64,000 nt of DNA from Streptomyces soli (GTDB lineage: Bacteria; Actinomycetota; Actinomycetes; Streptomycetales; Streptomycetaceae), in NCBI RefSeq assembly GCF_003999195.1, contig NZ_RJVR01000360.1:1-64000 (forward strand), read 5' to 3'. The position numbers and the translations under genes are program-made. Below, in pieces: positions 1 to 64,000 of this stretch (the first letter of the stretch is position 1; each line of letters starts with the position of its first letter). Under the pieces are notes generated by a model. The model did no database searches, had not been told where the DNA came from, and saw nothing but the letters and a program-made list of their open reading frames with translations.

Positions 1-84
1 CGCGAGTTACAGACCCTGCTCGCGGCATGGACCGGCACCTGCCCCACCTGCCACCGCGACATACCCACCCACACACCAACCTGA
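1..84 (+). CDS. C-terminal fragment of an unidentified protein (runs in from the left edge)
   Basis: An open frame enters from the window edge and ends at a TGA at 82-84, giving 27 residues that end in a Cys-Pro-Thr-Cys-His stretch that could bind zinc. The upstream part is outside the window, so the protein cannot be identified. An ISL3 remnant lies 3.4 kb away, so a transposase tail is possible but not shown. Confidence 0.3.
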   Translation, partial: RELQTLLAAWTGTCPTCHRDIPTHTPT

Positions 85-404
85 CCAAGCACTACTAGGT
101 CCTGTCCGGGGGCGATCGTGAGCGGAGCGAGATGATGGTCGACACCAACGTGCACACCAACACCTACGGCGACTTCTCACGGCGACCGCGTCCGGGCAGG
201 TCGTAACCGTACCCGGGTTGCTTCGGGACGAAGGGGCCCCGGGGTGAAGCCTGTCCGAGGAGTTGACAAGCGTACGGCCCCCTGATCATGCGGGCGCCAA
301 CTCGCGCGGCTGCGTAGCGGCGGCCGGGTCCGGCGGGCTGGTTGGTTTCGATGCCCTTGCCTGTGAGGCTCACCCTCCCGCGGCCCCGGCCACCTACGTC
401 AGCT
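85..404. other. Intergenic stretch with no convincing gene
   Basis: About 320 bases between the left-edge fragment and the small membrane protein gene. Open frames exist on both strands, but they have biased Arg/Pro/Gly composition, no ribosome binding site and no recognisable motif. I see no RNA gene, and I cannot assign a function. Confidence 0.4.
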
Positions 405-671
405 TCACCGTGCTGACCTCTTGGGGGTGACAACAATCGGCAGCAGGATCAGCATGCTGACCCGGTAGGCGATCGTCGTGAGGAGGGGGGCGCCGATGAA
501 CAACATCAGGAGGAAGTCGATGACGCTCCCGTTGTGGACATGGATGCCGATGAGGGGCATGGTGCCGCCGATGAGTTCGATCACGGTGCACCACAGGCCC
601 CATATACCTGCCGTGGCTCCTAAGGCGATGGTGAGGACTTGCACCCAGGCGGGTAGTTCCTTACGGCTCAT
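405..671 (-). CDS. Small hydrophobic membrane protein, function unknown
   Basis: The 88-residue protein starts at the ATG at 669-671 (MSRKELPAWV). The frame is open further upstream, but that part is Arg/Pro-rich and unlike the rest. Three hydrophobic segments can be seen at about residues 10-34, 50-67 and 69-81, ending in a short basic tail, so it should sit in the cytoplasmic membrane. I do not recognise the family. It stands alone, about 440 bases from the convergent-free end of the ADP-ribosylglycohydrolase gene. It may belong to a transferred segment, since both neighbours are degraded DNA or strain-variable genes. Confidence 0.5.
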   Translation of the reverse strand: MSRKELPAWVQVLTIALGATAGIWGLWCTVIELIGGTMPLIGIHVHNGSVIDFLLMLFIGAPLLTTIAYRVSMLILLPIVVTPKRSAR

Positions 672-1111
672 TGGAATACTCCCGAATTGCGGTGGTCGAC
701 GCGGGGGAAGGTGGTCAGTCTGTCGACCGGTCACCGTATACAGTATGCAGATGACAAGGTGTCATGCCAGATGCGCGTCAGATTGAGCGGTGACCGGTGT
801 GCGGCGGCAGGTCGTACCAGCTGTCAATCGAGTCTCACGGCCTATTCACGGCCTGACAAAGGGAGTTAGAGCCGATAAGGGCCCGCTACCTGCACGAACG
901 CTCCACAGGCCCACGCCCTCCGGAGCCGTTGCACGAGATCCGCACCAGTGGCGCACCAGAACGGGCGGTAAACCACGGTCAATAGGGGTCACAGCACGGC
1001 CGGACCAGAAGGGTCGTGCTGGCGTTTGCGCTGCTCAGGGACTTGATCGCGTGTGAACGCACAGTGATTCCCAAGCTCATGGCTCGGATGACGCATGCGC
1101 ACCGAGGCCGT
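672..1111. other. Intergenic stretch with no convincing gene
   Basis: About 440 bases between the start of the small membrane protein and the end of the ADP-ribosylglycohydrolase gene. Short plus-strand frames (for example from 790) have no ribosome binding site and no motif. Apart from the dyad at 751-765 I see nothing to annotate. Confidence 0.4.
751..765. repeat. Perfect 6+3+6 inverted repeat, possible operator
   Basis: ATGACA-AGG-TGTCAT is a perfect dyad in the otherwise empty 672-1111 region, about 80 bases upstream of the small membrane protein start. Its size and symmetry suit a dimeric regulator such as a GntR or MarR protein. No partner regulator lies next to it, so the operator role is inference. 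Confidence 0.25.
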
Positions 1112-2041
1112 TCAGGTCGCGAGGCGCTGCGCGAGATCCAGTAGCTGTCCAAGCCTCAGGATTCGGCCGCCGGAACCTGGCAGGGGGACATGCAGAGATT
1201 CAGTCCACCGAACGGGGATCGCGTCCACCCCGTAGTTGGCGCCCGCGAGGCCGCCAGTGACCGCAGCGACTGTGTCCGTGTCGCCGCCGAGGTCGATTGC
1301 GGTGCGTATCGCGTCCTCGAAAGTATCAGTGGTGCGCAGGGCCCAGACAGCCGAGCCAAGGCACGGCCAGACGGCGCCGTTGAACTCCGTGGCCTGATCG
1401 GGGTGCCAATCCGGCGCAAGGACGGTGCCATACCGCTCGCGATGGTTGGGGTGGACAAGAGCCAAGGTGGCGGGGAGCGCTTCGAGGGGATCGGCCCCAT
1501 CCAGTGTGACCCGAAGAAGCTCGTGGAATACGGCAGTGCCTTCCCAGGCAGCGCGGTCGCCATGGGTGAGAGCGGCAATGCGGCGGGCGGTGTCCATGGT
1601 TGCTTGTTGGCCGTCGCGAGCAAAGTAGACCGCCGAGGTGGAGGCCCGCATCAACGACCCGTTGCCCGCCGCCCGTTGGTTGACCTGGAAGTGAATCCCG
1701 GCGGCAAGATCCCACGGCATACCGCTGGTCAGGACGTCTTCTGTCTGCAGCCCGATGTCCTTGGGCTCGGAAACCGCCCAATGCTGAAAGCGGGCGAACA
1801 TGTCCGGCAGGTCCAGCCCGCCCCGCTCCAGCAGTGACTCAGCGACCAGGACTGCCATCTGCGTGTCGTCCGTGGCTTCGCCCGGCTCCCAGCCACCGCC
1901 ACCGCACATCTCACCGCCGGCACTAGGTAGAGGGAACCGTGCCGAGAACGCGCCCGCGGGACCGAACTCGAAGGGGGCTCCCAGCGCATCGCCGACCGCC
2001 GAGCCGATGACCGCTCCGGCGGCCCGCTGAATGCGCTTCAC
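1112..2041 (-). CDS. ADP-ribosylglycohydrolase family protein
   Basis: A 309-residue protein of the DraG/ARH family, which removes ADP-ribose from modified proteins or hydrolyses related ADP-ribosyl compounds using two bound Mg ions. The metal-binding motifs are clear: TDDTQ near residue 58 and GGDTDT near residue 250, with the usual N-terminal glycine-rich G-x-x-x-GDALG segment. The length is normal for a single-domain member. A TTG at 2044 precedes the chosen GTG at 2041; no Shine-Dalgarno is visible, but a TAGCCT box lies 6 bases upstream, as in leaderless Streptomyces genes. No ADP-ribosyltransferase gene lies nearby, so the substrate cannot be read from context. Confidence 0.88.
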   Translation of the reverse strand: MKRIQRAAGAVIGSAVGDALGAPFEFGPAGAFSARFPLPSAGGEMCGGGGWEPGEATDDTQMAVLVAESLLERGGLDLPDMFARFQHWAVSEPKDIGLQTEDVLTSGMPWDLAAGIHFQVNQRAAGNGSLMRASTSAVYFARDGQQATMDTARRIAALTHGDRAAWEGTAVFHELLRVTLDGADPLEALPATLALVHPNHRERYGTVLAPDWHPDQATEFNGAVWPCLGSAVWALRTTDTFEDAIRTAIDLGGDTDTVAAVTGGLAGANYGVDAIPVRWTESLHVPLPGSGGRILRLGQLLDLAQRLAT

Positions 2042-2440
2042 CAAGCCAGGCTATCGGCGCCGCACAGCGTGCACGTCGGATGTCTCGGCAAGTCTGGAGA
2101 CGCATGGCCTCCTGGGCCGTCTCTGGGCCGTGCGAGGCTGGCCAACGGTGACAGATGCCACCCGGCAGTGACCGTCCTTGCACCGCTCTGGCCTGGGCCG
2201 CCGTTGTCGAGCTGCGGCACTGGTACGACCATGCCTGCACAGGGAGAGCTGACATCACCGGTTGACATCAACGTCGCCCGACGGCGCCAGACCGTGCCGA
2301 TCAGATGAGGCTGGTAAGAGAGCCCACTTGAGTCCGCATGCGTCAGGTTACCGACTGGGGGCGAGTCGAGACGATAAGGCTGACGACAACGCGGCCGGGG
2401 ACAGCCATCGGCCACCGACGCCCCCCATTTCCGGCCGGTC
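2042..2440. other. Intergenic stretch, promoter side of the ADP-ribosylglycohydrolase gene
   Basis: About 400 bases between two minus-strand genes. Several overlapping frames exist on both strands, but they look like GC-skew artefacts with no ribosome binding site or motif. Only the -10-like box at 2048-2053 is worth marking. Confidence 0.4.
2048..2053 (-). promoter_or_regulatory. Putative -10 box of a leaderless ADP-ribosylglycohydrolase transcript
   Basis: On the minus strand TAGCCT lies 6 bases before the GTG at 2041, the geometry expected when transcription starts at or next to the start codon. No good -35 hexamer was identified, so this is a weak call. Confidence 0.35.
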
Positions 2441-3058
2441 TTATTTGCCGGTGCCCGCCACGTCCGTCGTGTTGACGAAAGGCACGGTGAGACAGGCGAG
2501 CCGCGCCCCAGCCATTCCTGCCTTGCCGTGCTTCGTCGCCGTCCCGTGCTCGTGGATGACCACGGACCGGGCCGCGCCCGGCCGGAAGCGCCAGTCGTGC
2601 CGGGATTCGGCGGTGGCACGGCCCCGGGCGTCGGTCGTGAAGTCCAGCCACACCTCGTTCTCGGAGTTCGCGTAGGCGGGGTCGGTGGAAGGCTTTTTTG
2701 GGTCCTTGACGTTTTGGTAGTGCGGCCCCGAGGCATCCGGGGTGCGGCCACAAGGCTTGGTGTGCACATGCGCGCCGTACATACGGTTCGGGGGCAGCCC
2801 GCTCACCTGGAGCCGAACGCTGGTGGTCGCGCCGCCGACGCGCCCGCCCACATGCTCGACAACGGAGATGCGAGCGCCCACGGGCACCTTCTTCGAGTCG
2901 TATGTCAGCGGTTTCGACGGATGGAACGGCGAAGGCGGCACGAACCGCCCCTCCGCCTTCACTGTGCGGGAGCCGCCATACGCGAATGCCACTGTGGTCG
3001 GCACCGCGAGCAATGCTGTCACGGCAAAGGCAGCGGACGCTTTGTGAAGAGTCCTCAT
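2441..3058 (-). CDS. Secreted Cu/Zn superoxide dismutase-like protein
   Basis: A 205-residue protein of the Cu/Zn superoxide dismutase-like (SodC) fold. The ATG at 3058 is preceded by GAGGGAG about 8 bases away. The first 27 residues form a signal peptide (MRTLHKAS, a hydrophobic core, then TVAFAYGG). Metal-site motifs are GAHVHTKPC at about residue 93, a later GPHYQN, and SVVIHEHGT near residue 167, with two cysteines placed as in the family disulfide. Histidines of the copper site are present; the electrostatic and zinc loops are shortened, so full dismutase activity is uncertain. It should act outside the membrane or in the cell wall. Longer upstream frames lack a ribosome binding site. 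Confidence 0.8.
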   Translation of the reverse strand: MRTLHKASAAFAVTALLAVPTTVAFAYGGSRTVKAEGRFVPPSPFHPSKPLTYDSKKVPVGARISVVEHVGGRVGGATTSVRLQVSGLPPNRMYGAHVHTKPCGRTPDASGPHYQNVKDPKKPSTDPAYANSENEVWLDFTTDARGRATAESRHDWRFRPGAARSVVIHEHGTATKHGKAGMAGARLACLTVPFVNTTDVAGTGK

Positions 3059-3437
3059 GAGCGGTCTCCCTCGACGAAGGTGATGAGGAGTCCAGCAGGT
3101 GGCGGTCCCACCGTAAAGGCCAGTAATTCCGCGCCGCGAATTGAAAGCGTCCGTTGGAGCGAAGCGGTCGAGCAGGCGCACTCCCGTAAACACCCCCCAC
3201 AGCGGCAGGCGCACCACTGACGTCGGACGAAGCGCCGTGCCCTGGAATCCTGAGGCCCTGCGGCTGCAACACGAGTTCGTATTGCAGCCATCGGCGAAGT
3301 CGACCCCCGTAAGTGGGTCTTCAAAGTTGAGCGGTGCGAAGGTGTCCGCGGGCTCGGCGGGTGGTGACACAGCGTGTCCATAGCCGCTGGTTCTAGGTCA
3401 CACCACCCGTGGCCCTGGATGCAGAGTGCCCGTGGCC
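3059..3437. other. Intergenic stretch between the SOD-like gene and the ISL3 remnant
   Basis: About 380 bases. It holds the SOD-like ribosome binding site and presumably its promoter. The rest reads as short frames of mixed composition on both strands. No inverted-repeat terminus of the adjacent IS remnant was recognised with confidence. Confidence 0.35.
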
Positions 3438-3905
3438 ATGAGTGATCATTGCTGTTCTCTACGCAGCTTGATCATCATGGGACCACGGGCTTGGACAACG
3501 ATAGGCCTGGCGGTCGCTCGGGTGGAGCGGCTGGAGGACGGCACCCGACGGGTGCACTCGGTCACTTTCCGAAGAGGGCGCGCGGGCCTGCCCGCAGTGC
3601 GGAGCGTTCTCCTTGCGCATCAAGGGGTCCGCGATCACGCGGCCACGCGACCTGCCCTTCGGCGAGCGGGGCCTGGAAGTGGTGTGGCGTAAGCGGCGCT
3701 GGTACTGCGCGGAACCACGGTGCCCGAGGAAGTCGTTCACCGAGCAGGTCCGCCAGGTCCCGGCGGGAGCCAGGATCACCGAGCGGTTACGGTCCGCGGC
3801 GGGGCTGCGGGTGTGCGACGCCGGCTCCACGGTCGTTCAGGCAGCCCGCGACCTGCGGCTGTCCTGGCCGACGTGTGCGGGCCGGCCCGGTCCGGGTGAA
3901 ACGGC
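3438..3905 (+). pseudogene. ISL3-family transposase, N-terminal remnant with frameshift
   Basis: The reading starts at ATG 3438 (MSDHCCSLRSLIIMGPRAW) and continues to VHSVT near 3566. There a one-base shift moves the conserved sequence into the frame carrying EEGARACPQCGAFSL, RIKGSAITRPRDLPFGERG and RKRRWYCAEPRCPRKSFTEQ. The paired CxxC/CxxxxC zinc finger and the following helix-turn-helix-like region (AGSTVVQAARDLRLSW) are typical of the N-terminus of ISL3 transposases. Similarity stops abruptly near 3880-3905, and the DDE catalytic domain is missing. The element is therefore dead, truncated where the marR gene now begins. This marks a past insertion and deletion at the edge of the asnB-marR segment. 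Confidence 0.8.
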
Positions 3906-3939
3906 ATGGGCGTCCGATGATCCGCGACGGCCCCCGGTC

Positions 3940-4371
3940 TCAGTCGGCATCGGTGAGCCGACGCAGCAGGTGGCCCACCTCCAGCACCTTCTGCACGTCC
4001 TGCGGCGACAGCGAGCCGAGGCGTTCGGCAAGAGCCTCGGCCTCGCTGTGCGCCACCCTGGACATTGTCCGTGAACCCGAATCGGTGATGGCCACACGGA
4101 TGGCGCGGCCGTCGGCCTGCTCGGGTTCGCGGCGGACCAGTCCCGCGGATTCCAGGTTCGCTACGGCGGCGGTGACCGTCGGCTGGGAGCAGGGGACGCG
4201 GTCCGCGATCACGCCGATGCGCGAGGGACCGTACTCAGTCAGCAGGGCGAGAACGATGAGCGGAGTCGGCTGCAGCCCAGGATCGGGCCGGGCCTTGCGC
4301 AGGGCGCGCAACAAGCGGTGCAGGGACACCACGAGTTCGAGCGCCGCCTCCTCGCTGACCGCCGCAGTCAT
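3940..4371 (-). CDS. MarR-family transcriptional regulator
   Basis: A 143-residue MarR-type repressor. The winged helix-turn-helix covers about residues 45-105, with the recognition part CSQPTVTAAVANLESAGLV followed by a basic wing (RREPEQADGRAIRV), and dimerising helices at each end. It is the second gene after asnB on the minus strand, with a 24-base gap, so it is probably co-transcribed with asnB and may control it. The ligand is unknown. The ISL3 remnant ends just beyond its stop codon, so its transcript has no obvious downstream partner. Confidence 0.85.
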   Translation of the reverse strand: MTAAVSEEAALELVVSLHRLLRALRKARPDPGLQPTPLIVLALLTEYGPSRIGVIADRVPCSQPTVTAAVANLESAGLVRREPEQADGRAIRVAITDSGSRTMSRVAHSEAEALAERLGSLSPQDVQKVLEVGHLLRRLTDAD

Positions 4372-4395
4372 CCGCCCGTCACATCTCCAGTCTGG

Positions 4396-6240
4396 TCAAG
4401 CGATCGCCATCGTAGGCGAGTAGAGGTCCATCCACAGCGCGAGATCGAGGACGCGCTCCAGGCCGTGCCGGGAGGCCTGGGTGACCTGCGGAGTGCCGGT
4501 CTTGACCGCGCGCTCCAGCCATGCGCGGCTGACCAGGTCGAACACCGGGTGCGAGGGCTTGGCCAGCAGGTCCTTGGCGTTCTCCTGCAGCGCCACGGCG
4601 TACTTCGGGTCCTGGGTGGAGGGGTAGGGGCTCTTGACGCGGTCGTAGACGGACTTGGGTAGCACGTCCGCGGTGGCCTCGCGCAGCAGGCTCTTTTCCC
4701 TGCCGTCGAAGGACTTCAGCTCCCAGGGGGTGTTGTAGACGTACTCCACCAGGCGGTGGTCGCAGAACGGCACCCGGACCTCCAGGCCGACCGCCATGCT
4801 GGCGCGGTCCTTGCGGTCGAGCAGGATGCGCACGAAGCGGGTGAGGTGGAGGTAGCAGATGACCCGCATCCGGTACTCGAAGTCGCTCTCGCCGTCTAGG
4901 CGTTGGGCACCGCGGACCGCGACGCGGTAGCTGTCGCGGATGTAGTCCTCCAGGTCCAGGGACTTAATGACCGTGTCGGTGAGGATGTTGCCGTCGTCCC
5001 CGAAGTGCTGGGCGTACCGCACCAGCCAGGGGAAGGTGTCGGCCTTGCGGGCTTCTTCGTCGAAGAACTGCTGGTAGCCGCCGAAGACCTCGTCCGCGGA
5101 CTCGCCCGACAGGGCGACGGTGGAGTGCTGCCGGATGGCCTTGAACAGCAGATAGAGGGAGGCGTCCATGTCGCCGAGCCCGGCGGGGATGTCCCGGGCG
5201 CGGATCATCCTGGAACGAACCTCGGGGTCCGCGAGCTGGTCGGAGTTGAGAACGATGTCCTGGTGCACGGTCCCCGAGCCGGCGGCGACGTCGTGCACGA
5301 AGGGGGTGTCGGGGGTGCCCCGCAGGCCGTCGGGGACGAAGTTCTCGGTCTGGCCCACGAAGTCGACCGCGAAGCTGCGCACGGTCTGCCCCTGGGCGGC
5401 GAGTTGACGTGCCGCCAACGCGGTCATCGCCGAGGAGTCCAGGCCGCCGGAGAGCAGGGTGCAGCGTGGCACGTCGGCAACGAGCTGGCGGCGCACGATG
5501 TCGTCGAGCAGCTCGCGTACGCGGGCGATCGACGCCTCCTTGTCGTCGGTGTGCTGCCTGGTCTGCAGAGACCAGTAGACGTGGGTACGGATGCCGTTGC
5601 GCCCGACGGTCACCACGCTGCCGGGCTCGACCTCGTGCATGCCCTCCCACACCGCGTGACCGGGCGTCTTGACGAAGGCGAAGAGCTCGCGCAGGCCGTC
5701 CAGGGAGACACGGCGGGCGGCGAGCGGGTTGGCGAGGATCGCCTTGGGCTCGGACCCGAACAGCACACCGTCGTCGGTCGGGTAGTAGTAGAACGGCTTG
5801 ATGCCCATTCGGTCGCGGATCATGACGAGCTTCTGCTCGCGGCTGTCCCAGATGGCGAAGGCGTACATGCCGTTGAGCCGGTCGGCGACGGCCTCGCCCC
5901 ACTCAAGGTAGCCGTGGAGCACCACTTCGGTGTCGGAGGCGGTGGTGAAGCGGTGGCCGCGCGCGGTCAGTTCCGTGCGCAGCTCGGTGAAGTTGTAGGC
6001 CTCACCGGAGTACACCATCGCCACCGTGCCGCCACCGCCGGCTTCGGCGGTCATCGGCTGCCGGCCCCCGGGCAGGTCGATGATGGCGAGCCGGCGGTGT
6101 CCGAGCGCGGCGGGTCCGTCCACCCAGGTGCCGCGGTCGTCCGGCCCGCGGCAGGCCATCGTCTCGGTCATCGCGTCCACGGTGTCTTGCTCGTTCCGCA
6201 GGTCCCGCTCGAACGAGATCCATCCGGCGATTCCGCACAT
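4396..6240 (-). CDS. asnB: Asparagine synthetase (glutamine-hydrolysing)
   Basis: A 614-residue cytoplasmic enzyme making asparagine from aspartate, glutamine and ATP. Cys2 of MCGIAGW is the glutaminase nucleophile of the class II amidotransferase domain (about 1-210). The synthetase domain carries the pyrophosphate loop SGGLDSS at 264-270 and later ALSGESADEVFGGY and the RKDRASMAVGLEVRVPF segment. Length and motifs match complete AsnB enzymes. The ATG at 6240 is preceded by a GGCAGAG-like site. Most bacteria have other asparagine routes, and many actinomycete asnB-like genes sit in specialised clusters. Here the partner is a MarR regulator rather than biosynthetic genes, so a housekeeping or amide-transfer stress role are both possible. 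Confidence 0.9.
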   Translation of the reverse strand: MCGIAGWISFERDLRNEQDTVDAMTETMACRGPDDRGTWVDGPAALGHRRLAIIDLPGGRQPMTAEAGGGGTVAMVYSGEAYNFTELRTELTARGHRFTTASDTEVVLHGYLEWGEAVADRLNGMYAFAIWDSREQKLVMIRDRMGIKPFYYYPTDDGVLFGSEPKAILANPLAARRVSLDGLRELFAFVKTPGHAVWEGMHEVEPGSVVTVGRNGIRTHVYWSLQTRQHTDDKEASIARVRELLDDIVRRQLVADVPRCTLLSGGLDSSAMTALAARQLAAQGQTVRSFAVDFVGQTENFVPDGLRGTPDTPFVHDVAAGSGTVHQDIVLNSDQLADPEVRSRMIRARDIPAGLGDMDASLYLLFKAIRQHSTVALSGESADEVFGGYQQFFDEEARKADTFPWLVRYAQHFGDDGNILTDTVIKSLDLEDYIRDSYRVAVRGAQRLDGESDFEYRMRVICYLHLTRFVRILLDRKDRASMAVGLEVRVPFCDHRLVEYVYNTPWELKSFDGREKSLLREATADVLPKSVYDRVKSPYPSTQDPKYAVALQENAKDLLAKPSHPVFDLVSRAWLERAVKTGTPQVTQASRHGLERVLDLALWMDLYSPTMAIA

Positions 6241-7086
6241 GTGTCTGCCTCCGACTCTGCCTTGCCCAGGTGTTCCGCGGCGTTACGGCCTGCTGCGGAC
6301 CTACCTACTCCGCGCTGAGATCCGCTCACCTTCCGTAATGTGTATCGAGCACCTATATAACAAGTGTCCGTCGGCGGAGGTTGTTCGTCAACGCCGGACG
6401 ACACCGGCGCGCGCGGGGTGGGCTACGTTCGCCCATCCCGCCACAGGCGCTCTGAGCTGCCCGAATCGCCGTACGATGCGGTCCTCGCACCTAGCGTCCG
6501 GGGACACGGGCGGGGCGCCTGTTCGAGTGAGCGCACGCGCATCGAAGAGGACCGGGGCTCACCCTCCGCTGCCGTGTACGAGTCATCCAGCCAGAGTTTG
6601 GCCCACAGGTTGGCTTCCGCGAGCGACGGCACGGTGCCGAGCACCGGGTCGATGGACTCGAGGGAAATGGTCTCAGGGTGTGGGCGCGGTGGAAGTCCCA
6701 CAGCGCTGTGGCGTCCGCGGCGGGCACGGGTGATCGCAGCCAGGCGGGCGTCGACCTCCGCCCGAGCGGGCTTCGGCGGTCGGCCATCGCGCGAGCCGAG
6801 TTTCCAGCGTGTCGTTGTTCTCGAACCCTCTGCCGAGGTGTCGGTGTTCCGGCAAGATCATTGTCTGGTCCGGGATGCTGGGCGCCTGTTGCCGAAGGCC
6901 CAGGAAGCTCTGCAGATGCGGGCCGCGGCAGCACTTCGCGCCGGCCGGGACCGGCACGAGGTGGCTCAACTCCCAGGCGTCAGCATGGAGTCGGTGGCCG
7001 ATTGATGGCGGAATTGAGGACCGTATCTGTCCGCAATGCCTCGTAGTGTCCTCCGTGACGACCAAGAACGAGGAAAGGCGGAGATC
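6241..7086. other. Long divergent intergenic region with AT-rich asnB promoter and possible gene debris
   Basis: Next to asnB, 6335-6365 is unusually AT-rich for this genome and reads TTGTTATATAGG on the minus strand, a likely promoter or MarR target. Between 6550 and 6720 on the minus strand two frames give protein-like text (ALWDFHRAH, then after a shift ETISLESIDPVLGTVPSLAE), which looks like a frameshifted gene fragment. I cannot name it. The rest shows nothing supportable. Confidence 0.35.
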
Positions 7087-7593
7087 ATGACCACGGAGAC
7101 GCTCCTCATCGGTGAGCACGCGGACCTGCTGGCCAGCCTGAGCAAGCACCGCTTCTTCCTGCGCTACACCGTGCAGGGGCTGACCGACGAGCAGGCCGCG
7201 CTCACGCCGACCGTGAGCGCGCTGTGCCTGGGTGGGCTGATCAAGCACGTGACGCATGCCGAGAAGGGCTGGATCAACTTCGTGCTGGACGGCGCCGAGG
7301 CGTTGTCCGGCGGCTGGGAGCAGCACATGGGCAGCTTCCGTATGGAGCCCGGCGAGACGCTGGCCGACCTGCTGGCCGAGTACGACGCCGTGGCGAAGCG
7401 GACCGACGACCTGGTGTCGTCGCTGCCGGACCTGCACAAGAGCCGGCCGCTGCCCGAGGCCCCGTGGTTCGAGCCCGGCGCCAGCTGGTCGCTGCGCCGC
7501 GTTCTGATGCACATCATCGCCGAAACCGCGCAGCACGCCGGCCATGCCGACATCATCCGCGAGGCCGTCGACGGTCAGAAGACCATGGGCTGA
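7087..7593 (+). CDS. DinB-family (DUF664-like) protein
   Basis: A 168-residue four-helix-bundle protein of the DinB/YfiT superfamily. The fold binds a divalent metal through three histidines; candidates are in LIKHVTHAEKGW (about residues 52-63) and near the C-terminus in LMHIIAETAQHAGHADIIRE. Many actinomycete members act as mycothiol-dependent transferases or isomerases, which would suit this organism, but the reaction is not known here. The ATG at 7087 has GGAAAGGCGGAG just upstream; a longer frame from 7036 lacks this support. The gene stands alone and ends before a strong terminator. Confidence 0.8.
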   Translation: MTTETLLIGEHADLLASLSKHRFFLRYTVQGLTDEQAALTPTVSALCLGGLIKHVTHAEKGWINFVLDGAEALSGGWEQHMGSFRMEPGETLADLLAEYDAVAKRTDDLVSSLPDLHKSRPLPEAPWFEPGASWSLRRVLMHIIAETAQHAGHADIIREAVDGQKTMG

Positions 7594-7602
7594 CCAGGGC
7601 AA

Positions 7603-7626
7603 GACCCCCGGACTGCTCCGGGGGTC
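7603..7626 (+). terminator. Terminator of the DinB-family gene
   Basis: GACCCCCGGA, a CTGC loop, then TCCGGGGGTC form a perfect 10-bp hairpin 9 bases after the stop codon. There is no T-run, which is usual in Streptomyces. Confidence 0.7.
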
Positions 7627-7643
7627 CCATGGTGCCGCACCAC

Positions 7644-8017
7644 TCAGCCGTCGTCGCCGTCCAGGAGACTCTGAATACGCCGGTTCGCGACCTCGTCACG
7701 GCCGTCGAGGCAGCAGGACCTCCACACTGTTGCCGGCCCGCTCACCCGTTTCGAGGCGCAGAAGGCCCCACCGAGCGCGCCGGCGCCGTGTGCCTTCAAC
7801 TGCCCAAGCGGTGAGGCGAAGGTCTCTTCCGTGGGCAGCCACTCTTCCTCCCAATCCCACCGAAGGTCGGCATACAGCTCAACGGCATCCAAAGCGTCGC
7901 GCATGTCCAGAACCGCCGCCCTGAACTCGGCAAAGCCATCTACCGGAAGGGTCGAGTTGGCTTCATGTGCCCGCGCCCGAAGTGCTCCTGCCGCGCCCCA
8001 CCACGCGGCCTCCGCTC
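7644..8017 (-). pseudogene. Decayed gene of unknown identity
   Basis: On the minus strand the frame is open from a TGA near 8017 down to 7644. It reads like protein in its first two thirds, for example LPVDGFAEFRAAVLDMRDAL and LYADLRWDWEEEWLPTEE. The only ATG is internal (7904), no ribosome binding site precedes it, and the C-terminal third becomes low-quality, Arg/Cys-rich text. It looks like a 5'-truncated and frameshifted remnant. The family is not recognised. Confidence 0.35.
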
Positions 8018-8252
8018 ATGAATGCGGCCCTTCGTCGCGGGCCAGTTGCCTCAGGGCGATGCGGGCTGCGGGGGCCTGGGCGCCGTGGGTGGTCCAGTAG
8101 GGGTGGGTGGAGACCTGGACGCTGAGGCGGTTGAGGCGGCGGCGGAGGGTGGTGGTCTGGGCTGGGCCGCCGACGCGGTCTGCGAGCTGCTGGTATACGG
8201 CGTACCAGTCGCGCTGGGCGGCGACGAGGTCATCAGGGAAGGTGTGCGCCAT
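8016..8252 (-). CDS. Small conserved hypothetical protein
   Basis: A 78-residue protein starting at ATG 8252 (MAHTFPDDLVAAQRDWYAVY). An upstream extension to 8297 has no ribosome binding site. It is Arg-rich and mainly helical (LRRRLNRLSVQVSTHPYW) with no cysteines or membrane segment. I recall similar short proteins in many Streptomyces, of unknown function, often repeated in accessory regions. It ends where the decayed minus-strand gene begins. Confidence 0.55.
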   Translation of the reverse strand: MAHTFPDDLVAAQRDWYAVYQQLADRVGGPAQTTTLRRRLNRLSVQVSTHPYWTTHGAQAPAARIALRQLARDEGPHS

Positions 8253-8559
8253 GCCCAGATTCAAGCATGTGTTCGATTTTCTGCGCACCACCCGCACGAG
8301 TGAATGTGGCGGGCGACAGTGGTGTTCGTCCGCACATAGTGCGGTATGACATGTATGCGGACGGCGGCACTCTGCGCCGCCACCCTGATCGCCGTAATGC
8401 TCCCGACCACGGCCGGGGCGGCGGTGGGGGCCGCGGCCTCTGACCGGGGACGGCGCGCCTGTGTCAGCTCCCCGAAACCGGCTCGGGGCCCGGGCCGTCA
8501 GATCCTCGACGTTGTGGAAAGGCCAAGAAGGAACTCCACCTGAGGTCCGTGCTGTTCAG
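8253..8559. other. Intergenic stretch with a truncated secretory-like frame
   Basis: A plus-strand frame from 8346 begins MTCMRTAALCAATLIAVML and reads like a signal peptide for about 30 residues, then turns into Arg/Pro-rich text and stops at 8543. No mature domain follows. It is probably a leftover of a secreted-protein gene rather than a working gene. Confidence 0.3.
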
Positions 8560-8800
8560 GGTCGATGTCCGTGGCCGGGAGGTCGTCACCGCGCGACGCC
8601 GAGCTTCGAGGAGTTCGTGGCGGCGTGCGGCCCCCGGCTGTTGCGTGTCGCGTGGCTGCTGACGGCGGACGCGTATCTGGCCGGGGATCTGCTGCAGACG
8701 GTGCCGGCCAAGGTCTGGCCGAAGTGGCACTGCTAGCGGCGGGCGACCCGGAGGCGTACGCGCGGAGGGCTCTGGTCAATACGCATGCGCCCTGGACCCG
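8560..8800 (+). pseudogene. Remnant of a SigE-family ECF sigma factor
   Basis: From about 8596 one frame reads TPSFEEFVAACGPRLLRVAW, LLTADAYLAGDLLQT and AKVWPKW, which is region 1.2-2.1 of the SigE/SigE-like (SACE-type) sigma-70 family. The frame then hits a stop at 8733. The sequence continues in another frame as AGDPEAYARRALVNTHAPW, the next part of region 2. Everything after about 8800 (regions 2.4 to 4, including promoter-recognition helices) is missing. A frameshift plus deletion leaves no working sigma factor. Confidence 0.75.
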
Positions 8801-8871
8801 GCGCTGCACCCGGTGGTCGTCATGGGCGACGCGGCCTCACTGGAGCGATAGCCCGTCGACCGACCGGAGAA

Positions 8872-8916
8872 ACGGTACGGGGCCCTGGACGACAGTCGTC
8901 CAGGGCCCCGTACCGT
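8872..8916 (-). terminator. Terminator of the chitinase gene (22-bp perfect inverted repeat)
   Basis: ACGGTACGGGGCCC-TGGACGAC and its exact complement are separated by a single base, giving one of the longest perfect hairpins in the window. It lies 9 bases beyond the chitinase stop codon. It would work for either strand and shields the chitinase from the decayed region. Confidence 0.8.
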
Positions 8917-8924
8917 GTGGGGAA

Positions 8925-10355
8925 TTAGGCGGCCGGCAGGATCCACTGCTGGTTGGCGGCGCCGGAGCAGTCCCAGATCTGGAGGCGGGTGCCGTTGGCG
9001 GAGCTGGGGCCGGTGGCGTCGAGGCAGCGGCCGGACTGGGGGTTCGTGAGGCGGTTGTTGGCGCCGGCCAGCCATTGCTGGGAGCCGGTGCCGTTGCAGT
9101 CGTAGAGCTGCACCGTGGTGCCGTTGGCGGTGCCGGCGCTGGTGACGTCGAGGCACTTGCCGAGGGCCTTGAGGGTGCCGTCGGTGCCAACGGTCCATTG
9201 CTGGGCGCTGGTGCCGTTGCAGTCGTACAGCTGGATGGCGGTGCCGTTGGCGGTGCCGGCGGAGGCGACGTCGACGCACTTGCCGCCGTAGCCGGTGATC
9301 TTGCCGGTACGCGAGGTGCCGCCGCCGGTGGAGGTGCCGGTGATGGAGTTGAAGATGCTGGAGAACTGGTAGGCGCTCTGCGAGGTGCCGCTGCAGGTGC
9401 TGGAGAGGGTGCCGTTGGTGGAGCAGGCCTTGTCACGGCCGAGGGCCCAGAAGGCGAGCTCCTGGATGCCGTTGGTCTTCGCGAAGCTCTCGAGGGTCGA
9501 GGCGTTGCTCGTGGAGAAGACCTCGCTGGTGGTGTCGTTCACGCCGATCATGGGCGTGTTGCCCTCCATGGCCCACAGCTGGGCGGAGGTCTTGGTGGTC
9601 CAGATCTGGCCGAGCTGGGTGTGGAGCGCGGTGGCCGCGTTGATGGCCGCCTGGCCCATGTCCATGGCCGACCCGTAGTCCATCGTCATGAGGTTGACGA
9701 GGTTGACGGTCAGGCCGTTGCTCTTGGCGTTGTTGAGCAGATTCAGCGAGTTCTGCAGGAGGCCGGTGGGCATGACCGGCAGGGTGTACTGCACGTCCAG
9801 CTTCTTGCCGGCGGCGGCGTACTCCGACTGGAGCTGGGCGAGGGCCTGGTTGCGGCGGTCGTTGGCCGTGGTGTTGTCGAGCGCGCTGCCCTCGATGTCG
9901 AAGTCGACGCGGGTGAGGTTGAGGGTGTCGATGACCTTCTTGTACTGGGCCTTGAGGGTGGAGACCGAGGTGCAGGACAGACCGAGTTCGGTGCCGGCCG
10001 CGCCGCCGAAGGAGGCGATGACGTCGCCGCCGGAGGCCCGCAGGGAGTTGATGGCCGTCGTCCAGCTGCTGTCGGATATGGACACGTTCCCGTTGAAGGT
10101 GGCGTTACAGCCGCCGCCGTCGAGGATGAAGGCGAGCGTGAAGTACTTCAGGCCCGTGGCGGACTGGGCGCTGGCCATCGCCGAGGCCGAGTTCCAGGTC
10201 TCGACGTAGGGCGCGGCGTATTGGGCGGGGAAGCCTGGGCCGGGGTTGGCGGCCGCGCTCGCGGTCGTACTGGAACCGAGCAGCAGCCCGGCGGCCATCG
10301 CCGGAACGGTGATCGCGGCGGAGAGGGCTCTGAGCCAGGAACGGGATTTACGCAT
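8925..10355 (-). CDS. Secreted GH18 chitinase-like protein with C-terminal ricin-type lectin domain
   Basis: A 476-residue secreted protein. ATG 10355 follows AGGAG at 8 bases. Residues 1-36 are a signal peptide ending STTASA. A GH18 domain spans about 40-330, with a substrate-binding FGGAAG stretch near 124 and the catalytic segment RVDFDIEG near 152, where Glu is the acid. The usual first Asp of DxxDxDxE is Thr here, seen in a subset of actinobacterial GH18 proteins. After a Gly/Thr linker a ricin B-type trefoil (about 350-476) has three repeats, each with GKC/GRC and QQW motifs, for carbohydrate binding. It probably degrades chitin or related glycans. It lies 85 bases downstream of the alginate lyase gene on the same strand. 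Confidence 0.88.
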   Translation of the reverse strand: MRKSRSWLRALSAAITVPAMAAGLLLGSSTTASAAANPGPGFPAQYAAPYVETWNSASAMASAQSATGLKYFTLAFILDGGGCNATFNGNVSISDSSWTTAINSLRASGGDVIASFGGAAGTELGLSCTSVSTLKAQYKKVIDTLNLTRVDFDIEGSALDNTTANDRRNQALAQLQSEYAAAGKKLDVQYTLPVMPTGLLQNSLNLLNNAKSNGLTVNLVNLMTMDYGSAMDMGQAAINAATALHTQLGQIWTTKTSAQLWAMEGNTPMIGVNDTTSEVFSTSNASTLESFAKTNGIQELAFWALGRDKACSTNGTLSSTCSGTSQSAYQFSSIFNSITGTSTGGGTSRTGKITGYGGKCVDVASAGTANGTAIQLYDCNGTSAQQWTVGTDGTLKALGKCLDVTSAGTANGTTVQLYDCNGTGSQQWLAGANNRLTNPQSGRCLDATGPSSANGTRLQIWDCSGAANQQWILPAA

Positions 10356-10440
10356 GGGGGGAGCTCCTGTTGGCGTATGCACGCAAGAGGGGAACGGGGG
10401 AGAGGTGGTGCTGGAACCGACGTGCCGGAAAGGTGGGGGT

Positions 10441-11703
10441 TCAGCTGGGGTTGTCGGCGTGGGTGAGGGTCTCCCAGGCGACGAACAGGCTGTTCGTGCC
10501 GGCCGGGCGCTGCTGCTCGGTGAGCGTCTGGGTGTTGGACATGGCGTAACCCAGGCGGTTGTGCATGGCGTTGTAGCCGACCTCGGTGACCGGGCCGAGA
10601 CCGAGGGTCAGGGTGCCGCCGCACAGCCAGGACGGGACGGCCGTGCCGAGCTGGTACTTGGCCTGGAAGCCGAGCGCCTGCCGCAGACGCTCGCCGACCT
10701 GCGGGTAGAGGTCCGCGCCCTGGATCCGGGAGGTCTCGGCGACGTGCGAGATCGCGGAGATGCCGTAGCCGGTGTGGGTGAAGTCCCGGCAGGTCTCCTG
10801 GGTGAGGCCGGTGACGAAGGTCGACTGGCCCTGCCAGTAGCTGACGATCTTCGCGGTGGTGTCCAGCCCGCTGCCCGGCACCGTCTTGGGCACGGAGCCG
10901 TCGGTGCTGAGGTAGATGTACGCCTGCACCCGGTTGAGGTAGCGGGTCACGGCCTTGTCGTAGCTGGTGCGGTCGTTGAGGAAGACGGAGATGCCGACGG
11001 CGGCCTCCATCATGCTCAGCTCCCAGTTGCCGTTGCTGTTGGAGCCGTTGATGACCTCGGGCAGGTAGACGTTGCGCAGCATCGTCGAGAAGCGGTCCAC
11101 GTTGGGCCAGCTGCTGTACGTGTAGCGGATGATCTCCGCCGCCCGCGGCCACACGGATCCGGCCCAGCCGGTCTGCAGCGGTGCGTTGCTGTTGGTGTGG
11201 GAGGTGATCACGGCCGACCAGGCGTCCATGATCTGGATTGCCTTCTGCGCGTACCGGGCGTCCTTGGTGATGTACCAGGCCAGCGCGTCGGTGTACGCCG
11301 CGATCGCGTCCTGCCGTTCATCGGTGCACCCGTAGTTCGGGTTGGAGTACGACCCGCACTCCACGACCGCCCGAGGCGCCGGCGTCCGCGACAGCGAGGC
11401 GTACGACGAGGCCATCATCTGGTCGTTCGCGCTCTTCCACGGTTGCGCGCCCGCCTGCACCTTGCCTCGTACGAAGTCCAGCTGTGACTGGCTGACCATC
11501 ACACCGGGGTGGGTGAAGACGGCAGGCGCGGCAGGGGTGACCGTCGCGGCGGTGGCTGCGGTGGTCGGCGGGTTCGCTGCTGAGGCCGCACCAGCGAGGA
11601 CGGTGGCCAGGAGTGCGCCGGAGAGAGTGGCGATGAGGAGAGCCAGACCCCTTCGCCTACGCGGTTTCGGTCGACGGGGCGTCAGTAAAGGTGTACCGGG
11701 CAT
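10441..11703 (-). CDS. Secreted alginate lyase family protein
   Basis: A 420-residue protein with a twin-arginine-like basic N-terminus (RRPKPRRRRG) followed by a hydrophobic stretch and an AASA cleavage site near residue 42. The rest is an all-alpha (alpha/alpha)-barrel of the alginate-lyase type. Visible features are GWAGSVWPRAAEIIRYTY, NGNWELSMMEAAVGISVFLN (the asparagine and following helix typical of the active site) and DFTHTGYGISAISHVAE with a likely catalytic His/Tyr pair. The substrate may be alginate or another uronic polymer. The ATG has GGGAAGG about 7 bases upstream. It is the first gene of a probable two-gene unit with the chitinase and carries a DasR-like site 73-88 bases upstream. 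Confidence 0.85.
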   Translation of the reverse strand: MPGTPLLTPRRPKPRRRRGLALLIATLSGALLATVLAGAASAANPPTTAATAATVTPAAPAVFTHPGVMVSQSQLDFVRGKVQAGAQPWKSANDQMMASSYASLSRTPAPRAVVECGSYSNPNYGCTDERQDAIAAYTDALAWYITKDARYAQKAIQIMDAWSAVITSHTNSNAPLQTGWAGSVWPRAAEIIRYTYSSWPNVDRFSTMLRNVYLPEVINGSNSNGNWELSMMEAAVGISVFLNDRTSYDKAVTRYLNRVQAYIYLSTDGSVPKTVPGSGLDTTAKIVSYWQGQSTFVTGLTQETCRDFTHTGYGISAISHVAETSRIQGADLYPQVGERLRQALGFQAKYQLGTAVPSWLCGGTLTLGLGPVTEVGYNAMHNRLGYAMSNTQTLTEQQRPAGTNSLFVAWETLTHADNPS

Positions 11704-11775
11704 GGACTGGGCCTTCCCGTGAGTTCATGTGTGTGAACTTCAGCCTCCCCCGTGAGCGACTGATTGAGCGAGAAG

Positions 11776-11791
11776 GTAGGACTAGACCAAT
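11776..11791 (-). promoter_or_regulatory. DasR-like operator (dre) upstream of the alginate lyase-chitinase unit
   Basis: The minus strand reads ATTGGTCTAGTCCTAC. Against the dre consensus ACTGGTCTAGACCACT, the left half TGGTCTAG is perfect and the overall match is 11 of 16. DasR is the GntR-family N-acetylglucosamine-responsive repressor of chitinase genes in Streptomyces. The position, about 75 bases before the ATG, is where such sites occur. DasR control is inference from the match and the downstream chitinase. Confidence 0.6.
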
Positions 11792-12490
11792 GATCCCGTC
11801 AAGGTCTCCGTCCCAGGTATATGGCGGCGTTGCTGCATCGGCGGGTGGTGCTGACGGTTCGGTGGCTGTGCTCTTGTGGCGGTTGAGGTCAGGTGGGTCG
11901 GAGCGCTGATTCGTATACGTGAACTGTCGAGCAGTCAGACCGAGAAGACCGCGATTGTCCACTCCGCGGCAGTTGCGAATCCGAGGCGCTGGGTGCTCGC
12001 CCCGATGGCTCGGTTCTCGTACGCGTTCGACGTCACGACGAGGGCCACGTCCGGCCGGTCCAGGCAGAGCCATCACGGGGAACGGTCCTCACCCACGCCG
12101 CCAGCCCTTTGCCGCGATCCGCCACGCACGATGGCTTTGGTGAGACGCGCAAGTTCGTCAGCGCCCCGACTACTCCCGTCCGTGCAACGCGCCGGTCATG
12201 CGCACCTCACGGCCCCGACGCGCCGCCGTGACCTCCCCGTCCCGTACGCGTTCCGGGCTCCACCTCTTCATCGGCGTGCGGCGCGTCGTTGATCGCCTGC
12301 ACGGGCCACCGCGTACGACAGCGAACAGATCCGCCGGAGACGCCGAGCGGTTGGTGCGCGGCGGCGAAGTCACGCGGCGACCGAACTCCGTCCCTACCCA
12401 GCAGTAGGCAGGGGTAAGCGGGGAGAGCGGAAACGTCCCACTCACGGGGAAGAAGTGGGCAAAACGCCGACGCGGCGGATCGTGCGCGCC
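11792..12490. other. Long intergenic region, no gene seen
   Basis: About 700 bases between the accessory enzymes and the conserved core starting with the response regulator. Frames on both strands are Arg/Pro/Ser-rich with no ribosome binding site. I looked for a T-arm consensus (GGTTCGAATCC on either strand) and did not find one, so no tRNA is called. The composition change across this stretch suggests it is the boundary of the variable segment. Confidence 0.4.
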
Positions 12491-12496
12491 TACTCT
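12491..12496 (+). promoter_or_regulatory. -10 box of a probably leaderless response-regulator transcript
   Basis: TACTCT lies 7 bases before the GTG at 12504. No Shine-Dalgarno precedes that GTG, so transcription probably starts at the start codon. No clear -35 was assigned. Confidence 0.45.
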
Positions 12497-12503
12497 TCGA
12501 GGT

Positions 12504-12935
12504 GTGCCGGGCATGTCCGGCCGGGTGCTTGTGGTCGACGACAACAAGGTCATCCGGCAGCTGATCAGGGTCAACCTCGAACTGGAGGGTTTCGAGGTCG
12601 TGACCGCGGCCGATGGTGCCGAGTGCCTGGACATCGTGCACCGGGTCTGTCCGGATGTGGTGACCCTGGACGTGGTGATGCCGAGGCTGGACGGCATCGA
12701 GACGGCGCTCGCGCTGCGGGCGGACCCCCGCACCGGCGGGGTGCCGATCGCGATGGTGAGCGCGTGCACGCAGGCCGAGGTGGAGGCGGGCGTGGCGGCC
12801 GGGGTGAACGCGTTCCTGGGCAAGCCGTTCGACCCGGCGGAGTTGGTGAATCTCGTACGCAGGCTGGCGCACAGCGGCGGGCAGAGCGGGGAGCCGGCGA
12901 CGGGGGAGCCCGCCACGGCACCCGGCGGAGGCTGA
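12504..12935 (+). CDS. Single-domain response regulator
   Basis: A 143-residue protein consisting of one receiver domain. The acidic pair is in LVVDDN (residues about 9-14), the phospho-acceptor is the Asp in VVTLDVVMPRLDG near residue 55, the switch Ser is in AMVSA and the conserved Lys is in FLGKPFDP. No output domain follows, only a 20-residue Gly/Ala/Pro tail, so it must act through protein contacts or as a phosphate relay. No kinase gene is adjacent. The same type of gene precedes nrtL in other Streptomyces. The GTG at 12504 is chosen on leaderless geometry; a downstream ATG at 12513 is an alternative. Confidence 0.85.
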   Translation: MPGMSGRVLVVDDNKVIRQLIRVNLELEGFEVVTAADGAECLDIVHRVCPDVVTLDVVMPRLDGIETALALRADPRTGGVPIAMVSACTQAEVEAGVAAGVNAFLGKPFDPAELVNLVRRLAHSGGQSGEPATGEPATAPGGG

Positions 12936-13022
12936 GCGACCATCCCGGGCGCCCCCCGGAGCCCCGCGCGCCGACCTGCCCAATGGGTGAAACCCGTTGG
13001 CGTGCGCACCCCCCACCTCGCC

Positions 13023-13028
13023 TACGCT
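13023..13028 (+). promoter_or_regulatory. -10 box of a probably leaderless nrtL transcript
   Basis: TACGCT is followed after 7 bases by the GTG at 13036, with no ribosome binding site, which points to a transcript starting at the GTG. The lysA-side genes may be read through from here. Confidence 0.5.
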
Positions 13029-13035
13029 TGCCTCT

Positions 13036-14034
13036 GTGACCCCCGCTGAGCTCTCCCGCACCGTGCTGAGGACGGTGCGCCGTGCCGTGGAGGCCGATGA
13101 GCTCAGCCTGTCGGTGCCGGAGCTGCCGGAACAGATCCTCGTGCAGCGGCCGCCGAGGCCCGGCTGCGGGGACTACGCGACGAACGTGGCGCTCAAGCTC
13201 GCCGGACCGGCCGGCCGCCCGCCCCGCCAGGTCGCCGAGATACTGCGCAGGCACCTCGCGCACGCCCCCGGGATCGCCCGGGTGGACATCGCCGAGCCGG
13301 GGTTCCTCAACATCACGCTCGACGCGGTGACGCACGCCGACCTCGTACGCGCCGTACGGCAGCGCGGCCCGGCATACGGCCACGGCGAGGGCCTGCGGGA
13401 CGTACGGGTGACCGTGGTTTCCGCCGACCCGCAGGAGGCCAGGGCCACCGTCGTCGCGGAGGCCGCCAACCGGCTGCTGCGGGCCGGCGGGGCCCAGGAG
13501 GGCCCGCCCGAGCCGGCCAAGCCGCAGCCGGTGGCTGCGCGCTTCGACGAGCTGATGCGCACGCTCGGCCCCGACGCCACCCGCTGGGCCCTGCTGCGCC
13601 CGCCATCCGGCGACGTGCCGCTGCCCGACCCGGCCGTCCACCTCACCCAGCGCGCGAGCAACCCGCTCTTCCGGGTCCGCTACGCCCACGCCCGCACCCG
13701 GGCCCTGCTGCGCAACGCCCATGACCTGGGCGTCGAGCCGGCACCGGGGGAGTACCGGCACCCCGCCGAGACCGATCTGCTCGGCCTGATCGCGGACTTC
13801 CCCCGCGTCGTCGACGCCGCCGCCCGGCATCGCGCCCCCGACCGGGTCGCGCGGCACGCGGAGCGTACGGCCGACGCCTTCTTCCGGTTCCACGACGAGT
13901 GCCCGGTGCTGCCCAAGGGCGACGAGAAACCCTCGGCCGTTCACGGCGCCCGGCTCGCGCTCGCCGAAGCCTCCGGGACCGTGCTCGCCAACGGCCTGAC
14001 CCTGCTCGGCATCAGCGCCCCCGATCACCTATGA
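13036..14034 (+). CDS. nrtL: ArgRS-like protein NrtL (N-terminal and DALR anticodon-binding domains, no catalytic core)
   Basis: A 332-residue relative of arginyl-tRNA synthetase. Residues about 1-110 match the additional N-terminal domain of ArgRS ([22 protein letters not shown]). Residues about 200-332 are a DALR-type anticodon-binding helical bundle ([20 protein letters not shown], then a C-terminal [20 protein letters not shown]). The Rossmann domain with HIGH and KMSKS motifs is absent; a short degenerate linker (about 120-165) replaces it, so it cannot charge tRNA. The gene precedes lysA by 10 bases in Streptomyces and is known as nrtL. A role in tRNA or RNA binding is inferred, not demonstrated. 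The GTG start follows a -10 box by 7 bases. Confidence 0.85.
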
Positions 14035-14044
14035 GAGTGCAGAG

Positions 14045-15436
14045 ATGAGTCGTTCCGCCCACCCCGCAGGGCCCCGCTACGCCGACGTCCTCCCCGAGGG
14101 CCACTACACGGCGCCCCCCGCCGACCTCAACACCCTCGACCCGCGCGTCTGGTCCCGTACGGTCGCCCGCACCACCGACGGCGCCGCCCAGGTCGGCGGC
14201 CTGGACGTGCGCCACCTCGCCGAGGAGTTCGGCACCCCCGCGTACATCCTGGACGAAGCCGACTTCCGGGCCCGCTGCCGTGCCTGGCGCGAGGCCTTCG
14301 GCGAGGACGCCGACGTCTTCTACGCGGGCAAGGCCTTCCTCTCCCGCGCCGTCGTCCGCTGGCTGCACGAGGAGGGCCTCAACCTCGACGTGTGCACCGG
14401 CGGCGAGCTGGCGGTCGCCCTGTCCGCGGGGATGCCCGCCGAGCGGATCGCGCTGCACGGTAACAACAAGAGCGCCGAGGAGATCGAGCGGGCCGTCACC
14501 GCCGGGGTCGGGCGGATCGTGCTCGACTCCTTCCAGGAGATCGTCCGGGTCGCCGACATCGCCAGGAAGCACGGCAAGCGGCAGCGCGTGCAGATCCGTG
14601 TGACCGTCGGCGTGGAGGCGCACACCCACGAGTTCATCGCGACCGCCCACGAGGACCAGAAGTTCGGCTTCTCCCTCAGCGGCGGGGACGCCTCCGAGGC
14701 GGTCCGCCGGGTGCTCACGCTGCCCTCCCTCGAACTGATCGGCATCCACTCCCACATCGGTTCGCAGATCTTCGACACCTCCGGTTTCGAGGTCGCCGCC
14801 CACCGCGTCGTCGGCCTGCTGAAGCAGGTCCGCGACGAGCACGGCGTCGAGCTCCCCGAAATCGACCTCGGCGGCGGTCTCGGCATCGCGTACACCCCCG
14901 ACGACGACCCGCGCGAGCCGCACGAGATCGCCAAGGCCCTCGGCGAGATCGTCACCCGCGAGAGCGCCTCCGCGGGCCTCACCGCCCCCCGGCTGTCCGT
15001 CGAGCCCGGCCGCGCGATCGTCGGCCCGACCGCCTTCACCCTGTACGAGGTCGGCACGATCAAGCCGCTGGAGGGCCTTCGTACGTACGTCAGCGTGGAC
15101 GGCGGTATGTCCGACAACATCCGTACCGCGCTCTACGACGCCGAGTACACCGTCGCCCTGGTCTCCCGGGCCAGCGACGCCGAGCCGATGCTCAGCCGCG
15201 TCGTCGGCAAGCACTGCGAGTCCGGCGACATCGTCGTACGGGACGCCTTCCTCCCCGCCGATCTGGCACCCGGCGACCTGATCGCCGTACCCGCCACCGG
15301 GGCCTACTGCCGCTCGATGGCGAGCAACTACAACCACGCCATGCGACCGCCCGTCGTCGCCGTCGCCGACGGCGAGGCCCGGGTGATCGTCCGGCGTGAG
15401 ACGGAGGAAGATCTCCTGCGTCTCGATGTCGGCTGA
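14045..15436 (+). CDS. lysA: Diaminopimelate decarboxylase
   Basis: A 463-residue PLP enzyme of fold type III that decarboxylates meso-diaminopimelate to lysine, the last step of lysine synthesis. The PLP lysine is K96 in [17 protein letters not shown] (235-241) and GGGLGIAY (276-283) bind the cofactor phosphate, and the C-terminal [14 protein letters not shown] carries active-site Tyr and Asn. It starts 10 bases after nrtL, so the two are probably co-transcribed. A hairpin 27 bases after the stop separates it from hom. Confidence 0.95.
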
Positions 15437-15463
15437 AGTGAAATCTCACCTGTAATCGGGACG

Positions 15464-15512
15464 GTCTCATTCACCGGACAGGACGTGGAAACTTCCGTCC
15501 GGTGAGTGAGAC
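15464..15512 (+). terminator. Long hairpin between lysA and hom
   Basis: GTCTCATTCACCGGAC and GTCCGGTGAGTGAGAC form a 16-bp stem (one G-T pair) with a 17-base loop, 46 bases before the hom start. It has no T-run. It may terminate the nrtL-lysA transcript or act as an attenuator-like leader for hom; the sequence does not decide. Confidence 0.55.
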
Positions 15513-15557
15513 TGGTTCTGCTCCCAGGCCAATGAGCTGTAAACGAAACGAGGTCGG

Positions 15558-16850
15558 ATGATGCGTACGCGTCCGCTGAAGGTGGCGCTGCTGGGCTGTG
15601 GTGTGGTCGGCTCAGAGGTGGCGCGCATCATGACGACGCACGCGGCCGACCTCGCGGCGCGCATCGGCGCCCCCGTCGAGCTCGCCGGGATCGCCGTACG
15701 CCGCCCGAACCGGGTCCGCGCGGGCGTACCGGCCGAGCTGCTGACCACGGACGCGACGGCCCTGGTCAAACGCGGCGACATCGACGTCGTCGTCGAGGTC
15801 ATCGGCGGCATCGAGCCCGCCCGCTCCCTCATCACCACCGCCTTCGAGCACGGCGCGAGCGTGGTCTCCGCCAACAAGGCCCTGCTGGCCGCCGACGGCA
15901 CCGCGCTGCACGCCGCCGCCGTCGAGCACAGCGCGGACCTCTATTACGAGGCCGCCGTCGCCGGCGCCATCCCGCTGATCCGCCCGCTGCGCGAGTCGCT
16001 GGCCGGCGACAAGATCAACCGGGTCATGGGCATCGTCAACGGCACGACCAACTTCATCCTCGACAAGATGGACACCACCGGCGCCGGGTACTCCGAGGCG
16101 CTGGACGAGGCCACCGCCCTCGGTTACGCCGAGGCCGACCCCACCGCCGACGTCGAGGGCTTCGATGCCGCCGCCAAGGCCGCGATCCTGGCCGGTATCG
16201 CCTTCCACACCCGGGTGACCATCGACGACGTCCACCGCGAGGGCATCACCGAGGTCACCGCCGCCGACATCGCCTCCGCCAAACAGATGGGCTGCACCGT
16301 CAAGCTGCTGGCCATCTGCGAGCGCAGCGAGGACGGCGCCTCCGTCACTGCCCGCGTGCACCCCGCGATGATCCCCCTCACGCACCCGCTGGCCAGCGTC
16401 CGCGAGGCGTACAACGCGGTCTTCGTCGAGGCCGACGCGGCCGGCAAGCTGATGTTCTACGGTCCCGGCGCCGGCGGCTCACCGACCGCCTCCGCCGTCC
16501 TCGGCGACCTGGTCGCGGCCTGCCGCAACAAGCTGGCGGCCACCACAGGACCCGGCGAGTCCGCCTACGCGCGGCTGCGCGTCAGCCCGATGGGCGATGT
16601 GGTCACCCGCTACCACATCAGCCTCGACGTGGCCGACAAACCGGGCGTCCTGGCCCAGGTCGCCACGGTCTTCGCCGAGCATCAGGTGTCCATCGACACC
16701 GTCCGCCAGCAGGGCAAGGACGGAGACGCCGCTCTCGTCGTCGTCACCCACCGCGCGCCCGACGCTGCGCTCGCGGCGACCGTCGAGGCCCTGCGCAAAC
16801 TCGACACCGTACGTGGCGTCGCCAGCATCATGCGCGTCGAAGGGGAGTAA
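15558..16850 (+). CDS. hom: Homoserine dehydrogenase
   Basis: A 430-residue NAD(P)-dependent enzyme reducing aspartate semialdehyde to homoserine, the branch point to threonine and methionine. The dinucleotide-binding loop LLGCGVVGSEVA is at about 9-20, the catalytic region contains NKALLA (103-108), GIVNGTTNFI and LGYAEADPTADVEGFDAA. A C-terminal ACT domain (about 350-430, YHISLDVADKPGVLAQVA) fits feedback control by threonine. Start is the double ATG at 15558/15561 after CGAGG. It lies 6 bases from thrC, forming hom-thrC. Confidence 0.95.
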   Translation: MMRTRPLKVALLGCGVVGSEVARIMTTHAADLAARIGAPVELAGIAVRRPNRVRAGVPAELLTTDATALVKRGDIDVVVEVIGGIEPARSLITTAFEHGASVVSANKALLAADGTALHAAAVEHSADLYYEAAVAGAIPLIRPLRESLAGDKINRVMGIVNGTTNFILDKMDTTGAGYSEALDEATALGYAEADPTADVEGFDAAAKAAILAGIAFHTRVTIDDVHREGITEVTAADIASAKQMGCTVKLLAICERSEDGASVTARVHPAMIPLTHPLASVREAYNAVFVEADAAGKLMFYGPGAGGSPTASAVLGDLVAACRNKLAATTGPGESAYARLRVSPMGDVVTRYHISLDVADKPGVLAQVATVFAEHQVSIDTVRQQGKDGDAALVVVTHRAPDAALAATVEALRKLDTVRGVASIMRVEGE

Positions 16851-16856
16851 TCCGAG

Positions 16857-17951
16857 ATGAACGCCGTAACAGACCGTCCCCGAATGTCCGGCACGCACCA
16901 GTGGCGCGGCATCATCGAGGAGTACCGGGACCGCCTCCCGGTGACCGCCGAGACCCCCGTGGTCACGCTGCTGGAGGGTGGCACCCCGCTCGTCCCGGCC
17001 CAGCTGCTGAGCGAGCGCACCGGCTGCGACGTCTTCCTCAAGGTCGAGGGGGCCAACCCGACCGGCTCCTTCAAGGACCGCGGCATGACCATGGCCATCA
17101 CCCGGGCCAAGGAGGAGGGTGCGCAGGCCGTCATCTGCGCCTCGACCGGCAACACCTCGGCCTCGGCGGCCGCGTACGCCGTACGGGCCGGGATGGTCTG
17201 CGCCGTCCTCGTCCCGCAGGGCAAGATCGCGCTGGGCAAGATGGGCCAGGCGCTGGTGCACGGCGCCCGCATCCTCCAGGTCGACGGCAACTTCGACGAC
17301 TGCCTGGACCTCGCGCGCGGCTTGAGCGACAAGTATCCGGTGGCGCTGGTCAATTCGGTCAATCCGGCACGTATCGAGGGCCAGAAGACCGCCGCGTTCG
17401 AGATCGTGGACGCGCTCGGCGATGCGCCCGACATTCACGTCCTCCCGGTCGGCAATGCGGGCAATATCACCGCGTACTGGAAGGGTTACCGCGAATACTC
17501 CGCTGACGGCGTGTCCACCCGAAACCCCCGCATGTGGGGCTTCCAGGCGGCTGGTTCGGCCCCCATCGTCAACGGTGCGCCGGTCCGTCAGCCGCAGACC
17601 ATCGCCACCGCGATCCGGATCGGCAACCCCGCGTCCTGGCAGTTCGCGGAGGAGGCCCGGGATGAATCGGGCGGCCTGATCGAAGCGGTGACGGACCGTC
17701 AGATCCTCTCTGCGTACCGCCTGCTGGCGGCCCGGGAGGGCGTCTTCGTCGAGCCCGCCTCCGCCGCGAGCGTGGCCGGCCTGCTCAAGGCTGCCGAGGC
17801 GGGCCGGGTCGATCCCGGCCAGCGCATCGTCTGCACCGTGACCGGAAACGGCCTCAAGGACCCCGACTGGGCCGTCGCCGGCGCGCCCCAGCCCATCACG
17901 GTCCCCGTGGACGCGGACGCCGCCGCGGAGAAGCTGGGTCTCGCTGGTTGA
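16857..17951 (+). CDS. thrC: Threonine synthase
   Basis: A 364-residue fold-type II PLP enzyme converting O-phosphohomoserine to threonine. The PLP lysine is K73 in [11 protein letters not shown]; the phosphate-binding glycine loop appears as LPVGNAGNI near residue 198 and the cofactor-ring Ser/Thr is in VTGNGLKD near the C-terminus. Length fits the short (class I-like) bacterial enzyme. It begins 6 bases after hom and is followed by a strong terminator, so hom-thrC is one unit separate from thrB. Confidence 0.95.
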
Positions 17952-17971
17952 GGCCCATGCGGCACCGCTCT

Positions 17972-18000
17972 GCCGGACGGGCTCAATGAGCCCGTCCGGC
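17972..18000 (+). terminator. Terminator after thrC
   Basis: GCCGGACGGGCTC, AAT loop, GAGCCCGTCCGGC: a perfect 13-bp hairpin 20 bases after the stop. Its right arm is part of a short repeated Streptomyces intergenic sequence also found at 24434 and 43984. Confidence 0.8.
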
Positions 18001-18010
18001 GATTGAGGAC
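17990..18010 (+). repeat. Short dispersed intergenic repeat, copy 1
   Basis: GCCCGTCCGGCGATTGAGG followed by AC. The same core occurs at 24434-24454 (T in place of A) and in shortened form at 43984-44000. All three copies lie just downstream of genes on the plus strand. Confidence 0.6.
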
Positions 18011-18282
18011 ACGGCGGGATCCGGGCCGCCCGGGGCTCGTGTACGGGCCGGCCGCACAGGGGGGCGCATGCGCCGGAGGCGACACGCATCACGCGCTGTT
18101 CGTGCGCCCTATGTCGCAACAGAACCTTCCTTCGATAGGCTGAGCCCACACAGGCGTCGCGCGTGCGCCGATCCGGCCCATGCCACCGGCATTGGCGCCC
18201 CAAAAGTCCTCCCGCCGTAAAGCCGTAAAGCAGCGGCATCCGAGGCAGAACCGCCCTGAAGTACAAGGAGAGTCATCGAACG

Positions 18283-19206
18283 ATGGCCGGACCCGCCTTC
18301 CGCGCCGCCGCCGTCCGAGTGCGCGTCCCCGCGACCAGCGCAAACCTCGGACCCGGCTTTGACGCCTTCGGCCTGGCCCTGGGGCTCTACGACGACGTCG
18401 TGGTCCGCGTGGCCGACTTCGGGCTGCACGTCGACATCGCCGGAGAGGGTGCCGAAACGCTCGCCCGGGACGAAAAGCACCTGGTCGTACGCTCCCTGCG
18501 CACCGCGTTCGACGTGCTCGGCGGGCAGCCGCGCGGCCTCGAGGTCGTCTGCGCCAACCGCATCCCGCACGGCCGGGGCCTCGGTTCCTCCTCCGCCGCC
18601 ATCTGCGCGGGCATCATGGCCGCCCGCGCGGTGACGATAGGCGGGCAGGACAAGCTGAACGACGCAGCGCTGCTGGAGCTGGCCAACGAGATCGAGGGCC
18701 ACCCGGACAATGTCGCCGCCTGTCTGCTCGGCGGCTTCACCCTGGCCTGGACGGAGGGCGGCACCGCCCACGCGATCCGGCTGGACCCCTCCGAGGCCGT
18801 CGTGCCCGTGGTGTTCGTACCGTCCAAGCCCGTGCTGACCGAGACCGCCCGTGGCCTGCTCCCGCGCACCGTCCCGCATGTCGACGCCGCGGTGAACGCC
18901 GGCCGGGCCGCGCTGCTGGTGGAGGCCCTCACGCACCGCCCCGAGCTGCTGCTTCCCGCCACCGAGGACCGGTTGCACCAGGATTACCGTGCTCCCGCCA
19001 TGCCCGAAAGTGTGGCTTTGGTGAACCGTCTGCGCGCCGAGGGCGTCCCTGCTGTCATCTCGGGGGCGGGCCCCACGGTGCTGGCGCTCACCGATGACGG
19101 GGCCGCCGACAAGGTCTCCCAGCTGGCCGGCACCGGGTGGGCGGCCAACCGCCTGACCCTGGACGGGGCTGGGGCGAGTGTCCTGCCGCTGGCTGTGGGG
19201 CAGTGA
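18283..19206 (+). CDS. thrB: Homoserine kinase
   Basis: A 307-residue GHMP-family kinase phosphorylating homoserine for threonine synthase. The ATP-binding loop GLGSSSAA is at 99-106, with the N-terminal ATSANLGPGFDAFGLAL motif (17-33) and the C-terminal glycine loop VISGAGPTVLAL near 263. ATG 18283 follows AGGAG at about 12 bases. The 330-base space after thrC contains the thrC terminator, and thrB is therefore likely to have its own promoter, though none was identified with confidence. Confidence 0.95.
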   Translation: MAGPAFRAAAVRVRVPATSANLGPGFDAFGLALGLYDDVVVRVADFGLHVDIAGEGAETLARDEKHLVVRSLRTAFDVLGGQPRGLEVVCANRIPHGRGLGSSSAAICAGIMAARAVTIGGQDKLNDAALLELANEIEGHPDNVAACLLGGFTLAWTEGGTAHAIRLDPSEAVVPVVFVPSKPVLTETARGLLPRTVPHVDAAVNAGRAALLVEALTHRPELLLPATEDRLHQDYRAPAMPESVALVNRLRAEGVPAVISGAGPTVLALTDDGAADKVSQLAGTGWAANRLTLDGAGASVLPLAVGQ

Positions 19207-19565
19207 CACGATTGCCGGTCGATGAGAGGGGGAATGTTTGTTGGATCCGGTAGTGTTAATGTCAAGTCTGCACTCGATGCCATTGCGGCTCGGTGCTCCG
19301 TGTCCCGTCTCGGGACCGCCATTCTTCCGGGAGCCTCCCACACCGCATAGGCAGCCTGCCTGAGCAGTGCCGAGCACGCTCCGGAGTCGGCGCGAGCGAC
19401 ACATCACCTGAGTGATCTCTCCGCGCCAAAACCACGTATGTCATTTTCTGCCGCCGTCAGGCGGACCACCGCCCCGGATCAGGTCAGGGACAAAGGCCAG
19501 ATCCGGACAGCACAACCGGTCGCCGAGCCAGACAGGCCGACGTCCGCTCCAGGGAAGGACCCTTC
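19207..19565 (+). promoter_or_regulatory. Leader and promoter region of rho
   Basis: A 359-base gene-free stretch. A TAGTGT -10-like box lies at 19251-19256 inside an AT-richer patch (TTTGTTGG to GTTAATG), which would give a leader of about 300 bases. A long untranslated leader is known for rho in several bacteria, where Rho controls its own expression. I see no open frame, strong hairpin or T-run here. Confidence 0.45.
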
Positions 19566-21620
<2,055 letters not shown>

Positions 21621-21631
21621 CGGATCGTACG

Positions 21632-21673
21632 AAGGGCCACCCTGTCGCCGCGTCGACGGGGTGGCCCTTTTTT
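21632..21673 (+). terminator. Intrinsic terminator of rho
   Basis: AAGGGCCACCC pairs with GGGTGGCCCTT (with inner CGTCGA/TCGCCG pairing), followed by a run of T. It is the most typical T-tailed terminator in the window, so rho itself ends Rho-independently. Confidence 0.85.
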
Positions 21674-21691
21674 GCATGTTCATCAGTATTT

Positions 21692-21720
21692 GGAACCCTG
21701 TCTGTCCCCCGAACGTCTGA
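21692..21720 (+). promoter_or_regulatory. ECF-type (SigE-like) promoter of the LCP gene
   Basis: GGAAC at 21692-21696, 17 bases, then CGTCTGA at 21714-21720. This matches the GGAAC/CGTC type used by the cell-envelope stress sigma factor SigE of Streptomyces, whose targets include LCP genes. The predicted transcript would start about 60 bases before the ATG. Confidence 0.55.
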
Positions 21721-21788
21721 CAACCAGGACAAAAGGTGCTTGATCACCACAACTGGGGGTATCGGAGCAGGCAAGGACAGAGGAGATA

Positions 21789-22865
21789 ATGACGCAGCCC
21801 AATCATCGCGCCCCCCGTCGCAAAGCTCTGCGCGCGGTCGTCTGGACAGCCACTGCCGCGGTCCTGCTGTGCCTCACCGGTGCCGGTTACATCTACTTCA
21901 AGCTCAACGGCAACATCAAGGGCATCGACATCAACGGGGCGCTGGGCACCGACCGCCCGACGAACTTCGACAACGGCTCCATGGACATCCTCGTCCTCGG
22001 CTCCGACTCCCGCTCCGGCAGCAACAAGAAGGCCGGCGGCGGCCAGGACGACGGCACGGCCCGCTCGGACACCGCGATGATCGTGCACATCTACAGGGGC
22101 CACAAGAAGGCCGGCGTGGTCAGCATCCCCCGCGATACCCTCGTCGACCGGCCCTCCTGCACCAAGACCAAGGGCGGCACGCAGCTCCCCGCCGCCACCG
22201 GCGTCATGTTCAACTCCGCGTACGCCGTCGGCGGCCCCGCCTGCGCCGTGAAGACCGTCGAGTCGATGACCGGCGTCCGTATGGACCACTACATCGAGAT
22301 CGACTTCTCCGGCTTCCAGCACCTCATCGACGCCCTCGGCGGGGTCAAGGTGACCACCGCCCAGGACATCAACGACAACGAGAGCCACCTGCACCTCAAG
22401 GCCGGCACCCATACCCTCGACGGCCGGCAGGCCCTCGGCCTGGTCCGCACCCGCCACGGCGTCGGCGACGGCAGCGACCTCGGCCGGATAGAGCTCCAGC
22501 AGGCCTTCGTCAAGGCGCTCATCGCCCGCGTCGAGAGCCTCGGCCTGCTCACCAGCCCCACCAAGCTCTACAAGGTCGCCGACACCGCCACCGGTGCCCT
22601 CACCACCGACTCCGACCTCGCCTCGGTCGGCAACCTCATGGGCCTCGCGCAGAGCATGAAGAGCATCGGCTCCAACGACCTCCACATGATCACCATGCCG
22701 GTCCAGTACGACCCCGCCGACCCCAACCGCGTCATCCCCCTGACCGGCAAGGCCGACCAGGTCTGGGCCGCGCTGCGGGCCGACCGGACGATCCCCAAGA
22801 GCGCCACGAAGGGCTCCGCCGGTGACCAGGCGGGCACGAAGGGTGTCGTGAAGAGCTCCTCTTAG
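21789..22865 (+). CDS. LytR-CpsA-Psr (LCP) family cell-wall glycopolymer ligase
   Basis: A 358-residue membrane-anchored protein. A short basic N-terminus is followed by one membrane helix (about 16-38), then the extracellular LCP domain. Key pieces are MDILVLGSDSRSG (about 63-75), RSDTAMIVHI with the pyrophosphate-binding Arg/Asp, VSIPRDT, and LDGRQALGLVRTRHG near 213-227. The family attaches teichoic or other anionic glycopolymers to peptidoglycan from a polyprenyl-pyrophosphate donor. ATG 21789 has GAGGAG 6 bases before it. The gene is monocistronic: rho ends at a terminator upstream and the SigR promoter of rpmE follows. Confidence 0.92.
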   Translation: MTQPNHRAPRRKALRAVVWTATAAVLLCLTGAGYIYFKLNGNIKGIDINGALGTDRPTNFDNGSMDILVLGSDSRSGSNKKAGGGQDDGTARSDTAMIVHIYRGHKKAGVVSIPRDTLVDRPSCTKTKGGTQLPAATGVMFNSAYAVGGPACAVKTVESMTGVRMDHYIEIDFSGFQHLIDALGGVKVTTAQDINDNESHLHLKAGTHTLDGRQALGLVRTRHGVGDGSDLGRIELQQAFVKALIARVESLGLLTSPTKLYKVADTATGALTTDSDLASVGNLMGLAQSMKSIGSNDLHMITMPVQYDPADPNRVIPLTGKADQVWAALRADRTIPKSATKGSAGDQAGTKGVVKSSS

Positions 22866-22872
22866 AGCGCAG

Positions 22873-22898
22873 GAATAACCACCGGGGACGCCTCGTTT
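22873..22898 (+). promoter_or_regulatory. SigR-type promoter of rpmE
   Basis: GGAAT (22873-22877), exactly 18 bases, then GTT (22896-22898). This is a perfect match to the GGAAT-N18-GTT consensus of the thiol-oxidative-stress sigma factor SigR, and rpmE is an established SigR target in S. coelicolor. The leader to the ATG would be about 100 bases. Confidence 0.8.
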
Positions 22899-23002
22899 TG
22901 GGAGATACGGCCGGTCCTGGCAGACTGGTACGTCGGCCCCGGTTCACGTGACGCAAACCCGCCTCACGACCCGGGACCCTCCCGAGAAACCAGGAGATTC
23001 CC

Positions 23003-23227
23003 TTGAAGCGCGAAATCCACCCGGAGTACGTGGAGACCCAGGTCACGTGCACCTGCGGCGCCTCGTTCACCACCCGCAGCACCGAGAAGAGCGGCGTCAT
23101 CCGCGCCGACGTCTGCTCGGCCTGCCACCCGTTCTACACGGGCAAGCAGAAGATCCTCGACACCGGTGGCCGTGTGGCCCGCTTCGAGGCCCGCTTCGGC
23201 AAGAAGGCCGGGTCCGCCCAGAAGTAG
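23003..23227 (+). CDS. rpmE: Ribosomal protein bL31, zinc-binding type
   Basis: A 74-residue bL31. Four cysteines (TCTCGA at 16-18 and the [10 protein letters not shown] stretch at 36-40) form the zinc site, so this is the C+ form rather than the Zur-derepressed C- paralogue. The basic ends and [12 protein letters not shown] are family hallmarks. It sits in the 50S subunit, bridging to 30S. ATG 23003 follows AGGAG. The SigR promoter upstream links its supply to disulfide stress, which releases zinc from thiols. Confidence 0.95.
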
Positions 23228-23347
23228 CGACCCACAAGCGCCGGTTCTCGGCTGCCCGGATTCATGCCGGTCAGCCGGACCGGCGTTTTGTCGTCCCGGC
23301 CCGTCACCTTCACCTTCACCTCAAGCAGCAGTAAGCAGGGATCCCAG

Positions 23348-24433
23348 ATGTTCGAGGCGGTCGAGGAACTCATCGGCGAGCATGCCGACCTCGAAAAGCG
23401 GCTTGCCGACCCTTCGGTCCACGCGGACCAGGCCAACGCACGCAAGCTCAACAAGCGCTACGCCGAGCTGACCCCCATCGTCGGCACCTACCGCACGTGG
23501 AAGCAGACCGGCGAGGACATCGAGACAGCCCGCGAGTTCGCGGCCGACGACCCGGACTTCGCCGCCGAGGCCAAGTCGCTGGAGAAGCAGCGCGAGGAGC
23601 TCACCGAGAAGCTCCGGCTGCTGCTCGTCCCGCGCGACCCCAGCGACGACAAGGACGTCATCCTCGAGGTCAAGGCGGGCGAGGGCGGCGAGGAGTCCGC
23701 GCTGTTCGCCGGCGACCTGCTGCGGATGTACCTGCGCTACGCCGAGCGCGTCGGCTGGAAGACCGAGCTGATCGAGGCCAACGAGTCCGACCTCGGCGGC
23801 TACAAGGACGTCCAGGTCGCCGTGAAGACCAAGGGCGGCAACGGTGCCACCGAGCCCGGCCAGGGCGTCTGGGCGCGTCTGAAGTACGAGGGCGGGGTGC
23901 ATCGCGTGCAGCGCGTGCCCGCCACCGAGTCCCAGGGGCGCATCCACACCTCCGCCGCCGGCGTCCTGGTCACCCCCGAGGCCGACGAGGTCGAGGTCGA
24001 GATCGGCCCCAACGACCTTCGTATCGACGTCTATCGCTCGTCCGGCCCCGGCGGCCAGTCGGTCAACACCACCGACTCCGCGGTGCGTATCACGCACCTC
24101 CCGTCCGGCCTGGTCGTCTCCTGCCAGAACGAGAAGAGCCAGCTCCAGAACAAGGAGTCGGCGATGCGCATCCTGCGTTCCCGGCTGCTGGCCGCCGCCC
24201 AGGAGGAGGCCGAGCGCGAGGCCTCCGACGCCCGCCGCAGCCAGGTCCGCACCGTCGACCGCTCCGAGCGCATCCGTACGTACAACTTCCCCGAGAACCG
24301 CATCTCGGACCACCGCGTCGGCTTCAAGGCGTACAACTTGGACCAGGTCCTCGACGGGGACCTCGACGCCGTGATCCAGGCGTGCGTCGACGCCGACTCG
24401 GCTGCGAAGCTGGCCGCGGCCGGTGAAAACTAA
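23348..24433 (+). CDS. prfA: Peptide chain release factor 1
   Basis: A 361-residue class I release factor reading UAA and UAG. The peptide-anticodon is the PAT in [13 protein letters not shown], and the GGQ at residues 235-237 ([10 protein letters not shown]) enters the peptidyl-transferase centre. The start is ATG 23348 ([12 protein letters not shown]), the normal RF1 N-terminus; the frame upstream to 23264 reads unlike RF1. It is followed by prmC, which methylates this GGQ glutamine. Spacing between them is 45 bases and contains the second copy of the dispersed repeat. Confidence 0.96.
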
Positions 24434-24454
24434 GCCCGTCCGGCGTTTGAGGAC
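24434..24454 (+). repeat. Short dispersed intergenic repeat, copy 2
   Basis: GCCCGTCCGGCGTTTGAGG followed by AC begins directly after the prfA stop codon and matches 17990-18010 except for one base. It could only form a weak hairpin, so its role is unclear. Confidence 0.6.
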
Positions 24455-24478
24455 ATCCCTGGCCCAGGAGAGGACGAC

Positions 24479-25324
24479 GTGAACCTGTTGCTCGCCGAAG
24501 TCGCGGCAGCGACGCGGCGGCTGGCCGACGCTGGCGTGCCGTCCCCGCGGTTCGACGCGGAGGAACTGGCCGCGTACGTGCACGGGGTGAAGCGCGGTGA
24601 GCTGCACGCCGTCCCCGACCCGGACTTCGACGCCCGCTACTGGGAGGCCGTGGCCCGCCGCGAGGCCCGCGAGCCGCTGCAGCACATCACCGGCCGCGCC
24701 TTCTTCCGCTACCTCGAGCTGCAGGTCGGTCCCGGCGTCTTCGTACCGCGTCCGGAGACCGAGAGCGTGGTCGGCTGGGCCATAGACGCCGTACGCGCCA
24801 TGGACGTCGCCGAGCCGCTGATCGTCGACCTCTGCACCGGCTCCGGCGCGATCGCGCTCGCGCTGGCCCAGGAGGTGCCGCGCTCCCGCGTCCACGCGGT
24901 CGAACTGTCCGAAGAGGCCCTGGTCTGGGCCCGGAAGAACACCGAGGGCAGCAAGGTCGACCTGCGGCACGGCGACGCGCTGACGGCCTTTCCGGAATTG
25001 AACGGCCAGGTCGACCTCGTGGTCTCCAACCCGCCGTACATCCCGCTCACCGAGTGGGAGTACGTCGCGCCCGAGGCTCGCGACCACGACCCCGAACTGG
25101 CGCTCTTCTCCGGCGAGGACGGCCTCGACACCATCCGTGGCATCGAGCGCACCGCCCAACGCCTGCTCCGCCCCGGCGGCGTCGTCGTCATCGAGCACGC
25201 CGACACGCAGGGCGGCCAGGTCCCGTGGATCTTCAAGGAGGACGCGGGCTGGGCCGACGCCGCGGACCATCCCGACCTGAACAACCGGCCCAGGTTCACC
25301 ACTGCCCGCAAGGCGACGCCATGA
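24479..25324 (+). CDS. prmC: Release-factor glutamine methyltransferase
   Basis: A 281-residue SAM-dependent methyltransferase that N5-methylates the GGQ glutamine of release factors. The SAM-binding glycine motif is VDLCTGSGAIALALA (about 116-130) and the catalytic NPPY is in VVSNPPYIPL near residue 182. The N-terminal helical domain recognises the release factor. Start is GTG 24479 after GGAGAGGA. It follows prfA, its substrate, as in most bacteria. Confidence 0.94.
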   Translation: MNLLLAEVAAATRRLADAGVPSPRFDAEELAAYVHGVKRGELHAVPDPDFDARYWEAVARREAREPLQHITGRAFFRYLELQVGPGVFVPRPETESVVGWAIDAVRAMDVAEPLIVDLCTGSGAIALALAQEVPRSRVHAVELSEEALVWARKNTEGSKVDLRHGDALTAFPELNGQVDLVVSNPPYIPLTEWEYVAPEARDHDPELALFSGEDGLDTIRGIERTAQRLLRPGGVVVIEHADTQGGQVPWIFKEDAGWADAADHPDLNNRPRFTTARKATP

Positions 25325-25433
25325 TGGCGCCGGGCAACCTCGCTCCTGCCGCGTTCTCCTGGGGCGCGACGCCCCGTACTTCTGCGTACAAAAGCCCCGC
25401 CGTCAGGACGGCGCATCACCTGGAGGTCAGCTA

Positions 25434-26081
25434 ATGGCACGGCGTTACGACTGCTCGGATGCGACCGACCGCGCCGCCGGACTGCGTGAGGCCGCCTCTG
25501 CCGTTCGCCGCGGCGAACTCGTCGTGCTGCCCACCGACACGGTCTACGGCATCGGCGCCGACGCCTTCAACCGCGAGGCCGTGGGCGACCTGCTGGAGGC
25601 CAAGGGGCGTGGCCGCAACATGCCCTCGCCCGTTCTCGTCGGCTCCCCGAACACCCTGCACGGCCTGGTCACCGACTTCTCCGAGCAGGCCTGGGAGCTG
25701 GTCGACGCCTTCTGGCCGGGCGCGCTCACGCTCGTCGCCCGGCACCAGCCGTCCCTGCAGTGGGACCTCGGCGACACCCGGGGGACCGTCGCCGTCCGTA
25801 TGCCGCTGCACCCCGTCGCCATCGAGCTGCTGACCGAGACCGGTCCCATGGCCGTCTCCAGTGCCAACCTGACCGGCCACGCGTCCCCGCAGGACTGCGA
25901 CGCCGCCCAGGAGATGCTCGGCGACTCCGTCGCCGTCTACCTCGACGGCGGACCCACGCCCGCCGCCGTACCGTCGTCGATCGTCGACGTCACCGGCAAG
26001 GTACCGGTGCTGCTGCGGGCGGGCGCGCTCACCGCCGAGCAGCTCCGGGAGGTCGTGCCCGACCTGGAGGTCAGCAGTTGA
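25434..26081 (+). CDS. L-threonylcarbamoyladenylate synthase (YrdC/Sua5 family)
   Basis: A 215-residue YrdC/Sua5 protein making threonylcarbamoyl-AMP from threonine, bicarbonate and ATP for the t6A37 modification of ANN-decoding tRNAs. The KxR-type pocket appears as VLPTDTVYGIGADAF (about 31-45) with KGRGRNMPSP downstream, then PGALTLVA and MAVSSANLTGH. It is the short form without the Sua5 C-terminal domain. ATG 25434 follows GGAGG. The same CTGGAGGTCAGC string precedes the next gene, which overlaps its stop. Confidence 0.93.
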   Translation: MARRYDCSDATDRAAGLREAASAVRRGELVVLPTDTVYGIGADAFNREAVGDLLEAKGRGRNMPSPVLVGSPNTLHGLVTDFSEQAWELVDAFWPGALTLVARHQPSLQWDLGDTRGTVAVRMPLHPVAIELLTETGPMAVSSANLTGHASPQDCDAAQEMLGDSVAVYLDGGPTPAAVPSSIVDVTGKVPVLLRAGALTAEQLREVVPDLEVSS

Positions 26082-26713
26082 TACCTGGCCTGCCGGGTGT
26101 TCAGCGTGAGCGCGATGACGTCTTCCGCATCCTCCACGTCTGCACCGGCAACGTCTGCCGCTCGCCGATGGCCGAGCGGCTGACTCGTCATGAGCTGACC
26201 CGGCGGCTCGGCGACGGAGCCGCCGGGATCCTCGTCGAGAGCGCCGGCACCTGGGGGCACGAGGGCGCCCCCATGGAGGCCCACGCCGCCGCGGTCCTCG
26301 CCGAGTACTCCGCCGACCCCTCCGGCTTCACCGGCCGCGAGCTGCGCGACGAGCACGTCATCGACGCCGACCTCGTCCTCACCGCCACCCGCGACCACCG
26401 CGCCCAGGTCATCTCCATGGGGCACGCGGCGGGCCTGCGCACCTTCACCCTCAAGGAGTTCACCCGCCTCGTCCGCGCCATCGACCCCGCCACCCTCCCC
26501 GACGACGGTGGCGTGACGGCGCGGGCGCGCTCCCTGGTCCGGGCCGCCGCCGCCCTCCGCGGCTGGCTCCTCGCGCCCGACGCCGAGGCCGACGAGGTCT
26601 ACGACCCGTACGGCGCTCCCCTCACGTTCTTCCGCAGCGTCGGCGAGGAGATACACGCCGCCCTCGACCCGGTGGTCACCGCCCTCACCGGCGTCCCCGC
26701 CCCGACGGCGTAA
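26078..26713 (+). CDS. Low-molecular-weight protein-tyrosine phosphatase family protein
   Basis: A 211-residue protein of the low-Mr phosphatase/arsenate reductase fold. The P-loop is HVCTGNVCRSPMAE (CX5R, Cys near residue 22), and a DPYG near the C-terminus supplies the general acid. Compared with the usual 155 residues it has a longer C-terminal half. The TTG at 26078 overlaps the Sua5 stop codon, has GGAGG 7 bases upstream, and no better in-frame start is visible, so it is translationally coupled. Typical substrates are phosphotyrosines of regulatory or exopolysaccharide proteins; the real one is unknown. Confidence 0.85.
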   Translation: MIPGLPGVQRERDDVFRILHVCTGNVCRSPMAERLTRHELTRRLGDGAAGILVESAGTWGHEGAPMEAHAAAVLAEYSADPSGFTGRELRDEHVIDADLVLTATRDHRAQVISMGHAAGLRTFTLKEFTRLVRAIDPATLPDDGGVTARARSLVRAAAALRGWLLAPDAEADEVYDPYGAPLTFFRSVGEEIHAALDPVVTALTGVPAPTA

Positions 26714-26794
26714 CGCTTCTGCGTGTACTGGGCGGTTTGCCCGCATCGGTGCCACAGTGGTGGGGAGATCCCCGTCACACCGGAGCGCCGAGCC

Positions 26795-28078
26795 ATGTCG
26801 ACGACCGCGGAAACAGCAGGGCAGACCACCTGGGCCACCGGCACCGGTTTCGAGCAGTTGCGTACGCAGGATCCGGAACTGGCCGACGTCGTCCTCGGCG
26901 AGGTGCAGCGCCAGAGCAACTGCCTGCAGCTGATCGCCGGCGAGAACTTCACCTCGCCCGCCGTCCTCGCCGCGCTCGGCTCACCGCTGGCGAACAAGTA
27001 CGCCGAGGGCTACCCGGGCCAGCGCCACCACGCCGGCTGCGAGCTGGTCGACCTCGCCGAGCGGCTGGCCATTGAACGGGCCACCAGGCTCTTCGGCGCG
27101 GCCCACGCGAACGTCCAGCCGTACTCGGGCTCCTCGGCCGTCCTGGCGGCGTATGCGGCCCTTCTCGTGCCCGGTGACACCGTCCTGGCGATGGCACTTC
27201 CGCACGGTGGGCACCTCACACACGGTTCGGAGTCCAATTTCTCCGGCCGCTGGTTCCACATCGTCGGTTACGGCGTGACCCGCGGCACCGACCTGATCGA
27301 CTACGACGAGGTCCGACGACTCGCCCACCAGCACCGCCCCAAGGCGATCGTCTGCGGCTCCATCGCCTACCCCCGGCACATCGACCACGCCGCCTTCCGC
27401 GAGATCGCCGACGACGTGGGCGCCTACCTCATCGTCGACGCCGCCCACACCCTCGGCCTGGTGGCCGGCGGCGCGGCGCCCAACCCGGTGCCGTACGCGG
27501 ATGTGGTGTGCGCCACCAGCCACAAGACGCTGCGTGGCCCGCGCGGGGGTCTGATCCTGTGCGGCGCGGACCTCGCGCAGCGGATCGACCGTGCCGTCTT
27601 CCCGTTCTCGCAGGGCGGCCCGCACATGCACGCCATCGCCGCCAAGGCCGCCGCCCTCGCCGAGGCGGCCACCCCCGCCTTCGCCGCGTACGCCCACCAG
27701 GTCACCGCCAACGCCCGCGCCCTCGCCGAGGCGCTGGCCGGCCAGGGCCTGCGGATCTCGACCGGCGGTACCGACACCCACCTGATCACCGCCAACGTCT
27801 CCCCGCTCGGCGCGACCGGCGCTCAGGCCCGCGGCTGGTGCGCGGCGGCGGGAATCGTGCTCGACAAACACACACTCCCGTATGACCCGGAACCCAGCTC
27901 GGTCGGCTCCGGCATCCGCCTGGGCACCGCCGCGGTCACCACCCAGGGCATGGGGACGGACGAGATGCCGCAGGTCGCAGGCCTGATCGCCCGCGCCGTA
28001 CGCCAGGAGCGCGGCATCGCGCAGCGGGTCGCACAGCTGGTCGGCGGCTTCCCGCCGTACCCCCCTTATCAGACATAA
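26795..28078 (+). CDS. glyA: Serine hydroxymethyltransferase
   Basis: A 427-residue fold-type I PLP enzyme interconverting serine plus tetrahydrofolate with glycine plus methylene-tetrahydrofolate. The Schiff-base lysine is K244 in TSHKTLRGPRGG; YAEGYPGQRHHAGCE (about 67-81) is the conserved substrate-side loop. ATG 26795 (MSTTAETAG) is chosen over the upstream frame to 26723, which reads unlike the family. The TPL/K context HTLP near 355 and normal length suggest a full enzyme. It is placed between the phosphatase and the wecA-like gene as in other Streptomyces, where a second glyA usually exists. Confidence 0.93.
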   Translation: MSTTAETAGQTTWATGTGFEQLRTQDPELADVVLGEVQRQSNCLQLIAGENFTSPAVLAALGSPLANKYAEGYPGQRHHAGCELVDLAERLAIERATRLFGAAHANVQPYSGSSAVLAAYAALLVPGDTVLAMALPHGGHLTHGSESNFSGRWFHIVGYGVTRGTDLIDYDEVRRLAHQHRPKAIVCGSIAYPRHIDHAAFREIADDVGAYLIVDAAHTLGLVAGGAAPNPVPYADVVCATSHKTLRGPRGGLILCGADLAQRIDRAVFPFSQGGPHMHAIAAKAAALAEAATPAFAAYAHQVTANARALAEALAGQGLRISTGGTDTHLITANVSPLGATGAQARGWCAAAGIVLDKHTLPYDPEPSSVGSGIRLGTAAVTTQGMGTDEMPQVAGLIARAVRQERGIAQRVAQLVGGFPPYPPYQT

Positions 28079-28136
28079 CGGACACAGAGCATGGTGCCCT
28101 GCAACCCTGGGCACCCGCTGTGAGTCACTAGAAGTG

Positions 28137-28167
28137 TTTACAGTCGCCACCCGGACGCGAATAGGGT
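28137..28167 (+). promoter_or_regulatory. Promoter of the wecA-like gene, probably leaderless
   Basis: TTTACA at 28137-28142 and TAGGGT at 28162-28167, spaced 19 bases. The GTG at 28174 lies 6 bases beyond the -10 box and has no ribosome binding site. An earlier GTG at 28168 abuts the -10 box. Confidence 0.5.
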
Positions 28168-28173
28168 GTGCCC

Positions 28174-29478
28174 GTGCGCGAGTACCTCCTGACCCTTTGC
28201 GTGGCAGCAGCCGTCACCTACCTCCTCACGGGGCCGGTGCGGAAGTTCGCCATCGCGGCCGGCGCCATGCCCGAGATCCGCGACCGTGACGTCCACCGGG
28301 AACCAACCCCCCGGCTGGGCGGCATCGCCCTGTTCGCCGGCCTGTGCGCGGGACTGCTGGTCGCCGCGCATCTGGAGAACCTGCGGAGCGTCTTCGAGCT
28401 GTCCAACGAGCCACGCGCGCTGCTCTCCGGCGCCGGGCTGATCTGGCTGCTCGGCGTCCTGGACGACAAGTGGGGCGTCGACGCCCTCATCAAGCTCGGC
28501 GCGCAGATGGTCGCCGCCGGCGTGATGGTCCTTCAGGGTCTGACGATCCTCTGGCTCCCGGTGCCCGGCGTCGGCACGGTCTCGCTGACGCAGATGCAGG
28601 GCACCCTGCTCACCGTCGCGCTGGTCGTCATCACGATCAACGCGGTCAACTTCGTTGACGGGCTGGACGGTCTGGCCGCCGGTATGGTCTGCATCGCCTC
28701 CATCGCGTTCTTCATGTACGCATACCGGCTCTGGTACGGCTACGGCGTCGACGCGGCGTCCCCCGCCACCCTCTTCAGCGCCATCCTCATCGGCATGTGC
28801 CTGGGCTTCCTCCCGCACAACTTGCATCCCGCCCGCATCTTCATGGGCGACTCCGGCTCCATGCTGATCGGCCTCATGCTGGCCTCGGCCGCCATCTCCA
28901 TCACCGGCCAGGTCGACCCGGACTCCATCACCAACATGACCGGCTCGGGCCGCGCCACCACGCACTTCATGGTCCCGGTCTACATGCCGCTGCTGCTCCC
29001 GCTGAGCATCATCGCCATCCCGGCCTCCGACCTCGTCCTGGCCATCGTCCGCCGTACGTGGAACGGCCAGTCGCCCTTCGCGGCCGACCGCGGCCACCTC
29101 CACCACCGGCTGCTGGACATCGGCCACTCGCACAGCCGGGCCGTCCTGATCATGTACTTCTGGTCGGCCCTGATCGCCTTCGGCGCCGTCGCCTTCTCGG
29201 TCAACTCCTCCAGCCTCTGGATCGTCCTCGCGATCATCGCCCTCAGCGCCATCGGCCTCGTCGCCCTGCTCTTCCCCCGCTTCCGCCCGCGCGCCCCCCG
29301 CTGGGCCGAGTCCTTCGTCCCACCCCGCTACCGCCGCTCCCGCCGCGAGGCCCAGGCGGCCGCCGCCGCCCTCGTCGCCTCCGGCCAGGCCCCCGGCGTC
29401 AACGGCGCGACCGCCGTGGGTGAGCGCGCCCTGCTCCCGGGCCGCCCGGAGCGCCAGCCTGCGGAAAGCCGCCGTTAG
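28174..29478 (+). CDS. Polyprenyl-phosphate GlcNAc-1-phosphate transferase (WecA/Rfe type)
   Basis: A 434-residue polytopic enzyme of the MraY/WecA family that moves sugar-1-phosphate from a UDP-sugar onto polyprenyl phosphate, starting arabinogalactan-, teichoic- or other wall-polymer synthesis. Motifs are REPTPRLGG (cytoplasmic loop 1), NAVNFVDGLDGLAAG with the Mg-binding DGLDG, the FMGDSGSM loop, and the basic HLHHRLLDIGHSH nucleotide loop. About ten membrane helices are visible, followed by a basic cytoplasmic tail of about 60 residues. The start is GTG 28174 on leaderless geometry. The location directly before the atp operon is conserved in actinomycetes. Confidence 0.9.
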   Translation: MREYLLTLCVAAAVTYLLTGPVRKFAIAAGAMPEIRDRDVHREPTPRLGGIALFAGLCAGLLVAAHLENLRSVFELSNEPRALLSGAGLIWLLGVLDDKWGVDALIKLGAQMVAAGVMVLQGLTILWLPVPGVGTVSLTQMQGTLLTVALVVITINAVNFVDGLDGLAAGMVCIASIAFFMYAYRLWYGYGVDAASPATLFSAILIGMCLGFLPHNLHPARIFMGDSGSMLIGLMLASAAISITGQVDPDSITNMTGSGRATTHFMVPVYMPLLLPLSIIAIPASDLVLAIVRRTWNGQSPFAADRGHLHHRLLDIGHSHSRAVLIMYFWSALIAFGAVAFSVNSSSLWIVLAIIALSAIGLVALLFPRFRPRAPRWAESFVPPRYRRSRREAQAAAAALVASGQAPGVNGATAVGERALLPGRPERQPAESRR

Positions 29479-29739
29479 GGCCTGTCCGGCCGATCTCCGA
29501 GTGAGGCCGTCCCCCGGACGGTCGAAGTTTGTACTCCTCCTGTGTGACGGCGCACACACGAACCGAGTAAAGACCTCATCAAATAGTTTGTGATATCGTT
29601 CACGAGAACCCGGAAGCGAGCCGAAAGACCCTAGAGCGATGGTCTTCCGGTGTGAGGCGTGTCCTCGGCCCCGGGCTACGCTCGTCACCCAACGACGACA
29701 GAACGTCTTCCCCAACACCTCGCCGGAGGAGCTGCCACC

Positions 29740-30153
29740 ATGCAGTCCAACGACGTCCGAACCATCCTGAACTGCGCCGTCCCCACTGCCGCCGCAGGCG
29801 TGGTCGCGGTCGCTGTGAGCGCTGCCCTCGTGGGTGGCAAGGGTGTGATCGGCGCCGTCTTCGGCACAGTGATCGTGATCGCGTTCATGGGTGCCGGGCT
29901 GATCGCCCTGCAGCGCACCGCGCGATCGCTGCCCCAGCTGTTCCAGGCCATGGGCCTGATGCTCTACACCACACAGATCCTGCTGCTCGGCATCTTCCTC
30001 GCCGTCTTCAAGCACACCACGCTCTTCAACACGAAGGCCTTCGGGTTCACGCTGCTCGCAGCCGCTCTCGTGTGGATCGCAGCACAGGCCCGTGCCCATA
30101 TGAAGGCAAAGATCCTTTACGTGGAGCCGGATACCTCCGGGTCTCCGTCGTGA
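29740..30153 (+). CDS. atpI: ATP synthase protein I-like membrane protein
   Basis: A 137-residue protein with four hydrophobic segments (about 14-34, 39-59, 70-92 and 99-117), the first gene of the atp operon. AtpI helps assemble the c-ring or supports Mg supply in other bacteria. ATG 29740 (MQSNDVRT) follows GGAGGAG; the longer frame from 29659 is unsupported. The 260 bases before it contain an AT-rich patch near 29575-29605 and a TACGCT box at about 29685, likely operon promoters. Confidence 0.8.
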   Translation: MQSNDVRTILNCAVPTAAAGVVAVAVSAALVGGKGVIGAVFGTVIVIAFMGAGLIALQRTARSLPQLFQAMGLMLYTTQILLLGIFLAVFKHTTLFNTKAFGFTLLAAALVWIAAQARAHMKAKILYVEPDTSGSPS

Positions 30154-30372
30154 ACATCGGGGCCGGTGTGAGCGGGCCTGCGCTCGTTTGCTATCGTCCG
30201 GTCTCAACTGCGGCAGAGCTGGCGCGGGCAGCAGTCATGCCTGCGCGGCCCAACGGCTCAGCGCCTAGACGCCGCCCCCATATCTGCAAGACCAGTCCAG
30301 TGCCGTTCCGTGGCTGTGCGCCGCGCCGACACATCGAGGTTGCCGTACCTATGTGCCACGCTGAAGGAGCTC

Positions 30373-31495
<1,123 letters not shown>

Positions 31496-31534
31496 TCTTC
31501 CGGGACATAGCCCCTTCAGACGAAAGGCATTGAT

Positions 31535-32080
31535 GTGATCGCGCTGGCACAGTTGGCGGCCGCCGCGCCGGAAAACCCCCTCATCCCGCCGATCCCAGAG
31601 CTCGTCATTGGCCTGATCGCCTTCGCAATCGTCTTCATCTTCCTTGCGAAGAAACTCCTCCCGAACATCAACAAGGTTCTGGAAGAGCGCCGTGAGGCCA
31701 TCGAGGGCGGCATCGAGAAGGCCGAGGCCCTTCAAACCGAGGCTGAGCAGACCCTTGCCAAGTACAAGGAGCAGCTCGCCGAGGCCCGCCACGAGGCCAA
31801 CCGTCTCCGTCAGGAGGCGCAGGAGCAGGGCGCCGCGCTCATCGCGGAGATGCGTGCGGAGGGCCAGCGCCAGCGCGAGGAGATCATCGCGGCCGGCCAC
31901 GCCCAGATCGACGCCGACCGCCGGGCTGCCGCGCAGGCGCTGCGCCAGGACGTGGGCCAGCTGGCCACCGACCTGGCCGGCAAGCTGGTCGGCGAGTCGC
32001 TGGAGGACGTGGCGCGGCAGAGCCGTGTGATCGACCGTTTCCTCGACGAGCTTGAGGAGAAGGCCGAGGCGGCCCGATGA
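31535..32080 (+). CDS. atpF: ATP synthase subunit b
   Basis: A 181-residue stator subunit with one N-terminal membrane helix (about 20-42) and a long charged coiled coil (KVLEERREAIEGGIEKAEAL onward). GTG 31535 follows GAAAGGC. Its stop overlaps the atpH start by 4 bases (ATGA), so b and delta are translationally coupled. Confidence 0.95.
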   Translation: MIALAQLAAAAPENPLIPPIPELVIGLIAFAIVFIFLAKKLLPNINKVLEERREAIEGGIEKAEALQTEAEQTLAKYKEQLAEARHEANRLRQEAQEQGAALIAEMRAEGQRQREEIIAAGHAQIDADRRAAAQALRQDVGQLATDLAGKLVGESLEDVARQSRVIDRFLDELEEKAEAAR

Positions 32081-32925
32081 CCGTCCACGGAGCGAGCCGC
32101 GAGGCGCTGGCCGCCGCGCGCGAGCAGCTGGACGCGCTGACGGACAACACATCCGTCGACGCTGCCAAGCTCGCCGACGAGCTGGCCGCCGTCACGGCGC
32201 TCCTTGACCGCGAGGGTTCGCTTCGCCGGCACCTGACCGACCCGGCACAGCCCGGTGAGGCCAAGGCCGGTCTGGCCCAGCAGCTGCTCGGTCCGCAGGT
32301 CGGCGTAGGGGCATCCCCGCCGAAGGTAGGGGAAGAGACCCTCGACCTGGTCTCGGGCCTGGTCCGTTCCCGCTGGTCGCGGTCGCGTGATCTGACCGAC
32401 GCGCTGGAGGAGCTGTCCTACAGCGCGGACCTGATCGACGCCCAGCGCGCCAACGCACTGGACGAGGTCGAGGACGAGCTGTTCCGGTTCGGCCGCATCG
32501 TCACCGGCAGCAGTGAGCTGCGGGCGGCGCTGTCCGACAAGGCCGCGTCCAACCAGGCCAAGGCCGAGCTGCTGCGCTCGCTGCTGGGCGGCCGGGCCAA
32601 CCCGGTCACCGAGCGGATCGTGGTCCGCCTTGTGACGCACCCGCGTGGCCGTAGCCTTGAGACAGGGATCGACGCCCTGTCCAAGCTGGCCGCTGCGCGC
32701 CGTAACCGGATGGTCGCGGTCGTGGTGTCGGCGGTTCCGCTGAGTGACCAGCAGAAGGAGCGCCTCGGCGCCGCGCTTGCCAAGCTCTACGGCCGGCAGG
32801 TGCACCTGAACCTCGACGTGGACCCCACGGTCCTCGGCGGGATCACCGTTCGGGTGGGCGACGAGGTCATCAACGGGACCATCGCCGACCGTCTCGACGA
32901 GGCGGCCCGGCGAATGGCCGGCTGA
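32077..32925 (+). CDS. atpH: ATP synthase subunit delta
   Basis: A 282-residue actinobacterial delta subunit, longer than the roughly 180 residues of E. coli, with an N-terminal extension. The family signature is at the C-terminus: DPTVLGGITVRVGDEVINGT (about 248-267). It connects the stator to F1. The start overlaps atpF. It is followed by a hairpin before atpA. Confidence 0.93.
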   Translation: MTVHGASREALAAAREQLDALTDNTSVDAAKLADELAAVTALLDREGSLRRHLTDPAQPGEAKAGLAQQLLGPQVGVGASPPKVGEETLDLVSGLVRSRWSRSRDLTDALEELSYSADLIDAQRANALDEVEDELFRFGRIVTGSSELRAALSDKAASNQAKAELLRSLLGGRANPVTERIVVRLVTHPRGRSLETGIDALSKLAAARRNRMVAVVVSAVPLSDQQKERLGAALAKLYGRQVHLNLDVDPTVLGGITVRVGDEVINGTIADRLDEAARRMAG

Positions 32926-32980
32926 CCAGCCACCAACTCAAAGCCCAGTTTTTACCAGACAAGCGCAGTTAGCGGCCCGA

Positions 32981-33014
32981 GTTGGGCCGTAGTGACGAAG
33001 ACTTCGGGCCCAAC
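32981..33014 (+). other. RNA hairpin between atpH and atpA
   Basis: GTTGGGCC and GGCCCAAC are separated by 18 bases and end directly before the atpA ribosome binding site (AAGGAG). It could be an RNA-processing or stability element that raises atpA over the F0 genes, as operon stoichiometry requires, but this is inference. Confidence 0.4.
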
Positions 33015-33034
33015 AAGGAGAGCAGGGAACCCAG

Positions 33035-34606
33035 ATGGCGGAGCTTACGATCCGGCCGGAGGAGATCCGGGACGCGCTGGAGAACTTTGTCCAGTCGTAC
33101 AAGCCGGACGCCGCCTCGCGCGAGGAGGTCGGCACGGTCAGCGAGGCCGGAGACGGCATCGCGAAGGTCGAGGGCCTTCCCTCGGCGATGGCGAACGAGC
33201 TGCTGAAGTTCGAGGACGGTACTCTCGGTCTCGCCCTCAACCTCGAAGAGCGCGAGATCGGTGCGATCGTCCTCGGCGAGTTCAGCGGCATCGAGGAGGG
33301 GCAGCCGGTCACCCGTACCGGTGAGGTCCTGTCCGTCGCCGTCGGCGAGGGCTACCTGGGTCGCGTTGTCGACCCGCTCGGCAACCCGATCGACGGCCTC
33401 GGCGAGATCGAGACCGACGGCCGCCGCGCGCTGGAGCTCCAGGCTCCCGGCGTCATGGCCCGTAAGTCGGTGCACGAGCCCATGCAGACCGGCCTCAAGG
33501 CCGTCGACGCGATGACCCCGATCGGCCGTGGCCAGCGTCAGCTGATCATCGGCGACCGCCAGACCGGCAAGACCGCCCTGGCCGTCGACACGATCATCAA
33601 CCAGCGCGACAACTGGCGGTCCGGCGACCCGAAGAAGCAGGTCCGCTGCATCTACGTCGCCATCGGCCAGAAGGGCTCCACCATCGCGTCCGTGCGCGGC
33701 GCCCTGGAGGAGGCCGGCGCACTGGAGTACACGACGATCGTCGCGGCTCCGGCGTCCGACCCGGCCGGCTTCAAGTACCTCGCCCCGTACACCGGCTCGG
33801 CCATCGGCCAGCACTGGATGTACCAGGGCAAGCACGTGCTGATCGTCTTCGACGACCTGAGCAAGCAGGCCGACGCCTACCGCGCCGTGTCCCTGCTGCT
33901 GCGCCGCCCGCCGGGCCGTGAGGCCTACCCGGGTGACGTCTTCTACCTGCACTCCCGCCTCCTGGAGCGCTGCGCGAAGCTCTCCGACGAGCTGGGCGCG
34001 GGCTCGATGACCGGCCTCCCGATCGTCGAGACCAAGGCCAACGACGTGTCGGCGTTCATCCCGACCAACGTCATCTCCATCACCGACGGCCAGTGCTTCC
34101 TGGAGTCCGACCTGTTCAACGCGGGCCAGCGCCCGGCGCTGAATGTCGGTATCTCGGTCTCCCGTGTCGGTGGCTCCGCCCAGATCAAGGCCATGAAGGG
34201 CGTCTCCGGCCGCCTGCGCGTGGACCTCGCCCAGTACCGCGAGCTGGAGGCCTTCGCCGCCTTCGGTTCCGACCTGGACGCGGCCTCCAAGGCCCAGCTG
34301 GAGCGCGGCAAGCGCATGGTCGAGCTGCTCAAGCAGGGCCAGTACGCGCCGTTCGCCATCGAGGACCAGGTCGTCTCGATCTGGGCCGGCACCACCGGCA
34401 AGCTCGACGACGTACCGGTCGTGGACATCCGCCGCTTCGAGCGCGAGTTCCTCGACTACCTGCACCGCGAGCACAAGGCGCTGCTGACCGGCATCGTCGA
34501 GACCGGCAAGCTCCCCGACGAGACGGTCGAAGCCCTCACCGAGGCCATCGAGAACTTCAAGAAGCAGTTCGAGACCTCGGACGGCAAGCTGCTGGGTGAG
34601 GGCTGA
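33035..34606 (+). CDS. atpA: ATP synthase F1 subunit alpha
   Basis: A 523-residue non-catalytic nucleotide-binding subunit. P-loop GDRQTGKT lies near 170-177, with the signature [20 protein letters not shown] close to 390. ATG 33035 follows an AGGGA-type site. All expected regions are intact. Confidence 0.97.
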
Positions 34607-34608
34607 GC

Positions 34609-36995
<2,387 letters not shown>

Positions 36996-37019
36996 GACCG
37001 GCCGCTGACTCATCGCGAC

Positions 37020-37054
37020 AGGGGGGTGGACGCGGGCCCTGCGTCCACCCCCCT
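37020..37054 (+). terminator. Terminator-like hairpin between atpD and atpC
   Basis: AGGGGGGTGGACGC, a 7-base loop GGGCCCT, then GCGTCCACCCCCCT: a perfect 14-bp stem 25 bases after atpD. Another imperfect hairpin (GCACCC/GGGTGC, 37083-37106) lies just before the atpC ribosome binding site. It may reduce epsilon relative to beta. Confidence 0.65.
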
Positions 37055-37123
37055 GCCGCACCCCCGTTATCCTTTGTTTTATGCACCCGCCGTAGGCGGT
37101 GGGTGCCGACCCGAGGAGCCATC

Positions 37124-37498
37124 TTGGCTGAGCTGCACGTCGAGCTGGTCGCCGCGGACCGCAGTGTCTGGTCCGGCGAGGCCACCCTGGTCGTCGCACG
37201 CACCGAGTCGGGCGATATCGGCGTCATGCCGGGCCACCAGCCGCTGCTCGGTGTGCTGCAGTCCGGCCCGGTGACCATCCGTACGAGTGACGGCGGTACC
37301 GTCGTCGCTGCGGTGCACGGCGGCTTCATCTCCTTCGCGGACGACAAGCTGTCGGTGCTCGCGGAGATCGCCGAGCTCGCCGAGGAGATCGACGTCGAGC
37401 GTGCTCAGCAGGACCTGGAACGCGCCAGGGCCAACGAGGACGCCATCGCCGAGCGCCGCGCCGAGGTTCGCCTCATCGCCGCAACGGGCACGCGCTGA
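37124..37498 (+). CDS. atpC: ATP synthase F1 subunit epsilon
   Basis: A 124-residue subunit: N-terminal beta sandwich (LHVELVAADRSVWSGEATLV, GVMPGHQPLLG) and a C-terminal pair of helices ending with ERRAEVRLIAATG. It couples the rotor and can inhibit ATP hydrolysis. The start is TTG 37124 with GAGGAG 6 bases before it; longer upstream frames read through the intergenic hairpins and are not credible. It is separated from atpD by 128 bases with two hairpins, unlike the tight spacing elsewhere in the operon. Confidence 0.94.
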   Translation: MAELHVELVAADRSVWSGEATLVVARTESGDIGVMPGHQPLLGVLQSGPVTIRTSDGGTVVAAVHGGFISFADDKLSVLAEIAELAEEIDVERAQQDLERARANEDAIAERRAEVRLIAATGTR

Positions 37499-37511
37499 CA
37501 ACCAGCCGGAA

Positions 37512-37545
37512 GCCGCGGGAAGCCTTTCGAGGCGTCCCGCGGCTG
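37512..37545 (+). terminator. Terminator of the atp operon
   Basis: AGCCGCGGGA and TCCCGCGGCT enclose an inner GCCT-TTCG-AGGC stem with one bulge on each side. It begins 14 bases after the atpC stop. Confidence 0.75.
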
Positions 37546-37619
37546 CGGCACACCCGGCACCCGTGCCGGAGAGTATTCCTATTCGTGACGTTGAGCGTTG
37601 AGCGAGGAGGTCGGTGGGC

Positions 37620-38066
37620 GTGATCCTCGCTTTTCAGGTGTGCGGAACGCTGGTGGCGGCGGCGCTGCTGGGACTGTTCGTCTTCGGGCTGCGCCGACGG
37701 CTCATCCAACGGTCCGGCGGCACGTTCGACTGCAGTCTCCGGCTCGCCGGTGACGCCGGCTCCGAGCCGTCCGGCAAGGGCTGGGGCTACGGCGTCGCCC
37801 GCTACAGCGGCGACCGCGTGGAGTGGTTCCGCGTCTTCTCGTACGCCCCCCGGCCGCGCCGGGTCCTTGAGCGCTCCGCCATCGAGGTCCTGCACCGGCG
37901 TGAGCCGCAGGGCCAGGAAGAGCTGGCCCTGCTGTCGGACTCCGTCGTGCTGGTGTGTGAGCACAAGGGCCTGCGGCTCGAGCTGGCCATGAGCGACGAC
38001 GCCCTCACCGGCTTCCTGGCCTGGCTCGAGGCTGCCCCGCCCGGTCAGCGGGTCAACGTCGCCTAG
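37620..38066 (+). CDS. DUF2550 family membrane protein
   Basis: A 148-residue protein with one N-terminal membrane helix (VILAFQVCGTLVAAALLGLF), the RRRLIQRSGGTFDCSLR stretch typical of DUF2550, then a soluble domain. Function unknown; it follows atpC throughout actinomycetes. GTG 37620 is preferred since AGGAGG lies 9 bases before it; GTG 37614 would be only 3 bases away. Confidence 0.85.
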   Translation: MILAFQVCGTLVAAALLGLFVFGLRRRLIQRSGGTFDCSLRLAGDAGSEPSGKGWGYGVARYSGDRVEWFRVFSYAPRPRRVLERSAIEVLHRREPQGQEELALLSDSVVLVCEHKGLRLELAMSDDALTGFLAWLEAAPPGQRVNVA

Positions 38067-38079
38067 CGGGCTCTACGGC

Positions 38080-38652
38080 CTAGCGGTCCCCGCCGGGCAC
38101 CCAGAGCACGTCGCCCACCTCCTTGTTCGCGATCCGGGCCAGGATGAAGAGCAGGTCCGAGAGGCGGTTGAGGTAGGTGGCCGTCAGCACGTTCATCGAG
38201 TCGCCGTGCTCCTTCAGCGCCGCCCATGTCGACCGCTCGGCGCGCCGTACGACCGTGCAGGCCTGGTGCAGCAGGGCCGCGCCCGGCGTGCCACCCGGAA
38301 GGATGAAGCTGCGGAGCTTCTCCAGGTCCTCCAGGAACCGGTCGCAGTCGGCCTCGAGCTTGTCGACGTAACCCTGTTCCACGCGCAGCGGCGGATATTT
38401 GGGGTCGCGGACGACCGGGGTGGCCAGGTCCGCGCCCACGTCGAACAGGTCGTTCTGGACGCGGGTGAGGACGGCTGTGACCTCCTGCGGCAGGCCGCCC
38501 AGCGCGATGGAGACACCGATGGCGGCATTGGCCTCGTTGGTATCGGCGTACGCGGAGATGCGGGAGTCCGTCTTGGCGGTGCGGCTCATGTCGCCGAGGG
38601 CGGTGGTGCCGTCGTCGCCGGTGCGGGTGTAGATGCGCGTCAGATTGACCAT
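38080..38652 (-). CDS. Cob(I)yrinic acid a,c-diamide adenosyltransferase (PduO type)
   Basis: A 190-residue ATP:cob(I)alamin adenosyltransferase making coenzyme B12. [13 protein letters not shown] (about 9-21) binds ATP; the C-terminal [11 protein letters not shown] and [14 protein letters not shown] form the cobalamin/ATP site. ATG 38652 ([12 protein letters not shown]) is the family start; the frame continues upstream only into the ABC remnant. The product is needed by methylmalonyl-CoA mutase, whose partners mce and meaB lie near 57-60 kb. It converges on the DUF2550 gene with a 13-base gap. Confidence 0.92.
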
Positions 38653-38666
38653 GAGGTCGAGAGTAG

Positions 38667-39540
38667 TCAGGCTCCGGCCCTGGTGAAGACCCGTGTGCCG
38701 ACTGCCACGGACACGGCGGCGAAAGCGGCCGCGACCAGGGCGCCGATGCCGACGGTGCTGCTCTCGTAGTCGCCGACGAAGGCGGCGCGTACGGCGTCGA
38801 CGAGGTAGCGGAAGGGGATGAAGTGGGAGACGACGTCCAACCAGGCGGGGGCGAGGGCCATCGGGAGCAGGAGTCCGGAGAGCAGCATCGCGGGCATGTT
38901 GAGCGCGTTGATGACGGGCGCCAATTCCTGCGGGGTGCTGACGCGCATGGCCAGTGCGTACGACAACGAGGCGATCGACACGGTCACCACGCCGATGAAG
39001 ACGAACCCCAGAGCCACGTTGGCGACGGGCGCGCGCAGCCCGAAGGGAAGGGCGACCAGGACCAGCCGCAGTGACTGGACAAGGAGTACGAGTACGTCCT
39101 TCAGAGCCCGCCCCAGCAGCAGGACGACTCGCGAGACCGGGGTGATCCGCATGCGCTCGACGATGCCGTGCTGCTTCTCGATGAGGATGCCGAAGCCGGC
39201 GAACACGGCGCTGAACAGGCCGAGTTGGATCATCAGCCCGGGGACGAGGGTCTGCCAGGAGCTGCCGGCGGTGCCGAGCTGCACCTTGGTGAGCAGCGGG
39301 CCGGACTGGGCGACGTAGCCGATGCGTCGGGGTACGCCCTCGGGGTCGGGCGCGAGGTCGCGCCCGGCGACGGTCGCGGTGCCGCCGGGTGGGGGCGAGC
39401 AGGGTGGTGAGCATGCGCAGGGTGGTGGTCTTGCCTGCGCCGTTGGGCCCCAGGAAGCCGAGGATCTCGCCGCGCTCGACCGTGAGGTCGACGCCGCGTA
39501 CGGCCTCGACGGTGCGCACACCCTGCGCAAGGAGACCGGC
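38667..39540 (-). pseudogene. Deleted ABC transporter: ATPase N-terminus fused to permease C-terminus, plus frameshift
   Basis: Reading on the minus strand, from about 39530 the text is an ABC ATPase: [20 protein letters not shown] then Walker [20 protein letters not shown]. Near 39391 one extra C (ACCC for ACC) shifts the frame; the ATPase continues as [11 protein letters not shown] and [14 protein letters not shown]. It then jumps straight into ABC-2 permease sequence ([20 protein letters not shown]) and runs to the permease end at 38667 with four or five membrane helices. The ATPase signature motif, Walker B and the permease N-terminus are missing. A deletion has therefore merged two genes and neither product can work. 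The ATPase start is also lost. Confidence 0.75.
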
Positions 39541-39557
39541 GCGGCGCCCGAGACCCG

Positions 39558-39743
39558 GTGCCCGAGCTGGTCGCCGGCCAGCTCGCATGGCTGCAGCAGA
39601 CGGTGATGCGAAGCATCGGCCGGGCGATGGGCGAGGGCGGCGAGCCGATCGGGGTTTCCAGGGCTGTTCTGGCCAAACTGGACGCCGCTGCGGACCTGCT
39701 GACCGACGTGGTCCTCAACTATGCGACCAAGGACACATCGTGA
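39558..39743 (+). CDS. Short plus-strand frame, possible truncated hypothetical protein
   Basis: A GTG-started frame of 61 residues ([20 protein letters not shown], later [20 protein letters not shown]) reads like a real helical protein, without Arg/Pro bias. No ribosome binding site is seen and the preceding bases in another frame ([14 protein letters not shown]) may be its lost beginning. It abuts the broken end of the ABC remnant, so it could be another gene cut by the same event. Family not recognised. Confidence 0.35.
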
Positions 39744-39822
39744 CCCGCCTCTCTTAGTGCTGCGCTGCGCTGTGAACGGACGTTATGGTCCCCGCAACAG
39801 CGTCGACAAGAAGGTGTGTGCC

Positions 39823-40671
39823 GTGGCGAAGAAGCTCGCCGTCATCGGAGCCGGCCTGATGGGTTCCGGCATCGCACAGGTAGCGGCCCAGGCGGGCTAT
39901 GAAGTCGTTCTGCGCGATGTCACGGACGAGGCGTTGGCCCGTGGTCTCGGCGGGATTTCGGCGTCGTACGAAAAGTTCGTCGCCAAGGGGAAGCTGGAGG
40001 CGGCGGACGCCGAAGCCGCGCTGGCCCGGATCGCGACGACCACGGACCTGGACGCGGTCGCCGACGCGGACATCGTCGTCGAGGCGGTGTTCGAGAAGAT
40101 CGAGGTCAAGCAGGAGATTTTTCGGGCACTCGACAAGATCGCCCAGCAGGGCGCGATCCTCGCCTCCAACACCTCCGCCATCCCGATCACCAAGATCGCG
40201 GCTGTGACGGACCGTCCGGAGCGCGTGGTCGGCACGCACTTCTTCTCTCCCGTCCCGATGATGGGGCTCTGCGAGCTGGTCCGCGGCTACAAGACCAGCG
40301 ACGAGACGCTGGCCCGCGCCAAGGCCTTCGCCGAGGAGATCGGCAAGACCACGATCGTCGTCAACCGGGACGTGGCGGGCTTCGTCACCACCCGACTGAT
40401 CTCCGCCCTGGTCGTCGAGGCGGTCAAGCTGTACGAGTCCGGGGTCGCGTCGGCCGAGGACATCGACATCGCCTGCAAGCTCGGCTTCGGCCACGCGATG
40501 GGGCCGCTGGCCACCGCCGACCTGACCGGCGTCGACATCCTGCTGCACGCCACCGGCAACATCTACACCGAGTCGCAAGACGAGAAGTTCGCCCCGCCGG
40601 AGATCATGCGGCGCATGGTCGACGCGGGCGCGCTCGGCCGGAAGTCCGGAGAGGGCTTCTACCGCTACTGA
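39823..40671 (+). CDS. 3-hydroxybutyryl-CoA dehydrogenase
   Basis: A 282-residue NAD(P)-dependent enzyme oxidising 3-hydroxybutyryl-CoA or reducing acetoacetyl-CoA. The Rossmann motif is IGAGLMGSGIAQ (7-18); catalytic His is in RVVGTHFFSPVPMM, with EIGKTTIVVNRDVAGFVTTR following and a helical dimerisation domain at the end. GTG 39823 (MAKKLAVIG) follows AAGG at 9 bases. It may supply C4 units for ethylmalonyl-CoA or butanoate routes and pairs logically with the thiolase at 57.9 kb. Confidence 0.93.
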   Translation: MAKKLAVIGAGLMGSGIAQVAAQAGYEVVLRDVTDEALARGLGGISASYEKFVAKGKLEAADAEAALARIATTTDLDAVADADIVVEAVFEKIEVKQEIFRALDKIAQQGAILASNTSAIPITKIAAVTDRPERVVGTHFFSPVPMMGLCELVRGYKTSDETLARAKAFAEEIGKTTIVVNRDVAGFVTTRLISALVVEAVKLYESGVASAEDIDIACKLGFGHAMGPLATADLTGVDILLHATGNIYTESQDEKFAPPEIMRRMVDAGALGRKSGEGFYRY

Positions 40672-40686
40672 CGGATGACGGGCCAT

Positions 40687-40704
40687 CCGGGGGAGTGCCC
40701 CCGG
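40687..40704 (+). terminator. Terminator after the hydroxybutyryl-CoA dehydrogenase gene
   Basis: CCGGGGG, AGTG loop, CCCCCGG, 15 bases after the stop. A second small dyad, TTCACTC-GCAG-GAGTGAA at 40711-40728, follows and may be part of the terminator or an operator for the STAS gene. Confidence 0.65.
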
Positions 40705-40844
40705 CCCTCATTCACTCGCAGGAGTGAATTCGGTATCGGTTCGCTCACAGACGGCAACCTCTTCGTACAACGGGCCGTCAGTTACCTAGAACTACGACAC
40801 ATTTCCACGGGATACGGGAACGCGATAACGGGAGCGGAGCGCAT

Positions 40845-41165
40845 ATGCACATCAGGGGCGACCACGCCGAGCTGGTCGTCGGGGGCCGCCTCGATGTCCA
40901 CAGCGCGGCTGACGCCCGTTCGGTCCTGCACGACGCCGTTGACTCCGGTCACGGCGACCTCGTGCTCGACCTGACCGAGCTGGACTCGTGGGACGCCACG
41001 GGACTCGGTGTGATCATGGGGGCACACCGCAGGGCCGGCCGGGCCGACCGGCGGCTCGTGCTGCGCGGCGTACCGCCGCAGATGCAGCGACTGCTGATCG
41101 CCACCCGGCTGCACCGCATCCTGTTCATCGAGGGGGGCATCGTGGTGGGATCGGCCCAAGGCTGA
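40845..41165 (+). CDS. STAS-domain anti-sigma factor antagonist
   Basis: A 106-residue SpoIIAA-like protein. The phosphorylation motif is SWDATGLGVIMG near residue 50, where Thr stands in for the usual phospho-Ser (DSSG/DSTG in SpoIIAA and BldG); Thr can still be phosphorylated. Such proteins bind and inactivate anti-sigma kinases. No kinase or sigma gene is adjacent; instead a large membrane-anchored P-loop protein follows 200 bases downstream. An ATG start at 40845 is preceded by GGAGCGGAGC. Confidence 0.87.
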   Translation: MHIRGDHAELVVGGRLDVHSAADARSVLHDAVDSGHGDLVLDLTELDSWDATGLGVIMGAHRRAGRADRRLVLRGVPPQMQRLLIATRLHRILFIEGGIVVGSAQG

Positions 41166-41366
41166 GCAAGGCGGCCAAGGACGGCCAAATTCGGACGCAA
41201 GGGCGGCGTGGCAGCCCTGGCGTTCGCTCATACTGTGCAAAGGTTTAGGGTTCGGTTTCCGACGTACCAACCGTACGCCGAGGAGGGGAACCGAGCCCGG
41301 TCCACAGCGGACGCGCGGGCGCCCCCGACAAGGCCCTGCAGCGACGCATATGGGGGGCGGAGACTC

Positions 41367-43859
41367 ATGGACCCACGTAACGGCGTACCCGACGAGCCGA
41401 ACGACGAGCGGCCCCAGGCCGGCGAGGCCGAGGACGGCACGTTCGCGCTGCCGCGCGCCCAGCGCCAGCCACTGGTGCCGCCGACGGCGGACCTGGCGGC
41501 AAGCGCGGGCGGCGCAGGCAGTAGTGGCACCGGCGGCGGCTCGGCCCGGGTCGTGCAGCTCGTCGCGGGCGACTTCCTGCTGACGCTCAACCCGGTCGAC
41601 GGCAGCGAGATCACCACCTGCCCGACTGAGGACCGCCCCGCACCCGTGCGGCGCACCGCCCAGGAGCGCGCGGCCCGGCAGGCCGCCGCACGTCCCCCGG
41701 TCCCGCCGGGGCCGCGCGGCCCCGAGTTGCCGCTGCTCGAACGCGAGGAGGAGCGCGAACGGCTCGCCCGGCTGCTCTCCCGGGGCCGCTCCGTGCGGGT
41801 CACCGGGCCGTCCGGGGCCGGCCGCACCGTGCTGCTCGACGCCGTCGCCGGCGCCTGCGACGGTCTCGCGCCCGACGGTGTCGTACGGCTCTCCGGCTAC
41901 CGCCGTACGCCCAGCGACCTGCTGCAGGAGCTCTTCGCCCTCGTCTACGACGCCGAGGGCTACCGGCCCGACCGGGCGCGGCTGCTGGAGCTGCTGCGCG
42001 ACGTGGGCGCGGTCGTGGTCGTGGACGACCTGGAGTTCGGCGGCACGGCTCTGGAGGACCTGCTCGCGTCGGTGCCCGAGTGCGCCTTCCTGATGTCGGC
42101 GACCCCGGAAGTCACGGCGCCGGCCTCCGACTCGCTCGTCGAGGAGATCTTCCTGCCCGGGCTCACCCGGATCGCCTGCCTGGAGCTCCTGGAGCGGGCC
42201 GTCGAACGGCCGCTGCAGGACGAGGAGGCCGCCTGGGCCGCCGACCTGTGGTTCGAGTCCGAGGGACTGCCGCTGCGCTTCGTCCAGGCGGGCGCGCTGC
42301 TGCGGCGGCGCGACGCGCAGGGCATGGCATCACTGGACGGCGACGCGCCCGTCTGGGGCGACCCGGCCGACCCTGCTGGGAATGACGCCCCGCACGATGC
42401 CGTCCCCTCGACCCCCGCCACGCACATACCCCTGCCCTCGCTCGCCGAGAGCGCCGCCCCCGCCGAGTTGCTCGCCTCCTGGATCAGCGAGTCCGCGCGG
42501 GAGGCCCTGTGCTTCGCCGTCGCCCTGGGCGGGGAGATCCCGCACCAGGCCCACCTCCCGGCCCTTGTCGGCGACACGCACGGCGACGCCGCGCTCGGTG
42601 AGATGGTCGCCGTCGGGCTCGCCACCCCCGTCGCCACGCACTTCCGGCTCGCCACCGGCGTACGGCAGCAGCTCGCCGCCCCCGGTGGCCTCGCCGCCGA
42701 CGCCGCCGCGGGCGGCCCTGCCGGGCCGCAGGCCCACACCACCGCCCAGCACTACGCCTGGTGGGCCGGCCACCCGTCGGTGACCCCGGACCGGGTCGCG
42801 GCGGAGGCCGAGGCGATCCTCGCCACCCTCGCCGCCTGCCGCGACGGCGGGCACGCCAGCGCGGCCGTACTGCTGGCCCGTACGGCGGCCCCGGCCTTCG
42901 CAGCCGCGCTGCACTGGAGCGCGTGGGAGCGGACGCTCCGGGTCGGCCAGGAGGCCGCCCGGCTGGCGGGCGAGGTCGCGGAAGAGGCGTACTTCCACCA
43001 CGAGTTGGGCGTCCTCGCGCTCTGCACCGGCAGCATCGGCCGGGCCCGCACCGAGTTGGAGGCCTCCATAGCCCTGCGCGGTGCCCTAGCGGACCGCCAG
43101 GGCACCACCGTCGGGCGCCGCACTCTCGCCCTCGTCGCCGACCGCTCCGGCGGCTCTGCGCCCGCCACGACCCCCTCCGGCGTCGAGGCCCACACCGCCG
43201 GCACGGACGCCTCCGCCTTCCCCGGTGAAGCCCCCGCCACCATCATCAGCAAACGCCTCGCCCTCTCCCGCCCCGGCTCCTCCCCCCTCTCCCGGCGCCT
43301 CTCCCTCACCCCCACCCGCCGCAACCTCGCCACCGCCGGCGCCGGCGCGCTCCTCGCCGCCGTCCTGGGCACGCTCGTCACCCTCGGCACCACCTCGAAC
43401 GGCAACGACACCAACACCCCCATGAACGTCAAGCCCGTCGAGTCCGCCCAGCAAGACCAAGCCGACAACGGCCTCCCGGCCGTCTCCCCAACTCCCGGCT
43501 CCACGACGGCGCCCAGCGCCACGGGCAGCGGCACCAGCCCCGCCGCGTCTTCCCCTGGTGCCACGGGCGGCGCCGCGGCCACGGATCCCACCACGAGCAC
43601 CGGCGCGGGCAGCACGGGCGGTGCGAGTACGCCCACGTCGGGTGGCGGTCCCACACCGCCCAAGCCGACGCCCACCCCGTCCCACAAGCCGTCGACCAAG
43701 CCCCCGACCTCAACGCCCACGACTCCGTCGCCGCCCCCGGACCCGACCCCGAGCACGTCGCCATCCGACTCGCCCAGCACGTCCAACAGCGCCAGCGATC
43801 CGGTGTCCATCACTCCGGTCGCCGGCGACTCCACCTCGGCCTCCGGCACGATCGCCTGA
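41367..43859 (+). CDS. Membrane-anchored P-loop ATPase-like protein with Ser/Thr/Pro-rich extracellular tail
   Basis: An 830-residue protein. ATG 41367 follows GGGGGGCGGAG. Residues 1-120 are low-complexity. A STAND/NACHT-like ATPase region begins about 125 with ELPLLEREEERERL and Walker A TGPSGAGRTVLLD (about 147-159), then Walker B-like VVVVDDLEFGG near 216. A helical, TPR-like region follows (about 370-610). One membrane helix is at about 655-675 (LATAGAGALLAAVLGTLVTL), after which about 155 residues of Thr/Ser/Pro-rich sequence would lie outside the cell. The layout suggests an intracellular switch reporting to or from the wall. The family is conserved in Streptomyces but, as far as I know, uncharacterised. 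Confidence 0.7.
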   Translation: MDPRNGVPDEPNDERPQAGEAEDGTFALPRAQRQPLVPPTADLAASAGGAGSSGTGGGSARVVQLVAGDFLLTLNPVDGSEITTCPTEDRPAPVRRTAQERAARQAAARPPVPPGPRGPELPLLEREEERERLARLLSRGRSVRVTGPSGAGRTVLLDAVAGACDGLAPDGVVRLSGYRRTPSDLLQELFALVYDAEGYRPDRARLLELLRDVGAVVVVDDLEFGGTALEDLLASVPECAFLMSATPEVTAPASDSLVEEIFLPGLTRIACLELLERAVERPLQDEEAAWAADLWFESEGLPLRFVQAGALLRRRDAQGMASLDGDAPVWGDPADPAGNDAPHDAVPSTPATHIPLPSLAESAAPAELLASWISESAREALCFAVALGGEIPHQAHLPALVGDTHGDAALGEMVAVGLATPVATHFRLATGVRQQLAAPGGLAADAAAGGPAGPQAHTTAQHYAWWAGHPSVTPDRVAAEAEAILATLAACRDGGHASAAVLLARTAAPAFAAALHWSAWERTLRVGQEAARLAGEVAEEAYFHHELGVLALCTGSIGRARTELEASIALRGALADRQGTTVGRRTLALVADRSGGSAPATTPSGVEAHTAGTDASAFPGEAPATIISKRLALSRPGSSPLSRRLSLTPTRRNLATAGAGALLAAVLGTLVTLGTTSNGNDTNTPMNVKPVESAQQDQADNGLPAVSPTPGSTTAPSATGSGTSPAASSPGATGGAAATDPTTSTGAGSTGGASTPTSGGGPTPPKPTPTPSHKPSTKPPTSTPTTPSPPPDPTPSTSPSDSPSTSNSASDPVSITPVAGDSTSASGTIA

Positions 43860-43983
43860 CGGTTGGGTCGCGGGTGCCGCCCGGTTGCCCCGGGCGCGTC
43901 GGGCCTGCACTCCCGTGGCCGGGTTGGGCCAGGTCGTCCCGCCTCAGGCGGACGGCCTACCCCCAACCCGGTGGGTCAATTCA

Positions 43984-44000
43984 GCCCGTCCGGCGTTGAG
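43984..44000 (+). repeat. Short dispersed intergenic repeat, copy 3 (shortened)
   Basis: GCCCGTCCGGCGTTGAG matches the first part of the copies at 17990 and 24434, with one T fewer. Confidence 0.5.
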
Positions 44001-44041
44001 GGCTGGGGGGACCCCCACCCAGACGGGGTCTGGGGGAGAGT

Positions 44042-44093
44042 CCGGCGCAGCCGGGCGAAGCCTGTGAGGCCCCCAGGGGCCGAGCAGCGCGAG
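44042..44093. repeat. 52-bp direct repeat, unit 1
   Basis: Begins CCGGCGCAGCCGGGCGAAGC and ends GAGCAGCGCGAG. It contains the palindrome GGCCCCCAGGGGCC. Unit 2 is 73 bases downstream with about five substitutions. Confidence 0.7.
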
Positions 44094-44114
44094 CGCGGTG
44101 TGAAGGATTCGGGC

Positions 44115-44166
44115 CCGGCGCAGCCGTCCGAAGCCTATGAGGCCCCCTGGGGCCGAGCAGTGCGAG
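44115..44166. repeat. 52-bp direct repeat, unit 2
   Basis: Begins CCGGCGCAGCCGTCCGAAGC and ends GAGCAGTGCGAG, again with a GGCCCCCTGGGGCC palindrome. The last bases are 14 from the nucS stop codon, so it can act as a terminator for nucS. Confidence 0.7.
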
Positions 44167-44179
44167 AAGGGCGGAAAGG

Positions 44180-44845
44180 TCAGAACAGGCGGAGCTTGTC
44201 GTCCTGGATGCCGCGCATCGCGTCGTAGTCGAGGACGACGCAGCCGATGCCCCGGTCCGTGGCGAGGACGCGGGCCTGGGGCTTGATCTCCTGGGCGGCG
44301 AAGACGCCCTTGACGGGGGAGAGATGCGGGTCGCGGTTGAGCAGCTCCAGGTATCGGGTGAGCTGCTCGACGCCGTCGATCTCACCACGCCGTTTGATCT
44401 CGATCGCGACGGTCGTCCCGTCGGAGTCCCGGCAGAGGATGTCCACGGGGCCGATGGCGGTCGGGTATTCGCGCCGGATCAGCGTCCAGCCTTCCCCGAG
44501 CACTTCCATCCGGTCGGCGAGCAGCTCCTGCAGGTGCGCTTCGACGCCGTCCTTGATGAGCCCGGGGTCGACGCCGAGTTCATGTGAGGAGTCGTGGCGA
44601 ACGTCCTCGATGGAGATGATGAGCTGCTCGCCGCCCTTGTTGGTGACGGTCCAGACCCGGCCGTCCTCGCTCTCCTTGAGAGTGCAGGGCGGGGACATCC
44701 AGTTGAGCGGCTTGTAGGCGCGGTCGTCGGCATGGATGGACACCGAGCCGTCGGCCTTGACGAGGAGGAGCCGGGTGGCCGACGGGAGGTGGGCGGAGAG
44801 CCGGCCCGCGTAGTCGACGGAGCAGCGGGCGATGACGAGACGCAT
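44180..44845 (-). CDS. nucS: Mismatch-specific endonuclease NucS (EndoMS)
   Basis: A 221-residue nuclease that cuts double-stranded DNA at mismatches and replaces MutS/MutL repair in actinobacteria. The N-terminal dimerisation domain starts [20 protein letters not shown]; the C-terminal RecB-type domain has the PD-(D/E)xK residues in PVDILCRDS and [10 protein letters not shown], with YLELLNRD after it. It should act with the sliding clamp; a clamp-binding tail DDKLRLF is present. The start is ATG 44845, three codons inside the longest frame, and 8 bases after a TACCGT box, so it is probably leaderless. Confidence 0.95.
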
Positions 44846-44853
44846 GGTCGGCA

Positions 44854-44859
44854 ACGGTA
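44854..44859 (-). promoter_or_regulatory. -10 box of a probably leaderless nucS transcript
   Basis: TACCGT on the minus strand, 8 bases before the nucS ATG, with no ribosome binding site between. Confidence 0.45.
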
Positions 44860-45082
44860 CTCGAAGGCGGCCCCGGCACGCGATTCGCGGTGGGGCCTCC
44901 GCCGGGGTCCAGTGTCGGTCAGCTTGTTCGAGAATGGCCGGTTGTGCGCGTCTGCTCCTGGTGCGGCCGGACCCTCACAGCCTACGGTTGTGAGTGGAGG
45001 CCGTCGTGCGGGAGAACACAGGGCGGCTTCCTCCGTAGTCCGTCTGACTCCTCGGGCACGGGGGGTCACGAGAGGAGTACTC

Positions 45083-45475
45083 ATGTCGCTCGACGTCTCA
45101 CCGGCCCTCCTCGAGCAGGCCGAGCGAGGCGAGGTCGACGAGAAGGAATTCGTCGACTGCGTCCGGACCTCCCTGCCTTACGCATGGGAGATGATCAGCT
45201 CTTTGGTAGCGCAACTGAAGGTGGACGGCGGTGCGTTCGCCGACAACCAGACCCCGCCGCCGGACGAGCAAGCACGTGGACAACTGCTCCGAGCTCTGGC
45301 GAGTGACGCTATACGGGGGGCCCTGCAACGGCACTTCGGGGTCCGGCTGGCTTTCCAGAACTGCCACCGGGTGGCGGTCTTCCCGCTCGACCGGGCGGTG
45401 GACGGAAGCTACGCCAAGTTCACCTCCGTACGGTCTCAACTGCTGAACCAGTCTCCGGAGTTCAGGGACTGCTGA
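45083..45475 (+). CDS. Conserved Streptomyces hypothetical protein (SCO5389-like)
   Basis: A 130-residue soluble acidic protein starting at ATG 45083 (MSLDVSPALLEQAERGEVDE) after AGAGGAG. No membrane segment, cysteine motif or known fold is apparent; the end is SQLLNQSPEFRDC. A similar protein occurs in the same place beside nucS in other Streptomyces, from memory. The 240 bases upstream, shared divergently with nucS, contain a TACGGT box near 44984. Function unknown. Confidence 0.7.
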   Translation: MSLDVSPALLEQAERGEVDEKEFVDCVRTSLPYAWEMISSLVAQLKVDGGAFADNQTPPPDEQARGQLLRALASDAIRGALQRHFGVRLAFQNCHRVAVFPLDRAVDGSYAKFTSVRSQLLNQSPEFRDC

Positions 45476-45524
45476 TCCACCGCACCATGATTTGGTGACC
45501 TGCTCCCGTCATTGGTCCAGTCCT

Positions 45525-46577
45525 TCAATCCTGTGAAGTGTTGGATCCGGCCAATTGCGGGAGCACTTCACTGCCCAGCCTCGCCACGTTCGCCTCGGTG
45601 GTCGCGAGGTCCCCGGACCCCTCCACCAGCAGCGCGAAGCGCGTGATGCCGGTGCGCTCGGCGGTGGCGGCGAGGCGGTCGGCGCACAGGGCGGGCGGCC
45701 CGACGGGGTGGAGGTCGCAGAGCAGTTCGGTGTAGGCGAGCGGATCGCGCATGCTGCGCTTTCGCCCGTCCACCGTCACGTGGGCGCCCAGGCCGCGCTG
45801 CAGCCAGCCGGGCATGGCCTTGGTCAGAGTCTCGGCGGCGTCGGCGCGGGTGTCGGCGATCTGGACGACACCAGCCGATACATGCTCGGCCCCGGTCTTC
45901 GCCACCATTTCGGGTGAAATCCCAGCAGCCCGTGCCTCGGCCTGCCACATTGCGACCATGTCGGCTTTCTCCTCGTCCCCGCAGTGCATCCCCAGCAGCA
46001 TCGGCAGCCCGCGCTCCGCCGCGAGCCGTAAGCTGGCCGGCGAGGTGCAGGCGACGACCACCGGCGGGCCGGACGGCTCGTCGAGCTCGTCGGGGCGCGG
46101 TACGACGGGGACCTCGCGGAAGGAGAAGCGCGGCCCCGAGGCGCCGACCCGGGGCTCGCTCAGCCACCGCAGCAGCAGGTCGAGGGATTCCGGGAACCCC
46201 GACTCGTACGCCTCCAGGCCCGCCCCGAAGACCTCCAGGTCGACCCAGGGTCCGCCGCGCCCCACGCCCAGCGTGAAGCGGCCGCCGGAGGCGATGTGCA
46301 GCAGTGCCGCCTGCTCGCCCAGCGCCACCGGATGCACGGTTGGGAGCACACTCACCGCTGTCCCGACGCCGATCCGGCGGGTGCGGCCCAGCAGCAGCGC
46401 GGCCAGCGTGACCGCCGACGGACACACGCCGTACGGCACAAAATGGTGCTCGGCGAGCCACACGGAGTCCAGCCCGGCCGCCTCCGCGGCCTCGGCCGAA
46501 CGCACGGCCCGGTGCAGCGCCTCCACCTGGCCCTGGCCAGGGAATTGGGCTGCGAGGACGAACGTACCGACACGCAT
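45525..46577 (-). CDS. LLM-class flavin-dependent oxidoreductase
   Basis: A 350-residue luciferase-like monooxygenase, (beta/alpha)8 barrel. Family features are the N-terminal AEAAGLDSVWLAEHHF, GVGTAVSVLPTVHPVALGEQ (quoted to 20) and RFTLGVGRGGPW. It probably uses reduced FMN or F420. The start ATG 46577 has GGAGG upstream. The substrate is unknown, and it is divergent from a zinc-ribbon protein gene. Confidence 0.87.
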   Translation of the reverse strand: MRVGTFVLAAQFPGQGQVEALHRAVRSAEAAEAAGLDSVWLAEHHFVPYGVCPSAVTLAALLLGRTRRIGVGTAVSVLPTVHPVALGEQAALLHIASGGRFTLGVGRGGPWVDLEVFGAGLEAYESGFPESLDLLLRWLSEPRVGASGPRFSFREVPVVPRPDELDEPSGPPVVVACTSPASLRLAAERGLPMLLGMHCGDEEKADMVAMWQAEARAAGISPEMVAKTGAEHVSAGVVQIADTRADAAETLTKAMPGWLQRGLGAHVTVDGRKRSMRDPLAYTELLCDLHPVGPPALCADRLAATAERTGITRFALLVEGSGDLATTEANVARLGSEVLPQLAGSNTSQD

Positions 46578-46780
46578 CGCGCTTCACATCCTCCGATTGC
46601 TACTACTGCATTAACGCCTGACACGTGCCAAGGGCACGGTCCAGCGCGGCGATTTCATGATTTTCTACGGGGAATCGGGAAAGGGGGGTCCTGAGGATCT
46701 ACCCGGACCACGCGGTCGTACGCGCGCGCTGTCTTACGCTGGATACGGCCAGCGCCCCGACCAGCCCGTGAGGTGTCCCC

Positions 46781-47116
46781 TTGTCCCCGCGCCGAAACCG
46801 CCAGCAGCGAGGCGGTGGCAAGCCCGCGCCCGCCGAGCGCCCGGAAACCGGCCCCGGCCACGGCCTGGAGCGCACCGAGACCTGGCAGGGCGAGGAGTGG
46901 TCCGTCCGCCCCGTCGCCGGCGCCGCCGGCAAGCACTACCGCTGCCCCGGCTGCGACCAGGAGATCCCGCCCGGCGTCGGTCACCTGGTGGCCTGGCCCG
47001 AGGCCGGCTTCGGCGGCGGCATCGACGAACGTCGCCACTGGCACCGCGCCTGCTGGAACGCGAAGGACCGCCGCACCACAAAGGTGCAGCGGTCCCGTAA
47101 CGCCCCGCGCTACTGA
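46781..47116 (+). CDS. Small zinc-ribbon-like conserved protein
   Basis: A 111-residue protein with a disordered, Arg/Gly/Pro-rich start (MSPRRNRQQRGGGKP). A compact domain follows from residue 40: GKHYRCPGCDQEIPPGVGHL then ERRHWHRACWNAK, whose CxxC and HxHxxC residues look like a zinc knuckle of the HNH/treble-clef type without nuclease residues. It is annotated in some genomes as an ATP/GTP-binding protein, which the sequence does not support. TTG 46781 is preceded by GAGGTG. Function unknown. Confidence 0.7.
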   Translation: MSPRRNRQQRGGGKPAPAERPETGPGHGLERTETWQGEEWSVRPVAGAAGKHYRCPGCDQEIPPGVGHLVAWPEAGFGGGIDERRHWHRACWNAKDRRTTKVQRSRNAPRY

Positions 47117-47142
47117 GCTCTGAGCTCTGAGTTGCGAGCCTG

Positions 47143-48030
47143 TTAAACGTCGCGCCTTGCCAGCACGGCATACGCGCCGGCGAGCGCCAGCGCGGTCACC
47201 ACGGCGAGCATCGCGAGCTGCGAGAGGCCGTTGACGTTGTTATCGCCGATCATCTGCACCCGGTAGAGCGCGGCCAGCGCCACCGGGGTCGAGTACTCGA
47301 GCAGCTTCTCCTGCACCTTCACCAGGCCCGGGGCCTGCATGAAGATCGCGACGATCAGCGGCAGCAGCACCACGCCCAGCATGGTCGTGATCGCCCCCGC
47401 CGAGTGCCGCAGCAGCGTCCCGACGGCCAGCGCCAGGAGGCCCAGCAGCGCGACGTAGAGCCCCACGCCGACCGTCGCGCCCAGCCACTCGGCGGGCGCG
47501 GCGGAGGTGACGCCGTTCGAGATGGTGACCGAGCCGTTGCCGCTGTAGTAGTCGACGGACGGCGCGTGCCTCCCGCTGAGCACCGCCCAGTTGATCAGTG
47601 CCGTCACCCCGCAGGCCAGGGTGGTGATGCCGAAGCTGAGGCCGAAGAAGACGATCGCCTTCGCGGTCAGCACCCGCGTCCGCTGCGGGCACGCGGTGAA
47701 GGTCGTCCGGATCATCCCGGTGCCGTACTCGGAGGTGATCACCAGTACTCCCAGCGTGATCACCGCCAACTGGCCGAGCATCAGCCCGTACAGGCCGGGG
47801 CTGAGCACCGGCTCGCTGTAAGTGGCCATTCCGCCGCTGGCGCTGATGGCCCACAGCATCAGCAGGTTGATGCCCAGGACCAGCCCCAGCATGATCCCCA
47901 GCGTCCACATCGTGGAGCGCACCGTCCGGATCTTGGTCCACTCCGACCGCAGCGCATGCGTCAGATTCGTCGCCTCGACAGGGACCACCGGCGCGGCCGG
48001 CCCCTGCTGGACCTCAACGGGGTAGATCAT
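47143..48030 (-). CDS. ABC-2 type transporter permease (pair A)
   Basis: A 295-residue membrane protein with about six helices. It starts at ATG 48030, overlapping the ATPase stop by 4 bases. Shared text with pair B: SEWTKIRTVRSTMWTLG, GLMLGQLAVITLGVLVITSE and EYGTGMIRTTFTACPQR. The large outside loop is between helices 1 and 2. Substrate unknown; related pairs export drugs or lipids or act in envelope stress. Confidence 0.88.
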   Translation of the reverse strand: MIYPVEVQQGPAAPVVPVEATNLTHALRSEWTKIRTVRSTMWTLGIMLGLVLGINLLMLWAISASGGMATYSEPVLSPGLYGLMLGQLAVITLGVLVITSEYGTGMIRTTFTACPQRTRVLTAKAIVFFGLSFGITTLACGVTALINWAVLSGRHAPSVDYYSGNGSVTISNGVTSAAPAEWLGATVGVGLYVALLGLLALAVGTLLRHSAGAITTMLGVVLLPLIVAIFMQAPGLVKVQEKLLEYSTPVALAALYRVQMIGDNNVNGLSQLAMLAVVTALALAGAYAVLARRDV

Positions 48031-49061
48031 CGGGCATCCTCGGACTGGCTCGGCACGGTATACGGCTGCGGCTGTGGATTCGGCTGCGGCGCGATCGGCG
48101 GGCCCCACCCCGGGGGCGCCGCCTGCTGCAGCCCGAACCGCTGGTCCTGCGTGGAGCGGTAGTCCACCGCGCCGTTGGTCATCCGCATGTACGCCTCCTC
48201 CAGCGAGGCCTGGTGCGGCGAGAGCTCCCACAGCCGTACGTCCGCCTCATGCGCCAGGTCGCTGATCCGCGGCAGCTCCAGCCCCGACACGCGCAAGGCC
48301 CCGTCCTGCTCCGGCTGCACCTGCCCGCCCGCCTCGGTCAGCGAGGCGGTCAGCCTCTCGCGCTGCTCCGCGACATCCGGCGTACGTACGAGTGCGTAGC
48401 CCGCCGAATTGTGCGCGATGAAGTCCTTCACGCTCATGTCCGCCAGCAGCTGCCCACGCCCGATCACGATCAAGTGGTCGGCGGTCAGTGCCATCTCGCT
48501 CATCAGATGGCTCGACACAAAGACCGTACGGCCCTCCGACGCCAGCGTCCGCATCAGATTCCGCACCCAGTGAATGCCCTCGGGGTCCAGCCCGTTGACC
48601 GGCTCGTCGAACAGCAGCACCTCCGGATCACCCAGCAACGCCCCCGCGATGCCCAGCCGCTGCCCCATCCCCAGGGAAAAGCCCTTCGACTTCCGGTGCG
48701 CCACCTCCTGCAGGCCCACCACCCCCAGCACCTCATCCACCCGCCGCGCCGGAATCCCCGACAACTGCGCCACACACAGCAAATGCTGCCGTGCGCTCCG
48801 CCCCCCATGCACCGCCTTCGCGTCCAGCAGCGCCCCCACCCGCCGCGGCGCGTTCGGCAACTCCCGATACGGCACGCCCCCGACGGTCACCCGCCCCTCC
48901 GTCGGCGAGTCCAATCCCAGAATCATCCGCATCGTCGTCGACTTCCCCGAGCCATTCGGCCCCAGAAACCCCGTCACCGCCCCCGGCCTTACCTGGAACG
49001 ACAGGTTGTACACCGCCGTCTTCGCTCCATAGCGCTTGGTGAGGCCCACTGCCTCGATCAA
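48027..49061 (-). CDS. ABC transporter ATP-binding protein (pair A)
   Basis: A 344-residue ATPase of the DrrA/NatA type. Walker A FLGPNGSGKSTTMRMILG (about 30-47), signature FSLGMGQRLGIAGALL, Walker B EVLLFDEPVNGLD, H-loop SSHLMSEM. A C-terminal Pro/Gln-rich tail of about 50 residues follows. TTG 49061 is chosen because GAGGGGCGGGA precedes it; an upstream TTG at 49088 has no such site. It is cotranscribed with its permease. Confidence 0.9.
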   Translation of the reverse strand: MIEAVGLTKRYGAKTAVYNLSFQVRPGAVTGFLGPNGSGKSTTMRMILGLDSPTEGRVTVGGVPYRELPNAPRRVGALLDAKAVHGGRSARQHLLCVAQLSGIPARRVDEVLGVVGLQEVAHRKSKGFSLGMGQRLGIAGALLGDPEVLLFDEPVNGLDPEGIHWVRNLMRTLASEGRTVFVSSHLMSEMALTADHLIVIGRGQLLADMSVKDFIAHNSAGYALVRTPDVAEQRERLTASLTEAGGQVQPEQDGALRVSGLELPRISDLAHEADVRLWELSPHQASLEEAYMRMTNGAVDYRSTQDQRFGLQQAAPPGWGPPIAPQPNPQPQPYTVPSQSEDAR

Positions 49062-49242
49062 TTTCCCGCCCCTCGCCGACACTGCCAATTAAGGGTTAGG
49101 AGGGTACAAGCACGAATCCGGTTCCATCCCGCTCGTAGCGTCCCTGGGTTCCGGGCAGGTGAAGGCGTCCACCCGGCGTCAGCGTCCTCCGACATGTCGA
49201 CCATCCTCACCGTTCCTAGAGACTGAGCGGGAGTGAGTCCTG

Positions 49243-49656
49243 TTGCCAGAGCCCATGCTCAGCCGAACACCCCGAACGGTCTTGGGTGTTCTGGTCCACC
49301 GCGTTCGCTCCGCGTGGGAATCCCGAAGGGCTGCTCTCGTGGCTGGACATCGTCAGCGCGCCGAGGGGAAGCCGGTTCACGCAGACTCCGCCGGGCCGGC
49401 ACCGGGCCAAGGGCTGAGGCTGGCCGGGTTCTTCGACGGCGCGAACGCAGTCCTCGTCGGCCGGACCTCGGCACCCGACAAGGACTCGCTGACCCAACAC
49501 GAGGCCGTGCTGGACGCACTCGGCACCCTGGGCGTGCCGATCATCGCCGACGTCGAGTGCGGCCACGTCCCGCCGTACCTGCCCATCGTCAACGGAGCGC
49601 ACGGCCGCGTCACCTATACCTCAACCCGCCACGAACTGACGCAGACGCTGGAATGA
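49243..49656 (+). pseudogene. Truncated S66 peptidase (LD-carboxypeptidase/MccF-like), C-terminal fragment
   Basis: The conserved part starts about 49417: LAGFFDGANAVLVGRTSAP, ALGTLGVPIIADVECGHVPP and LPIVNGAHGRVTYTS. The histidine in ECGHVPP is the catalytic His of the family, but the N-terminal domain with the nucleophilic Ser and the first half of the catalytic Glu region are missing. Before 49417 the text is mixed and in no single frame. It therefore looks like a broken gene, between the two paralogous ABC pairs. Confidence 0.65.
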
Positions 49657-49691
49657 TGTGACCGATCGACACGGCGTATCGCCGGTGGGGC

Positions 49692-50282
49692 TCAGTCGCG
49701 GGGGAAGTCGGCCGTTTCCAGGACGAGGTCGATGACCGTGCCGGTGAGGTCGATGGGTTCGCCGAACTTGATGGTGAGCTTGTTCCGGTATTCGTCGTCC
49801 TGCGGGAGGGTGAAGACGTGGCACAGGCCGGTGTAGGGGTCGGCGATCAGGTAGACGGGGACGCCGGCTGTTGCGTAGGCCGCCTTCTTCTTTCCGTAGT
49901 CGCTGTCGGCGGTTCCGCTGGAGATGACTTCGGTGACGAACTCGACGTCCTGGTACCGCCAGCGCCTGTGTGAGTCCAGTTGGGCGGTGTCCGAGAGCTT
50001 GACGACGTCGGGGGCGAAGCCGTTCTTGTGGCCGGGGAAGTCGATGCGTACGTCGGACTTCACCTTCACCTGCATGCCGAAGCGGTCTTCCAGGGCCCGC
50101 ACGATCCTCCGGATGATCTCCCAGTGGGCATCCCGCTGCGGCGACATGTGGACGGTCCCCTCGACGATCTCGACCTTGTAGCCCTCGGGGACGGGCATCC
50201 GCTCCAGCGCGTCGAACATCTCGTCCAGACTGAGTTCGCTGCTGTCGGCCATGTCGATCCTGTCGGTCAGTGCGACGGTCAT
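49692..50282 (-). CDS. Uma2-family (DUF820) putative restriction endonuclease-like protein
   Basis: A 196-residue protein of the PD-(D/E)xK Uma2 superfamily. Core residues: NGFAPDVVKL (Asp), VEFVTEVISSGTA (Glu) and YGKKKAAYA (Lys). After MTVALTDRID it has GYKVEIVEGTVHMSP at the start. The family is abundant in cyanobacteria and actinomycetes and is linked to transposons, but the role is unknown. The ATG 50282 start has GGGAGGAG before it. It is not next to a methylase. Confidence 0.83.
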   Translation of the reverse strand: MTVALTDRIDMADSSELSLDEMFDALERMPVPEGYKVEIVEGTVHMSPQRDAHWEIIRRIVRALEDRFGMQVKVKSDVRIDFPGHKNGFAPDVVKLSDTAQLDSHRRWRYQDVEFVTEVISSGTADSDYGKKKAAYATAGVPVYLIADPYTGLCHVFTLPQDDEYRNKLTIKFGEPIDLTGTVIDLVLETADFPRD

Positions 50283-50368
50283 CGTGGCGCTCCTCCCCGC
50301 TGCAGCATGTGCGCGCAGCCGCCCGGTTCAACGATACGTGCGGGCCCCGGGATACGCCGGGTGGAGAT

Positions 50369-51139
50369 CTACGCGTCCCGCTTCTTCAGCACCACGTATC
50401 CGCCGATCAGGGCCGCGGCCACCCACAGGAGCATGATGCCGAGTCCGGCCCAGGGGCCGTACGGGCGGTCGTCGTTGATGGAGACGACCTGCATGATCTT
50501 GGAGCCTGCCCGGTCGGGGAAGTAGCGGGCGACGTTCTTGGCACCGGGGACGGCGGCCAGGATCGGGGAGATGAGGAAGAAGAAGGGCATCAGGATGCCG
50601 AGGCCGAGCATGGGGCTGCGGAGCATCATGGCGATGCCCGCGGAGAAGAGCACGGTCAGGGTCATGTAGAGGCCGGCGCCGACGACGGCGCGGAGCACGC
50701 CGTGGTCGGTGATGGAGGTGCTGTGGTCGCCGAGGAGGGCCTGGCCGACGAAGAAGGAGAGGAAGGCGGTGGCCATGCCGACGACGAGGGCGAGGGCGCC
50801 GATGACGGCGACCTTGGAGGCGTAGAAGGTGCCGCGTTGGGGGACAGCGGCCAGCGAGGTGCGGATCATGCCGGTGCTGTACTCGCTGGAGACGACCAGG
50901 ACGCCGAAGACGATGAGGGCGAGCTGGCCTAGCAAGAGCCCTGAGAAGCTGGAGGAGGTGGGGTCGAAGCCGGCGCGGTCGCTCTCGCCGAAGTTGTCCC
51001 ACTGGGCGTTGGTGAGGAGGCAGAGGAGGCCACTGAGGATGACGGTGACCAGGAGGGCGGATCCCAGGGTCCATACGGTGGAGCGGACGGACCGGACCTT
51101 GGTCCATTCGGACTGGAGGACTGCGCTCGGTGCCGCCAT
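50369..51139 (-). CDS. ABC-2 type transporter permease (pair B)
   Basis: A 256-residue permease with six membrane helices, starting ATG 51139 (MAAPSAVLQSEWTKVRSVRS). It shares the SEWTK, TVWTLG, LLLGQLALIVFGVLVVSSE and STGMIRTSLAAVPQR stretches with pair A. It begins one base after the pair B ATPase stop. Substrate unknown. Confidence 0.88.
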   Translation of the reverse strand: MAAPSAVLQSEWTKVRSVRSTVWTLGSALLVTVILSGLLCLLTNAQWDNFGESDRAGFDPTSSSFSGLLLGQLALIVFGVLVVSSEYSTGMIRTSLAAVPQRGTFYASKVAVIGALALVVGMATAFLSFFVGQALLGDHSTSITDHGVLRAVVGAGLYMTLTVLFSAGIAMMLRSPMLGLGILMPFFFLISPILAAVPGAKNVARYFPDRAGSKIMQVVSINDDRPYGPWAGLGIMLLWVAAALIGGYVVLKKRDA

Positions 51140-51140
51140 G

Positions 51141-52151
51141 TCAGGACTGCCCCTTCTTCTGCTTCTGCTGCTGCCAGTTGGCGCCCCAGGCGGGCTGCTG
51201 CTCCGGTGCGGGCTGGTCTGACGGGGCCGGTACGCCCGATACGCCCGGTACGCCCGCGTGGTACTCGACGGACTCGGCGGTGAGGCGCATGAAGGCCTCC
51301 TCCAGGGAGGCCCGTTGGGGGCTCAGTTCGTGGAGTACGAGGTGATTCTGGGCGGCCAGTTCGCCGATCTTCGCCGGGTCGGCGTCCTGGATCTCGATGG
51401 AGCCGTCGCCGACCGTGACCGGGGTCAGACCGGCCACCGTGAGGGCGTCGCGCATCTGCTCGGGCTGCGGGGTGCGTACGCGGATGTACGAGCGCGAATT
51501 CTGCTCGATGAAATCGGCCATGGAGGTGTCGGCGAGGAGCCGGCCGCGGCCGATGACGACGAGGTGTTCGGCGGTGAGGGCCATCTCGCTCATCAGGTGG
51601 GAGGAGACGAAGACGGTGCGGCCCTGCGCGGCGAGGTCCTTCATGAGATTACGGATCCAGTGGATGCCCTCGGGGTCGAGTCCGTTGACCGGTTCGTCGA
51701 ACATCAGGATCTTGGGGTCGCCGAGGAGGGCGCCGGCGATGCCGAGGCGCTGGCCCATGCCGAGGGAGAAGCCCTTGCTGCGCTGCTTCGCGACTGCCGT
51801 GAGGCCGACGGTCTCCAGGACCTCGTCGACGCGGCGGCGGGGGATGCGGTTGGCCTGGGCGAGGCAGAGGAGGTGGTTGTACGCGCTGCGGCCGCCGTGC
51901 ATGGCCTTGGCGTCGAGGAGGGCGCCGATGTAGGTGAAGGGATCGCTGAGCTGGGCGTAGTGCTTGCCGTCGATGGTGACGTCGCCCGAGGTCGGATTGT
52001 CCAGGCCGAGGATCATCCGCATCGTCGTTGATTTTCCCGCGCCGTTCGGGCCCAGAAAGCCCGTCACAACGCCCGGTCGTACGGAGAAGGTGAGGTGGTC
52101 GACGGCCGTCTTGCCGCCGTACCGCTTTGTCAGCGCCTGCAGCTCGATCAT
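51141..52151 (-). CDS. ABC transporter ATP-binding protein (pair B)
   Basis: A 336-residue ATPase, clearly paralogous to the pair A ATPase. Walker [19 protein letters not shown], signature FSLGMGQRLGIAGALL, Walker B KILMFDEPVNGLD, H-loop SSHLMSEM, and a Gln/Pro-rich tail. ATG 52151 (MIELQALTKRYGGK) is the family start; the longer frame to 52187 is unlikely. Confidence 0.92.
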   Translation of the reverse strand: MIELQALTKRYGGKTAVDHLTFSVRPGVVTGFLGPNGAGKSTTMRMILGLDNPTSGDVTIDGKHYAQLSDPFTYIGALLDAKAMHGGRSAYNHLLCLAQANRIPRRRVDEVLETVGLTAVAKQRSKGFSLGMGQRLGIAGALLGDPKILMFDEPVNGLDPEGIHWIRNLMKDLAAQGRTVFVSSHLMSEMALTAEHLVVIGRGRLLADTSMADFIEQNSRSYIRVRTPQPEQMRDALTVAGLTPVTVGDGSIEIQDADPAKIGELAAQNHLVLHELSPQRASLEEAFMRLTAESVEYHAGVPGVSGVPAPSDQPAPEQQPAWGANWQQQKQKKGQS

Positions 52152-52236
52152 GCGGTCCACGCTATTCGGCTGACGGCGCCGATGCACCCGGAAGGCGCGG
52201 TTCCGGACAGGGTTCAGGCCACGTTTCCGAACATGC

Positions 52237-52277
52237 CGGAGCCCCCGCCCCAGGAGGGGGGATGGGCGGGGGCTCCG
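52237..52277 (-). terminator. Terminator of filP
   Basis: CGGAGCCCCCGCCC and GGGCGGGGGCTCCG form a perfect 14-bp stem with a 13-base loop, 40 bases beyond the filP stop codon on the minus strand. Confidence 0.8.
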
Positions 52278-52317
52278 TGGCGTACGTATCCGTCAGACGT
52301 GAGGCGTCGGCGTGGCG

Positions 52318-53247
52318 TCAGCGCTGGGCCGGGACGCCGCGGGTGACGGGCTCGTCGTCCGGGGCGCCGGCGGCGGCGACGGCCGCACCGGTCAGGGTGG
52401 CCAGCATCTCGCGGACGTTGGTCAGCTGGGCGTTGATGCTGTCGCGGCGGTTGGTCAGAGCCGCGAGCTCACGCTCGGATTCGCTGCGGATGCGGTCGGC
52501 CTTGGCGTTCGCGTCGGCGACGATGTCCTCGGCCTGGCGCTGGGCGGTCTCGACCGTCTGGCGGGCGCGGCGCTCGGCGTCGGTGCGGAGCTTCTCGGCC
52601 TCGAGGCGGAGCTGCTCGGCGCGGTGCTCGATCTCGGCGAGGCGCTTCTCGGCCTTGGCCTGACGGGACGCCAGGTCACGCTCGGACTGCTCGCGGCGCT
52701 TGGCGAGGTTGGTCTCGAAGTCCGCGGCGGCCTGGGCGGCCTTGGCGCGGGTCTCCTCGAAGAGGGCGTCGGCCTCCTCGCGCTTGGCGGCGGCGTCCTT
52801 GGTGGCGTCGGCGCGCAGCTGCGAGGCTTCGCCCTTGGCCTTCTCGACGATCCGCGCGCCCTCGTCCTCGGCCTTGCTCTTGCGCTCGGCGGCGAAGGAC
52901 TCGGCGTCGTTACGGACCTGGTTGGCGGCGGACTCGGCAAGCTCGCGGTGCTGCTCGGCAGCGCGGCGGGCCTCCTCGCGCAGGTCCTTCGCCTCCTCCT
53001 CGGCGAGGCGGAGGATCTTCTCGACCCGGGCACCGAGACCGGCGTACGACGGCTCGGCGTCGTTGACCTGGGCCTGCGCGTTCTGGGTCTCGAGGTGCAG
53101 CTCCTCGATGCGCTTCTCCAGCGCGTTGATACGGGCCAGCGCGCTGTCTCGGTCGGCGACCAGTTTCGTGATGCGGTCGTCCACCTGGCCGCGGTCGTAC
53201 CCGCGCCGTACGAGCTCGAACCCGAAGGGGGAGGAAGTGTCGCTCAT
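52318..53247 (-). CDS. filP: FilP, intermediate-filament-like coiled-coil protein
   Basis: A 309-residue protein. After a short DivIVA-like N-terminus (PFGFELVRRGYDRGQVDDRI) nearly the whole chain is a charged alanine-rich coiled coil (about 40-280) with Glu/Arg/Lys heptads and hendecads, ending in a short flexible tail. FilP forms filaments that stiffen hyphae and localise near tips with DivIVA and Scy. ATG 53247 is in the expected place. It lies 104 bases downstream of scy on the same strand and ends at a strong terminator. Confidence 0.93.
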   Translation of the reverse strand: MSDTSSPFGFELVRRGYDRGQVDDRITKLVADRDSALARINALEKRIEELHLETQNAQAQVNDAEPSYAGLGARVEKILRLAEEEAKDLREEARRAAEQHRELAESAANQVRNDAESFAAERKSKAEDEGARIVEKAKGEASQLRADATKDAAAKREEADALFEETRAKAAQAAADFETNLAKRREQSERDLASRQAKAEKRLAEIEHRAEQLRLEAEKLRTDAERRARQTVETAQRQAEDIVADANAKADRIRSESERELAALTNRRDSINAQLTNVREMLATLTGAAVAAAGAPDDEPVTRGVPAQR

Positions 53248-53351
53248 GGGGTTCCTGTCAATTCAGACCGGTGGTGGGGTGTTAGGGGAATCCTAGGGGC
53301 CGCAAGGGCGCGGCATCGAGTCAATGTCCATTAGGTATGCAGAATGTGCGC

Positions 53352-56300
53352 TCAATCGAGTGGAGCCTCGTCGGACCGCTTGCCACTCGATCGGGTGCCT
53401 CCGGCGCCCGCTCCCGCCGTGACGGCGCTCTTGCCGTCGCCGGGTGCCTGGAATGATTCCAGCGCCTCCAGCACGTCCTGTACGCGGGAGATCTCGGCGT
53501 TGATGTCCTGCCGGCGGCGTACCAGCACCTCGAGCTCGCGCTTGCCCTCCGTTACGATGCGCTCCGCCTCGGCCCGCGCCTCCGCCTTGATCCGGTCCGC
53601 TTCGCGCGCGGTGTCGGACTCCTTCTGCTCGGCACCCTTGAGCAGCTCCTCGGCCTTCTTCACCGCGGCGATCCGCACCTTGCTCGCCTCGGCGCTCGCG
53701 TTGGACCGGGTCGCCTCGGCCTCGGCCTCGGCGTCGGCGAGTTGCTTGCGGGCCTTCGCCTCGGATTCGGTCAGCTGCTCGGTCGCGGCGGCTACCAGCT
53801 TGTCGACCCGTTCGCCGGCCGACTTCATCTGCGCGGCGGCCTCCTTGCGGGCCCGCTCGTGCAGTTCCTCGACCTCGGCCTCGACGCGGGCGCGCAGCTC
53901 CTCCGTACGCTCCCTTATGGCCGTGGAGTCCTGTCGGGCCTCGTGCAGCAGGGTGTCGGCGTCCGTACGGGCCCGCTCGACCATCCCGTTGCCCTCGTTG
54001 GTGGCCTCGTTGACGAGGCGTTCGGCCTCCTTGCGGGCCGCGCCGACCATGGTGTCGGCCTGCTTCTCGGCCTCGGTGGCGATCCGGACGGCCTCGTCCT
54101 GGGCCTTGGAGATGAGCTCGTCGGCCTGCTCGGCAGCCTCGCTGCGGCGCCTGTTGGCGTCCTCGCGGGCCTGGTCGCGCATGGCCTGGGACTCCTCGCG
54201 GGCCGCCTCGGCGTCGCGCTCGGCGCTGTCCAGGGACTCCTTGGCCAGGATGCCGAGGCGCTCGGCTTCCGTACGGGCCTTGGAGATGAGCTGGTCGGCC
54301 TGGAGCGCGGCCTCGGTGCGGCGGCGGTTGGATTCCTCGCGGGCCTCGTCGAGGTGGCGCTGCGCCTCCTGGCGGGCGCCGGCGAGGGCTTCCTCGGCCG
54401 CGCGGCGGCGCTCCTCGGCGTCGCGCTCTGCGGTGTCCAGAGCGTCCTTGGCGAGGATGCCCAGGCGTTCCGCGTCGCGCTGGGCCTTGGCGACGATCTC
54501 GTCGGCCTGGTTGGCGGCCTCGCCGAGGGCGCGGTCGGTTTCCGCGCGGGTCTCGGCGCGCAGCCGGTCGGACTCCTCGATCGCGTCGGTGACGGTGCGG
54601 TCGGCCAGGGCGCGGGCGGCCTCGGCTTCCTCGCCGGCCTCGCGGCGGATGCGGGCGGCGTCCTCGGAGGCGCGCTCGCGCTCGGCGTTGGCGTCGGCGT
54701 GCAGCCGGTCGGCGGCCTCCTGGGCCTCGGCGCGCATGCGGTCTGCGGCGTGCTCGGCGGCCGAGCGCAGCCCGGCGATCTCCTGATCGGCCTGCTCGTG
54801 CAGCCCGGCGACGGAGTCTCGTACCTGCTGGGCGGTCTGCTCGGCGGCGCCCATGAGTTCGGCGGAGTGCCGCTCGGCGTCGGCGAGCAGCCGCTCGGCC
54901 TCGGCCTGCGCCTCCTCGACCCGCTTGCGGGCGGAGGCGAGCAGTTCCTCGCTCTCGCGGCGGGCCTGGGCGCGTTCATGGTCGGCTTCGCCCCGGGCGG
55001 ACCCGAGCAGTTCCTCGGCCTCGCGGCGGCGGCGCAGCGCCTCCTCCTGGGCGGCGGCCAGTGCCTCGGCGGCCTCGGCCCCGATGCGCTCGGCGGCCGT
55101 GGCGGCCTCGGCGCGCAGCCGGTCGGCGGTCTCCTGGGCCTCGGTACGCAGCTGCTCGGCCTCGGTGGCGGCGTCGCTGGTGAGCCGGACGGCCTGCTGC
55201 TCGGCCTCGGCGCGGGTCTGCGAGGCGTCGGCGGCGGCCTCGTCCCGTAGCCGTACGGTGTCCTGTTCGGCCTGCTCCTGGAGCGTACGGACCCGCTCGG
55301 CGGCCTCGGCGCGGACCTGGGCGGCCTCCTCGGCGGCCTCGGCGCGCAGCCGTTCGGCCTCGGCGCGGGCGTCGCGCAGGGCCTCCTCGGCGGCGGCGAT
55401 GCGCAATTCGGCCTCGCTGCGCTGGCGGTTGAGGTCGGCGGCGGCTTCGTCTCGCAGCCGCTGGGCGGCCTCGACGGCCTCCTCGCGCAGCTGCAGCCCG
55501 GCGAACTCGGCGTCCTCCTTGACCTGGACGGCCTGCTGCTCGGCCTCGGTGCGCAGCTGCTCGGCCTCGGTACGGGCCCGCTCCAGCGCCTCGTCGGCCT
55601 GCCGGCGCAAGCCCGCGGCCCGCTCGATGGCCTCGGTTCGGACCCGCTCGGCCTCGGTGGTGGCGCTCTGGCGCTGCTCGTCGGCGTCGGCCTTGGCCTT
55701 GGTCAGCAGCGCCTCGGCGGTGCTGGCCGCCTCCTCGATCTGCTGGACGGCCTCGCGGCGGGCCTCGCCCCGGATCCGCTCGCCCTCGGCGACGGCGTCG
55801 GCGCGCAGCTGCTCGGCCTCGCCACGCAGCCGGCGTGCCTCCTCCTGGAGCTCGACGGTCTTGGCGCGGTACTCCTTGGTGTCGTCCTGCGCCGCCCCGC
55901 GCAGCTGCTCGGCGGACTCCTCCGCCTGGCCGCGCAGCCGCTCCGCCTCGGCCTCGGCCTCACGCTTGATCCGCTCGGCCTCCTCGCTCGCCGCGCGGGT
56001 GGTGGACTTGGCGTCCTCGGTGGCCTTGTTCAGGACCTCCTCGGCCTGCCGGGCGGCCTTGGCCAGCGCGGCCGCGGCGTCCTCGGCGAAGGCGGCCTTG
56101 GCGGTCTCCGCGGCCTCGGCGAGCATCCGCTCGGCCTTGGCCTTGGCGTCGGCCTTGGTCTGCTCGGCCTCGGTCTTGGCGGCCTCGGCCTCCTTGGTGG
56201 CCTCGGTGACCAGGCGGGCGATCTCGGCGCGGGCGGTGCGGGTGCGCTGCTCGTTGTCGGCGTCGACGGTGGCCAGCCGCTTGGCCGCGTTCGCGGCGGC

Positions 56301-57146
56301 CTCCTCGCGCAGCCGGTCGGCCTCGGCCCGGGCCTCGCGCAGCGCCTCCTCGGCCTCGCGCTTCTGCTCCTCGGCGGTCCGGGTCAGCTCGGCGGCCTGC
56401 TGGCGGGCCTGGTCGGACTCGGTGAGGGTGCTGGTGCGCAGCTGCTCGGCCTGGCTGGTGGCCTCCTGTGCCTGAGTACCGGCCGCGTTCAGCAGGCGCT
56501 CGGCGTCGGTGCGTGCTCGGCGCAGCAGCTGCTCGGCCTCGGCACGGGCGGCGGTGGTCTCCGACTCCAAGCGCTCGCGGGCGCCCTCCGCGATCCGCTG
56601 CGCCTCCTGGCGGGCGGCGGCCAGCGCTGCCTCGGCCCCGGCGCGGGACTCGTCCATGAGCCGGCGGGCCTGCGACTCGCTGCGGGCGCGGATCTGCTCG
56701 GCCCAGGCCACGTTCTCGTTGACGTGCTGCTCTACGCTGGCCCGGCGCTCGGCCAGCTCCTCGTCAAGGCGGCGGCGCCGGGCGACGGCCTCGGCGTGCC
56801 ACTGCGCCTCCATCTGGGACTGGCGCTCGGCCTGCTCCTGGAGGAGGCGCTGGGTGGCGGCACGGGCCTCGCGCAGCTCGCGCTCGGCGTCGGCGCGCAG
56901 CTGGTTGGCCTGGATCTCGGCGTTGCGGAGCAGCTGGTCGGCCTGGTGGCCGAGGTTGTCGTAGGCAGGACGGGACGCGAGATTACGGCGCGCCTCGTGC
57001 AGCTTGGCGCGCAGCACCTCGACCTGGTAGCCGAGGTCGTCGGCGTGTTGCAGCACCTTGTCCCGCTCGGTCCGCAGCCGTTCCATCTCGGCCTCGAACT
57101 GCGAGAGGTGGTCGCCCTCAACCTCGTAGCGGTCGTTGCCCCGCAC
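53352..57146 (-). CDS. scy: Scy, giant coiled-coil polar-growth scaffold protein
   Basis: About 1264 residues, almost entirely Ala/Glu/Arg-rich coiled coil; S. coelicolor Scy is slightly longer. It organises tip growth with DivIVA and FilP. A unit of about 50-65 residues is repeated near the C-terminal third, for example AERLGILAKDALDTAERDAE and AERLGILAKESLDSAERDAE, in line with the hendecad-type repeat known for Scy. The start is taken as GTG 57146 (VRGNDRYEVEG aligned with the known MRGYER start, GGATGGG just before it). The frame is open to a TTG at 57188 without a ribosome binding site. The matching open frames on the other strand are composition artefacts. Confidence 0.93.
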   Translation of the reverse strand: MRGNDRYEVEGDHLSQFEAEMERLRTERDKVLQHADDLGYQVEVLRAKLHEARRNLASRPAYDNLGHQADQLLRNAEIQANQLRADAERELREARAATQRLLQEQAERQSQMEAQWHAEAVARRRRLDEELAERRASVEQHVNENVAWAEQIRARSESQARRLMDESRAGAEAALAAARQEAQRIAEGARERLESETTAARAEAEQLLRRARTDAERLLNAAGTQAQEATSQAEQLRTSTLTESDQARQQAAELTRTAEEQKREAEEALREARAEADRLREEAAANAAKRLATVDADNEQRTRTARAEIARLVTEATKEAEAAKTEAEQTKADAKAKAERMLAEAAETAKAAFAEDAAAALAKAARQAEEVLNKATEDAKSTTRAASEEAERIKREAEAEAERLRGQAEESAEQLRGAAQDDTKEYRAKTVELQEEARRLRGEAEQLRADAVAEGERIRGEARREAVQQIEEAASTAEALLTKAKADADEQRQSATTEAERVRTEAIERAAGLRRQADEALERARTEAEQLRTEAEQQAVQVKEDAEFAGLQLREEAVEAAQRLRDEAAADLNRQRSEAELRIAAAEEALRDARAEAERLRAEAAEEAAQVRAEAAERVRTLQEQAEQDTVRLRDEAAADASQTRAEAEQQAVRLTSDAATEAEQLRTEAQETADRLRAEAATAAERIGAEAAEALAAAQEEALRRRREAEELLGSARGEADHERAQARRESEELLASARKRVEEAQAEAERLLADAERHSAELMGAAEQTAQQVRDSVAGLHEQADQEIAGLRSAAEHAADRMRAEAQEAADRLHADANAERERASEDAARIRREAGEEAEAARALADRTVTDAIEESDRLRAETRAETDRALGEAANQADEIVAKAQRDAERLGILAKDALDTAERDAEERRRAAEEALAGARQEAQRHLDEAREESNRRRTEAALQADQLISKARTEAERLGILAKESLDSAERDAEAAREESQAMRDQAREDANRRRSEAAEQADELISKAQDEAVRIATEAEKQADTMVGAARKEAERLVNEATNEGNGMVERARTDADTLLHEARQDSTAIRERTEELRARVEAEVEELHERARKEAAAQMKSAGERVDKLVAAATEQLTESEAKARKQLADAEAEAEATRSNASAEASKVRIAAVKKAEELLKGAEQKESDTAREADRIKAEARAEAERIVTEGKRELEVLVRRRQDINAEISRVQDVLEALESFQAPGDGKSAVTAGAGAGGTRSSGKRSDEAPLD

Positions 57147-57328
57147 TCCGCGGTCCCATCCGTCCGTCCTGGTGTACCCACCCGCCAACCGAGTGAGATT
57201 CCCCGGGGCCCTGTTTCGCGCAGGGCCTTACGGAGAATTGTGACTGATCCACGCCGAAGCGCGGGCCGGTACCCCACCCAGCCCACCCCGGTCGGCTCGG
57301 TCACTCTACCGGGGGGAAAGGGCCTGGG

Positions 57329-57757
57329 TCAGTGGTCCTTGTCGGACGTGACGAGCTCTGTGAGTACCCCATGACAGTCCTTGGGGTGCAGGAATGTGAT
57401 TCGGGACCCCATCGAACCGATACGCGGCTCCTCATAAAGGACGCGTACGCCCTTGCTTTTGATGTCGGCGGAGTCCGCGTCCACGTCCGCCGTGCCGAAG
57501 GCGATGTGGTGGACGCCCTCACCGTTCTTGGCCAGCCACTTCGCGACGGTGGAGTCCTCGCGGGTCGGCTCCAGCAGCTGAAGGTAGGAGGCCCCGCCGT
57601 CGTCGGTGTTGTTGATCTTGAGCATGGCCTCGCGAACACCCTGTTCCTCGTTGACCTCGGAGTGGAACACCTCGAAGCCGTACGTGGCACGGTAGAACTC
57701 GACGGTCTTGTCCAGGTCGAAACAGGCGATACCGATGTGGTCGATTCGAGTCAGCAT
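57329..57757 (-). CDS. mce: Methylmalonyl-CoA epimerase
   Basis: A 142-residue vicinal-oxygen-chelate enzyme that interconverts (S)- and (R)-methylmalonyl-CoA. Metal ligands are in LTRIDHIGIAC (His7), LQLLEP (Gln/Glu), GVHHIAFG (His) and the late GVLTELV (Glu). ATG 57757 is used; the frame to 57808 lacks support. It works with methylmalonyl-CoA mutase and MeaB (next gene group), feeding propionyl-CoA into the TCA cycle or supplying polyketide extender units. Confidence 0.94.
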   Translation of the reverse strand: MLTRIDHIGIACFDLDKTVEFYRATYGFEVFHSEVNEEQGVREAMLKINNTDDGGASYLQLLEPTREDSTVAKWLAKNGEGVHHIAFGTADVDADSADIKSKGVRVLYEEPRIGSMGSRITFLHPKDCHGVLTELVTSDKDH

Positions 57758-57897
57758 GGGTCCAGTGCACCCCTCACACGCATGGTCACGCAACGTGCGC
57801 GCGATCACACCGTCCGCCGCGTGACCGTGGCGCTACCGCTCAGTACATTGACGGAAACCCTCGTTAACATCTTCCCTCCGTGCAAAGGGGCCGCGTC

Positions 57898-59097
57898 ATG
57901 ACCAGCCAGGAAGCACGAACGTCCGTGATCGTCGCAGGCGCCCGCACCCCCATGGGGCGCCTGCTGGGGTCGCTCAAGGGCTTCTCCGGAGCCGACCTGG
58001 GCGGCTTCGCCATCAAGGCCGCCCTCGACCGGGCGGGCATCGGCGGCGACCAGGTGCAGTACGTGATCATGGGCCAGGTGCTGCAGGCCGGGGCCGGCCA
58101 GATCCCCGCCCGCCAGGCCGCCGTCAAGGCCGGGATCCCGATGAGCGTCCCGGCGCTCACCATCAACAAGGTGTGTCTGTCCGGGCTCGACGCGATCGCG
58201 CTTGCCGACCAACTGATCCGCGCGGGTGAGTTCGACGTGGTGGTGGCCGGCGGCCAGGAGTCCATGACCAACGCCCCCCACCTGCTCCCCAAGTCCCGCG
58301 AGGGCTACAAGTACGGCGCGGTCGAGGTCCTTGACGCGATGGCGTACGACGGGCTGACCGACGCCTTCGAGAACATCGCGATGGGCGAGTCCACGGAGAA
58401 GCACAACAGCCGGCTCGGCATCGACCGCGCCCCGCAGGACGAGTTCGCGGCCCTGTCGCACCAGCGGGCCGCCGCCGCCCAGAAGAACGGGCTCTTCGAG
58501 GCCGAGATCACGCCGGTCGAGATCCCGCAGCGCAAGGGCGAGCCGGTCGTCTTCAGCAAGGACGAGGGCATCCGCGCCGAGACGACCGCCGAGTCCCTGG
58601 GCAAGCTGCGGCCCGCCTTCACCAAGGACGGCACCATCACGGCCGGTACGTCCTCGCAGATCTCCGACGGTGCGGCGGCGGTGGTCGTGATGAGCAAGGC
58701 CCTCGCGCAGGAGTGGGGCCTGGAGTGGATCGCCGAGATCGGCGCACACGGCAATGTCGCGGGCCCGGACAACTCGCTGCAGTCGCAGCCGTCCAACGCG
58801 ATCGCGCACGCCCTGAAGAAGGAGGGCCTGGGGGTCGAAGATCTTGACCTGATCGAGATCAACGAGGCCTTCGCGGCCGTCGCCGTCCAGTCGATGAAGG
58901 ATCTCGGGGTGACACCTGAAAAGGTGAACGTGAACGGCGGCGCCATCGCCCTCGGTCACCCGATCGGGATGTCCGGCGCGCGGCTCGTCCTTCACCTCGC
59001 CCTTGAGCTGAAGCGGCGCGGCGGTGGAGTGGGCGCGGCCGCCTTGTGCGGCGGCGGTGGGCAGGGCGATGCTCTGATCATCCGCGTGGACAAGTAA
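57898..59097 (+). CDS. Acetyl-CoA C-acetyltransferase (thiolase)
   Basis: A 399-residue thiolase condensing or cleaving acetoacetyl-CoA. Nucleophile Cys93 is in [38 protein letters not shown] (His) and the final [10 protein letters not shown] (Cys) complete the active site. ATG 57898 after AAGGGG, 18 bases inside a longer frame. It is divergent from mce and followed 41 bases later by meaB. Confidence 0.94.
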
Positions 59098-59138
59098 TCC
59101 GCTGATCCGATCGTAGAAATCGTAGAAACGGAGCCGCA

Positions 59139-60095
59139 ATGGTGGACGTCCCCACCCTGGTCGAGCAGGCACGGCAGGGCCACCCCCGCGCCGTCGCCCG
59201 CCTGATCTCCCTCGTGGAGGGGGCGTCCCCGCAGCTCCGTGACGTCATGGCCGCGCTCGCGCCGCTCACCGGCGGCGCGTACGTGGTCGGGCTCACCGGC
59301 TCCCCGGGCGTCGGCAAGTCCACATCCACGTCGGCCCTGGTCACCGCCTACCGCCGGGCCGGAAAGCGCGTCGGCGTACTGGCGGTGGACCCGTCCTCGC
59401 CGTTCAGTGGGGGCGCGCTGCTGGGCGACCGGGTCCGGATGTCCGACCACGCGTCCGACCCCGGCGTCTACATCCGCTCCATGGCCACCCGCGGCCACCT
59501 CGGCGGCCTCGCCTGGGCGGCCCCGCAGGCCATTCGCGTCCTCGACGCGGCCGGCTGCGAGGTGATCCTCGTGGAGACCGTCGGCGTCGGCCAGTCCGAG
59601 GTCGAGATCGCCGCCCAGGCCGACACCTCGGTCGTGCTGCTGGCTCCCGGCATGGGCGACGGCATCCAGGCGGCCAAGGCCGGCATCCTCGAGATCGGCG
59701 ACGTCTACGTCGTCAACAAGGCGGACCGCGACGGCGCCGACGCCACCGCCCGCGAGCTCAACCACATGCTCGGCCTCGGCGAATCCCGCGCTCCCGGCGA
59801 CTGGCGTCCGCCCATCGTCAAAACCGTCGCCGCCCGTGGTGAAGGCATCGACGAAGTCGTCGCCTCGCTCGAAAAGCACCGCGCCTGGATGGAGGAGCAC
59901 GGCGTCCTCGCCGACCGTCGTCGTCGCCGCGCCGCCCTCGAGGTCGAGCACATCGCCGTCACGGCCCTGCGCGAACGCATCGGCGACCTCCACGGCGACC
60001 GCCGCCTCGACTCCCTCGCCGACCGCATCGTCAACGGCGAGCTCGACCCGTACACGGCGGCGGACGAGTTGGTGGCGGGCCTGACGGAGGGCTGA
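59139..60095 (+). CDS. meaB: Methylmalonyl-CoA mutase-associated GTPase MeaB
   Basis: A 318-residue G3E GTPase that protects methylmalonyl-CoA mutase and gates adenosylcobalamin loading. P-loop LTGSPGVGKSTSTS (about 51-64), SGGALLGDRVRM, switch DVILVETVGVGQSE (VILVETVGVGQSE) and NKADRDGA for guanine specificity. ATG 59139 follows GGAG. It is likely co-transcribed with the thiolase. The adenosyltransferase at 38.1 kb would deliver its cofactor. Confidence 0.95.
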   Translation: MVDVPTLVEQARQGHPRAVARLISLVEGASPQLRDVMAALAPLTGGAYVVGLTGSPGVGKSTSTSALVTAYRRAGKRVGVLAVDPSSPFSGGALLGDRVRMSDHASDPGVYIRSMATRGHLGGLAWAAPQAIRVLDAAGCEVILVETVGVGQSEVEIAAQADTSVVLLAPGMGDGIQAAKAGILEIGDVYVVNKADRDGADATARELNHMLGLGESRAPGDWRPPIVKTVAARGEGIDEVVASLEKHRAWMEEHGVLADRRRRRAALEVEHIAVTALRERIGDLHGDRRLDSLADRIVNGELDPYTAADELVAGLTEG

Positions 60096-60126
60096 CCTCC
60101 CTGGCGTGGTCCGCCCTACGCCCGCC

Positions 60127-60633
60127 CTATTCGCGGCCGCGGACCTCGCGGAGGTGCTCGGCCACCGGCGTCAGGGAGCGCTGCAGGGCTGTCAGGTCCT
60201 CATCCGCCAGGAGGTCGATGAAGTGCTCGCGCACCGCGGCGACGTGGTGAGGGGCGACCTTGCGCATGGTCTCCCAGCCGTCGTCGGTGAGGACGGCGAA
60301 GAGGCCGCGGCGGTCGGATTCGCAGTTCTCGCGGCGGACCAGGCCAGCGGTCTCCATACGGGAGATCTGGTGGGAGAGGCGGGACTTGGACTGGAGGGTC
60401 GCGCGGGCGAGATCGGACATGCGGAGGCGGCGGTCCGGGGCTTCGGAGAGGTTGACCAGGATTTCGTAGTCGTTGTAGGTCAGGCCGAAGGGCTGGAGAT
60501 CGCGTTCGAGCTGGTGGGTCAGGAGTTTGCTGACCTCCAGGTGGGTGCGCCAGGCACGCTGTTGTGCGGCGGTGAGCCAAACGTCGGGGCCATCGCTGTT
60601 GCCGGGCTTCTTGGTCTCCGTCTCCGTCTCCAT
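60127..60633 (-). CDS. MarR-family transcriptional regulator
   Basis: A 168-residue winged-helix regulator with a charged start (METETETKKPG) and an N-terminal helix rich in dimer contacts. The recognition part is ATLQSKSRLSHQISRMETAG (about 85-104), with the wing RRENCESDRRGLFAVLTDDG. A single Cys in ESDRR-adjacent ENCES could sense oxidation but is weak evidence. It lies next to the AIM24 cluster and has an AT-rich operator-like site before its start. Confidence 0.88.
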   Translation of the reverse strand: METETETKKPGNSDGPDVWLTAAQQRAWRTHLEVSKLLTHQLERDLQPFGLTYNDYEILVNLSEAPDRRLRMSDLARATLQSKSRLSHQISRMETAGLVRRENCESDRRGLFAVLTDDGWETMRKVAPHHVAAVREHFIDLLADEDLTALQRSLTPVAEHLREVRGRE

Positions 60634-60637
60634 GTTG

Positions 60638-60666
60638 TGAGTATACCTAGGAAGTTGAAAACTAGA
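60638..60666 (-). promoter_or_regulatory. AT-rich dyad, possible MarR autoregulatory operator
   Basis: The bases before the MarR ATG read CTAGTTTTCAACTTCCTAGG on the minus strand, an imperfect dyad with inner AGTT-GAA-AACT symmetry and very low GC for this genome. It would include the promoter of the MarR gene. Confidence 0.4.
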
Positions 60667-60698
60667 TTACTTGGGGTCGCTTTTCCGTGTCCGCGCGG

Positions 60699-61487
60699 TC
60701 ACAGACCGAAGCGGCGCTGCAGATCCCCCAGCTGGCCGGGCATGCGCGGCACGCCCTGCTGCTGTCCGCCGTGGCCTGCGCCCGGGACGCCGGGCTCGTG
60801 GGGGACGGCGCCGGTGGCCTGCTCGGGCATCAGGACTTCGCTGGACTGGAGGAGGACCTGCCCGGCGCCGACGAATTCAAACTGGTGTTCCTCGCCGGAG
60901 GTGCCGCCGATGCCGGTGAGCGCCCGGACGCCGCCCAGAACTCCGCGCAGGTAACCGTGGTCGTAGTGGTGGCAGGGAGACGGGCAGTCGGCCCAGCCGA
61001 CCAGCGCCTGCGGGTCGACGCGGATCGGAGGCTCGACGAAGTGCACGGCGCCATTTGAGGCGGCGACGAACTTGCCGGTGCCGATCAGGGTCAGGAAGCC
61101 CGGAATGATCGACTGCTTGAGCGAGAGCCCGGGCTGGAAGGCCAGCAGGTTGCCGGAGCGGATCGTCAGGTTGCCGTTCTCGAGGTCGTAGGAGTTGACG
61201 TCGAAGGCACGGTCGGCGAGCAGCAGCTTGCCCTGGCCCTCGGCGACGATCCAGTCGGAGGCATGCAGTGGGGAGTGGAAGTTGGCGCGGACGAGGCCGT
61301 CGAGGGGGCCGTGGCCGATGCCGTTGAAGGTGATCTGCCCGTAGTAGGCGATCATCTTGCCCTTCTGCAGGAACCACTGGCCCTTGAGGTCCACGCAGAA
61401 GGCGTACGGATTGACGTTGTCGTCTACCGGGAGCGTGTAGGGGTCGTGGACGACGGGCCCTCCCGGGCCGGGGTACTGGGAACTCAT
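60699..61487 (-). CDS. AIM24-family protein (long form)
   Basis: A 262-residue protein with the AIM24/TerD-like double beta-sandwich. Family text is WFLQKGKMIAYYGQITFNGI, GQGKLLLADRAFDVNSYDL, NLLAFQPGLSL and a C-terminal beta-barrel part EEHQFEFVGAGQVLLQSSE. It has a longer Pro/Gly/Gln-rich tail (about 225-262) absent from the other two copies, and a start extended by 12 residues. The function of AIM24 proteins is unknown; some bind membranes. ATG 61487 with GGAGAAGG upstream. Confidence 0.85.
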   Translation of the reverse strand: MSSQYPGPGGPVVHDPYTLPVDDNVNPYAFCVDLKGQWFLQKGKMIAYYGQITFNGIGHGPLDGLVRANFHSPLHASDWIVAEGQGKLLLADRAFDVNSYDLENGNLTIRSGNLLAFQPGLSLKQSIIPGFLTLIGTGKFVAASNGAVHFVEPPIRVDPQALVGWADCPSPCHHYDHGYLRGVLGGVRALTGIGGTSGEEHQFEFVGAGQVLLQSSEVLMPEQATGAVPHEPGVPGAGHGGQQQGVPRMPGQLGDLQRRFGL

Positions 61488-61587
61488 CGGCCTTCTCCTC
61501 GCCGCAGTGCCGTGCCCGGCCGCTCGGCCGGTGTGTGGTGCGCCCGGCGGTGGCCGGTTCGTCCTCGTCGGGTCAGCGAGCGCAGCG

Positions 61588-62238
61588 TCACAGCTTCTCC
61601 TCCGACGCCTGTACGTACACCGTGCCCTGCCCCGACAGCTCCAGCTGGAAGGCCTCGCCGGAGCCGCGCCCGACCATGTCGCGCCAGCCCAGCGCGGTGG
61701 AGAGCTTGTTGCGTACGTCGCCGCGATGGGCGACGTACGCCTGCGGGTCGACGTGGACCGGCCGCTGCGGACTGATCGGCAGCTCGATGACGCCGCCGTG
61801 GGCCATGACGGCGACGGCCCCCTGCCCCTGCAGGGTCGTGGTGAACAGGCCCTGGCCCGTGACCTGGCCGCGGACGATGCCCATCACGCCGCCCTGGGAG
61901 CCCATGAACATCGTGCTCTGCCGCAGTGAGCCCTCGAAGGCCAGCAGGCGGTCGGCCTCGACGTAGAGGGTGTCGCCGGTCAGGTCGATGGTGTGGACGT
62001 GGTGGCCGCCGTGGCCGAACATCACCGAGCCGCGCCCCTCGACCGTCATCAGGGGGGTGGCCTCGTTGGCGACCCGCCGCCCGATCATGGACGCGAAGCC
62101 GCCCTGGCCACCCTGGATGTTCGGGGTGAAGGTGACGTCGCCGCGGTAGGCGAGCATGGCGCCGCGCTGGCTGAAGAGCCGCTGCCCCGGCAGGACCTGG
62201 GCCTCGACCATCTTGGAGTTGATCCGGGTGAAGGCCAT
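61588..62238 (-). CDS. AIM24-family protein (copy 2)
   Basis: A 216-residue AIM24 protein. Text: FSQRGAMLAYRGDVTFTP, GQGLFTTTLQGQGAVAVM, VHVDPQAYVAHRGDVRNKLS and GEAFQLELSGQGTVYVQASE. It starts 2 bases after copy 3 stops, and is 100 bases before copy 1, so the three are one operon with the DUF2127 gene. Confidence 0.9.
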   Translation of the reverse strand: MAFTRINSKMVEAQVLPGQRLFSQRGAMLAYRGDVTFTPNIQGGQGGFASMIGRRVANEATPLMTVEGRGSVMFGHGGHHVHTIDLTGDTLYVEADRLLAFEGSLRQSTMFMGSQGGVMGIVRGQVTGQGLFTTTLQGQGAVAVMAHGGVIELPISPQRPVHVDPQAYVAHRGDVRNKLSTALGWRDMVGRGSGEAFQLELSGQGTVYVQASEEKL

Positions 62239-62240
62239 GG

Positions 62241-62879
62241 TCAGAACTGCCCCCCGATCGTGTTGCGCTCGCTGGGCTGGACGTAGACCAGGCCCTCGCC
62301 CTCGAAGCGGATCTGGAAGGACTCGCCGCCGCTCTCGCCGATCATGGAGCGCCAGCTGATGCCGGTCTGGAAGTTCTGCCGGAGGTTGCCGGTGTGGGCC
62401 ACGTACGCGCCCGGGTCGACCTGCAGCGGGGTCCCGGAGGTGACGCGCAGCACGATCGCCGGGCCGTCGGAGGTGATGGCGGCCTGGCCGACGCCCTCGA
62501 CGGTGGTGGTGAACAGCCCGTTGCCCTGGGAGGCGCCGCGCAGACCGGTGAAGGTGGTGCCGGTGCGGAGGGCGGCCTCGGTGGCGAGGAGGTTGCTGGC
62601 CTCGACGTAGAGCTTCTCGCCTTGCAGGCGGACGAGATTGATCTCGCTCGCGCGGTCGGCGAAGTAGCAGGTGCCGTGCCCCTTCACCTCCATGACCTCC
62701 ATCGACTCGCCGGTGAGCCGGCGGGTGACCATGCCACGGATGCCCTCGCCGCCGCCGGACATCTTCTTGAACGCCATCTGGCCGTCGTACGCGACCATCG
62801 CGCCGTTCTTCGCCTTCACGGCATCGCCGGTCATGTCCACGGCGAGCACTTTGCTGCCCTGCAGTCGGAATTGCGCCAC
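62241..62879 (-). CDS. AIM24-family protein (copy 3)
   Basis: A 212-residue AIM24 protein with the same core as copy 2 (AKNGAMVAYDGQMAFKKM, GLFTTTVEGVGQAAITSDG, VDPGAYVAHTGNLRQNFQ, GESFQIRFEGEGLVYVQPSE). It begins 3 bases after the DUF2127 stop. The two short copies differ throughout, so they are old duplicates. Confidence 0.9.
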   Translation of the reverse strand: MAQFRLQGSKVLAVDMTGDAVKAKNGAMVAYDGQMAFKKMSGGGEGIRGMVTRRLTGESMEVMEVKGHGTCYFADRASEINLVRLQGEKLYVEASNLLATEAALRTGTTFTGLRGASQGNGLFTTTVEGVGQAAITSDGPAIVLRVTSGTPLQVDPGAYVAHTGNLRQNFQTGISWRSMIGESGGESFQIRFEGEGLVYVQPSERNTIGGQF

Positions 62880-62882
62880 GGG

Positions 62883-63680
62883 TCAGACCGTATCCGTCGT
62901 CGTGCCGCTCGTCACCGGGTTGCGCTCGCCCGCCGACTCCTCGACCTCCAGCAGCGACGCGCTGCGGCGCTCCGCCTCGAAGGCCTCGACGCCGCCACGC
63001 AGCCCGAACAGCCGCTTGGAGAGCAGGATGTAGAGGACGGCGAGAATGTTGAGGACCAGCGTGGCGATCTTGATCCAGCTGGTCTTCTCCGTCAGCTCGT
63101 AGATCTCCAGCGGCAGGAAGGCGGCCGTGGCGACGACGGTCAGATACTCCGCCCAGCGCTTGGTCATCCACAGGCCGACGCCCTCGATGATCTCGATCAG
63201 CGCGTACGCGAGGAGGGCCACGGCGACGATCAACAGCGTCGAGTGCTTGTACTCGAAGGTCTTGCGGATGGTGTCGACGACGGGGGAGTGGTCGATGTCG
63301 TAGTGGAAGTGCTGGGCGATCGGCCGGAAGACGGTGAGGTTGTTCTCGAAGAGGCGGTGGACCGCGTCCTGCGAGTTGCTGAACTTCCACACCGCCCAGG
63401 CGGCGAGGACGATGAACAGCCCGCGCAGGATCCGCTCCACGGCGAGGAAGCGCAGGATGAACAGGTCCCGCAGCGCCCGTCCGCGCGGCACCTCGGGCGC
63501 CCGGTCCGCCGGCCCCGAGCCGTGCGGGGCGCCCAGCGCGAAGTCGCCGCAGCGCAGGCAGCGCCAGGCGTCGCCGAGCGCGGTGGCGGCGTGCAGCCGC
63601 TCGCGCAGATGCTCCTCCTCCGGGGCGTAGGTGACGTGCCCCTTGCGGGAGCAGGTACGCCGGTCCCAGTCGAACTTCAT
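62883..63680 (-). CDS. DUF2127 family membrane protein
   Basis: A 265-residue protein. The first 60 residues are soluble and carry cysteines (RTCSRKGHV, WRCLRCGDFALG) that may bind a metal. Four membrane helices follow (about 82-100, 148-167, 176-195 and 206-226), and the end is charged. It is the first gene of the DUF2127-AIM24 operon. No function is known for DUF2127. ATG 63680. Confidence 0.86.
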   Translation of the reverse strand: MKFDWDRRTCSRKGHVTYAPEEEHLRERLHAATALGDAWRCLRCGDFALGAPHGSGPADRAPEVPRGRALRDLFILRFLAVERILRGLFIVLAAWAVWKFSNSQDAVHRLFENNLTVFRPIAQHFHYDIDHSPVVDTIRKTFEYKHSTLLIVAVALLAYALIEIIEGVGLWMTKRWAEYLTVVATAAFLPLEIYELTEKTSWIKIATLVLNILAVLYILLSKRLFGLRGGVEAFEAERRSASLLEVEESAGERNPVTSGTTTDTV

Positions 63681-63850
63681 GGCTCAATCCCCGTTGGCTG
63701 GTCGCGAGTGTCACAGGTGTCGTGGAGGGGGACGCTACCGTGCGACCCGCGGTTGCCGACCCCCGGCGAGGGTCGGCGAACGGACGGGCGATAATGGGAG
63801 CTGCTTGTGAACGTACGCACAAGCGCTGCCCCAACCCCCGAAGGTGATCC

Positions 63851-64000
63851 GTGGACATCAAAACAGCCTCAGCGCTGCAAAGGCTCCGACTGGTCTCCGC
63901 CCCCGAGGCGGTGTCCTACTTCCTGCTGCTGCCGATCGGGGTGGTCCTCAAGAACGCGACCTCCTTCAACCCGGTGCCCGTGCTGGGCTGGGTACACGGC
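63851..64000 (+). CDS. DUF3817 family membrane protein (5' part, runs off the window)
   Basis: The GTG at 63851 opens a frame of 50 residues to the window end: VDIKTASALQRLRLVSAPEA, a hydrophobic helix VSYFLLLPIGVVLK, NATSFNPVPVLGWVHG. The AEAVSFLLLL-plus-GWVHG pattern is the DUF3817 signature. It is divergent from the DUF2127-AIM24 operon with a 170-base gap holding a dyad at 63755-63777. Confidence 0.75.
   Translation, partial: MDIKTASALQRLRLVSAPEAVSYFLLLPIGVVLKNATSFNPVPVLGWVHG

Follow-up and report, generated by a model that had tools for sequence, protein, structure and literature searches.

Three co-inherited AIM24 paralogues beside absC in Streptomyces soli and their link to TerD-type stress genes

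What is the role of three diverged AIM24 proteins that are encoded side by side next to a DUF2127 membrane protein, and which of these genes form one unit? The question is raised by a gene group of Streptomyces soli within the stretch of DNA analyzed in this study (64,000 nucleotides, hereafter the window). Five genes of the minus strand, including that of a MarR regulator, follow one another in the order DUF2127, AIM24a, AIM24b, AIM24c and MarR, with gaps of 3, 2, 100 and 65 bases (Table 1). The initial annotation had described the first four as same-strand neighbors with these spacings, which agreed with the coordinates and the Pfam matches, and its long AIM24 protein with a Pro/Gly/Gln tail is AIM24c. 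The start codon of AIM24b is the ATG at 62238, which lies within a longer open frame. The PF01987 scores of AIM24a, AIM24b and AIM24c were 128.2, 128.5 and 45.3 bits, all above the gathering cut-off of 25.7, and DUF2127 reached 146.6 bits for PF09900 (cut-off 24.3). BLASTP identity between the paralogues was 39% for a-b, 26% for a-c and 29% for b-c. None of the PADLOC anti-phage models matched the four proteins at E 0.01, and Rfam gave zero matches at gathering score between 50000 and 64000, so that structured RNA was not found there.

Table 1. Features of the AIM24 locus in the window
Feature	Coordinates	Strand	Size	Evidence and remarks
DUF2127 membrane protein	62883..63680	-	265 aa	PF09900 E 7.4e-43; optional neighbor of the trio
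AIM24a	62241..62879	-	212 aa	PF01987 E 4.6e-37
AIM24b	61588..62238	-	216 aa	PF01987 E 3.6e-37
AIM24c	60699..61487	-	262 aa	PF01987 E 1e-11; diverged; Pro/Gly/Gln linker and C-terminal peptide
MarR regulator, AbsC orthologue	60127..60633	-		PDB matches; downstream of the trio, same strand
Promoter/operator-like dyad of the MarR (absC) gene	about 60634-60670	-		sequence; recurring core in orthologues
Putative zinc site, ribbon-like C10..GH15..C41-LRC44 segment of DUF2127	63549..63653	-		alignment; inferred
AIM24c-specific loop GWADCPSPCHHYDH, residues 164-177	60957..60998	-		possible metal/ligand site, weak
AIM24c C-terminal peptide MPGQLGDLQRRFGL	60702..60743	-		candidate docking peptide, inferred

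The AlphaFold2 model of AIM24b (pLDDT 74) matched 1yox with Z 20.5 and 1pg6 with Z 19.0, indicating that the predicted structure of AIM24b has the AIM24 fold. The model of AIM24c had a pLDDT of 33.5 and was discarded as unusable. The TIGR00266 cut-off of NCBIfam (96.6 bits) was reached by none of the three, as AIM24a scored 48.6 bits, AIM24b scored 42.5 bits, and AIM24c gave no match.

The a-b-c order was kept in 24 of 24 congeneric genomes, in one of which the locus ends at a contig end inside AIM24c. It was also kept in 79 of 80 named loci, and a contig end truncates the other one (L204). A search with AIM24c patterns gave 558 relatives, of which the best 80 make up the named loci; these 80 are biased to close relatives and overlap the other genome sets in organism (for example, G012 is L129 and G222 is L185). 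Outside Streptomycetaceae, the same order was present in all 19 genomes, which belong to seven families and two classes, and the gaps ranged from -4 to +33 bases. One genome of 39, Streptomyces G543, was without AIM24c, and its remaining AIM24 genes were only the three of a second triplet, x-y-z, which is described below. AIM24a, b and c are a fixed set, and the sole loss that we saw took all three. The constant order in congeneric, named and outside loci supports the trio as a co-inherited set, and such a set of three paralogues is consistent with the hetero-oligomer that the initial annotation had suggested.

The distribution of the trio followed that of TerD. All 56 genomes with AIM24c (E <= 1e-30) carried TerD (E <= 1e-10), and AIM24c was found in 0 of 291 TerD-less genomes (Fisher 1e-39, uncorrected for relatedness). 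These counts are not phylogenetically independent, as 39 of the 56 genomes are Streptomycetaceae; in the phylum sample, 13 of 13 AIM24c genomes carried TerD. In the class sample, 103 genomes carried TerD, and 47 of these were without AIM24c. Of the 19 trios outside Streptomycetaceae, 10 also had Ter genes no more than about 9 kb away, and the ter-cluster trios at L109 and L111 were checked with Pfam. TerD itself was near nine of the 19, whereas the density of TerD would predict 0.66 (P about 4e-9); this is a rough estimate, for which preliminary TerD counts and a hand-set span of 19.5 kb were used. No Ter gene occurred in 19 control loci, of which some were short and some came from TerD-free genomes, and for this reason the density estimate is the better control. 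For the other nine outside trios, no Ter gene was found within the 8-9 kb retrieved around them (3 kb for one flank of L220), and the contig of the window had no TerD, vs 17 TerD matches genome-wide. Taken together, the link between the trio and Ter genes is well supported.

A second AIM24 triplet, x-y-z, is paralogous to the a-b-c trio; here the first protein is a fusion with TerD. The TerD-AIM24x fusion followed by y and z was found in four of four genomes examined of family f87 (two fusions were checked with Pfam and the others by tblastn) and in three of three complete Streptomycetaceae loci examined. Single TerD-AIM24 fusions were present in three genomes of family f6, which had been chosen for both matches sharing one frame. 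In the trees, each of the six AIM24 types (a-c and x-z) formed a single group across families, with SH-aLRT values of 74 and 81 (two trees) for AIM24a and 100 for AIM24c. AIM24a and AIM24b clustered together (96) apart from x, y and z, and AIM24c was on a long branch. A free quick tree placed the f6 fusions among x, y and z, and a constraint of x/y/z to one clade was not rejected (p 0.08). The a-b-c and x-y-z triplications were likely independent.

AIM24c is set apart by its loop and its tail. The loop GWADCPSPCHHYDH was identical in 77 of 79 named loci and the C-terminal LPGQLGDLQRRFGL was present in 74 of them, both counts being from the best 80 of 558 relatives; the C-terminal peptide was absent from 16 or more of the 24 congeneric genomes. 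Outside Streptomycetaceae, the second Cys of the loop was often Ser, the His pair was variable, and family f21 was without Cys. Since the Cys and His residues are not conserved there, AIM24c as a Cys/His metal protein is no more than a weak possibility.

The best PDB match of the MarR protein was 3zmd (E 1.2e-73), and the next was its paralogue 3zpl (E 5.3e-37). 3ZMD is AbsC, that is SCO5405 (PMC3737563), a regulator in zinc-dependent antibiotic production according to excerpts of PMC3737563 and PMC9739823. Because of the clear gap between the two E values and the same neighbor order in the named loci, the MarR protein of the window is the AbsC orthologue. A core containing TTTCAAC was found upstream of the absC orthologue in 13 of 14 loci compared, and the published SCO3205 consensus matched with 2 mismatches at 60648-60666, with no enrichment across the window. 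It had been noted earlier that a MarR gene with a dyad adjoins the group; this holds, and the dyad lies in the MarR gene's own promoter region, not in that of the AIM24 operon. AbsC operators at the AIM24 promoter were also considered and rejected, as TTNAANNNTCAA had 44 matches in the window vs 63 expected, which is below chance.

On these data, we lean towards the reading that the trio is one AIM24 beta-sandwich assembly serving a TerD-based (Ter) metal/envelope stress system. AIM24a, b and c would be the three subunits of a heteromer, probably trimeric, on the cytoplasmic side of the membrane; this placement is suggested because yeast Aim24 is an inner-membrane protein, associated with MICOS (PMC3975624). 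The Pro/Gly linker and the C-terminal peptide of AIM24c may serve to dock partners, and the assembly may scaffold TerD proteins under metal or envelope stress. In Streptomycetaceae, the trio would have left the ter clusters, and it now adjoins absC. A wider form of this reading is put forward tentatively and with some doubt: AIM24 proteins in Ter systems might be obligate three-subunit rings, triplets having arisen at least twice (a-b-c and the TerD-fused x-y-z), so that one or two distinct heterotrimers per genome organize TerD at the membrane, and the Streptomycetaceae a-b-c ring might stand under the zinc/antibiotic regulatory locus absC.

The initial annotation took DUF2127 and the three AIM24 proteins for one dedicated membrane hetero-complex. 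DUF2127 has three hydrophobic segments and gave no match to solved structures at E 1. The Cys-rich segment pointed out in it is real, as C10, H15, C41 and C44 (C..GH..CLRC) were present in the window protein and in 23 aligned congeneric proteins, and the same motif was found in 10 of 10 further DUF2127 proteins inspected. DUF2127 adjoins the trio in 23 of 24 congeneric genomes, and its tight spacing to AIM24a in these 23 loci (-1 to +6 bases in all but one, where it is +20) argues for the complex. However, among the 76 named loci in which 1 kb or more upstream of AIM24a was available (the best 80 of 558 relatives, less four with a shorter stretch), DUF2127 adjoined the trio in four and was missing in 72, and it was beside none of the trios in the 19 genomes outside Streptomycetaceae. 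In Actinacidiphila glaucinigra, DUF2127 is deleted and the trio is intact. In the phylum sample (n=296), 17 of the 19 genomes with a DUF2127 match, three of the matches being below the Pfam cut-off, had no trio; the two genomes shared with the 13 that carry AIM24c indicate no co-occurrence (P 0.2). The gene order is far beyond chance, and the conserved unit is AIM24a-b-c without DUF2127. Of the four-gene order that the annotation had suggested looking for across actinomycetes, the AIM24-AIM24-AIM24 part was constant and the position of DUF2127 was not. It had named scattered AIM24 genes without DUF2127 as counter-evidence; trios without DUF2127 do occur in relatives, and DUF2127 also occurs without the trio, but the AIM24 genes are not scattered. 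A dedicated DUF2127-AIM24 complex as a general system is already largely refuted, and we regard this reading as very improbable. We propose that DUF2127 does not belong to the trio as a subunit and is instead a partner of the absC locus.

In a rival reading, AbsC controls a zinc-homeostasis locus, in which the ribbon of membrane-bound DUF2127 would sense or bind zinc, with the AIM24 proteins as effectors under AbsC. The identity of the MarR protein as the orthologue of a zinc-dependent antibiotic regulator (PMC3737563, PMC9739823) and the Cys/His motifs in DUF2127 and AIM24c point to it. In the related family f3, moreover, five of 10 distinct loci (10 of 19 matches were examined) have DUF2127 directly adjoining an AbsC-like MarR gene with no trio; these five proteins are 56-62% identical to that of the window, whereas the other five copies (44-48% identical) are without such a neighbor. 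On the other hand, an AbsC-like gene was beside 0 of 19 outside trios (matches under 38% identity being uncounted), and absC has a separate promoter-like region and lies 3' of the trio. One of the 44 operator-like matches (63 expected) is that at the start of DUF2127 (63676-63687), and the AIM24c Cys/His residues vary as described above. We consider this reading unlikely. It is quite unlikely, too, that the AIM24 proteins organize the lipids and structure of the respiratory membrane, the role proposed for yeast Aim24, with the Ter link being secondary. According to excerpts of PMC3975624, Aim24 of yeast has effects on MICOS, on the composition of cardiolipin and on the respiratory complexes, and at L215 the trio lies between menaquinone-methyltransferase-like and nuoA/nuoB-like genes (named by eye). 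However, a single such neighborhood was noticed, and this reading would not predict strict TerD co-occurrence.

The adjacency of AIM24 and TerD is already in print. According to excerpts of PMC5822837, Anantharaman, Iyer and Aravind (2012) described AIM24 genes adjoining TerD and proposed an interaction with TerD. The earlier view that no function had been assigned to this gene set was therefore partly right, since AIM24 beside TerD (PMC5822837) and AbsC are published. In the open-licence literature, outside which most subscription papers lie, we recognized no dedicated paper on the AIM24 triplet or this locus. AIM24 has until now been a "beta-sandwich of unknown function". The strict TerD dependence, the fixed triplets and the TerD-AIM24 fusions make it testable that AIM24 triplets are a scaffold of the Ter stress response, and, as the locus adjoins absC, it also becomes testable whether envelope/metal stress and the control of antibiotics are linked in Streptomyces.

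Among known systems, yeast Aim24 gave its name to the family PF01987, which the window proteins match; unlike them, it is a eukaryotic inner-membrane protein, and we know of no TerD partner for it. PA3696 (1yox) and SpyM3_0169 (1pg6) have their fold in common with the predicted model of AIM24b. The window proteins differ from these TIGR00266-type AIM24 proteins in being three paralogues, all below the TIGR00266 cut-off. AbsC (SCO5405) is orthologous to the MarR protein of the window and has the same neighbors in the named Streptomyces loci (the best 80 of 558 relatives), but it is a regulator, and outside Streptomycetaceae it does not belong to the conserved trio. The Ter (TerD/TerC/StiP/PRTase) systems with AIM24 are alike in that orthologous trios lie inside such clusters, whereas the window set consists of fixed a-b-c paralogues, and the Streptomycetaceae trio is detached from ter and stands beside absC.

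A DUF2127 gene (Pfam E 7.4e-43) and three AIM24 genes, AIM24a, b and c (E 4.6e-37, 3.6e-37 and 1e-11), lie in a row on the minus strand of the window with intergenic gaps of 3, 2 and 100 bases, and a MarR gene starts 65 bases beyond AIM24c, so that the initial annotation described this gene set correctly. AIM24a and AIM24b are 39% identical, AIM24c shares 26–29% identity with either, and all three score beneath the TIGR00266 cut-off. The MarR protein matched PDB 3zmd (E 1.2e-73), given in PMC3737563 as AbsC (SCO5405), and its gene has its own conserved promoter-like region. The source genome (9.4 Mb, 412 contigs) carries one copy of DUF2127 and seven AIM24 matches: three in the window, three making up another trio on contig C164, and one isolated gene.

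Two DUF3817 genes were also observed, one divergent from DUF2127 and the other adjoining another MarR-like gene (judged by eye). Elsewhere, the window encodes a 1278-aa coiled-coil-like protein, which we presume is probably the Streptomyces cytoskeletal protein Scy.

Location of the features discussed; all window genes with exact coordinates in the first five rows are on the minus strand
Feature	Location	Remark
DUF2127	window 62883-63680	
AIM24a	window 62241-62879	
AIM24b	window 61588-62238	
AIM24c	window 60699-61487	
MarR (absC)	window 60127-60633	
Coiled-coil-like protein	window 53352-57188	
DUF3817 genes	window 63852 onward; L011:5852-6199 and 9567-9905	
MarR-like gene beside DUF3817	L011:9021-9533	
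Second triplet, source genome	G000:C164 (L009) 35-2422	TerD-AIM24x, AIM24y, AIM24z; fusion incomplete at contig end
Second triplet, full copy	L075:4672-7792	
Single TerD-AIM24 fusions, family f6	L241:2675-4060; L242:3186-4766; L243:3133-4836	
Insert between AIM24b and AIM24c	L062:8040-9415	1.4 kb, one congeneric genome
Tandem AIM24c duplication	L112:8676-10036	one genome of another class
Trio with flanking genes	L215:8386-14637	menaquinone-methyltransferase-like gene on one side, nuoA/nuoB-like genes on the other (named by eye)
DUF389 protein gene	L109:9987-10952	immediately 3' of trio

The conserved unit is the AIM24a-b-c trio, not a DUF2127 operon. The trio was kept in 24/24 other genomes of the genus (one ends within c at a contig end), with DUF2127 preceding it in 23 and MarR following it in 23, the exception for MarR being that same truncated locus. 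In Actinacidiphila glaucinigra, the DUF2127 gene was lost; its leader and no more than its last few codons remain before an intact trio. Among 80 named loci (the best 80 of 558 relatives), the order a-b-c-MarR was found in 79, the remaining one being interrupted by a contig end. DUF2127 lay upstream in 4 of the 76 in which the sequence before AIM24a extends for 1 kb or more. In the phylum sample, AIM24c occurred in 8/8 Streptomyces genomes and DUF2127 in one, there on another contig. In L131, L178 and other Streptomyces loci, a TACCTTCG-type box stands immediately 5' of the AIM24a GTG start, and this position suggests that AIM24a may be transcribed without a leader there.

In the related family f3, an AbsC-like MarR gene directly adjoins DUF2127 in 5/10 distinct loci examined, where the trio is absent. 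These five DUF2127 copies are 56–62% identical to that of the window; no AbsC-like MarR neighbour was found for the five of 44–48% identity. In one f3 genome (G028), a lone diverged AIM24 lies roughly 8 kb away from DUF2127, and in two f3 loci (L066, L069) a DUF3817-like gene adjoins DUF2127 (by eye). The simplest reading is that the trio was inserted into an old DUF2127-absC pair and that DUF2127 was subsequently lost in Streptomyces.

When 296 genomes of the phylum were searched with an AIM24c profile, four from outside Streptomycetaceae, including two of another class (family f21), gave strong orthologues (E 6e-83 or better); 47 further genomes had weaker matches only (E 1e-5 to 1e-20), which were treated as other AIM24 proteins. 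With a wider profile, 56/394 class genomes were found at E 1e-30 or better, namely the source genome, 38/39 Streptomyces and 17 others (f6, f8, f10, f86, f87, f96). Outside Streptomycetaceae, the trio is ordered a-b-c on one strand in 19/19 loci, one of which carries an additional c; the gaps range from -4 to +33 bases, and within the fetched stretches neither DUF2127 nor an AbsC-like MarR (at least 38% identity) was found beside it (0/19 each). Trees of 82 and 67 proteins placed a, b and c in one group each (SH-aLRT 74 and 81, 89 and 92, and 100 and 100, respectively).

What accompanies the trio is TerD of the tellurite/stress (Ter) system. Genes for TerD, TerC, StiP, PRTase or C-C lyase lie within ~9 kb of 10/19 outside trios (checked with Pfam at L109 and L111), and TerD itself is near 9/19 against ~0.66 expected from TerD density (P ~4e-9, rough); Ter-type genes were near 0/19 control loci, a weak control. 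In the class sample, all 56 AIM24c genomes are among the 103/394 with TerD, and AIM24c was found in 0/291 TerD-less genomes; in the phylum sample, TerD occurred in 13/13 AIM24c genomes and in one further genome (G318) lacking AIM24c. The Fisher values (1e-39 and 1e-21) ignore relatedness, and 39 of the 56 are Streptomycetaceae; the pattern spans seven class families (f1, f6, f8, f10, f86, f87, f96) and f21. In genus g236, the two trio genomes have TerD matches at E <1e-79 (7–8 among the matches listed), and each of the other six listed lacks AIM24c and shows a single weaker TerD match (E 6e-38 to 8e-34). Within these samples AIM24c depends on TerD, and the relation is one-way because 47/103 TerD class genomes lack AIM24c. 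By contrast, DUF2127 and AIM24c occur together in 2 genomes (19 and 13 carriers among 296; P 0.2).

Some paralogues of the trio are themselves fused to TerD. A TerD-AIM24 fusion starts the second triplet in 3/3 complete Streptomycetaceae loci and 4/4 f87 genomes examined (L237 and L239 checked with Pfam; L236 and L238 by tblastn, single frame). Single fusions in three f6 genomes, chosen because both matches shared one frame, form a separate group on the tree. The sole Streptomyces without AIM24c (G543, of 39) has three AIM24 genes, all in the second-triplet cluster, an all-or-none loss of the trio.

The AIM24b model (pLDDT 74, pTM 0.73) matched the AIM24-fold structures 1yox, PA3696 (Z 20.5; 159 residues at rmsd 2.1), and 1pg6, SpyM3_0169 (Z 19.0; 196 residues at rmsd 3.6). 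PA3696 itself is a trimer. The AIM24c model was unusable (pLDDT 33.5). The AIM24c loop GWADCPSPCHHYDH is present in 77/79 named loci, and its Cys/His residues vary outside Streptomycetaceae; the C-terminal peptide LPGQLGDLQRRFGL, behind a variable Pro/Gly linker, is present in 74/79 and absent in at least 16/24 congeneric genomes.

The initial annotation's membrane hetero-oligomer of all four proteins holds in part: the three-AIM24 unit is real, but its link is to the Ter system, and DUF2127 is a neighbour specific to certain lineages. We propose that the three AIM24 subunits may form a heteromer, which would lie at the cytoplasmic membrane face and could act as a scaffold for TerD proteins in metal or envelope stress. 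The absC neighbourhood hints at a possible zinc connection. In yeast, Aim24 functions at the inner membrane of mitochondria (PMC3975624). According to PMC5822837, the adjacency of AIM24 to TerD and their possible interaction had already been put forward by Anantharaman et al. (2012).
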